This document shows, piece after piece, positions 1-39,230 of a stretch of 39,230 nt of DNA (position 1 is its first letter; each line of letters starts with the position of its first letter). Both the position numbers and the translations under genes were made by a program. Source of the stretch: Bacteroidales bacterium (GTDB lineage Bacteria > Bacteroidota > Bacteroidia > Bacteroidales > WCHB1-69); assembly GCA_017551725.1 (NCBI GenBank), contig JAFZKY010000060.1, positions 1-39,230 of the forward strand, in the 5' to 3' direction. Below the pieces are notes generated by a model. It was given only the letters and a program-made list of their open reading frames with translations. It was not told the origin of the DNA and did not search any database.

Positions 1-209
1 AATGGGCAGGGAGTGTGCTCCTTAATGATGAACTAATGTCAGTTTTGTGTCCGTTGGGGTATTGGTATTTTAGAACCTGCAAGGTTATCAATTCATTATA
101 TGAGATAGCGCCGTCCAAATATGCCATGGCGATAGGCGTTAGAATTATTTTATTACATATCTTTGTCGAATATATTAATCCAAACTCTGATAAAATTTGC
201 TGATAATCT
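1..209 (-). pseudogene. Host gene interrupted by the prophage, downstream (C-terminal) fragment
   Basis: Read on the minus strand from 209 to 1, one frame is open throughout. It begins DYQQILSEFGLIYSTK and contains LTPIAMAYLDG and LKYQYPNG. It has no start of its own and continues past the window edge. Joined to the fragment at 39090-39230 through the shared AATCT it gives a continuous frame, so the two pieces are halves of one host gene split by the insertion. The TP..(A)-xxLDG and KYQYPNG pattern recalls winged-helix segments of some restriction-enzyme-like proteins, but I cannot name the family. Base composition is much more AT-rich than the prophage interior. Confidence 0.85.
205..209. 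repeat. Target-site duplication, left copy (AATCT)
   Basis: AATCT here matches AATCT at 39090-39094. Removing everything between, plus one copy, restores the host reading frame. Five bases is the duplication length made by Mu. The last T is ambiguous: the element could start at 209 with a 4-bp duplication, which would give symmetrical TAT...ATA termini. Confidence 0.85.
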
Positions 210-218
210 ATAAATCGC

Positions 219-233
219 AAAACGAAATGTGCA
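219..233 (+). other. Putative transposase-binding end site R1
   Basis: AAAACGAAATGTGCA matches the 15-bp consensus AAAACNAAATGTACA seen five times near the two termini. It starts 9 bases inside the left terminus, matching the 10-base offset of the outermost site at the right terminus. Confidence 0.75.
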
Positions 234-262
234 GAAAAATCCTGACAAATTGTCACCGTTCA

Positions 263-277
263 AAAACAAAATGTACG
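263..277 (+). other. Putative transposase-binding end site R2
   Basis: AAAACAAAATGTACG matches the consensus at 14 of 15 positions. It lies 44 bases inside R1 in the same orientation, as in the closely spaced sites of the Mu right end. Confidence 0.7.
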
Positions 278-316
278 TTTCCTGCGCTACACACATCTTT
301 TGTATATATGCAAAAT

Positions 317-344
317 GCTCGGCAATAACCGAGCTTTTTTTTTA
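317..344 (+). terminator. Rho-independent terminator near the left end
   Basis: GCTCGG (317-322), a 6-base loop and CCGAGC (329-334) are followed by a run of ten T. It sits between the end sites and the first plus-strand promoter, so it would shield the cargo from transcription entering from the host side. Confidence 0.75.
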
Positions 345-363
345 TTATTTCAAAATTTATTCG

Positions 364-372
364 TACTTTTGC
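364..372 (+). promoter_or_regulatory. Bacteroidales promoter (-7 element) for the HTH gene
   Basis: TACTTTTGC fits the Bacteroidales -7 consensus TAnnTTTG. It lies 24 bases before the ATG at 397. The preceding CAAAATTTATTCGTA is almost repeated at the promoter at 18365, which suggests related promoter cassettes. Confidence 0.65.
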
Positions 373-396
373 ACCCGATTTTCAAACCCCAAAAGT

Positions 397-702
397 ATGA
401 CCCAGAAAGAAGTTATCCAGAACCTGCTGAAGGAACGCGGACTGACGCAAGGGCAGCTGGCGAGGGAAGCCGGAGTGAACGAAGGCAACCTCTCTTCGGC
501 GCTCAACCAGCGCATTGTCCTGAGCGAACAGATGATCAACCGGCTCACCGACGCCTTCAACGCCCTCAACAGGCGCAGGCCCCAGAGCGACCGCTTCCAG
601 ACCCTCACGGCCGAGGACCTGCTGCCGACACGCGAAGTGCCAACCAAGTACACCTGCCCCCACTGCGGCGGCGAATTTTCACTTATAATTGAAAAGAAAT
701 GA
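397..702 (+). CDS. HTH protein with C-terminal CxxC segment
   Basis: 101 residues. Residues 1-50 look like an XRE-type helix-turn-helix (LTQGQLAREAGVNEGNLSSALN). The C-terminus has a CPHCGGEF segment typical of half a zinc ribbon. The ATG at 397 is preferred over upstream starts because the promoter at 364-372 lies between them. It overlaps the next gene by 4 bases (ATGA), so the two form a translationally coupled pair. Likely a DNA-binding regulator of the left-end cargo; the target is unknown. The single CxxC could bind metal only as a dimer or be vestigial. Confidence 0.75.
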   Translation: MTQKEVIQNLLKERGLTQGQLAREAGVNEGNLSSALNQRIVLSEQMINRLTDAFNALNRRRPQSDRFQTLTAEDLLPTREVPTKYTCPHCGGEFSLIIEKK

Positions 703-1115
703 ACATCGAAGGAGAGCTGAAGCTTGTACTGAACTACCAATGGTACGATATGATTTACGCCCATATTAAAGGCGACGAGTACCGGCAGCCGACACCCTAT
801 TGGATAAAGCGCATCTTTGCCAGGATGGAACCCTTTGCCCCCGACGGTGAACGTGGCCCGTTCCGGCTGACCGACAAAGAGTGCGAGGATCTTGCCGCCA
901 ACATCGACAAGCTGCACGCCTACGTAGAGTCGGGATATCTTGTGCCATTGCACGACGTTGTCACCTTCCAGCGGGCCTACACCAAGAACCCGCCGCGAAT
1001 GACGTGGATCATCAAGGGCATCACCGTCGGTACCGGCCGCCCCGAATGGGGAGCCAAGGAAGGCAGCGTTTACATCGTTATCGCATTGGAAGAGTTAATA
1101 GACTCAAAGAATTGA
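699..1115 (+). CDS. Hypothetical protein, ASCH-like C-terminus
   Basis: 138 residues, overlapping the HTH gene by ATGA. The C-terminal half (about 84-132: HDVVTFQRAYTKNPPR, then GITVGTGRPEWGA and VYIVIALEEL) resembles the beta-rich ASCH-like RNA-binding fold found in many small phage proteins. The family call is from pattern only. The coupling suggests it works with the HTH protein, or is regulated by it. The stop codon lies inside the first arm of the inverted repeat at 1112-1147. Confidence 0.65.
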   Translation: MNIEGELKLVLNYQWYDMIYAHIKGDEYRQPTPYWIKRIFARMEPFAPDGERGPFRLTDKECEDLAANIDKLHAYVESGYLVPLHDVVTFQRAYTKNPPRMTWIIKGITVGTGRPEWGAKEGSVYIVIALEELIDSKN

Positions 1116-1147
1116 GGGAATAAATAATCCCTCAGATATTCCCTCAA
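1112..1147 (+). promoter_or_regulatory. Mutually exclusive stem-loops before the lipoprotein gene
   Basis: TTGAGGGAATA (1112-1122) is perfectly complementary to TATTCCCTCAA (1137-1147). A middle copy, TCCCTC (1128-1133), can instead pair with GAGGGA (1114-1119). The two hairpins cannot form together. No T-tract follows, so it is not an ordinary terminator. It could affect RNA stability or translation of the lipoprotein 45 bases downstream. Confidence 0.45.
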
Positions 1148-1154
1148 AGAAGCA

Positions 1155-1165
1155 GTTGCCGGCAC
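1155..1165 (+). repeat. 11-bp inverted repeat flanking the lipoprotein gene, copy 1
   Basis: GTTGCCGGCAC here and its reverse complement GTGCCGGCAAC at 2086-2096 flank the lipoprotein gene on both sides. The core TGCCGGCA is itself palindromic, so orientation is ambiguous. Confidence 0.4.
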
Positions 1166-1191
1166 CGTTAGTAATATAAAATTATCAGAAA

Positions 1192-2058
1192 ATGAAGAAA
1201 TTATTAATAATACTTGCCGCTGTCCTGTGCCTGACGGCCTGCAAGAAAGAAACCGACGACACGCCCCAGCCGGTGGGCGACAAAAGCACTGTGCGCTTCG
1301 ACTTCAACCCCTACCAGATGGAACCGATGAAGGGCGGCACCAAGAACGCCAGCCTCTCGACCGTCTGCAGCCGCCTCGACGTGTATATCATCGACACGGT
1401 GGCCGCCGACACCCTGCGCTTCCATCAGGAACGCGTCACCACCCCCGGCTTCGGCTCTCTCACCGCCACCCTCCAGACCACCAAGACCTACAAGCTGGTG
1501 GCCGTGGGCCACAACACCGACGACACCTGCACCTTTAACGGGGGCATCGTGAGCTTCGCCGACGACAAAGTGAAGCAGAGCCTCGTGAGCGTGGTGACCT
1601 TCACCCCTGCCGACAGCCTCAACCTGCACGTGGTGATGCAGCGCATAGTGGGTATGTTCAAGCTACGCATCGCCGACCCTGACGAAGAGTTTGCCAACGT
1701 GGCCAAGTTCCAATTCACCATCGACAGCGCCTACAACCGTTGGAACGTCAACACCTCGCACGGTTCCGTCCTTACGAGCCGTGTGCACACCATCACCGGC
1801 TCCAACCGTGGCTCGGACGGCTACGTGACCTACAACGTCTATATTATCCCAGACAACCTGACGGACATCCGCCACGTTGACATCACCGTCTCGGCCCTCG
1901 ATGCCAACGACCAGCCGGTGGAGACGCGCCAATTCCCCTCGGTGCCTGTGAAGGCGGGCTATGTGACCAAATACACCGGCACCTTTTTTATCACCTTTGA
2001 TATGTCTTTTCTTTTTGAGGTGGGCGACTGGGGGGAACTCAGCGACACCTCCTTTTAA
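1192..2058 (+). CDS. Lipoprotein, Mfa2/FimB fimbrial-anchor-like
   Basis: 288 residues. A lipoprotein signal peptide is clear: MKKLLIILAAVLCLTAC with lipobox LTAC and Cys17 as the lipidated residue. The mature part is beta-rich, with alternating Thr/Asp/Val and no transmembrane segments, and its size fits the Mfa2/FimB-type anchor proteins of Bacteroidales fimbriae. That assignment rests on overall style, not on a decisive motif. It would sit on the outer membrane, facing out if it follows related lipoproteins. It is the only surface protein in the cargo and may act as a lysogenic-conversion gene (adhesion or receptor masking). A terminator follows at 2103-2135. Confidence 0.6.
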   Translation: MKKLLIILAAVLCLTACKKETDDTPQPVGDKSTVRFDFNPYQMEPMKGGTKNASLSTVCSRLDVYIIDTVAADTLRFHQERVTTPGFGSLTATLQTTKTYKLVAVGHNTDDTCTFNGGIVSFADDKVKQSLVSVVTFTPADSLNLHVVMQRIVGMFKLRIADPDEEFANVAKFQFTIDSAYNRWNVNTSHGSVLTSRVHTITGSNRGSDGYVTYNVYIIPDNLTDIRHVDITVSALDANDQPVETRQFPSVPVKAGYVTKYTGTFFITFDMSFLFEVGDWGELSDTSF

Positions 2059-2085
2059 ACAATCTTTAACCCGTAATTAAACAAT

Positions 2086-2096
2086 GTGCCGGCAAC
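2086..2096 (-). repeat. 11-bp inverted repeat flanking the lipoprotein gene, copy 2
   Basis: GTGCCGGCAAC is the reverse complement of 1155-1165 and lies directly before the terminator. Confidence 0.4.
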
Positions 2097-2102
2097 AAGC
2101 AG

Positions 2103-2146
2103 AGAGCCGCCCTCGCGATTGAGGACGGCTCTTTTGCTTTTTTTTG
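2103..2146 (+). terminator. Terminator of the plus-strand cargo operon
   Basis: AGAGCCGCCCTC (2103-2114) pairs with GAGGACGGCTCT (2121-2132), one mismatch, followed by TTTTGC and a long T-run. Confidence 0.8.
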
Positions 2147-2186
2147 ATATAACCAAAACAAGGCTAAAATAATTTTAGTTATAACA

Positions 2187-2220
2187 AAAGGCACTACAGA
2201 TGTCTGTAGCGCCTTTTTTA
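2187..2220 (-). terminator. Terminator for the methyltransferase operon (bidirectional)
   Basis: AAAGGCACTACAGA (2187-2200) pairs with TCTGTAGCGCCTTT (2203-2216). It is flanked by A-rich and T-rich stretches, so it can act on both strands between the convergent lipoprotein and methyltransferase genes. Confidence 0.75.
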
Positions 2221-2238
2221 TTGCCGGTTAAAGGGTGT

Positions 2239-3090
2239 TTAAGCGGCCTTCACAAGCATTATGTCGTCGTAGTTAAGGGCTTGGCCACTGACGTGGTGGC
2301 GCACCACCCTCGCACCCTCGAAGGGGTTGCCCACAGCCGGGTTCCTGCCCATCCAGTCGGCCAGCTCCACGATGGTGCTCTTCGAGCTGGTGAAGTACAC
2401 AAAGCGCGTCCTCTGCAGACACTTCAGCACGTCCAGATAGTCCGACAGCCGCCAATAGTTGTCGCTCTTGTATGTGCCGCAGTCGGTTGACAGATACGGT
2501 GGGTCGAGGATAAACACCACGTCCGGTACCAGCCGGAACTGGTCAAAAAGTCGGCGGTAGTCCATCGACACCACCTCCACACCCTCAAGGTAGCCGTCGG
2601 CGTTGTAGTCGTCCTGCCGCACCCTGTTGTAGAGGGTCTGCTTGCTGAATTCCTCGTAGTTGTGCGAGTAGTTCATCGTGAAATGCAGGTTGCTCGATAT
2701 TGAGAACCAGTCCACATATCCGCTCTCGTGCCAGCGTTTCACCTCTTCCACTACCTGCGACCGCACAGGCTCGTCGATGCGCATCTTGTGCGGTACCGTG
2801 GCCACCAGCGGACGCAGGGAGGCCAACATTTCGTTGGTTCGCCCGATATGTTCCAGACGTTCGCTGTAGTGGTCGTAGTCGTTGTACACCACGCGGCAGT
2901 CGGGTCGCGCCCTCTTGATAGTGTGGCTCACAAGGCCGCTACCGCCGAATAAATCGACGAATACAGCCCCTTTCTTCTGCTGCTTGGCCATTTCCTCTAT
3001 CTGGCGTATGAAACGCCGTTTCTGCCCCTGAAATGGCAACGGGGCACTCACAAACTTTTTCACTCGGTTCTTTGTTTGTTGGTTATACAT
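2239..3090 (-). CDS. D12-class DNA adenine N6-methyltransferase
   Basis: 283 residues. It transfers a methyl group from AdoMet to adenine in DNA. Motifs in the order of the Dam/DpnII-like D12 class: FQGQKRRF (about 20-27), the AdoMet-binding DLFGGSG (about 46-52) and the catalytic DPPY (about 196-199). The ATG at 3090 is chosen; it overlaps the stop of the upstream gene (ATGTATAA), indicating a coupled two-gene operon with the thymidylate-synthase-like enzyme. There is no partner nuclease beside it, so it is an orphan methyltransferase, probably protecting phage DNA from host restriction or marking it. The recognition sequence cannot be read from the protein. Confidence 0.88.
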   Translation of the reverse strand: MYNQQTKNRVKKFVSAPLPFQGQKRRFIRQIEEMAKQQKKGAVFVDLFGGSGLVSHTIKRARPDCRVVYNDYDHYSERLEHIGRTNEMLASLRPLVATVPHKMRIDEPVRSQVVEEVKRWHESGYVDWFSISSNLHFTMNYSHNYEEFSKQTLYNRVRQDDYNADGYLEGVEVVSMDYRRLFDQFRLVPDVVFILDPPYLSTDCGTYKSDNYWRLSDYLDVLKCLQRTRFVYFTSSKSTIVELADWMGRNPAVGNPFEGARVVRHHVSGQALNYDDIMLVKAA

Positions 3091-3721
3091 TAAGTTCAAA
3101 TTTCACGCCCTCCTCGCCTCGCAGCAAGGCGCGTGTTTTCTCCAAATTGTTCTCGTAGATGTGCACGTTGCCCAGGAACAGCGTGATGCTGTGCAGGGGC
3201 AGCTCCACCTGGCGGCTGATAAGGTAGAGGTGGTAGATGTCCGAGGGCAGCCCCAACGAAGCGTCGCTGCTGCGCTGGTAGGCGGTCAACAGCAGCCGTC
3301 CGTCCTCAATCTGGAACTGCACCAGGCTCAAGCAGGGTGCCTGGTTGCTCTCCGCGTTGGTCTCACCGAGGAACAGCACATAGTTCTTCGAGTTGCGCTT
3401 CTCACGGTTGATGCGCTCGATCAGGCGTGGCAGCTTCTCGAAATAGGTGGGGTAACTATTGACCAGGATTGGCCCGCAGTAGTCCCACCACGATATGCCC
3501 GCCTCGCGGTAGGCCTCGGTGTTGCGCTCACCCCGGCAGAACAGTTCCAGTTCGCTCCGCAGCTTCTTTCGGGCGATGCCGTGGCTCTCGAAGATGTCGA
3601 GCAGGTCGCCCGCATCCATCCGCATCACCTCGTTGGTCAGATAGCGGATATTTCCCTTTTTGTTCCGTTGCTCGCGTCCGTTTTCAAGGACGTTTCCGAG
3701 CATTGCATAATATTTGTTCAT
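3083..3721 (-). CDS. Thymidylate-synthase-family enzyme, predicted dCMP hydroxymethylase
   Basis: 212 residues, a little shorter than bacterial ThyA. Family landmarks are present: YCGP at 81-84, the nucleophile in APCLSLVQF (Cys130), the phosphate-binding RSSD (150-153), GLPSDIYHLY (157-166) and the HIY motif (187-189). Asp161 occupies the position of the conserved Asn (N177 in E. coli ThyA) that selects dUMP. Asp at this position is the known hallmark of dCMP hydroxymethylases such as T4 gp42. I infer production of 5-hydroxymethyl-dCMP for modified phage DNA, or a related pyrimidine modification. It is co-transcribed with the D12 methyltransferase. No modified-nucleotide kinase or glucosyltransferase is visible. 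Confidence 0.75.
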   Translation of the reverse strand: MNKYYAMLGNVLENGREQRNKKGNIRYLTNEVMRMDAGDLLDIFESHGIARKKLRSELELFCRGERNTEAYREAGISWWDYCGPILVNSYPTYFEKLPRLIERINREKRNSKNYVLFLGETNAESNQAPCLSLVQFQIEDGRLLLTAYQRSSDASLGLPSDIYHLYLISRQVELPLHSITLFLGNVHIYENNLEKTRALLRGEEGVKFELNV

Positions 3722-3764
3722 AGCTCGTTATGAATGAAAGTTTTGCCATATCAAAAAATCTTTG

Positions 3765-3773
3765 TACTTTTGC
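3765..3773 (+). promoter_or_regulatory. Promoter for a short structured RNA
   Basis: TACTTTTGC matches the -7 consensus and points rightward, although both neighbouring genes are on the minus strand. The only thing downstream before the terminator at 3832-3864 is a hairpin-rich stretch. Confidence 0.6.
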
Positions 3774-3779
3774 AGCCGG

Positions 3780-3864
3780 TTTCGCCGAGTAAACACTCGG
3801 TCAATATTTACCTCATTTTCTGATGAGAAAGGCGGCGGCTTCGTTAAGAAGTCGCCGCTCTTTT
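3780..3864 (+). ncRNA. Putative small RNA with three hairpins
   Basis: From the expected start about 7 bases after the -7 element, three hairpins follow in about 85 bases: CCGAG/CTCGG (3785-3800), CTCAT/ATGAG (3812-3827) and an 11-bp stem GCGGCGGCTTC/GAAGTCGCCGC (3832-3858) ending in TCTTTT, a typical terminator. There is no credible reading frame. It is divergent from the thymidylate-synthase-like gene and converges on the 3931-4875 gene. Possibly a regulatory RNA, or a leader whose gene was lost. Confidence 0.5.
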
Positions 3865-3930
3865 CTTGGTTACGGTTTATGGTTGTGTTGAGTAATTCTC
3901 CTGTTTTTGGGGAAAACAGCCCTTGGATCA

Positions 3931-4875
3931 TTACTCCTGGTTGCCATCGCCGCCACCACCGTCGCCGCCGTTGCCATTGGAGGAACCGCTGCCGCTGTTG
4001 GTGGTGTCGCTGCTAGTCTCGCCGTCGGGCTGGAGATAGACCGCAGCCGAGTTCACACCGCCGTAGCTGTCAATGCTGGCAAGGTTGGCCGAGTCACCCT
4101 GATAGCTGGCAAGCTGACTGTTCACCACATACAGGTACTGGGTGCTTACGCGCAGTGTGTTCTCACGCTCACGGCTGTGAACCCATGCCACAGCACCATT
4201 GGCCAAAGCTGCCGAGGTGCCAAGATGGCCGCCCACGGTGGCGAAGCCGAAGCTGTCAACCACATTAAGCAGAACGTCGGTACTGTTCACGTCAAGCACC
4301 AGTTTGCTTGAGGTCATCGTGGCACGTGGCGTACTAGTGACAGCATCCACAGTCTGAACACCGTGGAAGAAAGTCAGCTGGTCGCCCTGTTCATAGCCCG
4401 GGTTGTTGGCAATGATAGCCTGCGAGAACTGGCCAACAGTGGTCGTGTTGCCGATGGTCAGGTTGTTGAGCGACAGCGAGGTGACTGCCTTGTTGCTGCC
4501 ATCCGTGGAGATGACAATGCTCGGCAGAGAGCCGCGGGTGATTTGGTACGGAGCCAGCACCGCACCGCCGTTCAAGCGAATGAGGCGGGAGATGTACACC
4601 TTCACCACGCCGAGGTTGGCCTGAATGAAAGCGTTGTAGACGGTCTGACCTTTGGGGAGGTTTTCAAAACCTTTGCGCAGACGTCCGGCAAAGAGTTTGT
4701 ACACGGCACCGAGGTTAGCCCACTGGGTGCGGATGTTCATTTGCAGACGGGTACGGAGAGGCGTTGAAGGTTTGGCGGGCAGTTCGCTGACCACCGTGCC
4801 GATTTTGGTTTGACGGTAGAGCAGCTGACCCACTTTACCGCTGATTTTGGTGTTTACACCGAAAATTTTTGCCAT
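3931..4875 (-). CDS. DUF6266-like protein with Gly-rich tail
   Basis: 314 residues. The N-terminus (KISGKVGQLLYRQTK..VVSELP) is like the DUF6266 family, frequent in Bacteroidetes and of unknown function. The middle is beta-rich (Thr/Ser/Val/Asn). The last 40 residues are low-complexity (SGSGSSNGNGGDGGGGDG). There is no signal peptide. A -7 element at 4934-4942 gives it its own promoter, so it is a single-gene unit between the RM operon and the small RNA. Its job is unknown; a structural or surface-binding role is only a guess. Confidence 0.55.
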   Translation of the reverse strand: MAKIFGVNTKISGKVGQLLYRQTKIGTVVSELPAKPSTPLRTRLQMNIRTQWANLGAVYKLFAGRLRKGFENLPKGQTVYNAFIQANLGVVKVYISRLIRLNGGAVLAPYQITRGSLPSIVISTDGSNKAVTSLSLNNLTIGNTTTVGQFSQAIIANNPGYEQGDQLTFFHGVQTVDAVTSTPRATMTSSKLVLDVNSTDVLLNVVDSFGFATVGGHLGTSAALANGAVAWVHSRERENTLRVSTQYLYVVNSQLASYQGDSANLASIDSYGGVNSAAVYLQPDGETSSDTTNSGSGSSNGNGGDGGGGDGNQE

Positions 4876-4933
4876 AGTTACTTGGTTTTTGGTTGGTTAA
4901 ACAATAGGTTACTTTGTCATCGCGATTGACGGT

Positions 4934-4942
4934 GCAAAATTA
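4934..4942 (-). promoter_or_regulatory. Promoter (-7 element) of the DUF6266-like gene
   Basis: On the minus strand TAATTTTGC lies about 60 bases before the ATG at 4875. No clear -33 element is seen. Confidence 0.5.
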
Positions 4943-5021
4943 CTATGGCTGCGCACGACGGCATTCCGCATTGTCCGCTTTCGGTGTGGATTCAGTATAT
5001 ATTTGGAATAGATATAGACAC

Positions 5022-5042
5022 AAAAAGCCCCTGTGGAGGGGC
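5022..5042 (-). terminator. Terminator of the restriction-modification operon
   Basis: On the minus strand GCCCCT and AGGGGC (5027-5042) form a hairpin with a 4-base loop followed by TTTTT, 54 bases after the stop of the last specificity reading frame. Confidence 0.75.
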
Positions 5043-5095
5043 AGAGGCCATGTGATTATTTGAAACCCTATGACCTAAAAAAATAAAAACCGAGG

Positions 5096-6181
5096 TTAGG
5101 ATGCTTTCTTCTGTAGGTAATGGAGATAGGCGAGAATCTTTTGGCTTTCGAGGTGGCGCATGTATGCTTCCATACAGTCCCAATCGGGGTTGCCGTCGGG
5201 GGTGGCGGGGAGAGTGATTATCTCTTTGGCCAAACGCTGGGCGTTTCGTTTGTATCCGAAGTTGTATTTGCCACGGATGCGGTCGGCAATGGTGGTGATA
5301 TAGGTGCCAGTGTATTTGTTCAGGTGTGGGTTGTAGCCAATGGTCATGTCGGAGGTGGCAATGAAATCCTCGGCCTTATAGACAGCATATCCCATTGAAC
5401 CCTCACCGTTGCGGATGAAAGCGATGCAGTTGCCACGCTGCACCATAGAGGAGACAGGTTCGACGAAATCAAGTACGCCGTTGTTGAGATTGGTGGCACC
5501 GAGATAACTAATGCCCTGCTCGTGACGTTGGAGATGGTTAAGTCCTTTGGATTTTCCGGGTTCAAGTATGGGGAACAGGTCGCGCAGCAGGAAGTCTCTG
5601 TAAGTCAGCTGTTTCTGGGGGGGGGTAACAGCTTGTTTATCAGCAAAATACTTAAGCGTTGTGCCGAGCATATCTTGCTCAACATCACGCATAAAGGCAG
5701 ACATAAACGCAAAATCTATTTCTCCTTTGTTGTCAGTGGGAAGCAATATCTTCTCCCTTTTTATCCTCTCATCGTTAATTTCCCTGTTAAAGCTATATTT
5801 CTCGGAAAGACGGTTGATGATGGGAACCATAAAAAGATAGGCGTACTTATCCAATCCCTCGTGTTGAAGACTTGTAACATGGTCGCTTGCTACAAAGCGG
5901 TAACGATGGTAAAAAGCACTACCCACACTACCGCTGTTTGCAACGGTAAGGCAATCCTCAAAAGTCCTTACGCGGCTCGTGTTTCCAATAAAGCCATCGA
6001 CACCGTTTGTCTGCGAAGTGGAAGATACATAAGGGGTGTTGCCCTCTGAATGGTCGGCTTTTTTAAGACGTTTGCCACGCTGAATGTCGGTGAAAACATC
6101 GGTAAAATCAAAGGCTTTCCACTTGTGGTTGAGGAGGTTGCGCTGCCCCCCCCTATTTGGTTGTATATCAGTTGTTTGCAT
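5096..6181 (-). CDS. Specificity subunit part 2 (recognition domains 2 and 3)
   Basis: 361 residues, close to the usual length of a two-domain S subunit. TRD2 spans about 18-190 (HKWKAFDFTDVFTDIQRGKRL to AFMRDVEQ) and TRD3 about 205-361 (LTYRDFLLRDLFPILEPGKSKG to AYMRHLESQ). Each domain ends in a repeated (I)LLP/TLPAT..G..D linker pattern. The linker between them contains nine C on the coding strand (5617-5625), in frame at nine. The ATG at 6181 lies inside the out-of-frame tail of part 1. With the 8-base G tract (6146-6153) this frame is intact from its own start; with nine G it would instead be fused to part 1. It would guide the methylase/nuclease subunit to its DNA target. Confidence 0.85.
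   Translation of the reverse strand: MQTTDIQPNRGGQRNLLNHKWKAFDFTDVFTDIQRGKRLKKADHSEGNTPYVSSTSQTNGVDGFIGNTSRVRTFEDCLTVANSGSVGSAFYHRYRFVASDHVTSLQHEGLDKYAYLFMVPIINRLSEKYSFNREINDERIKREKILLPTDNKGEIDFAFMSAFMRDVEQDMLGTTLKYFADKQAVTPPQKQLTYRDFLLRDLFPILEPGKSKGLNHLQRHEQGISYLGATNLNNGVLDFVEPVSSMVQRGNCIAFIRNGEGSMGYAVYKAEDFIATSDMTIGYNPHLNKYTGTYITTIADRIRGKYNFGYKRNAQRLAKEIITLPATPDGNPDWDCMEAYMRHLESQKILAYLHYLQKKAS
5617..5625 (-). repeat. Homopolymer tract (nine C on coding strand) in the TRD2-TRD3 linker
   Basis: Nine G on the plus strand encode the Thr-Pro-Pro part of the linker KQAVTPPQKQLT. Gain or loss of one base would stop translation after TRD2. Such tracts are classic slipped-strand contingency sites. 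Confidence 0.85.
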
Positions 6182-6675
6182 AGTCTGTCTATTGTCGGTT
6201 TGAGAATCTGCTGTTCTTTTTGGCGCATAAAGGCTTCCATATACTGCCAGTCGGGGGTGCCTTTGGCGGTTGCGGGAAGCAGTATCACCTGTTTTTGCAT
6301 ACGGCTTTCATTGAATTTGTAGCCGTATGCATATTTGACTTTCTGCTGTAGTAATGCTGTTTTGAGAAAGAGCATCACATATCGGTTTTCCGCAGATGCT
6401 TTTTTCAAATGCAGTCTTTTGACATCATCGGAAAAAATACATTCATACGGATGATAGAATGTCTCTCCCACACTACCGTTATAGTTCACGCCGAGACAAT
6501 GACTATCAAGACTGTCATTTGTATTATCAACCCACGCAGTAATACCATTGTTAGAGTCTGTCGCACCTATAAATGGGCGGTTGCCATCGGTCATATCGGA
6601 TTTTGTAAGCCGTTTGCCTGGCAGAATACCAAAAATGTCAGATATTCTAAATTCTGCCCATTTGTGGTTACTCAT
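5968..6675 (-). CDS. Specificity subunit part 1 (recognition domain 1), frame interrupted at G8
   Basis: 235 residues as it stands. Residues 1-178 form TRD1 (HKWAEFRISDIFGILPGKRLTKSD to YMEAFMRQKEQQ). After the 8-base G tract the frame runs into a nonsense tail of about 57 residues. The start at 6675 overlaps the stop of the methylase gene (ATGAGTAA), so it is translationally coupled. With nine G, this frame continues into the 5096-6181 frame, giving a single 526-residue protein with three recognition domains (positions 6675 to 5096). The current form is thus probably one phase state rather than a dead gene, but sequencing error in the tract is also possible. Confidence 0.85.
   Translation of the reverse strand: MSNHKWAEFRISDIFGILPGKRLTKSDMTDGNRPFIGATDSNNGITAWVDNTNDSLDSHCLGVNYNGSVGETFYHPYECIFSDDVKRLHLKKASAENRYVMLFLKTALLQQKVKYAYGYKFNESRMQKQVILLPATAKGTPDWQYMEAFMRQKEQQILKPTIDRLCKQLIYNQIGGGSATSSTTSGKPLILPMFSPTFSVANVLKKPTIQRATPLMYLPLRRQTVSMALLETRAA
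6146..6153 (-). repeat. Homopolymer tract (eight G on coding strand) at the TRD1-TRD2 junction
   Basis: Eight C on the plus strand. G8 keeps the two specificity frames separate; G9 fuses them exactly at the linker (IGGGQRN..HKW). The tract sits at the frame switch and not elsewhere in the gene. Confidence 0.88.
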
Positions 6676-8578
6676 GGTTATCTCCTTTCTCGAAAAGGTA
6701 GCCACGGCCATGCGTGAGCATATTGAACTCGAAAGTGAGATAGTCGGCCATAGTACGCTCAAAGTCGGCTTCGGTGGGTATTTCGTCGTTAAAGTAGTAG
6801 AAAGCGTGTAGCCATTCGTCCTCGGCCTCGATGGTGGTGCGTACACAGAACTTGGAAGGAGCATCTGCGCCGCGCCAAACATCAATGAGGTGCTGCCGCT
6901 TGTCCTTGGCCGATGCCGTCTCGACAAGGCCGATGTGCTTGGAAACCTCGTAGCCATCATCTTCGAAGTTGATAAACTTGCATTCGTGGTTTGGGGCGTG
7001 GGGAATGCCAGCGGTGAAGACGGCGATACAGGGATTGGTGCCGACACCATAGAAGGTGTTTTTGTTGAGGGTGATAACACCTTCGAGGGTATGACGTTTG
7101 AGGATTGAGGCTTTAACGACTTGCTCCTCTTTGGTCTTACCAGTGAACGACGACTGCGGAACGATGACTGCCACACGCCCACCTTCGACCATACAATCGA
7201 GCAAATGCTCGGTGAACGAAATTTCGTAAAGATTGGGGTTGCTCTTGCTGCCCTGACTATAGGGCGGATTCATCATTCCGACGGTGCATTGCTTCTGTTG
7301 CAACTGCGAGGGATTCTGTTTTAGGAAGTCGAGGTTTTGAAGATTGGACTTGCCGTCGCCACGAAGAATCATATTGGTGGTGGCGATGGTGAACATATAG
7401 GATTGGAGTTCGATGCCGAAAAGCTGGTCGCGCTTGATGGAACGTCGCTGCTGCTCGTCGGCTGTCTGACGAAGCATATCGTGCATGGCGGCAATGAGGA
7501 AACCGCCAGTGCCACAGCAGGGGTCAAGCACACGGTCGGTGGGCTTCAAATCCAACAAGTCGCAGAAAAGCGTGGTGATATGCTTTGGGGTAAGGACAAT
7601 GCCGAGGCTCTGTCCATCACCACCGCTGTAGGACATAAACTCGCCATAGAAAAGGCCAATCCAATCCTCGGCGGAGTGTATGTATTGGATGTTCTGGAAA
7701 ACGCTTTTGTTCAAGAACTCGACATAGTAGCGGAGAGGCGTTTTCTTAAGGACAGGGTCAACCTCGTTGATTTTGGCGGTGTCGCGAATGACGGAAAACT
7801 GGGAAAGGAGTTTGTCGCGCTTGGTGTCTGGCGTGACGTTGGCTCGCTTGAGATTGCTTTCGATAGCCGCATAAATCTTGTTGCCATCGGTATTCACACG
7901 GTCGCCAGTGAGTGAGTCGATGGAGAAGTTGTTCTCTTTTACCTCGCGGAGAGCGAGCAAGATGCCGGAAACGATAAGCGGTTTCTGCTGGTCCTGAATG
8001 TTGCCGTAGTTGCGCAAGTCCTCATGAAGTTGGCGGGCATCGCGGAGAATGTCGGCGGTCTGCCTCTCGTTAGGCGTGGCCTCTTTCAGCACACGGCGAA
8101 GGTAGTACTCGACAATGTTCTGCTCGCTGAACGAAATAAGGGTTTCGACATCGTCGAGTTCCCAAAGGTCGCCACGCTCGTTGACAAAGAGCGGGGTTAT
8201 TCGGTGGTGCTTCTCGTCGCCACTGATGCCAAGGGCAAACACTTTGTGGAAACTTGTGTTGAGGGCGATATGGCGGGCGTAGTGGAAGGCCCCATTGACA
8301 GCATAGGTGGTGGTGAATTGCGGTGCGAGGTCGATAAGGCCGTTTGGGTTGCGGTAAATGTGGTTGTCGAGGCTGGCTTTGTCTTCGATAACGATAAAGA
8401 AATCCTTTACCACGCCACAAAATTCCGGGCGACCGACCTTGCCCGTGCCTTTCTTGGAGGCGGATTTGAGGGCTTGCTCGACTTCGGGAATGGTGCTGCC
8501 TTGCGGGTCAAGGTCAAGGCCGGCCTCTTTCAGCAAGTCATAAACCCAAAAGTCGGTGTGCGCTTCTTTCTTTGGCAT
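6668..8578 (-). CDS. BcgI-like nuclease-methyltransferase subunit (type IIB RM)
   Basis: 636 residues, almost exactly the size recalled for the BcgI A subunit. The N-terminal domain has a PD-(D/E)XK-like signature: PE at 51-52, Asp59 and EDK at 65-67. It is followed by a helical HsdM-like region and an N6-adenine methyltransferase with DPCCGTGGF (351-359, AdoMet) and NPPYS (436-440, catalytic). No separate HsdR gene is present, which fits a nuclease fused to the methylase, working with an S subunit and cutting on both sides of the site. If the N-terminal domain is inactive, it would be a methylation-only type I-like system. It lies between the ORF6N gene (4-base gap) and specificity part 1 (8-base overlap). 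Confidence 0.82.
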   Translation of the reverse strand: MPKKEAHTDFWVYDLLKEAGLDLDPQGSTIPEVEQALKSASKKGTGKVGRPEFCGVVKDFFIVIEDKASLDNHIYRNPNGLIDLAPQFTTTYAVNGAFHYARHIALNTSFHKVFALGISGDEKHHRITPLFVNERGDLWELDDVETLISFSEQNIVEYYLRRVLKEATPNERQTADILRDARQLHEDLRNYGNIQDQQKPLIVSGILLALREVKENNFSIDSLTGDRVNTDGNKIYAAIESNLKRANVTPDTKRDKLLSQFSVIRDTAKINEVDPVLKKTPLRYYVEFLNKSVFQNIQYIHSAEDWIGLFYGEFMSYSGGDGQSLGIVLTPKHITTLFCDLLDLKPTDRVLDPCCGTGGFLIAAMHDMLRQTADEQQRRSIKRDQLFGIELQSYMFTIATTNMILRGDGKSNLQNLDFLKQNPSQLQQKQCTVGMMNPPYSQGSKSNPNLYEISFTEHLLDCMVEGGRVAVIVPQSSFTGKTKEEQVVKASILKRHTLEGVITLNKNTFYGVGTNPCIAVFTAGIPHAPNHECKFINFEDDGYEVSKHIGLVETASAKDKRQHLIDVWRGADAPSKFCVRTTIEAEDEWLHAFYYFNDEIPTEADFERTMADYLTFEFNMLTHGRGYLFEKGDNHE

Positions 8579-8582
8579 GGGG

Positions 8583-9554
8583 TTATAGTTTGTTTATCAG
8601 TTCGTCAGTCGACATCACCATCTTTGAGAAGGCAAACCATTTCTTTCCGAGGTCTTTCAGCGATGCACCGATATGATATACTGTGCTGTCGATACAGAGG
8701 AAACGGTCGTGTGTCTTGTCAAATGTCGTTACGGTGATTGGACGGTATTGGGCGTTGTGCTTGGCGATGTCGAGCGACAACTGCTGCGAAATGGTCTTGG
8801 TGAATATCTCGGCATCGACGTTCTGTTTGCGTTTGTCGAGGAGCGTCAGCACGGTGTCGTCAATGTAGTTGTCGAACAGGACTATGCGTTTCTTGGCGGA
8901 GCGTATGAGGTCGGAAACGAATGTGTGAGCGTCGAAGATTTGGCCATCGAAGAAGATGCCCTGCTGCGGTTGCTGACCAGCTTCGAGCAACTGGAAAACG
9001 CGGTCAATGCGTTGGTCGGTGGCGATTTGGTGTTGCTCAAGATTTTCAATGCGTTGAAAAACGGCTGCATTGGAAATAAGGAAATGGCGCATGGCGGTGA
9101 ACGCCCGCATAATTTGTATATTCACCTCAATGGCTGTCTGTGAGCGTAAAACGCTGCTAAGCATTGCAACACCATTTTCGGTAAAGACATAAGGCAAATA
9201 CTTGATGTTATGTCCACGACCTGTGTTCAAGGTCACATTTTGTGATTTTGAAAGATCGGCAGTCCCGTTCAAGGTCACAATTTGTGATCTTGAACCATCG
9301 GTTTCATCTTGTGTGAGTTGAAACATGAAATCACTGGGAAATCGGTCCGCATTGCGCTTCACTGCTTGGTTGAGGACGCGCGTTTCCACGCCATAGAGCT
9401 GTGCCAAATCGCGGTCGAACATTACCTGTACACCACGAATGGTAAATATCATCTTCTCAATCTGGGATGCAGGAACTAACCTGTCACATTTTGTGATGGG
9501 TTCATCGTCTTGCGTGGCAATGATTTCTATATCAGTGTTCTTCTTTTTTGCCAT
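8583..9554 (-). CDS. ORF6N-domain protein leading the RM operon
   Basis: 323 residues. Residues about 24-115 match the ORF6N DNA-binding domain (IRGVQVMFDRDLAQLYGV, LNQAVKRNADRFPSDFMFQL). This is followed by YLPYVFTENGVAML and a C-terminal PLD-like region (HDRFLCID, YHIGASLKDLGKKWFAFSK, about 270-315). Such proteins often sit with type I-like RM genes in Bacteroidetes; their role is thought to be regulatory or DNA-binding but is not settled. It is the first gene of the operon, with its own promoter at 9582-9613. Two 42-bp tandem repeats (9226-9309) insert extra SQxVTLN units in the middle of the domain. Confidence 0.8.
   Translation of the reverse strand: MAKKKNTDIEIIATQDDEPITKCDRLVPASQIEKMIFTIRGVQVMFDRDLAQLYGVETRVLNQAVKRNADRFPSDFMFQLTQDETDGSRSQIVTLNGTADLSKSQNVTLNTGRGHNIKYLPYVFTENGVAMLSSVLRSQTAIEVNIQIMRAFTAMRHFLISNAAVFQRIENLEQHQIATDQRIDRVFQLLEAGQQPQQGIFFDGQIFDAHTFVSDLIRSAKKRIVLFDNYIDDTVLTLLDKRKQNVDAEIFTKTISQQLSLDIAKHNAQYRPITVTTFDKTHDRFLCIDSTVYHIGASLKDLGKKWFAFSKMVMSTDELINKL
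9226..9309 (-). repeat. Two tandem 42-bp repeats inside the ORF6N gene
   Basis: Copies at 9226-9267 and 9268-9309 share TTCAAGGTCACA(a/t)TTTGTGAT(c/t)TTGAA. They encode 14-residue units (SQIVTLNGTADL.. / SQNVTLN..). The length is a multiple of three, so copy-number change would keep the frame. Confidence 0.7.
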
Positions 9555-9581
9555 ATCAATGTATCGGCTTCAAAAACAAAT

Positions 9582-9613
9582 GCAAAAGTACACATTTTCT
9601 GCGACATGACAAA
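9582..9613 (-). promoter_or_regulatory. Promoter of the RM operon
   Basis: On the minus strand, -33 TTTG (9613-9610), 19 bases, then -7 TACTTTTGC (9590-9582). Spacing is ideal for Bacteroidales sigma. The leader to the ATG at 9554 is only about 20 bases. It abuts the terminator of the short RNA upstream. Confidence 0.75.
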
Positions 9614-9621
9614 ATAAAGAT

Positions 9622-9682
9622 ACAAAAACAAGCCCGCAAACGCAGGCTTGGATGAGACTACATAGCATTGCTGCCATCTAAT
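9622..9682 (-). ncRNA. Putative short terminated RNA upstream of the RM operon
   Basis: Transcription from the promoter at 9689-9720 would meet a terminator after about 60 bases: AAGCCTGC/GCGGGCTT (9630-9649) followed by TGTTTTTG. No gene fits inside. It may be a regulatory RNA, or an attenuated leader for the RM operon. A nearly identical promoter drives another short RNA at 28.07-28.12 kb. Confidence 0.5.
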
Positions 9683-9688
9683 CATGGT

Positions 9689-9720
9689 GCAAAAATACAA
9701 CTATTTTTCAAACTGACAAA
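9689..9720 (-). promoter_or_regulatory. Promoter, near-identical to the one at 28129-28160
   Basis: On the minus strand, TTTGTCAG (-33), 19-base spacing and TATTTTTGC (-7). The whole 32-base element differs at only two positions from 28129-28160. Confidence 0.75.
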
Positions 9721-9729
9721 ATATTTTAT

Positions 9730-9936
9730 TTATGTACCTTCAAGATAGCGGGAAATGATGGCCGCTTGCCGTGGTGTCAGCCTTTTTTGTGATGGCCGGT
9801 AGCCCGTTTGTTGCAATTCAGCCCAAAGTGCGGCATTATGGCGTAACTCGCGGGCAAAAAGCCGTCTCGCCGTGGCTGGTGACACGCTTGGGAAATAGTC
9901 CCTTGCAAGGTCATACTTAAAAACATATTTAGTCAT
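9730..9936 (-). CDS. Small protein, DUF4248-like
   Basis: 68 residues. The pattern YFPSVSPATARRLFARELRHN..LWAELQQTGYRPSQKRLTPRQAAIISRYL resembles the DUF4248 family of small, probably DNA-binding Bacteroidetes proteins. It follows the truncated tape-measure gene on the same strand and may be the first gene of the cargo side of that junction. Function unknown. Confidence 0.55.
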   Translation of the reverse strand: MTKYVFKYDLARDYFPSVSPATARRLFARELRHNAALWAELQQTGYRPSQKRLTPRQAAIISRYLEGT

Positions 9937-9969
9937 TTTATGCTGGTTTAAAAGTTGGTATTCAATGTG

Positions 9970-10920
9970 TTATTTATCAAAGCAGTATCTTTCTATCCTA
10001 AAAGACTGATTGTCAATGCACATATACTTCCGACAAAGAAGGGAGGAAGAAGGGGCAAATAGCCATCGAAGAAGAATCCCCACCGAGTCCTCCAGGTTGC
10101 TTATCATGCCGGTCGTCGTCTCCGCCTGCTTCGCCATCATCCCGTAGAAGCCCTTGCTGCTCATTATCTTCGGCAGCGCCTTCATCATCTCCTCCGTCGT
10201 GGCCAGCAGTTCCCCGCTCTTGCTCACACCCTTGCCGGTAGCCGCTATCCAGTCGTCGGTGCTGATCAGCAGGTCTCGGAACATCCTTACCGCCTCGCCC
10301 TTCTGACCCGTGGCCAGCTTCGCGTAGGCGTTCATCACCTGCTCCATCGGCCTGCTCGTCGCCGCCGCCAGGTCGCCCAGCATCTCCAGGTTCTTCCTCG
10401 AGTAGCGTCCGATGGCCTGCAGCTGGTTGCCCGCTTCCACCACCTCGCTCATCTCAAAGGGCGTGATTTTCGCAACGTCCTTGTACTCCTCCATCCTGTC
10501 GCGCGCAGCCTGCCGGCTCCCGAGCATCGTCTCCAGCGTCGCCTGGTAGGTCTCTATCTGTGCCGCGGCGTTCACAGCCTCTCTGCCCTGCTTCACAAAG
10601 AACTTGGTCACTGCCGCCGCCGCTATCGCCTTCACCATCCCCTTGGCACTTTTCGCCATCCCCTCGAAGCCACGCCCGCTCTCTTTCGCCTCCTCGCCCA
10701 GCTGCCGCGTTTTGCGCTTCGCTTTGTCGAGCTCTTCGCTCAACTCCTCCACGCTGTCGCCGTCCAGGTTCTCGTCGATGGCATCGCCCGCCTCCTCGGC
10801 GGCACGCTCCAAGCCCTCTACCTCCTTGCGCGCCTTCCGGCTGCCTTCGGCAACCTTCCGGAACCCCGCACTCGCTCGGTCGGCCACACTGATGGTATAT
10901 GTCACCTCTCGCTTCGACAT
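9970..10920 (-). pseudogene. Tape measure protein of tail module B, 3'-truncated
   Basis: 316 residues. The first about 285 look like the start of a tape measure protein: an N-terminal coiled-coil (SRKARKEVEGLERAAEEAGDAIDENL) and the ITPFEMSEVVEAGNQLQAIG..LGDLAAATSRPMEQVMNAYAKLATGQKGEA segment common to these proteins. After NLEDSVGILLRW the sequence stops resembling the family and ends in an unrelated tail. Intact homologues are normally much longer, with hydrophobic segments and a C-terminal domain; both are missing. The break at about 10.05 kb is where phage B meets the cargo. A five-heptad spacer (10923-10957) precedes the ATG. Confidence 0.75.
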
Positions 10921-10922
10921 CG

Positions 10923-10957
10923 CTCAATTTTCAACTTTCAATTTTCATTTTTCAATT
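10923..10957 (-). repeat. Heptad-repeat spacer upstream of the tape measure B start
   Basis: About five 7-base units of the type (A/G)TTGAAA on the minus strand lie immediately before the ATG at 10920. They share the period and the AAYTYTH-like motif (plus strand) with spacers at 11447-11481 and 14348-14382. Confidence 0.65.
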
Positions 10958-11147
10958 TATTCATATACATGCTGTCTGCATACGCCTGGCGGTACTCCTC
11001 CCAGCTCATCGCCTTCAGCGTCTCCGGCGTGTAGCCGCACGTCACCCTCACCACTGCCCGCACTCGGTGCCACTGCCTCAGCAGCAGCTCCACCCTCGGC
11101 TCCACCCCCTCGGCCCTCCGCAGCGCCGCGAGGTCGCCAGGCGTCAT
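10938..11147 (-). CDS. Tail assembly chaperone-like small protein, module B
   Basis: 69 residues (MTPGDLAALRRAEGVEPRVE.. to SWEEYRQAYADSM). The start overlaps the stop of the preceding chaperone (ATGA). It is located between that gene and the tape measure, the position of the second chaperone (gpG/GT or E/E' type). The Tyr/Trp-rich SWEEYRQAYAD tail resembles such short proteins. Counterpart of 18486-18629 in module A. Confidence 0.55.
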   Translation of the reverse strand: MTPGDLAALRRAEGVEPRVELLLRQWHRVRAVVRVTCGYTPETLKAMSWEEYRQAYADSMYMNKLKNEN

Positions 11148-11443
11148 AGTTCCGCCATCTCGCCCTCCACCTTCACCAGCAGCAGCCCCAGCCAGTCTCT
11201 CAGCCCCAGGCTCAGGTCGTCGCGCTTCTTCACCTCTTCGTCGCCCCCAAGCCAGCAGTTCTCCATCACCACATTGTCGCCGGCAAGCTTGCTGCGCTTC
11301 GATGTCTTGTCGTAGGCGTCCAGCACCTCCGGCGTGATGGGCTTGAAGTAGCCTACCCACTCTTTCTCCCCCTCGAAGGCGGTGTATTTGAACACCTTTC
11401 CGTACAGCGCCTTCCAGTGCTCTATCTGTTCTTTTGTCACCAT
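11144..11443 (-). CDS. Tail assembly chaperone, module B
   Basis: 99 residues. It aligns with the module A protein at 18647-18955: HWKALYGKVF versus QWKKEHGKVF, and ENCWLGGD versus KNCFLGGD. It precedes the tape measure gene and would keep the tape measure soluble during tail tube assembly. A five-unit heptad spacer lies just upstream. Confidence 0.7.
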   Translation of the reverse strand: MVTKEQIEHWKALYGKVFKYTAFEGEKEWVGYFKPITPEVLDAYDKTSKRSKLAGDNVVMENCWLGGDEEVKKRDDLSLGLRDWLGLLLVKVEGEMAEL

Positions 11444-11446
11444 GGT

Positions 11447-11481
11447 AACTCTAAACTCTAAACTTTAAACTCTAAACTTTA
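11447..11481 (-). repeat. Five perfect-length heptads upstream of chaperone B
   Basis: On the plus strand the units are AACTCTA, AACTCTA, AACTTTA, AACTCTA, AACTTTA, ending 4 bases from the start codon of the 11144-11443 gene. Confidence 0.8.
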
Positions 11482-11529
11482 TCAAGGCCGCGCCCCTTCG
11501 TCCGGCGGCGCGGCCTTCAGGTCGCGCTC

Positions 11530-11979
11530 CTATCGCGTCGTGCCCCACTGTATCCTGCCGATCATCAGCGGCAGCTCCACAGCCTGGCTCGTGTCGCCCT
11601 CGTTCCAGTTGCGTTTGTTCTCCTTGAACACGCACCCCTGCAGCACGTCGGTCGTCACCTTGCTCGTCGTCGGGTGCAGGTAGCTCACCACGATGTCGAA
11701 GGGCGCTATGTCCTGCAGTCGCCCTCCGGGAGCGGCCCCCTGCAGCGCCACCACGTCCTCCATCAGCAGCGTGATGCTGCCGCTCGGCTCTATGCGCCCT
11801 TTGCCGTAGCCCACAGGGTAGCGGCCGCCGGCATACACCGCCTCCACCTCCTGGTTGTCGCTGTAGTTGATGGCCGAGCAGTTCTCCGTCGGCACCCCGC
11901 CTATCGAGGCCTTCACCATTCCCCAGTCATACGTCCGCCCGTTGATCAGCGGCACTCCGTTGGTTACTATATCATTCAT
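11530..11979 (-). CDS. Tail tube protein, module B
   Basis: 149 residues. RTYDWGMVKASIGG, IVVSY and the C-terminal ..VELPLMIGRIQWG match the arrangement of the module A tube (18991-19392: REYEWNDVRATIGG, IVVSY, ITLPFIFLRKV). It follows the sheath gene, as in Mu (L then M). It polymerises into the inner tube of a contractile tail. The two copies are clearly diverged, not a recent duplication. Confidence 0.75.
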   Translation of the reverse strand: MNDIVTNGVPLINGRTYDWGMVKASIGGVPTENCSAINYSDNQEVEAVYAGGRYPVGYGKGRIEPSGSITLLMEDVVALQGAAPGGRLQDIAPFDIVVSYLHPTTSKVTTDVLQGCVFKENKRNWNEGDTSQAVELPLMIGRIQWGTTR

Positions 11980-11997
11980 ATCTCTTTTCGTTTAAGG

Positions 11998-13188
11998 TTA
12001 AACACTCGCCGCAAAGCCGATCTTCACCCGTATGGTGCGCATCACACCCGTCGGTACCTGCTTCAGCACCACCTCCACCTCGCCGGTGCTCAACACCGGC
12101 TGCTGAGGGTCTATCTCTGCTTTGTAGCCGCTCAACTCACCGGCCTTCTCCATCTCTCTCAGGGGCTGGTTGGCCGTGTTCTCGAGGCCGGCAACGGTGT
12201 CGGCTCTCAGCGTGCCGTCGTCGGGGTTCACATACACCTTGCCGCCGAGCTTCGGCAGCAGGGCGGCATACACGCCGCGCACCGCCTTGTCCATCGTGCG
12301 CACACGCTCGATGTAGCGGTAGTCGCTCGTCTCCTCGTCCAGCGTGTGGCTGTCGTTCAGATAGCTCCCGGCATAGGCGGGGTAGGTCAGCAGGAACAGC
12401 AACCCTTTCTCGTCCAAAGTGTCTTTCTCGGTCTTCGTCATGGCGCTCAAAAGGGTGCCGTCCACCAGGGCGGGGTTGTCGATGCCGCTCGGAAACTTCT
12501 CCACCCACGCCACACTCTCGTTCACGGCCGCCAGGCTCATCATGCCCGTCACAAGACCTACACAGCCCACAGCCTCGCTGCCGCTGTTGCCGGTCGTGAA
12601 CAGGGTGCTGTCGCCGTCCTGGGCGATACACACGCTCACGTTCTTCCTTCCCGCTCGGCGCAGCGCCAACGTCAGGGCTGCCGTCTTCGTGGTCTTGCCC
12701 ACATACACCAGGCTCATCGGGGTCTGCTCACTCTCCAGCGAGGTGGCTTTGGTCTGCAGGGCCAGCACGTCGGCCTCGGCCACCGTGGCCGAGCCGTCCC
12801 ACACGCCCACCTGGCGCAACTCGCCGCGGGCAAAGGCCTGCAGCTGGTCGAGCTCGGCAAAGGTCTTCGCCACGGCTCCCTGCGGACGTTCGTACACGCC
12901 CACATACAGTGTGCCCTTCGGGTTCATCCTGAAGAACTCCGCCACGTGGTAGGCTATCACTTTCACGTTCCAGTTCGACGCCTCCTGCGTCAGCCCCGCA
13001 GCCTCAGCGTCCTCGGCATAGCCGAACTTCACGATATGCTGCGTGGCACTGAACGGACTGTCGGTCATACCTATCAAGGCCGTATATGCGGCACTCGGTA
13101 CATAGAACAGCAGACCGCTCACAGGGTCTTTGCTGGCTCCGCTCGGCGGTATCCCGCCGTTCTCTCTGATTATGTCTAATCTGTTCAT
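11998..13188 (-). CDS. Contractile tail sheath protein (DUF2586-like), module B
   Basis: 396 residues, same length as the module A sheath at 19407-20600. Shared features: an N-terminal GLLFYVPSAAYTA..FSATQHIVKFGYAEDAEAAGL-type segment, a central Ala/Gly-rich region, a YRYIERVRTMDKAVRGVYAALLP region matching RRRTIDKAYRIAYRTLV, and a C-terminal EVEVVLKQVPTGVMRTIRVKIGFAA matching RLEVSLKVKPYGYSKYIDVKLGFKT. It forms the contractile sheath. It overlaps the upstream lipoprotein gene by 4 bases. Confidence 0.8.
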   Translation of the reverse strand: MNRLDIIRENGGIPPSGASKDPVSGLLFYVPSAAYTALIGMTDSPFSATQHIVKFGYAEDAEAAGLTQEASNWNVKVIAYHVAEFFRMNPKGTLYVGVYERPQGAVAKTFAELDQLQAFARGELRQVGVWDGSATVAEADVLALQTKATSLESEQTPMSLVYVGKTTKTAALTLALRRAGRKNVSVCIAQDGDSTLFTTGNSGSEAVGCVGLVTGMMSLAAVNESVAWVEKFPSGIDNPALVDGTLLSAMTKTEKDTLDEKGLLFLLTYPAYAGSYLNDSHTLDEETSDYRYIERVRTMDKAVRGVYAALLPKLGGKVYVNPDDGTLRADTVAGLENTANQPLREMEKAGELSGYKAEIDPQQPVLSTGEVEVVLKQVPTGVMRTIRVKIGFAASV

Positions 13189-13664
13189 TTTTCTGTTGCT
13201 TTTTTTATTCTCCTGTATATCTTGATACCTGTCGTAATCAAAAGGCAGGCGACGAACCCGGAAGCAAAACCTTTAACCCAACACTTCCACCTCGGCTCAC
13301 CTGCCTGCCTCTCTGTCTTGGCGACGGGGACTTTCGCCTCTGTCGTCTCCTCTTGCTTGTGCGTCTCCTCTTTGGTAGTCTCCGTCCGCTGCTCACTGGC
13401 GCTGGCCTTGGCCTTCCGTTGCGTCGTCCGGCGGCCGCTGTTGATGGTCGTCGTCGTGTCGCCCTCCGGACTCACCGTCTGCGTCGTGTCGCTCCACTCG
13501 GTCTCTTCCTCGGTCTCGCCGCTCATCTCCTGATGGGTCGTTGCGGATGCGTGTACCTCCCCCGTGTTGTCCTCCACGCGCGAGGTCTCCTTGGTGCTTC
13601 TGCAGCCTGCGCAACACAGGACAGTCGTCAGCATGACGGCAAGTATTGGCTTTCTGTACTGCAT
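13185..13664 (-). CDS. Lipoprotein, possible outer-membrane spanin
   Basis: 159 residues. A lipoprotein signal MQYRKPILAVMLTTVLCCAGC (Cys21) is followed by a Thr/Glu-rich, charged stretch with no fixed structure and a C-terminal hydrophobic segment (about 130-147, GFASGFVACLLITTGIKIY). The first about 270 bases are embedded in the 3' part of the upstream gene in the +1 frame, the nested layout of Rz/Rz1 spanin pairs. The C-terminal membrane segment is unusual for Rz1. It may span the periplasm from one protein end to the other, like a u-spanin. Confidence 0.6.
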   Translation of the reverse strand: MQYRKPILAVMLTTVLCCAGCRSTKETSRVEDNTGEVHASATTHQEMSGETEEETEWSDTTQTVSPEGDTTTTINSGRRTTQRKAKASASEQRTETTKEETHKQEETTEAKVPVAKTERQAGEPRWKCWVKGFASGFVACLLITTGIKIYRRIKKATEK

Positions 13665-13926
13665 CTTTCAGCTCTTTTACTTCTTCCCTCAGCTCCGACA
13701 CCTGACGCTTCAGCATCTCCATCTCCTCTTTCAGCGGCTCCACGATGTTCTTGTTGAACGCGTTGACATACCGCTCCCCGAGGTCCATATCCTTGCTCCG
13801 GTTGTCGCGCTCCACGCCTGCAGCCTCGGCCGTGGCCTTGCGCCGCGTCGCTCGCAGCGTCACCACCGTCACCAGCAGGCTGCCCGTCAGCACGAGCTCT
13901 ATCACCGTTCTAATCCACTCAGGCAT
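13393..13926 (-). CDS. Membrane-anchored coiled-coil protein, possible inner-membrane spanin or holin
   Basis: 177 residues. There is one N-terminal transmembrane segment (about 8-25), then a charged region with a coiled coil (about 57-92, KEEMEMLKRQVSELREEVKELKDAV) and a CRHADDCPVLRRL segment. The last about 85 residues (Asp/Arg/His/Gly-rich) lie in the overlap with the lipoprotein gene and look constrained by the other frame. The topology fits an i-spanin; small Bacteroidetes phage holin-like proteins look similar. It has no counterpart in module A. Confidence 0.6.
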   Translation of the reverse strand: MPEWIRTVIELVLTGSLLVTVVTLRATRRKATAEAAGVERDNRSKDMDLGERYVNAFNKNIVEPLKEEMEMLKRQVSELREEVKELKDAVQKANTCRHADDCPVLRRLQKHQGDLARGGQHGGGTRIRNDPSGDERRDRGRDRVERHDADGESGGRHDDDHQQRPPDDATEGQGQRQ

Positions 13927-13941
13927 CTCTCTTCAGGGGGT

Positions 13942-14340
13942 TTATTTATTGTAACTCTCTACCTTGCAGCCCTGCTGCTTGGCCCACGCCTCGGCGTCGT
14001 CTTTCTTCTTGAACCAATAGCTGCCGGCCTTGTGGATCTCCTCCACGCCGTGCTCCTCCATCAGTCGCTTGGCGGTGTCGCCGTCGCTCTCTTTGGCGGG
14101 TTTCTTGCCGCCTTTGGGCTGCTCTTTGGGCTCTGTTTGTCCGGGCTGCTCTTTAGGCTGCTTGGTGGGCTGCTCTTTAGGCTGCTCTTCGGGTTTGGGC
14201 TCCTCCTTGGGCTGCTCTTCAGGTTTGGTCTCCTCCTTGGGCTGCTCTTCGGGTTTGGTCTTCTGGTTCTGCTCCGGCTGCTGCTCCGGCTTCTGCTCCT
14301 GAACCTCGGGCTTCTCTTTGTTCTGGTCTTTCTTGCTCAT
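13942..14340 (-). CDS. Pro/Glu/Lys repeat protein, module B
   Basis: 132 residues. About 20-75 consist of imperfect 10-residue repeats (KPEEQPKEET, KPEEQPKEEP, KPEEQPKEQP), encoded by 30-bp tandem repeats. The C-terminal 45 residues are a compact-looking domain (AKRLMEEHGVEEIHKAGSYWF..DDAEAWAKQQG). Placed after capsid and terminator genes, it could be a Mu gp35-like accessory head or tail protein; this is inference from position. It starts directly after a heptad spacer. Confidence 0.5.
   Translation of the reverse strand: MSKKDQNKEKPEVQEQKPEQQPEQNQKTKPEEQPKEETKPEEQPKEEPKPEEQPKEQPTKQPKEQPGQTEPKEQPKGGKKPAKESDGDTAKRLMEEHGVEEIHKAGSYWFKKKDDAEAWAKQQGCKVESYNK
14157..14270 (-). repeat. In-gene 30-bp tandem repeats
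   Basis: Units around GGCTGCTCTTCGGGTTTGG plus CTCCTCCTT on the plus strand occur about three times in a row with few changes, plus degenerate copies. They encode the KPEEQPKEE units. Confidence 0.7.
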
Positions 14341-14347
14341 AATGTTA

Positions 14348-14382
14348 AACTTTAAACTTTCAACTTTACACTTTCAACTGTG
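14348..14382 (-). repeat. Heptad-repeat spacer upstream of the Pro/Glu/Lys repeat protein
   Basis: On the plus strand AACTTTA, AACTTTC, AACTTTA, CACTTTC, AACTGTG: the same unit as at 11447-11481. It also covers the 3' end of the upstream gene. Confidence 0.7.
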
Positions 14383-14831
14383 GCTTCCTGGCCTCTCGGC
14401 TTGCTCTGCACCACGTGGCAGCGCCATTCGCTTCCCAGCTTCACCCACCTGTCGCCCCATTCCGGCGGCAGGCTCGTCCGGCGGTTCAGCCCGCTGTGCG
14501 ACGCGCTGCTGTAGCCCTCCAAGGCGGCATAGAGCTGCTCTTCGTGGTCCAGCTCCTTCAGCGTCTCTTCCTCGGCCTCGGCACCGTCGTAGGTGTCCTG
14601 CACGTGCTCCAGCACCAGCGTCACCTCAAGCGTCGTGTCGCCCTCCTGGATGCCCGTCCGGCTCTCCCAGTCGATGCGCCCCAGCCTCACAAAGGCAGCA
14701 GGAAGGGGCACCGGGTAGTTCTGCCCTCCGCGACCCACCTGGCCCTTGTCCAGGTCGATCAGCCGGAGCCAGGGCAGCTCCTTGGCAAGCCGCCCCTTGA
14801 CGCTCTCGTAGATGTCCCTTCTGCTTCCCAT
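14352..14831 (-). CDS. Tail terminator-like protein, module B
   Basis: 159 residues. It begins RRDIYESVKGRLAKELPWLRLIDLDKGQVG, matching the start of the 28621-29112 protein (FLSIQDRLTKKVPALHYIDKNWNQL), with similar length and layout (VPLPAAFVRLGRIDWE versus VKWPCCLIDLDNIDYS). The pair appears to be diverged tail terminator/completion proteins, one for each tail module. Position after the capsid gene fits a Mu gp37-like role. Confidence 0.6.
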   Translation of the reverse strand: MGSRRDIYESVKGRLAKELPWLRLIDLDKGQVGRGGQNYPVPLPAAFVRLGRIDWESRTGIQEGDTTLEVTLVLEHVQDTYDGAEAEEETLKELDHEEQLYAALEGYSSASHSGLNRRTSLPPEWGDRWVKLGSEWRCHVVQSKPRGQEATVESVKLKV

Positions 14832-14856
14832 GCTTCTCAGGCTTGTACTTTAAACC

Positions 14857-15987
14857 TTAAATCACCTTGGTCTTGTACAGCAGTCCGGTGTAGCGGTCGC
14901 CGCTCATCTGGTGGCCCGCTTTGAAGCGGTGCTGGAAGCCGAACTCGAAGGCTCGGCCGCTCGGGTTCTGGCTCTTGTCAAGGTAGAACATCTCGAACTG
15001 GCCGCCGGCCTTGTACACCTCCTCGCCGCAGAAGAACAGGGCGGCAGGGCACACGGTGCCGGTAATGGTGGCTCCCTGCGCGGCTTTCTTGCTGGTGTTG
15101 GTGTCGTAGCCCAAGCCCAGCTTGTCGCCCAGGCTCTTGTGGATCTTGATGCCGTAGTAGTTCACTATCTTCGGCTCGATCACGCCGTTGGCCTGCTGGT
15201 ATTTCATCTGGCCCGTCAGGATCTCGTTGTTCATCACCAGCTCCCACCACCAGTCGCTCGGCAGCACCAGGTTGCGCTTGCCTTCCGGCATACCCATTCG
15301 GTCTGCCGTCTCGGCCAGCTTCAGCACGTCACTCAGCTGCAGCTGCTTGAAGCCGTCCTCAGTGGCTCCCGTGGTGTTCAGCACGATGCTCTTGCTGCCG
15401 GCCTGCAGCGGGGCGTAGTTGTAGGCGGCGTCGGCAATCTCTTTCTTGACGATGCTGTCGGCGCTCTTGCGGGTGTAGAACTGCACCTTCTCGAAGGGCA
15501 GCGCGTGAAGGTAGATGTTGCGGATCTTGTAGTTCTGCGAGTCGTAGACGTCCAGGTCCTCGCTGTACACAGTCTCCGTCGGCTCCACCGTGAAATTCCC
15601 CTGCCCGGGGACGGGTCCACACTGCCCGGCTATATCCTTCAGGATGTCCTTCACGTCCTTGTTGGCATACACTTTGTCGGCCACAGCCTTGCGGAACAGC
15701 CACAGGCCGTCCTCGCACTCCAGCTTGATGCTGCCGCCGTCGGTGCCGATGCGCTGCACATAGCCCTCGAATTCGGTCTTCAGTTTGTCGTTGTACCCCA
15801 GCTCTATCTTCACCGCGTCGCCAACCTTCACTTTGTCCTCAATCTCGATGGTCTGGTTGTGTACCATACCGGGCAGGACAATCACCGCCGTATCGGACAA
15901 AGCCTCAACGCTGCGTGTGATTTTCACGCTCTCCAGCAGCACCAGCCTGTAACTGCCCACCGTTATCTTATGGCACATCCTGTACAT
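14857..15987 (-). CDS. Hybrid gene: gpD-like N-terminus fused to major capsid C-terminus
   Basis: 376 residues in one open frame. Residues 1 to about 122 look like a gpD/Mu P-type tail hub protein (VKVGDAVKIELGYNDKLKTEFEGYVQRI, DGLWLFRKAVADKVYANKDVKDILKDIA). From about 125 on it is a phage major capsid protein (YKIRNIYLHALPFEKVQFYTRKSADSIVKKEIADAAYNYAPLQAGS to RAFEFGFQHRFKAGHQMSGDRYTGLLYK), distantly like the intact capsid at 20699-21598 but a different family. The hub lacks its C-terminal half and the capsid lacks its N-terminus, so neither is likely to work. The junction, near 15.6 kb, joins phage A to phage B. A misassembly between related prophages is the alternative. Confidence 0.75.
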   Translation of the reverse strand: MYRMCHKITVGSYRLVLLESVKITRSVEALSDTAVIVLPGMVHNQTIEIEDKVKVGDAVKIELGYNDKLKTEFEGYVQRIGTDGGSIKLECEDGLWLFRKAVADKVYANKDVKDILKDIAGQCGPVPGQGNFTVEPTETVYSEDLDVYDSQNYKIRNIYLHALPFEKVQFYTRKSADSIVKKEIADAAYNYAPLQAGSKSIVLNTTGATEDGFKQLQLSDVLKLAETADRMGMPEGKRNLVLPSDWWWELVMNNEILTGQMKYQQANGVIEPKIVNYYGIKIHKSLGDKLGLGYDTNTSKKAAQGATITGTVCPAALFFCGEEVYKAGGQFEMFYLDKSQNPSGRAFEFGFQHRFKAGHQMSGDRYTGLLYKTKVI

Positions 15988-16623
15988 CTACTGTATCTCC
16001 TCCAGTACGTTAATCGAGTCGTCGCTGTAGCATTTCAGCGAGTAGCTCTGGTTGGTCAGTCCCTTGGTGTGGGGAAAGCTGCAGCTCTCTATCACCAGAT
16101 GGCACACCCGGAAGCCCTCGTTGAGCCACTCGTTTGTCACCTCCAGCGCCTCGCCGCTCTCGCAGAGGTCGGCAAGTTCCTGCACCATCCCGTTCAGTTC
16201 CTCGGCATCGTTGCCTATCAGCACCCCGGCAATCGTTATCTCCACATCGTCCTGGCTCCAGCTCTCCTTGACGGTACCGCGCAGGCTGCCCTTTGCCACA
16301 TAGCGGCGCGTGATGACGTTCTTGCTGTTGGCCGTGATTATCGGGTCGAGGGGGAAGTCGTACCTGTAGCCGCTTGCCGTTCGCAGTGTGAGCGGAGCCT
16401 GGCACCGGGGTACAGACATACCCTTCTCGTTCCACACGTTGGTGTCGTTGAGCTGTGCCGACCGGGAGGGTTTCTCGACCGTGGGCACATAGTTGAACGG
16501 CACTCCCGGAGGCAGGGCATAGCCAAGTGGGTGAAGCCCCAGCTCGTTGAGGGCAAGGCTCACATCGTCGTTGCCGGCAATCCGTGTGTTTACTGTCTGT
16601 ATGGGGTCAAAACTGTGTGCCAT
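15988..16623 (-). CDS. Tail protein, DUF6046-like
   Basis: 211 residues. The segments YRYDFPLDPIITANSKNVITRRYVAKGSLRGTVKE and DDVEITIAGVLIG resemble the DUF6046 family of Bacteroidetes phage tail proteins, placed between tape measure and hub and probably a baseplate-proximal, gpN/gp53-like component. It lies 4 bases after the tape measure and directly before the hybrid gene. The family name is from memory of the pattern; the role is inferred from position. Confidence 0.6.
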   Translation of the reverse strand: MAHSFDPIQTVNTRIAGNDDVSLALNELGLHPLGYALPPGVPFNYVPTVEKPSRSAQLNDTNVWNEKGMSVPRCQAPLTLRTASGYRYDFPLDPIITANSKNVITRRYVAKGSLRGTVKESWSQDDVEITIAGVLIGNDAEELNGMVQELADLCESGEALEVTNEWLNEGFRVCHLVIESCSFPHTKGLTNQSYSLKCYSDDSINVLEEIQ

Positions 16624-16627
16624 AGTC

Positions 16628-18349
16628 TTATGCGGTGGCCGCCGCCATCATCAGCGTGCGGGTTAGTATTTCCTGAATTTTGTTTTCGAGTTCCTGGGCG
16701 TTCTCGCCGAGGGTTCCATTGAAGACGATATTCTCGACCATCTTGCCAAGGTTGATGTTGACGGTGGTGTTGCGGGTACCGCCGGTGACGGCAGCCTCAG
16801 CACCTTTGGAGGCTTTGTCGTTGGCGGCAGCCCCAAGGTCTGGACCACCGATGGCACCGCCACCCTGTCCTGGCACTCCGGCCGGGGAAATGCCCTTGTT
16901 TTCCTTCACCTTGTTGGCACCTTTCTCATAGCCAAACTTGAAAGCCTCGACGCTCCCGCCAGTGATTTTGTTCCATACTTTGATGATGGCATTGAGGGGT
17001 TTTGCCAGCCAGTTCAGCACCTTGTAGAAGCCTTCCTTGATGTAGTCCCACAGCCCGGAGAACCACTCAATGATGGGGTGGAACACCTTTTTGAACCAGG
17101 AACCCACTTTCTCCAGAACGCCCTTTACCCAATTAAACACCGTTTTAATGATGTTTACAACGGTCTGGATATAGGCTTTGATGAAGCCGAACACTTTGGA
17201 GATTATGGGCTGCACTATGTTCCAGATGTTTTGGAAGATGTTTTTGATAACCTCCCACAAGCCGGTTAGGAATCCACGGAACGCCTCGCATTTGTTCCAC
17301 AGGGTGGTGAAGATGCCTATCACCAAAGTTATGGCTGCAGCAATCCATCCGACAATGGGGATGCTCATAATGGCCGCACTGACACTTCGGCAAGCAGCCT
17401 TGGCCATCGCCCCCATTGTGGTGAAACTGCCACCGGTAAGCAAGGCGGCCAATGACGTAGCTTCAAGTTTCTGCTTCACTTTCGTCACGGCCACCAATAC
17501 CGCGATGGCCACACCGACCCATACCGGCCAGCCCAACTGGATTACGTCTATAAGGCTATTGGCTATCGCAATCAGACCATCCACAATAGGGGCAAGCCTT
17601 GCCTCAAGTAATATCATGAGTCCACCAACACGTTCTTTGAGGTCCCCCATAGCCATAGCCGTGTTCTGGACCTTGCCCTCCGGGGTATTACGCAGGGCTT
17701 CGTTCATACCGCCAACAATAGGGGTGACAACCTCAATCAACGTCTTTAGTTTTTCCTCTTCTGTGCCAGTCTCTAAAATCTTTTTTTGGACTTCGTCAAA
17801 AGTATAGCCGTAACGTTGCAGGGCACCTACTTGCCCGTCCATCACCTTACCCATCATTGTTGCAATCTCAACAGCTTCCCCTTGCGAGGCATTAAGACCA
17901 AACTGATGGGCAATCGTGTCATTCATCACTGGCATCAGTTTTTTCAGGGTGTCTGCGTTCCTGATATAGGTACCCAATTCCTTTGCCCCGGCCAGCTGCA
18001 CCTCGTCCCCGATAACGCCCAACTTCTGCTGTGCGCTTGCCAATTCATTAATGCTCCGGATTTCCTCTTGTGAAGCACCCATAGTGTTTTGCATCACCTT
18101 GGCCAGTTGTGTCTCCGCTACGTGTTGTGCTTTATACGCATCGGTGTACTCACGCATCTTATCCGTGGCTTTTTTTGCAAATTCGAGTGCTTGGTTGGCT
18201 GCAATAAAAGCCCTCCCAATGCCAGCCAATTTGCTTTGAGCTTTGTCGGCGGCCTTCCCCAAGTCATCGGTCTGCCCTGTGAGTTGCTTCAATCGCTCCA
18301 AGGCATCTCCAATAACTTTTATCTCAAATTCTACTTTTTTGTCAGCCAT
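16628..18349 (-). CDS. Tape measure protein, module A (intact)
   Basis: 573 residues. An N-terminal coiled coil (LGKAADKAQSKLAGIGRAFIAANQALEFAKKA), then the RSINELASAQQKLGVIGDEVQLAGAKELG region, several hydrophobic stretches (about 275-300, 335-365), repeated Trp-containing segments (LWEVIKNIFQNIWNIVQPIISKV.., 370-460), and a Gly/Ala-rich tail with NTTVNINLGKMVENIVFNG. It sets tail length and is ejected with DNA. Short for a tape measure, it implies a short contractile tail. The module B copy is truncated. Confidence 0.85.
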   Translation of the reverse strand: MADKKVEFEIKVIGDALERLKQLTGQTDDLGKAADKAQSKLAGIGRAFIAANQALEFAKKATDKMREYTDAYKAQHVAETQLAKVMQNTMGASQEEIRSINELASAQQKLGVIGDEVQLAGAKELGTYIRNADTLKKLMPVMNDTIAHQFGLNASQGEAVEIATMMGKVMDGQVGALQRYGYTFDEVQKKILETGTEEEKLKTLIEVVTPIVGGMNEALRNTPEGKVQNTAMAMGDLKERVGGLMILLEARLAPIVDGLIAIANSLIDVIQLGWPVWVGVAIAVLVAVTKVKQKLEATSLAALLTGGSFTTMGAMAKAACRSVSAAIMSIPIVGWIAAAITLVIGIFTTLWNKCEAFRGFLTGLWEVIKNIFQNIWNIVQPIISKVFGFIKAYIQTVVNIIKTVFNWVKGVLEKVGSWFKKVFHPIIEWFSGLWDYIKEGFYKVLNWLAKPLNAIIKVWNKITGGSVEAFKFGYEKGANKVKENKGISPAGVPGQGGGAIGGPDLGAAANDKASKGAEAAVTGGTRNTTVNINLGKMVENIVFNGTLGENAQELENKIQEILTRTLMMAAATA

Positions 18350-18364
18350 ATCAAAATTTATTCG

Positions 18365-18373
18365 TATCTTTGC
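18365..18373 (+). promoter_or_regulatory. Promoter for the 31-residue membrane peptide
   Basis: TATCTTTGC is a perfect -7 element. TTTTGTC lies about 21 bases upstream as a -33. It points against the surrounding late tail genes, and the ATG of the peptide is 15 bases downstream. Confidence 0.7.
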
Positions 18374-18388
18374 AAAAAATTTGAAGCA

Positions 18389-18484
18389 ATGCTACTGACT
18401 GTTCTTGTTGTCGTTTTCATCGTCTTCCCATTGGCCAAGTACCTATTGAAGGTGCTGGGTCGGATGGGTAGAAACTTGTGGTAG
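18389..18484 (+). CDS. 31-residue membrane peptide, antisense to tail operon
   Basis: MLLTVLVVVFIVFPLAKYLL is one hydrophobic helix followed by a basic tail (KVLGRMGRNLW). It has its own strong promoter and an AAGCA before the ATG, and lies between tail chaperone and tape measure genes that run the other way. Possible lysogenic-conversion peptide, holin-like peptide or toxin; nothing in the sequence decides. It fits exactly into the 137-base gap between the flanking tail genes, which argues that it is real. Confidence 0.55.
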   Translation: MLLTVLVVVFIVFPLAKYLLKVLGRMGRNLW

Positions 18485-18485
18485 T

Positions 18486-18629
18486 CTATTTATTCCTCGC
18501 TTCCCTTTTCCGTATATCAGCCAATTGCATGAACTTCTCCGCCCATTGCGCGTCGCTTAAGGTGGAGGGGTCGATATGCAGGTAGTATTCCAACATCGTG
18601 TCGATGTACGCTATCGGGTTGTGCCGCAT
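18486..18629 (-). CDS. Second tail chaperone (frameshift or separate product), module A
   Basis: 47 residues from ATG 18629 (MRHNPIAYIDTMLEYYLHID.. to WAEKFMQLADIRKRE). The frame is open further upstream and joins the chaperone gene in the -1 frame at the G-rich stretch GGTGGGGGAAGC (18651-18662). This is the layout of gpG/gpGT chaperone pairs made by programmed frameshifting. Counterpart of 10938-11147 in module B, which has its own overlapping ATG instead. Confidence 0.55.
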   Translation of the reverse strand: MRHNPIAYIDTMLEYYLHIDPSTLSDAQWAEKFMQLADIRKREARNK

Positions 18630-18646
18630 CGACCCCCGGGCGGAAG

Positions 18647-18955
18647 TCAGGCTTCCCCCACCTCAACCTTCTTAATGCTAATCATACGCTCGACCAAATC
18701 CCCGCTGCACGACAGCAGGTAGTCGGTGTCCTCGTGCATGATGGCATCGCCGCCGAGGAAGCAGTTTTTCAGCAGCGTCTCGGTCATATCGAGGGGCTGG
18801 TTCTGCAAGGTCATCGCATAGCTCAGATCCTTTCGGGTGGGTTTGCGATAGTAGGCCTTGTGCCCGTCGGCACTCGCCACGAACACCTTGCCGTGCTCCT
18901 TCTTCCACTGTGCCACCTGTTCGGCGGTAATCTCGGTCTTTTCGATTTTGCTCAT
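18647..18955 (-). CDS. Tail assembly chaperone, module A
   Basis: 102 residues. QWKKEHGKVFVASADGHKAYYRKPTRKDLSYAM and KNCFLGGD match the module B chaperone. It is predicted to bind the tape measure before tube polymerisation. Just before its stop it has five G in a row (GTG GGG GAA) at which a -1 shift would extend it into the 18486-18629 frame. Confidence 0.7.
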   Translation of the reverse strand: MSKIEKTEITAEQVAQWKKEHGKVFVASADGHKAYYRKPTRKDLSYAMTLQNQPLDMTETLLKNCFLGGDAIMHEDTDYLLSCSGDLVERMISIKKVEVGEA

Positions 18956-18990
18956 CGTTTAATCGTTGTTTAAGGGTTAATTAAATGGGG

Positions 18991-19392
18991 TCAACCTTTC
19001 ACCTTGCGCAGGAAGATGAACGGCAGGGTGATTTCCTCGTTCTTGTCGCCCTGGCTCATCGAGTTCTCTTCCTCGGTGAACTGGCAGCCCATCAGTTTGT
19101 CGGTCACCATCACGTCGGGAGGGTTGCCGTAGGACACCACGATGTCCACCTGCAGGTCGAGTACCGAGCCGTTGCCGCTGGCGGCCAAGGTCTCGTACTC
19201 GCTGCGCAGCATAGCCACCTCGCCCTCATAGGCGACGTTGCCGCTCTGGATGCTCACCGGCTCGTTGCCGGCACCGTAGAGCAGCTCTTTCTCCTTGCTG
19301 CGCTTGTAGCGCACCGAGCGGAGGCGGGTAATCATACGACCGCCTATGGTGGCGCGCACGTCGTTCCATTCGTATTCTCTACTGTTAAACAT
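18991..19392 (-). CDS. Tail tube protein, module A
   Basis: 133 residues. REYEWNDVRATIGGRMITRLRSVRY at the N-terminus, a DLQVDIVVSYGNPPDVMVTDKLMGCQF core and an ITLPFIFLRKVKG end are as in Mu M-like tube proteins. It lies 15 bases after the sheath gene. Homologous to 11530-11979 but strongly diverged. Confidence 0.78.
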   Translation of the reverse strand: MFNSREYEWNDVRATIGGRMITRLRSVRYKRSKEKELLYGAGNEPVSIQSGNVAYEGEVAMLRSEYETLAASGNGSVLDLQVDIVVSYGNPPDVMVTDKLMGCQFTEEENSMSQGDKNEEITLPFIFLRKVKG

Positions 19393-19406
19393 ATCTTGTC
19401 GGTTTT

Positions 19407-20600
19407 TTAGGCTGTCTTGAAGCCGAGTTTGACATCAATGTACTTGCTGTAGCCGTAGGGTTTCACCTTCAGGCTCACCTCCAGGCGGGAGGTCGCCAGA
19501 ATGTTCTGGTCGGGGTCGATGTAGCAGGTCACACCCAGGTCGCTTGCGTTGTCCGGGTCGTTGCCAAGGTTGCCCTCGCTGGTCATCGAGTTGACGATGG
19601 CGCTCTCCACCGAGGTCTCGACCGACTTGCACTGGTAGGCGGCCAGCTTGCCCTCGGTGTTCACCGGCACATTCTCCGCAATCTCCTCCACAAGGGTGCG
19701 GTAGGCAATGCGGTAGGCTTTGTCGATGGTACGGCGGCGGGCGATCGAGCAGTAGTCGTCGCTGGCAGCGGTGGCCAGATGGTCGTCGCTCCAGTAGTAG
19801 CCGCTCTTACCCACGAAGGTACGTGGCACGATGTAGCCGAGGTCGTTGGCAACATCCGGGTCGCCGAGTTCGGCGGCCACGCTGCCGATATACATAGTCT
19901 CGGCTTTGATGGCACCGCTGCGCACACGCGCCAGGTTACGGTGTACCGGCTCTGCCGCCAGGCGTCCGGCCACAAGGCCGATGGCCGCATTGGCGCTGCC
20001 GGTCACGCTGTCGCCCAGCACCACGCCCACGCGGTTGTCGCTGCGGGCTGTCAGGTCGGGAAGCGTAGCGGCGGTACCGTTGTAGCTCAATGCCTCGACC
20101 AGGCACATGAACGGGGCGTACTTGTTTGCCGTCCAATCCTCGGCCAACGCCTGCAGGTTGCCCACGGCGGTAATGGTGGCGGCATCGATGCTGCCGCTCA
20201 TCGTCGGGCTGTTCCCCGAAGTCAGTTTCACCATCAGTATGTTGATGGCTCCACGGGCAGCCGTCAGCAGCGGGCTGATGTTGTTTTTGGTTTTGTCTGT
20301 CAGGTTGGCAATGGTCACGGTTGAAGCCACGCCCATCACCCACAGCTTTGTCCCTTCGGGGGCTTCGCTGTAGAACTCCTTGACGGTCTTGTAGAGAAGG
20401 GCGTTGGCACCGGTGGCCGCGCTGGTGATGCCCAAAGCCTCCAACCCTGCCAGCTTGGTGATAAGGTAGGGGTGGTTCAAGGCGAAGGTCTGGCTCACGG
20501 CGGTGGCGTAAGCCACAAGACCGCACACACCGTCCTCGCTGGGGGCCACACCGCCCAAGGCTCCGTTCTCAAAGGTTATTTGTACTCTTGGTAATGCCAT
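19407..20600 (-). CDS. Contractile tail sheath protein (DUF2586), module A
   Basis: 397 residues. MALPRVQITFENGALGGVAPSEDGVCGLVAYATAV, the Ala-rich middle, LVAGRLAAEPVHRNLARVRSG, ARRRTIDKAYRIAYRTLVEEI and a C-terminal VSLKVKPYGYSKYIDVKLGFKT are characteristic of DUF2586-type sheath proteins of Bacteroidetes Mu-like phages. It follows the capsid gene and is followed by the tube gene in the standard order. Confidence 0.85.
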   Translation of the reverse strand: MALPRVQITFENGALGGVAPSEDGVCGLVAYATAVSQTFALNHPYLITKLAGLEALGITSAATGANALLYKTVKEFYSEAPEGTKLWVMGVASTVTIANLTDKTKNNISPLLTAARGAINILMVKLTSGNSPTMSGSIDAATITAVGNLQALAEDWTANKYAPFMCLVEALSYNGTAATLPDLTARSDNRVGVVLGDSVTGSANAAIGLVAGRLAAEPVHRNLARVRSGAIKAETMYIGSVAAELGDPDVANDLGYIVPRTFVGKSGYYWSDDHLATAASDDYCSIARRRTIDKAYRIAYRTLVEEIAENVPVNTEGKLAAYQCKSVETSVESAIVNSMTSEGNLGNDPDNASDLGVTCYIDPDQNILATSRLEVSLKVKPYGYSKYIDVKLGFKTA

Positions 20601-20698
20601 ATCTAAATCTTGTTATAATGGGGCGCTTCGTCTGTCTTCACACACTCTGCGCCCCTGGTTGATTGATTATAGCCACTTTTTTTCCGCAGGGCACAGGA

Positions 20699-21598
20699 TT
20701 AGGCGGGAGTGCCCTGATAGATGAACACGACGCCCTTCTTATCGCTGCGGATGTACTTGCCACCGGCACGGACGGCAAACGAGAAGATGTCGCCGTAGTA
20801 GCTGGGGTTGTTGTTGTCCTCGTAGGCCTGCACCTCACCGAGGGCACGGCTCACGCAGTCCTTCTGCCAAGCCAAGCCTGCGGCGCAGTCGGTGGCGGCA
20901 GCGGATCCGGTCTTCAGGGAACCGCCTGCGGCGGCCTGGAGGACGCTGGAGCGCATCAGGAACTCGAAGCCGAGGAACGTGCCCATCACGCCCTTGGTGG
21001 CGTCGGCCCCGTGAAGGAAGGATACAACCTCGGCATCGGTCAACGAATTGACCAGCTGGTTGTACATAACGGCGTCGAGCAGAATGACGCGGCCGGTGGC
21101 CGGCACGTCGTTGCTGTCGAAGATCATCTTCACCTTCTCGACATCGGCACGGGTCATAGCCTTGCGGTTGCCCGTGGCGGTGCTGTGCACGTGGGCGGCA
21201 GCGGCCGAGCCGGTGGTGACGACGGTGCTGGGGCTGGAGGGCACCCAGGTCTTCAGGATCTCCATGTGGACGTAGTTCATCAGGGTCTCCTTGCTCTGCT
21301 TCAGCATCGACTGGCGTTTGTCGTAGCTAAGCTCGACGTCGGCAAGGTTCTGCACGCGCAGAGGGGGAACATCGTAGATGTCCAGGTCGTAGGTCAGCTC
21401 GCCGTCGGTGCGGGTGCCTACAGTGGCGGGGAACTCGGAACGGTTCTTTGTCACCGAGGGGGCGCTGCCGGCCTGCGGGACGTGGACGGTCTTGTTGTTG
21501 ACATACTCGCTGTGGTCAACGCTTCGGGCAATGAAGCTGTTGTCGGGCCAGAAGCCCTCGACGATGTCACGAATCCAAATTTGTTTGTTCAAAGCCAT
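20699..21598 (-). CDS. Major capsid protein, phage A (intact)
   Basis: 299 residues. HK97-fold-type layout: an N-terminal arm (MALNKQIWIRDIVEGFWPDNSF), KTVHVPQAGSAPSV, TYDLDIYDVPPLRVQNLADVELSYDKRQSMLKQ, then MTRADVEKVKMIFDSNDVPATGRVILLDAVMYNQLV and a C-terminal YYGDIFSFAVRAGGKY. It lies downstream of protease/scaffold and upstream of the sheath, as in Mu (gpT). The related but different capsid fragment in the hybrid gene comes from another phage. Confidence 0.82.
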   Translation of the reverse strand: MALNKQIWIRDIVEGFWPDNSFIARSVDHSEYVNNKTVHVPQAGSAPSVTKNRSEFPATVGTRTDGELTYDLDIYDVPPLRVQNLADVELSYDKRQSMLKQSKETLMNYVHMEILKTWVPSSPSTVVTTGSAAAAHVHSTATGNRKAMTRADVEKVKMIFDSNDVPATGRVILLDAVMYNQLVNSLTDAEVVSFLHGADATKGVMGTFLGFEFLMRSSVLQAAAGGSLKTGSAAATDCAAGLAWQKDCVSRALGEVQAYEDNNNPSYYGDIFSFAVRAGGKYIRSDKKGVVFIYQGTPA

Positions 21599-21641
21599 AT
21601 TGAATCGTTTTTAATGGTTAATACTCTTGTTTATTGTCGGA

Positions 21642-22592
21642 CTACTCTTTGTAGTCAGCGCCGAAGGTTTCGCGGTACAGGTTCTTGAAGCCTTCGGGGT
21701 CGGCTGCCTTGTAAGCGGCCAGCTTGCCGGCGCGGTCAAGTTCCTGCCAGCTCTTGCCGGCAAACTCGCCCTTGCCCTTCTGGCTCTCCAGCATCTGCGC
21801 CAACGAGGTGCGGGTGTTGAGTTTGGCGAGGGCTGCCTTGGCGTTTTCGGGAGCCACGTTGAGCAGCTCTTTCCATTGAGGACGCTCGGCCTCGCTGATA
21901 CGTCCGTCGCTGACGGCTGCCGTAAGCATGGCTTCAACCTCGGCTTCGCGTACACGCTGCAAAGCGGTGCGGGCTTCGTCGCGCTCCTTCGTCAGGGTTT
22001 GGTTGGTCTCGGTCAGCTGCTGCACCTGGGTCTGCAGCTGGTTCATCTGGTTCTGTTCTTGTTCTGTCATACTTGAACTATTTAATGGGTTAATAAACTG
22101 TTGTTTCTCGCCCTGCACCATAGTCAGGGTCATACGTCCGCCCACCTTCACGGTCGGGGAGGGCATTCCGGGTTCCACCGACAGGCGCATAGCGTTACGG
22201 TTGGCACCGATGGCGCAGATGCTGCACTCCAGCAGCTCCGCCTTCGTCACGGTGGGTCCCACCTGTCCGGGTATCTTCAGCTCTTCGCTTTCGTCAATGC
22301 CCAGTATGTCGAAGCCGATACTGCAGCAGCGCAGTATTCCCTCATCGACCTTGCGGCATACCTCCTGGGCGAAGGTGTCCCCTTCGTCAAACTTGGCGTC
22401 GGCCAGCAGGCGTTCACCGTCCTCGCGCACGTTCTCCCACGTGCCTATGGGCAGCAGGCCGTACTCGTGGCTGTACAGCATCACCGGGTTCTTAAGGAAC
22501 TGTTCCTTCCCGATGCCGGATGTCAGCACCCGGTAGCCGTAGCAGTTCACGCTTCCGTCGGTCAATACAAATGTATGTTTCTTTTTAGCCAT
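21642..22592 (-). CDS. Prohead protease fused to scaffold (Mu I/Z-like)
   Basis: 316 residues from MAKKKHTF at 22592; this ATG overlaps the stop of the upstream small gene. The N-terminal 150 residues look like the S78 prohead protease: a YSHEYGLLPIGTW region with the His, and CSIGFDILG with the Ser. Residues about 175-250 are a Gln/Glu-rich coiled coil, as in scaffolds. A Met at about 22070 (MTEQEQNQMNQL) could start a separate scaffold protein, like Mu Z inside I. The protease matures capsids after scaffold-directed assembly. Confidence 0.8.
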   Translation of the reverse strand: MAKKKHTFVLTDGSVNCYGYRVLTSGIGKEQFLKNPVMLYSHEYGLLPIGTWENVREDGERLLADAKFDEGDTFAQEVCRKVDEGILRCCSIGFDILGIDESEELKIPGQVGPTVTKAELLECSICAIGANRNAMRLSVEPGMPSPTVKVGGRMTLTMVQGEKQQFINPLNSSSMTEQEQNQMNQLQTQVQQLTETNQTLTKERDEARTALQRVREAEVEAMLTAAVSDGRISEAERPQWKELLNVAPENAKAALAKLNTRTSLAQMLESQKGKGEFAGKSWQELDRAGKLAAYKAADPEGFKNLYRETFGADYKE

Positions 22593-22749
22593 TGGGCAGG
22601 GTGATTTTGTTTTTCTGTGCAAGGTTCCACTCTGCAGCGGTGCTGCCCTTCTTACGGCAGAACTGCACACTCTTTGTTACGTTGTCCATGTAGAGGCACC
22701 CGGATCCGCGCCGGTGCGCTCTGAAAATGCTTTGGTGTTTTCTGTTCAT
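22585..22749 (-). CDS. Small conserved-looking protein before the protease
   Basis: 54 residues (MNRKHQSIFRAHRRGSGCLYMDNVTKSVQFC.. to LAQKNKITLPNG). The stop TAA overlaps the ATGGCTAA start of the protease gene, indicating translational coupling. It has two Cys and is basic. First gene of the minus-strand late operon. I do not recognise it. Confidence 0.6.
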   Translation of the reverse strand: MNRKHQSIFRAHRRGSGCLYMDNVTKSVQFCRKKGSTAAEWNLAQKNKITLPNG

Positions 22750-22786
22750 TTCAATGGGGTTTATGGGTTGTCGCTCGAAATTTTTT

Positions 22787-22795
22787 GCAAAAATA
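22787..22795 (-). promoter_or_regulatory. Late promoter, minus strand (capsid/tail operon)
   Basis: TATTTTTGC on the minus strand is a -7 element about 38 bases before the first gene. No TTTG is found at the proper -33 distance; an imperfect dyad (CAACCC..GGGCTTG, 22804-22820) lies there instead. This suggests dependence on an activator, as for Mu late promoters. Confidence 0.5.
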
Positions 22796-22867
22796 CTGTC
22801 ATCAACCCATACAGGGCTTGAAAAGTCTTACCCTTCGCACAAGTGTATATTCGCTTGAAACGACACA

Positions 22868-22899
22868 CCCACTCTTCGGGGAAGAGTGGGTACTTTTGC
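22868..22899 (+). promoter_or_regulatory. Late promoter with perfect palindromic operator (head operon)
   Basis: CCCACTCTTC (22868-22877), GGG, GAAGAGTGGG (22881-22890) form a perfect 10-bp inverted repeat that touches the -7 element TACTTTTGC (22891-22899). The -33 region has no TTTG. A dimeric regulator, probably a phage activator, could bind here. The ATG at 22917 is 17 bases from the -7 element. Confidence 0.7.
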
Positions 22900-22916
22900 A
22901 CCAAAATCATCGCTTT

Positions 22917-23426
22917 ATGGCAGAAAAAGAACCTAACAACACAACACAGAAGCCTCGTAAGGCTTCTAATAAGCCCCGCAAAAACCAGCTCGACAAAGAG
23001 CGTGAGTTAGCCAGGCTTTACTATTTCAATGGCGACAGTCAGAAGACCATCGCCGAGCGTATAGGCGTGTCGCCGCAGACGGTCAACCGCTGGGCAAAGG
23101 ACGGCGAGTGGGAACGACTGCGCGCCGCCAGAACCATCAGCCGGAAGGAGCTGGTCTTGAAGATGCTCCAGAAGATTAATGAGCGGCTTGACTCCGACGA
23201 TTGGACCGCCGACGAAATCATCAAGGCTGCGGCAGCTGTCGAGAAGCTCGACAAAAAGACCAACGTCGTCACTATGATGGAGGTCTTCGCCGCCTTCGGC
23301 AACTGGCTTGCCGCCCGGATGCAGATCGACCCGAACCTCACCCCGGAAACAGTCAACGTCATCACCACCTACCAGGACATCTTCATCGGCGAGCAGATGG
23401 CCGCCTCAAAGGTCAACTTCATCTAA
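22917..23426 (+). CDS. Small terminase subunit (HTH, gp27-like)
   Basis: 169 residues from ATG 22917, chosen because the promoter lies just before it. A helix-turn-helix at about 30-62 (LARLYYFNGDSQKTIAERIGVSPQTVNRWAKDGEWERLRA) is typical of the DNA-recognition subunit of phage terminases. It is followed by helical segments for oligomerisation. It starts the plus-strand operon, with TerL 3 bases downstream. Confidence 0.8.
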   Translation: MAEKEPNNTTQKPRKASNKPRKNQLDKERELARLYYFNGDSQKTIAERIGVSPQTVNRWAKDGEWERLRAARTISRKELVLKMLQKINERLDSDDWTADEIIKAAAAVEKLDKKTNVVTMMEVFAAFGNWLAARMQIDPNLTPETVNVITTYQDIFIGEQMAASKVNFI

Positions 23427-23429
23427 ACT

Positions 23430-24974
23430 ATGGCCAACATCACCAAGGAGGCACTCGAGCGCTGGAAGGCGCACGTGGAGTTTGTCAAGTCCGCCACCGC
23501 CACCAATGTCTTTGCCAAAGAGACCAAGGCGGAGCAGCTGCGCCGTATCGCCAAGGCGCAGAAAGACTACAACTTTTTCGTGCAGACTTACTTCCCGCAC
23601 TACTGCACCGACAAGACCACCGGCAAGCCTATACCCTGCGCAGGTTTCCACATCAAGGCCGCCAAGTTTATCCAGGACAACCCACAGCTGCTGGCTATCT
23701 TTATGTGGCCGCGTGGCCACGCAAAGTCCACCCACATGGGGGTGTTCATCCCTATGTGGCTGCATTGCCAGAAGAAACCAACGCTGCACAGTCTGGTACT
23801 GGCGGGCAAGAGCGAGGACAGCGCCATACGCCTGCTCTCCGACCTTCAGGCCGAGCTTCAGTACAACCAGCTTTATGAACACGACTTCGGGCAGCAGTAC
23901 AAAGCCGGAAGCTGGGCGGTAGGTGAGTTCACCACGCAGGACGGCACCGCCTTCCACGCCATCGGTCGCGGGCAGTCGCCCCGTGGTCTGCGCGACCGCC
24001 AGAACCGCCCGGACTACATCATCTGCGACGACCTCGACGACGACGAACTCAGTCGCAACCCTGCCCGCGTGGAAGCCGCCACCGAGTGGACCCGTGAGGC
24101 TCTGATGGGTACCTTCGGCGCTGAGGGTGGCCGCTTCATTATGGTGGGCAACCTCATCAGCAAGTGTTCCATCCTTGCCAACATTATGGAAACGCCGGGT
24201 GTACACGTCAGTCGCGTGAACGTCTATGACGACAAGGGTAACCCTGTGTGGCCCGAATACTGGACCAAGGAACGCATCGAGGCCAAGCGGAAGCTGGTCG
24301 GGTACCGCGCCTTCGAGAAGGAGTACATGAACAACCCCATCACCCTCGGAGCGGTGTTCCGCCAGGAGGATATCGTCTTCGGCCCGATGCTGCCAAGGAT
24401 GTCGCAATATGTGCAGCTCATCTGCTATACCGACCCGTCCTGGAAGGCTACCAAGCAGGCCGACTACAAGGCCACGATGCTGGTGGGCAAGACCAAAACA
24501 GGGGAGTACCACCTGCTGAAAGCCTTTGCCGACCAGACTTCGGTGAGCAATATGATTGAGTGGCACTACACCATAGACAGTTATGTGGACGGGCGCGTGC
24601 CTGTGTACTATTATATGGAGGCCAATATGCTGCAGGAACTTATCCTGGAGGAGTTCCGCAAGCAGGGCGAAGCCAAGGGCAAGATTATCCCTGTCAAGGG
24701 CGACAGCCGGAAGAAGCCGGACAAGTTTGCCCGTATCGAGGCTATGCAGCCCCTCTTCGAGCAGCACCTGGTCATCTTCAACAAGGACGAACAGGACAGC
24801 CCCGGTATGCAGGTGCTGGTGGAGCAGCTGCTGGCCACCGAACGCGGCAGTCGTATGCACGACGACGCACCCGACGCGCTGGAGAGTGCCATCTGGATGC
24901 TCAACCGGCGCTGGGGCCACACCGCCGAGAATATTCAATCTGTTTTCCCCACCACATCAAATAGGAGGTATTAG
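23430..24974 (+). CDS. Large terminase subunit
   Basis: 514 residues. ATPase domain: P-loop variant WPRGHAKST (93-101) and Walker B-like DYIICDDLDDDE (about 190). Nuclease domain: YTDPSWKATKQADYKAT (about 333-349) and the C-terminal HDDAPDALESAIWML with the metal-binding Asp. It packages DNA into proheads. The family is that of Mu-like Bacteroidetes phages (gp28 position). Confidence 0.9.
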   Translation: MANITKEALERWKAHVEFVKSATATNVFAKETKAEQLRRIAKAQKDYNFFVQTYFPHYCTDKTTGKPIPCAGFHIKAAKFIQDNPQLLAIFMWPRGHAKSTHMGVFIPMWLHCQKKPTLHSLVLAGKSEDSAIRLLSDLQAELQYNQLYEHDFGQQYKAGSWAVGEFTTQDGTAFHAIGRGQSPRGLRDRQNRPDYIICDDLDDDELSRNPARVEAATEWTREALMGTFGAEGGRFIMVGNLISKCSILANIMETPGVHVSRVNVYDDKGNPVWPEYWTKERIEAKRKLVGYRAFEKEYMNNPITLGAVFRQEDIVFGPMLPRMSQYVQLICYTDPSWKATKQADYKATMLVGKTKTGEYHLLKAFADQTSVSNMIEWHYTIDSYVDGRVPVYYYMEANMLQELILEEFRKQGEAKGKIIPVKGDSRKKPDKFARIEAMQPLFEQHLVIFNKDEQDSPGMQVLVEQLLATERGSRMHDDAPDALESAIWMLNRRWGHTAENIQSVFPTTSNRRY

Positions 24975-24976
24975 TT

Positions 24977-25393
24977 ATGTTTATCACCCGTGAAGAAATC
25001 CAGACCCATCTGTACGACTACCAGCTCGACCAGATAACCGACGAAGACGACAACCTGGTTATTTCGGCCATCGACACCGCCGTGGCAGAGGTGAAGTCGT
25101 ACCTCGCCAACCGTTACGACGTGGCCGCCATCTTCGCCGCCACCGGCAGCGACCGCTCCGCCCTCATCGTGGAGCACGTCAAGGTCTGCGCCGTCTATCA
25201 CCTGCTGCTGCTCTGCAACGTGGATGCCATCTACGAGCGCTACGAGAAAGCCTACGAGCGCACCATTGCCTACCTCAAGCAGGTGGCCGACGGCCTGCTG
25301 TCGCCCGACCTGCCCTACCTGCAGACCGACAGCGGCAACCCCGCAGGCACCCTTCAGCTCAAGTCCAACCCCAAGTTCAAACACAGTTTCTGA
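24977..25393 (+). CDS. DUF1320 / Mu gp36-like protein
   Basis: 138 residues. MFITREEIQTHLYDYQLDQITDEDDNLVISAIDTAVAEVKSYLANRYDVAAIF and the helical VKVCAVYHLLLLCN..YERYEKAYERTIAYLKQVADG fit the DUF1320/gp36 family, probable head-tail connector proteins. It lies 2 bases from both neighbours in the packaging operon. Confidence 0.75.
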   Translation: MFITREEIQTHLYDYQLDQITDEDDNLVISAIDTAVAEVKSYLANRYDVAAIFAATGSDRSALIVEHVKVCAVYHLLLLCNVDAIYERYEKAYERTIAYLKQVADGLLSPDLPYLQTDSGNPAGTLQLKSNPKFKHSF

Positions 25394-25395
25394 TT

Positions 25396-26688
25396 ATGGC
25401 CAAGAAGAAAAACAAAGATACCCGGACTCTGCGCCGGGAACAATTCATAGCGGCGGTCATCAAGAGCCGCACCCCCATCGTACACCGCAAGGATATCGGC
25501 GATTGGCAGCAAGCCAAGCAAGCCGCCCTCCGCATCGACGCACCGCGTTTCAGCCAGCTGCAGGAGCTGTTCGACTACATAATGGACGACGCCCACCTCA
25601 CCTCGCAGGTGCTGCTCCGCAAGAGCAAGGTGCTGCGCTCCGAGTTTGCCCTGGTAAAGGACAACGACGAAGCCGACGATACCGCCACCAAGGCATTGAA
25701 AGATATGCCGGCCACACGCCGACTGATTGAAGCCGTCCTCGATGCGCAGCTCTATGGCTACACCGTTGCCGAACTTGACCCGCAGCCGGACAACCCCGAC
25801 CCCCTCGGCGTTACCGTCATCGACCGCCGCCACATCGACCCGCGCAACGGCTTCGTGCTTATCGACACCTCCGACACCAAGGGCATTCCCTACCGCGAGC
25901 TGCGCGAATACGGCACCTACATACTGGAGTTTCGCGGAGAGGGCCTCGGCCTGCTCGACAAAGCGGTGCCGCACGTCCTCTTCAAGCGTTTTGCCCAGAG
26001 CTGCTGGAGCGAGTTCTGCGAAGTGTGCGGTATGCCGCCGCGTGTCATCAAGACCAATACCCAGGACCCGAACCTGCGCGACAAATATCTGGAGATGCTC
26101 TCCAACTATGGCAGCGGTGCCAACGGCGTGATTGACATCGACGATGAAATGGAGTTCGTGGCCACCAACGCCTCCAACGGTGAAGCCTACGAGAACCTTA
26201 TCCGTGTATGCTCAAACGAAATCTCGCTGCTCATCAACGGTGCCGTCCTCGGTCAGGACACCCGCTACGGATCCAACTCCAAGGAAGAAACGTCCTCCGA
26301 CCTCAACGACGAAATTGTGGAGGCTGATATGGCTGCCGTCGAGGTGGCAATGAACACCGTCGTGCTGCCCGCGCTGGTGGCTCTGGGCCTCGTTCCCGCC
26401 GGACGTCGTTTCAAGTACCAGGAGCAGGAGGATGCCACCCAACTCTTCGACCAGACTATGCGGGCTGCGCAGTATTTCGAGATTGACCCCGAATGGGTGA
26501 AGACCAAGTTCGGCATCGAGGTGACCGGCATCCGCAACACCGGCGGCCTCGGTATGCCGCCCGACCCCAAACAAGGCGACAAAAAGCCCGCACAGGGCGA
26601 CGATGAAGACAATGACAACAAAACGGCCAAGGGCAAGGGAAAAACGCAACAGAACGCCTATAATCCTGACTTCGACCCTTTCGTTTGA
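25396..26688 (+). CDS. Portal protein (DUF935, Mu gp29-like)
   Basis: 430 residues. The DUF935 landmarks are seen: LRREQFIAAVIKSRTPIVHRKDIGDW, SQLQELFDYIMDDAHLTSQVLLRKSKVL, the DRRHIDPRNGF segment, the LFKRFAQSCWSEFCEVCGMPPRV segment and INGAVLGQDTRYGSNSKEE. The last 45 residues are a charged tail. It forms the dodecameric DNA channel at one capsid vertex. It overlaps the F-like gene by 4 bases. Confidence 0.88.
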   Translation: MAKKKNKDTRTLRREQFIAAVIKSRTPIVHRKDIGDWQQAKQAALRIDAPRFSQLQELFDYIMDDAHLTSQVLLRKSKVLRSEFALVKDNDEADDTATKALKDMPATRRLIEAVLDAQLYGYTVAELDPQPDNPDPLGVTVIDRRHIDPRNGFVLIDTSDTKGIPYRELREYGTYILEFRGEGLGLLDKAVPHVLFKRFAQSCWSEFCEVCGMPPRVIKTNTQDPNLRDKYLEMLSNYGSGANGVIDIDDEMEFVATNASNGEAYENLIRVCSNEISLLINGAVLGQDTRYGSNSKEETSSDLNDEIVEADMAAVEVAMNTVVLPALVALGLVPAGRRFKYQEQEDATQLFDQTMRAAQYFEIDPEWVKTKFGIEVTGIRNTGGLGMPPDPKQGDKKPAQGDDEDNDNKTAKGKGKTQQNAYNPDFDPFV

Positions 26689-28067
26689 GGGCTGGCGCGA
26701 CCAGCCCGCGACCCATCGCCACCTCCGCCCTCGACCGCCTCTATCAGATAGACACCCCAGAAGCTCTGCAGGAGTGTTTAAACGGCTTTATATTGGCGGT
26801 TAAAGGGAGTTTTACCCTTGCCAAAACAAAAGAGGAAGAGCTGCTCGACAGGATCCTGGCAGACGACAGCCCGGTACCTGCAGAACTGCTCCAAAGATAC
26901 GCCGAGAATTTGATAAAGGCTGTCCGTGCTGTTCCTATGCACGGGGAAGAGGCAGAACGCCTCGCGGAAAAGTGGCAAGCCAACGTGACACGCTTCGCCG
27001 CCTACAAAACCTACTGCGCCGCCCAAGATATCCGTGGGATTGCCGAGGAAGAGGGCGGTGATATGGACTATATCAAGGCGATGTTCCACGCCTACAACCG
27101 ATATCAGGCAGCCGAATATAACACCGCCGTCGCCCGTGCCAGGACAGGCAAACAGTGGCAGCAGTTTTCGGAAGATGACAATGTGCGCCTGTTCCCCAAT
27201 ATCAAGTGGCTGCCATCACTCTCCGCCACTCCGCGCGAGGAACACATGCCGTTCTACAACCGCATTTGGCCAAAGGATGACCCGTTCTGGGCTTACAACC
27301 AACCCGGCACCCTCTGGAACTGCAAGTGCGACTGGGAGCAGACCGACGAAGACCCCACCGACGGCAACCCAGACCGCCGCATCGTCAAGCCCGGACTCGA
27401 CCAGAACCCTGCCACCTCTGGGCAGATATTCACCGACACCGCCTCATACGTCAGGCGCTCAGGCAGGGAAGGACGGGCAATAGTGGAAAGCTTCAGCCCA
27501 GTATGGGAACACATCAACGACTACCTCAGGTGCCGCGACAACGACGACTATGCCGATGTGGCTTTCCGTTGGGACAACGGCGGCCTGAAAGCAACACACA
27601 AGGGGCATATCTCACACGATAATCCAAACGAGGAACGATTTTTCCCTGAAAAATTGTCTGCAACCCAACTGGAGAACGAATGCCAAAACATTCTGTTCAA
27701 ATCGGGGCATTCTGCTATTTTATTGAACGAAATAACATTAGCAGCGAATGGTGACATTCTGCCGGCATTGGATTTGCAGATGGATGGTCGCCTGATGGAT
27801 ATACGCTCGATTACTAAAAATAATGCCCACACCATTAGGAATGTTCTTTCTACAAAAAATAACCAAATAAAACGCTTCGTATCGAAAACAGGTATGGATG
27901 CTGACACAGTATGTCTTTATTTCCACGATTCTACTCTGTATTCTAAAACTTTAATCACTGCTGGTATTGAAGAATATGTAGATTTGGTGAAGACTAAAAA
28001 TAAAATTCAGCACGTAATTTGTGTGGTTGCTGGTAATACTAACGTAATAGAATTCAATGTGAAGTAA
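26685..28067 (+). CDS. F-like head morphogenesis protein with toxin-like C-terminal nuclease domain
   Basis: 460 residues. The first about 290 are a Mu F/SPP1 gp7-like minor head protein (MPFYNRIWPKDDPFWAYNQPGTLWNCKCDWEQ with the conserved Trp/Cys pair). From about 300 on (GGLKATHKGHISHDN, LENECQNILFKSGHSAILLNEI, LDLQMDGRLMDIRSITKNNAHTIRNVL) it resembles the C-terminal nuclease domains of polymorphic toxins such as CdiA-CT, fused to head proteins in several Mu-like phages. This part is strikingly AT-rich compared with the rest of the gene, so it was probably swapped in. It would be carried in virions, possibly to act in the new host. No immunity gene is evident. Confidence 0.75.
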   Translation: MRAGATSPRPIATSALDRLYQIDTPEALQECLNGFILAVKGSFTLAKTKEEELLDRILADDSPVPAELLQRYAENLIKAVRAVPMHGEEAERLAEKWQANVTRFAAYKTYCAAQDIRGIAEEEGGDMDYIKAMFHAYNRYQAAEYNTAVARARTGKQWQQFSEDDNVRLFPNIKWLPSLSATPREEHMPFYNRIWPKDDPFWAYNQPGTLWNCKCDWEQTDEDPTDGNPDRRIVKPGLDQNPATSGQIFTDTASYVRRSGREGRAIVESFSPVWEHINDYLRCRDNDDYADVAFRWDNGGLKATHKGHISHDNPNEERFFPEKLSATQLENECQNILFKSGHSAILLNEITLAANGDILPALDLQMDGRLMDIRSITKNNAHTIRNVLSTKNNQIKRFVSKTGMDADTVCLYFHDSTLYSKTLITAGIEEYVDLVKTKNKIQHVICVVAGNTNVIEFNVK

Positions 28068-28122
28068 AAAAAAATAGCCCCCCGAAGGAGGCAGCCCACG
28101 TCCCTTTCGGGTACCTGAGCAT
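28066..28122 (-). ncRNA. Putative short terminated RNA antisense to the F-gene end
   Basis: From the promoter at 28129-28160, transcription would run about 55 bases through a CCCGAAAGGG hairpin and into a terminator GCCTCC-TTCG-GGGGGC followed by TATTTTTTTTT. No gene fits. It matches the design of the short RNA at 9622-9682, though the RNA sequences differ. Confidence 0.5.
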
Positions 28123-28128
28123 TCGGCT

Positions 28129-28160
28129 GCAAAATTACAACTATTTTTGAAACTGACAAA
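28129..28160 (-). promoter_or_regulatory. Promoter, near-identical to the one at 9689-9720
   Basis: On the minus strand TTTGTCAG, 19-base spacing, TAATTTTGC. It points against the head operon. Confidence 0.75.
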
Positions 28161-28177
28161 ATTTTTTTTCAATAATC

Positions 28178-28624
28178 GTGCAAATTCAGGATTTTAGCCA
28201 CCACCTCAAAGGTCTCGAAGAGGAGCTGCAACGCCAGCTTTCGCGAGACTTACCGGAGAAAATCGGCAATCTCGCCGTCCGTATGTTCAAAGAGAATTTC
28301 CAGAAGGAGAGTTTCTTTGGCCGTGCCTGGCAGGAGGTGAAACGCCGCATCCAAGGGGCCAAGGGTGCTGCCGGCAAACGCAAAATCCTCGCCGGTCCGA
28401 CCGGCAACCTCAGACGCTCCATACAGTTCATCCCGCGCGACGGCTCCGTGACCGTAGAAAGCGACCTGCCCTATTCCTCGGCCCATAACGAGGGCACCAA
28501 CAACGCCGGTCGCTCACGCAACGTCCGCATCCCACAGCGCCAGTTCATCGGCGAAAGCCCGGAACTGACCGCCGCCATTGAGAAGAAAATAACCGAAGAA
28601 ATCAGTAAAGCTTTGAACAAATGA
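28178..28624 (+). CDS. gpG-like virion morphogenesis protein
   Basis: 148 residues, with a GTG start at 28178 after an AT-rich gap. An IGNLAVRMFKENFQKESFFGRAWQEVKRR segment, LAGPTGNLRRSIQF, DLPYSSAHNEGTNN and IPQRQFIGESPEL are characteristic of the Mu gpG/phage virion morphogenesis family (head or tail completion). Its stop overlaps the next start (ATGA). Confidence 0.82.
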   Translation: MQIQDFSHHLKGLEEELQRQLSRDLPEKIGNLAVRMFKENFQKESFFGRAWQEVKRRIQGAKGAAGKRKILAGPTGNLRRSIQFIPRDGSVTVESDLPYSSAHNEGTNNAGRSRNVRIPQRQFIGESPELTAAIEKKITEEISKALNK

Positions 28625-29112
28625 AACAGATATTCCTTTCAATCCAGGATCGCCTCACGAAGAAGGTACCGGCGCTCCACTACATCGATAAGAACTGGAA
28701 CCAGCTCAACCTCCCGCAGCCGCCGGTCAAGTGGCCCTGCTGCCTTATCGACCTCGACAATATCGACTACTCGCAGACCGCCAGCTCCGACCGTGTGGCC
28801 AATGCCACTATCAACATCACTGTGGCCGATATGCACACTGTGCGCTCATCGGCCAAGGCTCCCTCAAAGTCCGACGCATACGATATCCTCGATGTCCTGG
28901 AGGCCGTTATGGAGGCTCTTGAGGGTTGGCGGGTACCAAGCACCACCCAAGCCTTCACTCGCACACGGCTGGCCAAGACCTACAGCGACCAGTCATACGA
29001 CGTCTACACCCTCAGCTTCACCACCGCTTGGGTGGAGCAGGTAACAGAAGAGGGCCAGACCGTGTCGGCCTCGCCCTCCATCAATGTACGGCTTCAGCTG
29101 CCGTCAGAATAG
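28621..29112 (+). CDS. Tail terminator-like protein, module A
   Basis: 163 residues. It starts FLSIQDRLTKKVPALHYIDKNWNQLNLPQPPVKWPCCLIDL and has a C-terminal beta-rich VYTLSFTTAWVEQV..VRLQLPSE. Size and layout match the 14352-14831 protein. Last gene of the head operon. It ends 3' to 3' against 29104-29349 (9-base overlap of convergent genes). Confidence 0.65.
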   Translation: MKQIFLSIQDRLTKKVPALHYIDKNWNQLNLPQPPVKWPCCLIDLDNIDYSQTASSDRVANATINITVADMHTVRSSAKAPSKSDAYDILDVLEAVMEALEGWRVPSTTQAFTRTRLAKTYSDQSYDVYTLSFTTAWVEQVTEEGQTVSASPSINVRLQLPSE

Positions 29113-29349
29113 TTTTCCTTGTGCCGGGTTTTCCCACTTGCCGTGGGCTTTCTCTTCGGCTTCCAGCGCAGCCTCGAGGTTCGGGGTCGAGACTATCTTC
29201 ATATACTGCTGGTAGCTGATATGGTACACCGGATAGATATACTTTCTCCACACCCCTTTGTACGTTGTAACGTCCGGGTCGTAGTGCCGGTTGGTCTCTT
29301 CGACAATGGCTTTGTAATGCCGCAGTATATTCACCCTGTTGTATGCCAT
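29104..29349 (-). CDS. Small early protein
   Basis: 81 residues (MAYNRVNILRHYKAIVEETNRHYDPDVTTYKGVWRKYIYPVYHISYQQYMKIV..). Rich in Tyr, no membrane segment. Last gene of the early operon, in a position often held by small proteins of unknown function in Bacteroidetes Mu-like phages. Not recognised further. Confidence 0.6.
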   Translation of the reverse strand: MAYNRVNILRHYKAIVEETNRHYDPDVTTYKGVWRKYIYPVYHISYQQYMKIVSTPNLEAALEAEEKAHGKWENPAQGKLF

Positions 29350-29352
29350 CTG

Positions 29353-29727
29353 CTAATTAGGTATTAAGTTCTGCCCGTCGTTCACTATGCTTGCCAGGTT
29401 GCCACGCATCAGGCTCACGTAGCTCATACGCTGCTTGTCTATCTCGCCCAGTACCGTGTAGCTCACGCCCATCTCCAGTGGCGGCATCCGGTCTGCAAGG
29501 TCGTTCAGCACCTCGTACAGCGCCAACGCCTCCACCTCGGTCAGCGTCATCCGGTTGTTCTGCTTCAGGGTCATCATCTTGCCCGCCAGCTTCAGCAGCA
29601 GCCCCGACAGCGCGTCGCGGTACTGCACCTCCGGGAATGTGACACCCGCAAGGGCATTGCAGCAGTTTTGCACCACCGTTGCAATGCCCTTCATCTCCAT
29701 CCTGGTCAGTTTGAGCTTTATCTTCAT
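29353..29727 (-). CDS. Hypothetical early protein
   Basis: 124 residues, mostly helical (MEMKGIATVVQNCCNALAG, ALSGLLLKLAGKMMTLKQ, TLTEVEALALYEVLNDLADRMP). Overlaps the upstream gene by 4 bases. No motif I can name. Confidence 0.6.
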   Translation of the reverse strand: MKIKLKLTRMEMKGIATVVQNCCNALAGVTFPEVQYRDALSGLLLKLAGKMMTLKQNNRMTLTEVEALALYEVLNDLADRMPPLEMGVSYTVLGEIDKQRMSYVSLMRGNLASIVNDGQNLIPN

Positions 29728-29957
29728 TCTATAGCGTTCTCCGGGTTCAGGTGTAGATAGAGGCCGTTGAGGGTAGGTCCCATCTCAATGATGCCGTCAT
29801 CGTTCAGGTTCGCTATCTCTTCCCTCATATCTTCCATAATCGAGTCGTGATAGTCTTTTAGCAGCACGGTGGTCGGTGCTTTGTGTGCAGCCTCGCGCTC
29901 CGCTTCCATTTCCCGCAACTTTTTCAGCAGGTAAAGTTTCAATGCTGTTCTTGCCAT
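29724..29957 (-). CDS. Hypothetical early protein
   Basis: 77 residues from MARTALKLYLLKKLREMEAEREAAHKAPTT. The ATG at 29957 is preferred over the upstream TTG. Helical, charged; coupled to 29353-29727 by overlap. Confidence 0.6.
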   Translation of the reverse strand: MARTALKLYLLKKLREMEAEREAAHKAPTTVLLKDYHDSIMEDMREEIANLNDDGIIEMGPTLNGLYLHLNPENAIE

Positions 29958-29970
29958 AATCAATCAATGT

Positions 29971-30234
29971 TTAAAGGTTTACGATTAAGAGGATTATCAG
30001 TAGCTGGATGTCCTGCCCGATAAGGCCGCCGAGCAGCCCCGCCGCACAGTCAAGCCAGTCCCACGCGCTCCAGTCCCACTGGCGTATCGGCTTGCTGTCG
30101 CCATTGGCATGGTGTACGTCTTTGAACTCCATACCGCCGATGCAGCCAATGCCCATCAGCAGCGTGCCGAACATCGACACCACCAGTATCCCCACAAGGT
30201 GCTTCCACCTATTGCTTTCTTTAAGCCATTTCAT
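29971..30234 (-). CDS. Small membrane protein
   Basis: 87 residues with two hydrophobic segments (about 12-32, HLVGILVVSMFGTLLMGIGC, and 66-87, GLLGGLIGQDIQLLIILLIV). Between them is a soluble loop with GMEFKDVHHANGDSKPIRQWDWSAWDW. The same arrangement occurs in small Bacteroidetes phage membrane proteins. Function unknown. Confidence 0.6.
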   Translation of the reverse strand: MKWLKESNRWKHLVGILVVSMFGTLLMGIGCIGGMEFKDVHHANGDSKPIRQWDWSAWDWLDCAAGLLGGLIGQDIQLLIILLIVNL

Positions 30235-30246
30235 TGCTCTGCAGTG

Positions 30247-30735
30247 TTAGTTGTTGGTGAATTCGTTTTCCCACCGGCGCTGGTCTATATACGTCTCAGG
30301 GTAGGCCAGTTCGATGTGCTTGCTTTCGTAGAAGCGCCGATACTTCGGTATCGCCGCCAGCGCCAGGATCTTCTCCCCTTCGGGCAGACGGTCCCACTTC
30401 TTCTGCACACGCGCCTTGTTGCCCACCTTGTAGCCGTACAGGTTCCAGAACCGCTCGAAGCTGTAGTCCGCATTGCTGATGTCCTCTATCTTGCACCCGG
30501 CTTTCTGCCAATGGGCGAAGCCCTCCACGGGCAGCCCCTTCTGATAGTGGATGCGCACCGGGCACTCGCGCACCGTCGCCAGCTTCACGTTCACCTTGCA
30601 GCCTTCGCTCCAGGTGATGCTCCGCAGCTCATAGGTCGTGCCCTCCGACCAGTCGTACTCCAGCACCGCCGCACTGTCGTGCGTGTAGGTCGGCGACACG
30701 CTGAATTTCGCTGTTATCTTTTCTTGCTTTGCCAT
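30247..30735 (-). CDS. Replication-type protein with YGYKxGxK segment
   Basis: 162 residues from MAKQEKITAKF. The C-terminal part (FERFWNLYGYKVGNKARVQKKWDRLPEGEKILALAAIPKYRRFYES..YPETYIDQRRWEN) is a motif often found at the C-terminus of phage replication or primosome-like proteins. The N-terminal half looks beta-rich and is not recognised. The gene lies among early genes, fitting a role in DNA replication. Confidence 0.6.
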   Translation of the reverse strand: MAKQEKITAKFSVSPTYTHDSAAVLEYDWSEGTTYELRSITWSEGCKVNVKLATVRECPVRIHYQKGLPVEGFAHWQKAGCKIEDISNADYSFERFWNLYGYKVGNKARVQKKWDRLPEGEKILALAAIPKYRRFYESKHIELAYPETYIDQRRWENEFTNN

Positions 30736-30799
30736 AATCAATCGGTTTTTAATAAAGGCGGTCGGCAACAGGGCCGACCGCCCACCAAACTAAAACAAA

Positions 30800-31462
30800 T
30801 TACACTTCTCCAATTCCAAGTCCGATATCCTGCCATTCCTTCTCCGGCTCCTTGATTGAGCAGCGGATAAAGAGCTTGCTGCGCGTCGGACGGTAAGCCT
30901 CGCGGATGATGCGCATACCCTCCTGAAAGTCCTCGTTGCCGCTCTTCTCGGCAAGCTGCCCCAGCTGGATGACACGACTCGCCTTCAGGTTGCCCTTCTG
31001 GTCGCGCGCCAGCAGGCGAAGCACCAGGGCAATCAGTTCCTTGCTCTGGTCGTCTTTGGCAAGGCTCTCAAGGTAGGCTTTCACCTTGGCAATGCCCTCT
31101 TCCACCTGGTCGAGGTAGTTGTCGTTCATATTGTAGCCGATGCGGATGCGCTGGGTACCGGCGCTGTTGGTGAACATAAAGGTGTCCTGCTCTTTCTTGC
31201 CGGTTTCCTCGTTCACCTCTTTGCGCAGCTGCATCAGCGTCGAGAAGGTGTCCATCACCTTCTGCTTGGTGGCTTTCAGCTGCTCGTTGCAGTTCATCAG
31301 CTCGGCCACCGCGTCGGCCATCACCTCGTCGGTCATCGCCTGTAGCTGCTTGCGCTGTTCGCGCTTGGCTTCCTGTTCGGCTTTCTTCGCCTGTTCTTTT
31401 TGGAAGAGTTCAAACTGTTTCTTCTCTTCCGGGGTCATTTCGACCATCGTTCTTTCTGCCAT
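30800..31462 (-). CDS. DUF3164 protein
   Basis: 220 residues. An N-terminal charged coiled coil (TPEEKKQFELFQKEQAKKAEQEAKREQRKQ), then FTNSAGTQRIRIGYNMNDNYLDQVEEGIAKVKAYL and DQKGNLKASRVIQLGQLA: the DUF3164 family typical of Mu-like phage early regions. Its exact function is not known. Confidence 0.82.
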   Translation of the reverse strand: MAERTMVEMTPEEKKQFELFQKEQAKKAEQEAKREQRKQLQAMTDEVMADAVAELMNCNEQLKATKQKVMDTFSTLMQLRKEVNEETGKKEQDTFMFTNSAGTQRIRIGYNMNDNYLDQVEEGIAKVKAYLESLAKDDQSKELIALVLRLLARDQKGNLKASRVIQLGQLAEKSGNEDFQEGMRIIREAYRPTRSKLFIRCSIKEPEKEWQDIGLGIGEV

Positions 31463-31466
31463 AATT

Positions 31467-31781
31467 TTAATAGTTTAAGGTATTAAGATAAAGAATTACT
31501 TTCCCAATCATCTGCGCCCAGCCATGCTCTATCCTGGCACCTCGGCTCTCATTCCAGTCGGGCAGCATCGCCACGAACTTGCACCCGCATATCAGCCGAA
31601 GGCAGCGCAGCATACACCTCCACCACGGCCACCTCTGGCAGCACTCCTTCACCGGGTTCACCACCTCCTCGGGCTTCCATTCAAGCCACTCCGTCAGGTA
31701 GCGTTCCGCCTGGGCGAACTTCTCGCGGTACTTCGCGTCGCCGGTTATCTTCCCGGCAATATAGACCTTATTGTTTTTCAT
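31467..31781 (-). CDS. DUF4406 (nucleoside 2-deoxyribosyltransferase-like)
   Basis: 104 residues. VYIAGKITGDAKYREKFAQAERYL at the N-terminus, EEVVNPVKEC, and FVAMLPDWNESRGARIEHGWAQMIGK are the DUF4406 pattern, which has the Rossmann-like fold of nucleoside deoxyribosyltransferases (Trp/Ser-Gly-Ala/Glu region). Common in phages; the substrate is unknown. Confidence 0.8.
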   Translation of the reverse strand: MKNNKVYIAGKITGDAKYREKFAQAERYLTEWLEWKPEEVVNPVKECCQRWPWWRCMLRCLRLICGCKFVAMLPDWNESRGARIEHGWAQMIGKVILYLNTLNY

Positions 31782-32077
31782 CGCGTCATTGCTTTAATGG
31801 TTTCCTCCACCAAGCCGTCGGCATCCCGGCGCATCTTGTTGAACGCCGCCGTCAACGACCGCAGACGCACACGGCCTATCCGGTTGAAGCTGTCGTTCTC
31901 TACCTTCGCCGCACGGCAGATCAGACCCTGCGCATAGACCACACGTCCCCGGTAGTCCTTCTTCAGGAACTCTTCGACGTGCATCGCCTCCAGGTACTGA
32001 CACGCCGCCGCCAACGCCCGCTTCCGCATCGCGTCCATTGTGGGCGTTTTCGCCCTTTCCATTGTCATTGTTTCCAT
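31778..32077 (-). CDS. Hypothetical early protein
   Basis: 99 residues from METMTMERAKTPTMDAMRKRALAAACQYLEAMHVEEFLKKDY. Helical; overlaps the DUF4406 gene by 4 bases. ATG 32077 is chosen because upstream starts run into the ATPase gene. Not recognised. Confidence 0.6.
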   Translation of the reverse strand: METMTMERAKTPTMDAMRKRALAAACQYLEAMHVEEFLKKDYRGRVVYAQGLICRAAKVENDSFNRIGRVRLRSLTAAFNKMRRDADGLVEETIKAMTR

Positions 32078-32088
32078 TGTATTACGTT

Positions 32089-32706
32089 TTATTTCTGCAT
32101 CTCCCAATACCTTGTTGCGCGCTCTGGATAGATATCGATGGGCTTCTCTCCGCCGTAGCGTCCCACAGGGAACCCACGGAAGCCTTCCACCCTGATATAC
32201 ACGTCCGCGTCGCGCCATATCTTCTTCGCCACACGGCCCTCCGGCTGGTTGCCGTCCACGTGGCTCACAAACACAAACAGCTTGTGCGGGAAACGCTCCA
32301 CAAGCTGTTTGTATTCCTCCCAGCGTAGCCCCAGGAACTGCACCGAGTCTATCACCACCGCGTCAGGGCTGACACGCCGCGACAGACGCTCCGTCAGCTC
32401 TTCCATGCTCTCTTTCTCCAGCAACAGGAAACGACGGTTGGCCTCGCCCTCGAAGGTGCGCTCCACGCAGTTCTGTATCGATAGGCTCAAACCTTCCTCC
32501 ACACTGTCGTAGGCCACCCGGCAGAACCGCGTCAGGTACCGCGCCAGCTTCATCGCCAGCGAGGTCTTGCCGTTCTTTGGCGCTCCGTAGATCATCCACG
32601 TCCCGCCAAGCTCCGGGCGGCCCACCGCGTCAAGCCACTCTCCGTCGAAGTCCATCGTCTTGAACTTCGCATCGAGCACGTTCCTTATGCTGTACGCACG
32701 TTTCAT
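32089..32706 (-). CDS. RecA/DnaB-like P-loop ATPase
   Basis: 205 residues. Walker A GAPKNGKTSLA (about 41-51) and Walker B DAVVIDSVQFLG (about 114-125), then KLFVFVSHVDGNQPEGRVAKKIWRDADVYIRV, as in AAA_24/RecA-like phage ATPases. Probably acts in replication or recombination with the transposition proteins. It overlaps the MuB-like gene by 4 bases. Confidence 0.8.
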   Translation of the reverse strand: MKRAYSIRNVLDAKFKTMDFDGEWLDAVGRPELGGTWMIYGAPKNGKTSLAMKLARYLTRFCRVAYDSVEEGLSLSIQNCVERTFEGEANRRFLLLEKESMEELTERLSRRVSPDAVVIDSVQFLGLRWEEYKQLVERFPHKLFVFVSHVDGNQPEGRVAKKIWRDADVYIRVEGFRGFPVGRYGGEKPIDIYPERATRYWEMQK

Positions 32707-33608
32707 CTGTTACTATTATTTGCTCTGCCCGAGCACGGGCCTTTTCTCAGTTCTTTGTATATTCGGCGAAGGCTCGGCATACCGTCGTCGCCCATCGTCT
32801 TGCGCAGCAGCTTGCCGGCATCCTCGGCACCGTTGGCCTTGGCTATCATCGCCGCCGTCTGCTTCATCATCTCGCGTCCGGCTTCTCCTTCCTCCACCAC
32901 CTTGCCGTAACGCTTGCCGAAGCGCGAGAAAATCTCAGTGTAGCCCACCTTCTTGCAGTCGATGCTGCGCTGTATCTTCGCCTTCAGCCCGTCGGCTCCC
33001 ATCATATACCAGCCGCACGCGCCCTCTGTGGCGTTCCACAGGGCTTTGATCTCCAGCCACGCCTCATAGTGCAGGTCGCCCGCCTCATCGAGGATTATAA
33101 GGGGTTTTTCAAGGCTCTTCAGGTAGTATATGGTGTTCGCCTCCACGTCACCCAGCTTGCCGGTATAGTCCAGGCCGAAGGCACGGGCTATCTGGCGTAT
33201 CAGCAGCGTCTTCCCCTTGGCAAGGGAGCAATCGATGTAGGCCACGTTCCGGTGCGTCTTGGCATAGACCTTGGCCGTCCAAGTCTTCCCGATGTCGCTC
33301 AGGTCGCACAAGAGCGCGCTCAACGCCTCCTCCTGGCACACCGTCAGCTGGGCGCTGATGAACTCGTACACCGGGGTCTTCGCGGTCTTCCATTCCGGGG
33401 CGTTCCCAAGGTTCACCTCCAGCTGCCGCGCGATGGCTATCCACGCCGTGTCGCTCAACACCTGGTCGATGTCGCCGTTCTTCACCCGGCTGTACTGGCT
33501 GCCGCTAATGCCCAGCGACTTGGCAAACTTCGCGTCGCTGCCGCCCCACATGGGCCTGGCCTCTGCCATTGCAGCCACAATCTTCAGTTTCAGTTCTTTT
33601 GTAATCAT
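32703..33608 (-). CDS. MuB-like transposition ATPase
   Basis: 301 residues. An N-terminal HTH (GGSDAKFAKSLGISGSQYSRVKNGDID) like that of MuB, and an AAA+ domain with a divergent Walker A (SDIGKTWTAKVYA, about 108-120) and Walker B PLIILDEAGDL (about 168-178). MuB binds target DNA, activates the transposase and provides target immunity. It is the gene directly after the transposase. Confidence 0.85.
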   Translation of the reverse strand: MITKELKLKIVAAMAEARPMWGGSDAKFAKSLGISGSQYSRVKNGDIDQVLSDTAWIAIARQLEVNLGNAPEWKTAKTPVYEFISAQLTVCQEEALSALLCDLSDIGKTWTAKVYAKTHRNVAYIDCSLAKGKTLLIRQIARAFGLDYTGKLGDVEANTIYYLKSLEKPLIILDEAGDLHYEAWLEIKALWNATEGACGWYMMGADGLKAKIQRSIDCKKVGYTEIFSRFGKRYGKVVEEGEAGREMMKQTAAMIAKANGAEDAGKLLRKTMGDDGMPSLRRIYKELRKGPCSGRANNSNR

Positions 33609-33630
33609 TGTGTATATGTTTTAGTTTGAA

Positions 33631-35667
33631 TTATAAGCTCTCCATTGCCAGCCGGGTGTAGTCCACTGTGGGCAGCGGTTTTCCCGCTGCCTCCTCCCAT
33701 TCGTCCCCTTGGTAGTTCCTCGGCTGCTCCGTCTCCACTATCTCCACCGGGACCTCAAGCACCGCCACACTGGCGCTGCTGTTCTCGGTGGTGCCTCCCA
33801 CACGTGGCAACGCCGCCCGGCGCTCCCGGATCATCTTGTCGAATTTCGCCACCCGCTTCTGCTGGTGCAGCATCGCCTCGCGGTCAGCCTCGCCACGCTC
33901 ACAGGCAAACTCGTTGTAGCGCCATTTCTCCGCGTTCTCCGCCTCGCCGATATACGTCTCTCCCTGCCACAGATACACCCGCTCAATATCACCGGCACTG
34001 TTGGCCATATAGTATGCCTCCACCTTCCTGTTGTTGGGCTTCAGCCGGTCAAGGCACCCGAAGTCCACAAGCTCGAACTGCTCGCCCTTCACCTGCAGCC
34101 GGTTGTTGTTTACTATGCTCGTCTGGGTCTGCTCACCGATGAAGCGCTGCAGGTACCACTGCTCGATGGGCTTCAGTCCGGGGTTCACCTGGCTCACCAG
34201 CACCTCACGCCGCGTCATCCCCGCAAAGGTCTTCTTCCTCGGATGCAGCTCGTTGTTGTGTGCCTCGATGTCCGCCAGGTCGTCGGCTATCAGCCGCTCC
34301 GCCGTCAGCTTGGCACAGCCGATTTCGGATGTGCCCAATTCATAGTCGCCGTTCACCTTCTTGCGCACCGAACTGTACGCCTCGCTCCGCGCATACCAGC
34401 GACCCACCGTGTGGCCCGCATCCTTGGCGGCACCGTATTTCAGGGAACGGATGTTGTGCTCCGCCCTCTTCTCGGTGGCCGAGGCACAGAACCGCACGAA
34501 GGGGAACACCTCGTTAAGCCACTCGATGTCCTCCATCAGGTGGTGCTCCACCTCCAGCTCGCCCGGCATCGGAAGACCGCGCTCCGTCAACTCGCGGAAC
34601 ATATTGCGGAAGCACTCCACAACCTCTTTCCGTCCCGGCTTGCCAACCACGTAGGACGGCTTGAAATAGTAGCCGCTCAACACATCCACGGCGATGTACT
34701 TGTACACCCATTTGCCGTCCCACGTCTGGCGGCTCAATGCCACGTCATCCATCGATATCTTGCTCAGCGAATAGCTGCCCACCTTCCTCTGGTGCTTCGG
34801 GCGCATCGTGTTCTGGTAGGCGAAGTTGCCGTTACGGTCGGCATACACCGCCGTCGTGTTCATCACCTCGCTCAGGTAGCTCCACACCGTCGCCTGGCTC
34901 AACTCCAGCGTCCGACCTTTGTGGCGGAAGTCCTCCGGACGGAACACCTCGCCGGTCTCTTTGTCGTATAGCTCGCGGTCGCCGCACACAAACTCCATAT
35001 ACAGCTCCCACACCCGCTCCTTGAACGGCTTGCCGTTCGTCCGCCACAACGCCACTATCAACTGCTCCGCCTTCACGCTCACCTTCCTCGAGTTGTCGTT
35101 GCCTATCGACTTGCTCACCACACTCGCATAACCCTCCGTGCAATACGCTTTAAACACCCTTTCAAAGCTCCGCGCGTTGCTTATCTCCGCACACGGGAAC
35201 AGCTCCCGCTGCTCGTTGTACCACGCCATCGCCCCCTCGTACCACTCGCCCATCTTCACCTTCTTGCCAACCCTCGCGCGCTCCGTCCGCTGCATCTCCA
35301 AACCCTGCTTCAACGCCTCCAGCAGACTCGCACGGTTCGTGTACTGCTCTATCTGGCGCGGCTCCAGCGGCGACCCGTCGCCCTTCCTGAACGACGTGTA
35401 CCACTCCCGCGCCCCGCTGTCAACCGTCGCCTTCAGCATCGGCTCACGCTCCGCCTTCTCTATCGGCCCGAACTTCGCCTCTATCATCGCCAGGCGCTCC
35501 GGCCTGCGGATGCTCGTAAGGTCTATCAACGGAGCGTTACGGTACCCAATCCCACAAATCGAAATACAACCTCTGGAAACATCATAATGGAACTGCCGGT
35601 CGGTCAGCCCGGCTGCACACCAGTCGGCCTTTGTGATGACAGGCCTGCCTTCATATCGAGCGTACAT
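33631..35667 (-). CDS. MuA-like DDE transposase
   Basis: 678 residues. N-terminal DNA-binding region (Mu_DNA_bind-like ITKADWCAAGLTDRQFHYDVSRG), central KNUP-type helical part, and an rve-like catalytic core: SKISMDDVALSRQTWDGKWVYKYIAVDVLSGYYF (first Asp about 307, Asp328), LEVEHHLMEDIEWL (about 371-384), and ATEKRAEHNIRSLKYG (Glu 399/403). Mu-type C-terminal domain with TRREVLVSQVNPGLKP follows. It recognises the end sites and performs replicative transposition. At the second catalytic position I see Glu/His rather than an obvious Asp. Confidence 0.9.
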   Translation of the reverse strand: MYARYEGRPVITKADWCAAGLTDRQFHYDVSRGCISICGIGYRNAPLIDLTSIRRPERLAMIEAKFGPIEKAEREPMLKATVDSGAREWYTSFRKGDGSPLEPRQIEQYTNRASLLEALKQGLEMQRTERARVGKKVKMGEWYEGAMAWYNEQRELFPCAEISNARSFERVFKAYCTEGYASVVSKSIGNDNSRKVSVKAEQLIVALWRTNGKPFKERVWELYMEFVCGDRELYDKETGEVFRPEDFRHKGRTLELSQATVWSYLSEVMNTTAVYADRNGNFAYQNTMRPKHQRKVGSYSLSKISMDDVALSRQTWDGKWVYKYIAVDVLSGYYFKPSYVVGKPGRKEVVECFRNMFRELTERGLPMPGELEVEHHLMEDIEWLNEVFPFVRFCASATEKRAEHNIRSLKYGAAKDAGHTVGRWYARSEAYSSVRKKVNGDYELGTSEIGCAKLTAERLIADDLADIEAHNNELHPRKKTFAGMTRREVLVSQVNPGLKPIEQWYLQRFIGEQTQTSIVNNNRLQVKGEQFELVDFGCLDRLKPNNRKVEAYYMANSAGDIERVYLWQGETYIGEAENAEKWRYNEFACERGEADREAMLHQQKRVAKFDKMIRERRAALPRVGGTTENSSASVAVLEVPVEIVETEQPRNYQGDEWEEAAGKPLPTVDYTRLAMESL

Positions 35668-35858
35668 CAGACAGCCTCCTTCCTGACCTTCTCGGCCTCC
35701 ATCAACACTCCACCCAGCTGCAACGCCCGCTGCCGTATCTTTCGCGCCAGCTCCGTATTCGTCTTCAGTCGCAGCGCAGCACCCACCGTCACACGGCTCG
35801 TGTGCAACTCGTCCTGCAGCTGCTTCACAACTCCATATCCAACTATTATCTGTTTCAT
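35667..35858 (-). CDS. Small HTH-like early protein
   Basis: 63 residues (MKQIIVGYGVVKQLQDELHTSRVTVGAALRLKTNTELARKIRQRALQLGG). GVVKQLQDELHTSRVTVGAALR looks like a helix-turn-helix, and it ends one base into the transposase start. Possibly a Ner-like regulator or transposase helper. Confidence 0.6.
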   Translation of the reverse strand: MKQIIVGYGVVKQLQDELHTSRVTVGAALRLKTNTELARKIRQRALQLGGVLMEAEKVRKEAV

Positions 35859-35945
35859 ATTTTCTCTGTTTATTCGTGGGGGGCCGGGTCTCGCTCCCGG
35901 TTGCCGGTCTTCAGCCGTCCCACCCCTGGGTTCCCATCCGAGGCA

Positions 35946-36155
35946 TTATCCCAAAATTCTTCTGAGTGCCGCTTTCCCCTGTTCTGTTACACGATATACA
36001 ATCTCGTTGAACATTTCATTCCTTGCTTTTGAAGCATAACCAGCCTCCACAAGTTCCTCCCATACAGGGTCAGGGGTTCTTGTTCCAAAGAAATTGCGAC
36101 TTCCGTTGCCAACGGCATGTTTCATTTTCATGATGGCTTTTTCTGTTAATTCCAT
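35946..36155 (-). CDS. Small early protein
   Basis: 69 residues (MELTEKAIMKMKHAVGNGSRNFFGTRTPDP.. to NEIVYRVTEQGKAALRRILG). The C-terminal YRVTEQGKAALRR resembles the last strand/helix of winged-helix proteins. Function unknown. Confidence 0.6.
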   Translation of the reverse strand: MELTEKAIMKMKHAVGNGSRNFFGTRTPDPVWEELVEAGYASKARNEMFNEIVYRVTEQGKAALRRILG

Positions 36156-36219
36156 TGTTTTAATGTTTTAAGGTTATACTGTGTCCGCCGATTCGGTCGG
36201 CGGTTTCTTCGATCCTTCT

Positions 36220-36384
36220 TTATGCCTTCTTTGCGCCTTCTTTGCGGGCCTCATAGAAGCAGCTCCACGCCATCACCACGCACACCCCCACCGTGAACCA
36301 ATGCCAGTAGGCTCCCACGGCCACCGCCACAATGCCGGTCACGCCCAGCGCGACCCATATCCAACCAAACACGCGCTCCATCAT
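36220..36384 (-). CDS. Small two-helix membrane protein
   Basis: 54 residues from MMERVFGWIWVALGV. Two hydrophobic segments (about 4-25 and 27-44) and a basic C-terminus (EARKEGAKKA). Its start overlaps the upstream stop (ATGA). Confidence 0.6.
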   Translation of the reverse strand: MMERVFGWIWVALGVTGIVAVAVGAYWHWFTVGVCVVMAWSCFYEARKEGAKKA

Positions 36385-36605
36385 TCCTCACCCCCTTCCT
36401 TATCTAAATAGGACAATGCACCTTCCATCACCTCCTTGAATTCGGGGTTTTGCTTCGCTGTCAAAACCATTGCCGCAGCAAGGGTGCTCATTTCCCCTTC
36501 TATAAAAGGGCACACCCGTTTGTCGTCCGCTATGAGAACCATTACAGATTTGACTTGGTCTAATTTGCAATTCACGACAAAACGGATGATGTCTTGTTTG
36601 TTCAT
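36381..36605 (-). CDS. Hypothetical early protein
   Basis: 74 residues (MNKQDIIRFVVNCKLDQVKSVMVLIADDKRVCPFIEGEMSTLAAAMVL..). Helical, soluble, coupled on both sides by 4-base overlaps. Not recognised. Confidence 0.55.
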   Translation of the reverse strand: MNKQDIIRFVVNCKLDQVKSVMVLIADDKRVCPFIEGEMSTLAAAMVLTAKQNPEFKEVMEGALSYLDKEGGEE

Positions 36606-36862
36606 ATCTCACCCCCTTCCTCGGTCTCGCCGTAGGCCAGATCCGTCCACGTGTCGTTGAGTTCGTAGCCCATCAGTTCCGTCAGAGCCATCACAAACCC
36701 ACGGAAGGCGCTCCGCGTCTGGAGTATCTTTTTGTCGTCATTTCCGCCGTCCAGGACAAACCGCGTTGTCATCTGGCCGTCGTTCATCAGCTGCGTCTCG
36801 CTGCCTTCCCAGTTCTTTAACGAGACATACAGTTCCTTGCACTCCTGGTTCAACTGCTTCAT
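36602..36862 (-). CDS. Hypothetical early protein
   Basis: 86 residues (MKQLNQECKELYVSLKNWEGSETQLMNDGQMTTRFVL..). Coupled by overlap to both neighbours. Not recognised. Confidence 0.55.
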   Translation of the reverse strand: MKQLNQECKELYVSLKNWEGSETQLMNDGQMTTRFVLDGGNDDKKILQTRSAFRGFVMALTELMGYELNDTWTDLAYGETEEGGEI

Positions 36863-37200
36863 TTTGCACCCCCTTTCTTGCCATCCGCCATCATTTCGAG
36901 GGTCTTGTATATCTGCTTCACTTTCCTGATGTAGAACGTGAAGACATACTGCTCGTCGAGCTTCCGCTCTTCATTGATGCAGAATACGAATTCGCCATCT
37001 TTTCTCACCATGAGCCGCTTTGTGCGCGGGTAGCGGTCGTTCAGTTCCTCCACCTTCTCACGGATCTCCTTCATCATAGCCTCGACTGCATCATCGTCGG
37101 GAATAAGCGTCTGCCGGAATTCCACCACGAAACTCTGCACCTCCAGGCACTTCCTGTTGGCAGGACTCCAGGTACTCACTTTGTCGATGTAATACTTCAT
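36859..37200 (-). CDS. Hypothetical early protein
   Basis: 113 residues from MKYYIDKVSTWSPANRKCLEV at 37200. This start overlaps the previous stop by 4 bases, whereas longer starts would overlap that gene widely. It contains VEEFRQTL-like helical and VFTFYIRKVKQIYKTLEMM segments. Not recognised. Confidence 0.55.
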   Translation of the reverse strand: MKYYIDKVSTWSPANRKCLEVQSFVVEFRQTLIPDDDAVEAMMKEIREKVEELNDRYPRTKRLMVRKDGEFVFCINEERKLDEQYVFTFYIRKVKQIYKTLEMMADGKKGGAK

Positions 37201-37532
37201 TCCGCACCTCCTTCCCTCTTGGTGTCGCCACAAAGTCCGTTCAGCCTTACCTTGGCACGGAGCAGGTCGCAGAAGCCTTGCGAAAGCGACCAGCCGCTGC
37301 CGTAAGGATCCTTCACCGGGTGGCAGTGGAAACAGCCCTTGCACTGTGCGTTAGGACCGCTCAATACAACCGTGTTTTTGAACTCGGTGTAAGCCTCATT
37401 GACAAATTCGTCCCCAAGCAGCCCGCGGATCTCGCTTTCTGCCGAGTCGCTGAGCATCGGAACCTCTTCTTTGTAGTTCGCCATCATTATGTCGGCGAGC
37501 TTCTTTGTTGTGATTTTTACTTCCATAACCAT
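37197..37532 (-). CDS. First early protein, with Cys/His cluster
   Basis: 111 residues (MVMEVKITTKKLADIMMANYKEEVPM..). A CKGCFHCHPVKDPYG segment could bind metal. It is the first gene after the early promoter, where Mu-like phages often place regulators (ner), but it shows no HTH. Not recognised. Confidence 0.55.
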   Translation of the reverse strand: MVMEVKITTKKLADIMMANYKEEVPMLSDSAESEIRGLLGDEFVNEAYTEFKNTVVLSGPNAQCKGCFHCHPVKDPYGSGWSLSQGFCDLLRAKVRLNGLCGDTKREGGAE

Positions 37533-37562
37533 ATAATATTTTATGATGTCAATTTTTCTTCG

Positions 37563-37571
37563 TAATTTTGC
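37563..37571 (+). promoter_or_regulatory. Repressor promoter
   Basis: TAATTTTGC, about 90 bases before the repressor ATG. TTTA lies at the -33 distance. Its transcript runs through the early promoter. Confidence 0.6.
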
Positions 37572-37600
37572 ACCGATTTCTTTACAGTGTTAAATCGACT

Positions 37601-37634
37601 GCAAAGATACGAAAAGTTTTGCGAATAAAACAAA
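37601..37634 (-). promoter_or_regulatory. Early-operon promoter
   Basis: On the minus strand TTTG (37634-37631), 21 bases and TATCTTTGC (37609-37601), a perfect -7 element. It faces the repressor promoter so that each transcript crosses the other. CGAAAAGTTTTGCG (37611-37624) between the elements is an imperfect palindrome that could be an operator. Confidence 0.7.
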
Positions 37635-37659
37635 TAAAAATGCAGAAAATTTTACGACA

Positions 37660-38031
37660 ATGAACGAGAGGTTAAAACAAATAATTGATTATTACAACAT
37701 TACACCACACGCTTTTTCGCAAAAAATTGGTGTTTCAGAGGGTACTGTGCGTAAAATTTTGAGTGAAAACACTACCATTAGGAGTGATAATCTGGTAAAA
37801 ATATCGCAAACTTTTACGGAAATTGACCTTCATTGGTTAATCACAGGGCATGGGGACATGTTCCTGAAAAATAGACAAACCATCCCCCAGGAACAGCCTT
37901 CGGATAATGCTTTACGAATGATCGCTGACCTTGCCCGCGAAAACGGACAACTCCAGGCCGAAATAGCCGAACTCAAAAAAGAACTTGCAATGGTTCAGGA
38001 TGCGCCGGATGCCTCTGCTCGCACTGCGTAA
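37660..38031 (+). CDS. Phage repressor (XRE-type HTH)
   Basis: 123 residues. HTH at about 10-50 (NITPHAFSQKIGVSEGTVRKILSENTTIRSDNLVKISQTF) followed by DLHWLITGHGDMF, the pattern of Bacteroidetes phage CI-like repressors, and a C-terminal coiled coil (ENGQLQAEIAELKKELAM) for oligomerisation. Divergent to the early operon, as Mu c is. No peptidase domain, so induction would not be by LexA-like self-cleavage. Confidence 0.8.
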   Translation: MNERLKQIIDYYNITPHAFSQKIGVSEGTVRKILSENTTIRSDNLVKISQTFTEIDLHWLITGHGDMFLKNRQTIPQEQPSDNALRMIADLARENGQLQAEIAELKKELAMVQDAPDASARTA

Positions 38032-38093
38032 ACCATCGTCCAATGATTATTCCTCTTTTCCCTTTGAAAAAAACCAAAATATAATTAAATACA

Positions 38094-38462
38094 ATGCTAT
38101 CACTTGAACGTAAAGAATTTAATAAGGCTGTCCGGGAGTTAGACGAACTCCATTTTGACTTCTATTCAAAATTAGAAGCGGCGATCGTGGCAATTCTAAA
38201 AGTACAACCTCAAAATAAAATCACATTCACACCCCCTCACCCACAAATTGTGCAGGATATTTCCAATCAGAATGTAACACTTGCCACGATCTCTTCTTTA
38301 TGGCTTGATGGCGAAACTATTATGGCTAATATATCATTCAAAGATGGTAAGGTTTTGTTAAACGAAACCATCTCACTTTGGGGTTCTAACCTTTGCGACC
38401 TATATCATACATACACAGGACTTGCTGAGGCCATCAAGAAAGCTTTGAAGGAGAAAGAATAG
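38094..38462 (+). CDS. Hypothetical protein after the repressor
   Basis: 122 residues (MLSLERKEFNKAVRELDELHFDFYSKLEAAIVAIL.. to LAEAIKKALKEKE). N-terminal helix, beta-rich middle, C-terminal helix. AT-rich, like the repressor region and unlike the late genes. Probably co-transcribed with the repressor, so expressed in the lysogen. Not recognised. Confidence 0.65.
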   Translation: MLSLERKEFNKAVRELDELHFDFYSKLEAAIVAILKVQPQNKITFTPPHPQIVQDISNQNVTLATISSLWLDGETIMANISFKDGKVLLNETISLWGSNLCDLYHTYTGLAEAIKKALKEKE

Positions 38463-38667
38463 CCGCCCCGCACACATTTTCAAGCCCCATTTTTAGTTAT
38501 TACACTTATTTTCAGTGCAATTATATATTATTTATCCACTCAAATTATGTAATTAAAGGGTCCTGAACTCGTTAAAAATTCTGTTTTATATGCCGATTTT
38601 GACATATAAGACCATCCCTACTATAAAAAAAAATCGTTAATTTTTGTCACATTTCGCGACAAAAACG

Positions 38668-38682
38668 TGTACATTTGGTTTT
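38668..38682 (-). other. Putative transposase-binding end site L3
   Basis: AAAACCAAATGTACA on the minus strand matches the consensus exactly. It lies 331 bases inside L2, like the detached third site at the Mu left end. Confidence 0.6.
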
Positions 38683-38998
38683 GAAACACCCCACCGCACC
38701 TCCCCCGGTTGGGTATGCCTCCATACCTCGGCAACCGGTTCCGTATGTAGCGACATTGTCGCCACCACAGCCACCCATTAAACCCATCAAACCCATTCTC
38801 CCCACATACATAAAGAAAGGGCGTAAAAACCTGTAAAAACAAGCCTCTACGCCCACTGTGCCCGCAGGTTTCCCCTGCGGCTATCACCCATTAAACCCCG
38901 GTTAAAGCCATCTTAAACCAATATTAAAGCAAAACTAAAATAGCGGGCCTCTAAACACGCCAAAAATTAAACCAAAATTCAATCAAATTAAAGTAAAA

Positions 38999-39013
38999 TG
39001 TACATTTCGTTTT
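38999..39013 (-). other. Putative transposase-binding end site L2
   Basis: AAAACGAAATGTACA on the minus strand matches the consensus exactly and R1 at 14 of 15 bases in inverted orientation. Confidence 0.75.
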
Positions 39014-39064
39014 TTTGCCAAAACTTATAAACAACTGAAAATCGGCAAAATATATTTTCTATAA

Positions 39065-39079
39065 TGTACTTTTTGTTTT
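39065..39079 (-). other. Putative transposase-binding end site L1
   Basis: AAAACAAAAAGTACA on the minus strand, one mismatch to the consensus, starting 10 bases inside the right terminus. Confidence 0.75.
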
Positions 39080-39089
39080 AACCCCCATA

Positions 39090-39230
39090 AATCTCGCCAC
39101 GCATCAACCTTGTTACTGTCAGCCCTAACATTATCAGTCACAACGTGATGAGAAATTAGATAGTCGTTGATTTGTCCCGGGTTAACAGTCTTGTTATGCT
39201 GTTCCATACAAGCAAAGAGCAATTCCCGAA
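39090..39230 (-). pseudogene. Host gene interrupted by the prophage, upstream fragment
   Basis: On the minus strand the frame RELLFACMEQHNKTVNPGQI..NKVDAWRD is open from the window edge to the duplication AATCT (39090-39094). It continues into phage DNA as a short chance tail. Its proper continuation is the 209-1 fragment. The start of the gene lies outside the window. Confidence 0.85.

Follow-up and report, generated by a model that had tools for sequence, protein, structure and literature searches.

The S gene at this locus raises the question of what is gained when three TRDs are separated by two homopolymer tracts, each able to shift the reading frame: a choice among DNA specificities, an ON/OFF control, a mixture of products from one genotype, or a broken gene. 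The locus lies on the minus strand of a 39,230-bp stretch of DNA from a gut bacterium of the Bacteroidales, referred to here as the window. A sequence-only reading had proposed the order TRD1-G8-TRD2-C9-TRD3. Re-reading of the coordinates confirms this order, and a TRD profile built in this analysis, which placed the three units with approximate coordinates, leaves both tracts in the linkers (Table 1). The S gene starts at an ATG (6675-6673) that overlaps the end of the partner gene (stop codon at 6670-6668). Its TRD1 frame reads through G8 to a stop at 5970-5968, and a second ATG, inside the TRD1 coding sequence in a different frame, opens TRD2-TRD3 down to 5096. The re-read frames thus agree with the proposal that at G8 the gene forms two separate frames, the second with its own ATG at 6181, and the 526 residues proposed for a fused product would fit the length of the span. 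Pfam Methylase_S has one match in TRD1 and two in the TRD2-TRD3 protein.

Table 1. Features of the restriction-modification locus in the window; tract bases are given for the coding strand.
Feature	Position	Strand	Details
BcgIA-like restriction-methyltransferase subunit	6668..8578	-	636 aa; Pfam N6_Mtase; PADLOC REase_MTase_IIG
TRD1 reading frame as sequenced	5968..6675	-	235 aa: TRD1 plus out-of-frame tail past G8
TRD1 unit (TRD and short conserved helix CR1)	6175..6669	-	TRD profile 2e-66; Pfam Methylase_S in 6145-6675
Alternative-frame ATG overprinted on TRD1 Leu-Cys codons	6179..6181	-	start of 361-aa TRD2-TRD3 frame
Tract 1, G8, TRD1-TRD2 linker	6146..6153	-
TRD2-TRD3 protein	5096..6181	-	361 aa; PADLOC Specificity_II; PHROG 12160; Pfam Methylase_S, two stretches
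TRD2 unit	5639..6130	-	TRD profile 1e-63
Tract 2, C9, TRD2-TRD3 linker, in frame here	5617..5625	-
TRD3 unit	5108..5611	-	TRD profile 3e-57

The two tracts are the sole G/C runs of at least 8 bp in the window. The pair is not a product of chance: when the gene was shuffled 1,000 times with dinucleotides preserved, no shuffle contained two such runs and 31 contained one, although shuffling the whole window gives a mean of 1.3.

Judged by its motifs, the system is a BcgI-like type IIB system, with restriction and methylation motifs in one partner. Four phage A subunits (phi-42, phiSabovST1, IME1323_01 and MT839747) are 44-52% identical to the partner in alignments that span all of it; the phiSabovST1 genes are annotated bcgIA/bcgIB, and MT839747 is an unannotated human-gut record. 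The PADLOC REase_MTase_IIG profile (length 637) covers partner residues 4-634. Residues P51, E65 and K67, which we take to be the N-terminal nuclease motif, are invariant in 37 aligned partner rows, as are N437-P438-P439 of the NPPY methyltransferase motif, and a regular expression for the nuclease-like motif matches 126 of 135 relatives. By sequence alone, nuclease-like and N6-adenine methyltransferase motifs are therefore combined in one subunit of ~640 residues, as in BcgI-like systems. A separate S subunit with TRD-helix repeats is likewise present, identified by PADLOC Specificity_II, Pfam Methylase_S and alignment to phage S subunits. Known S families are close in length to the two-TRD protein (341 for PADLOC and 361 for PHROG, against 361 aa), and on this comparison it is the 361-aa chain of TRD2 and TRD3 that corresponds to known S subunits, yet the gene region also contains a third TRD. 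A type I identity (hsdM/hsdS) was rejected, hsdM TIGR00497 scoring 30.3 bits against a cut-off of 242.75; no HsdR was found among the window ORFs scanned.

The genes around the locus belong to a Mu-like transposable prophage and comprise a transposase, transposition protein, terminase, portal, sheath-like protein and tape measure; the transposase and transposition-protein matches uphold the earlier suggestion that the locus is carried by such an element. Directly upstream of the partner gene is an ORF6N antirepressor-like gene (8583-9554, minus strand), the C-terminal half of which matches a VPA1262-family domain under the cut-off. DUF2586 (sheath-like) genes occur twice in this one prophage (11998-13188 and 19407-20600, minus strand), and a short thymidylate-synthase-like gene of 212 aa (3083-3721, minus strand) scores under the NCBIfam cut-offs of the families listed.

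To place the locus in context, relatives were gathered by similarity of the partner protein, so their S genes are unselected for repeats. The 150 scored loci comprise the best 80 of 392 genome-contig relatives, 61 viral-contig relatives, 5 phage records, 3 order-level genomes and the window; fewer than two TRDs are present in 31, many at contig ends, and some loci are near duplicates. A single-protein search confirmed no partner relatives in viral contigs, and an alignment-based search gave the 61. The one viral-contig relative of the TRD2-TRD3 protein (L002) is cut inside its last TRD and was left out of the counts. Among 60 host relatives, the top full-length partner match is 33% identical (G050), with shorter fragments reaching 38%. 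An order-level draw of 393 genomes yielded four matches at E 1e-120, including the window's own; the other three are new loci, of which one stops short of any TRD and two carry a pair of TRDs each, separated in one case by a linker with G9. At least three TRD hits occur in 41 of the 150 loci, a set that includes the best 80 of the 392 genome relatives. A three-TRD gene had been thought unusual in itself, and within this branch it is not.

The TRDs behave as modules. Close relatives swap TRD1 or TRD3 and leave the neighbouring units similar; between the window and L040, DNA identity is 54% in TRD1, 91% in TRD2 and 51% in TRD3. Elsewhere, TRD cores that share 50% or more identity with TRD1 of the window occupy positions 1, 2 and 3. 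The helices that follow the TRDs, compared across the 15 both-tract loci, are specific to their position, with identities of 0.76, 0.73 and 0.58 within positions and 0.25-0.39 between them (the third helix, CR3, was recognised in 12 of the 15).

Simple repeats, defined here as G/C runs of at least 7, A/T runs of at least 9, and di-, tetra- and pentamers, concentrate in the linkers. Across the 150 loci, again including the best 80 of 392 genome relatives, 65 were counted in 9,792 bp of linker (6.6 per kb), 10 in 140,591 bp of TRD (0.07 per kb), 4 in 273,405 bp of partner gene (0.015 per kb) and 48 in 1,239,714 bp of flank. Restricting the count to G/C runs of at least 7 and to loci with two or more TRD hits gives 44 in 9,668 bp of linker and zero in 128,496 bp of TRD body; the broader count adds one G run within a TRD hit, at a locus with fewer than two hits. 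Linker 2 carries a repeat in 36 of the 41 loci with at least three TRD hits (17 G/C runs, 17 TA repeats and 2 AGCCG pentamers). The five exceptions are L079 and L097, where TRD2 and TRD3 are fused, L123, with four hits whose frames lie apart, L178, which consists of fragments, and L104, where one TRD is split into two hits and the locus really has two TRDs. Two-TRD loci count against a switch, in that only 14 of 78 have a repeat in linker 1 (13 poly-G, one (AG)n), although some of these contigs stop before a third TRD could show.

In a rapidly built tree of the partners from 104 loci out of the 150, all with at least 43% identity and two or more TRDs (97 different rows), repeat type mostly tracks clades, with G/C runs in Bacteroidales, TA in Bacillota and the pentamer in Moraxella. 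The three-TRD rows of this tree need at least six changes of repeat type when 'none' is scored as a state. The linker position is constant while the repeat unit changes, which argues for selection on the switch rather than on the encoded residues. Within Moraxella, L083 and L085 hold AGCCG pentamers of 80 and 20 bp in linker 2, and L082 has poly-G in linker 1. The TA repeats in linker 2 of the Streptococcus loci L059 and L062 encode Tyr-Ile repeats. These two loci also have an extra open frame of 342 aa between the partner and S genes, presumably RhuM-like; six Streptococcus loci share an extra 1 kb in this interval, and inverted TRDs were rejected as its content, since it is a separate ORF in both loci examined, L059 and L062. 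A reverse-transcriptase-like ORF, possibly of a diversity-generating element, lies ~2.5 kb downstream of the S gene in L041 (11965-12597, plus strand).

The tracts lie within the coding frame and their length sets that frame, as in slipped-strand phase-variable loci. Of the 44 linkers with a G/C run of at least 7, the flanking TRDs are fused in 13 and fall into the other two phases in 11 and 20; where no G/C run exceeds 4, 84 of 88 TRD1-TRD2 linkers join their TRDs in one frame. These phases, together with the position of both tracts in linkers, support the earlier proposal that the tracts gate domain composition. The 15 loci with both tracts, which are short (7-12), occupy six of the nine phase combinations. 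None of the 15 has all three TRDs in one frame; ~0.7 such fusions are expected from the marginals, so their absence is uninformative, and the state may be unused or just rare. The three-TRD fusion that had been proposed as a product therefore finds no example among both-tract loci, but TRD1-2-3 do share one frame in Streptococcus orisratti (L062) and some other Bacillota.

Among relatives, tract lengths differ between copies whose S regions are otherwise identical. Over 8,290 bp, Bacteroides mediterraneensis L047 and Mediterranea massiliensis L048 show 2 mismatches and a single gap, which falls in tract 2 (G8 vs G9) and is the sole difference in the S region; this stretch includes genes that belong to an integrated mobilizable element, with a relaxase and an integrase in L047. 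L046, a Candidatus Onthomorpha MAG, matches L047 along 3,168 bp apart from 1 mismatch and a gap that lies in tract 1 (G9 vs G8). All of these sequences are assembly consensuses, in many cases MAGs, in which homopolymer counts may err, in any single pair as well. No further near-identical copies were found in plasmids, nor in viral contigs by pattern or with the L047 S protein. In the window and its three closest relatives among the best 80 of 392, the lengths of tracts 1 and 2 are 8/9, 8/10, 7/8 and 7/7. The window differs from L039 by three indels, of which the two one-base indels both fall in tracts and a three-base indel lies elsewhere. Linker 2 also varies where the repeat is TA, with a difference of 8 bases between viral contigs L118 and L146. 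Invariant tracts in relatives had been named as the finding that would count against a switch; the lengths vary, even between copies identical elsewhere in the S region.

The same observations bear on two rival accounts. One holds that the frame is split by an error of assembly or sequencing, or that the gene is a pseudogene in decay. Homopolymers are error-prone and the window genome is a draft (66 contigs, 81% complete), but many records, the isolates L045, L047 and L048 included, have tracts in these same linkers, the TRD frames are open and the partner gene is intact, and other clades have repeats of a different unit length instead. This account is already hard to hold for the family, and we regard it as very improbable. 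The other places the slippage in transcription or on the ribosome, such that each genotype yields several products and phase variation of the genome is secondary. Homopolymers can cause slippage of both kinds, and this speaks for it; however, genomic tract length itself varies between copies otherwise identical in the S region, and TA repeats or a pentamer stand at the same place in relatives, which leaves it unlikely.

We favour, with a probability of close to four in five, a BcgI-like type IIB system whose S gene has three TRDs and two hypermutable tracts and is switched by slipped-strand mispairing. Slippage most likely picks which TRDs join, and so alters specificity; we infer that it causes the length differences and that these are reversible. 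Tract 1 would have three phases: (i) TRD1 fused to TRD2; (ii) TRD1 alone together with a separate TRD2-containing protein translated from the overprinted ATG, the phase of the window; and (iii) TRD1 only, with TRD2 untranslated. Tract 2 would set whether TRD3 is attached to TRD2 or lost. The chief outputs would be two-TRD subunits with a common TRD2 (TRD1-TRD2 or TRD2-TRD3) and half-subunits, the predicted output of the window being TRD1 alone and TRD2-TRD3. Half-subunits may act as homodimers, by analogy with NgoAV and with TRD3, not TRD1, of JHP1422. Each pairing would alter the DNA sequence read, and since one putatively active partner would both cut and methylate, with nuclease-like and methyltransferase motifs in the same chain, both specificities would shift together.

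Use of phase (ii) is suggested by the overprinted start. The TRD1 helix ends in Leu-Cys-Lys in these Bacteroidales (Leu-Cys-Asn in L053), and CTA and TTA are the sole codons for this leucine that give an ATG in the reading frame leading into TRD2 in this phase. One or the other is used in all 18 Leu-Cys loci (the window, 16 genome relatives and the gut phage fragment L033), against 140 of 455 (0.308) other leucine codons of the same units, giving a naive p of 6e-10 with relatedness ignored. The alternative frame is open up to the tract in 17 of the 18; L043 has a stop before the tract, which counts against the switch proposed here. The Leu-Cys pair is missing in the other 10 of 28 loci with poly-G in linker 1 (L051, L068, L181 and seven of other phyla).

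These codons weigh against a third account, in which the tracts are plain ON/OFF switches, one TRD combination being active and the remaining phases off; the conserved ATG makes sense if phase (ii) is used. Excerpts of published work on related systems point both ways. Activity of H. pylori JHP1364/JHP1365 was reported for a frame-corrected, re-engineered S gene and, according to PMC4209511, only with both TRDs expressed, and JHP1422 TRD1 alone is inactive and gives no methylation (PMC3936762), a result that also counts against the specificity switch; moreover, under our reading of the phases, 9 of the 15 both-tract loci would yield no two-TRD protein. By contrast, active subunits of palindromic specificity are described for the first TRD of NgoAV alone (PMC3874165) and for JHP1422 TRD3 alone (PMC3936762). 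A simple ON/OFF role is thus a possibility to be taken seriously, although we doubt it.

Our preferred reading, a switch of specificity, has a direct precedent in H. pylori HP1471, a two-TRD relative in which, in the available text of PMC4209511, poly-G lies directly between TRD1 and TRD2 and a change of specificity by phase variation was proposed. HP1471/HP1472 and JHP1364/JHP1365 resemble the window locus in pairing a BcgI-like partner with an S gene that contains poly-G, but have two TRDs and one tract in place of three and two; that text mentions neither a third repeat-gated TRD nor an overprinted start for HP1471. Sau42I of Staphylococcus phage phi-42 (X94423) is likewise phage-borne and BcgI-like, with an A subunit 47% identical, but its two TRDs share one frame with no tract. 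The remaining parallels, again from excerpts, are of other types. The type I system JHP1422/JHP1423 of H. pylori has an HsdS with three tandem TRDs and two recognition sites via different TRD pairs (PMC3936762), although its TRD2 and TRD3 are identical and the excerpt describes no linker homopolymer. In Neisseria gonorrhoeae NgoAV, also type I, the S subunit is either cut short or completed by way of poly-G in hsdS, with a change of motif; in the excerpts of PMC6789123 it is not a three-TRD gene. H. pylori JHP1272 has two homopolymers, the second of which adds a C-terminal TRD that changes specificity (PMC3936762), but it is a single-gene type IIG enzyme with short continuous motifs such as GGWTAA. 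No type IIB S gene with three TRDs and a repeat in each linker was found in the open-licence literature searched, which falls short of proving absence; new with respect to that literature are the repeat-gated third TRD and the two tracts in combination, the overprinted start codon, and the family-wide pattern in which one linker has acquired repeats of different types.

Taken across the branch, the data incline us, somewhat more than evenly, towards a general design in which a third TRD is maintained downstream of a hypermutable repeat in several phyla, with phages and mobilizable elements among the carriers, and in which the type of repeat has been replaced more than once while its place stayed fixed. 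In Bacteroidales, the second tract and the overprinted start would make of this a frame-driven selector that pairs a common middle TRD with either neighbour, cutting and marking changing together. If this is right, a single slip alters both what the restriction system cuts and what is protected, which sharpens the question of how a cell survives the switch of a restriction-competent enzyme. The two isolates with a common mobile element are natural one-base variants, from whose methylomes specificity by TRD pairing could then be read. Phase-variable epigenetic switches of gut Bacteroidales usually work by inversion rather than slippage; the loci described here would add candidate switches of this kind on their phages and mobilizable elements.
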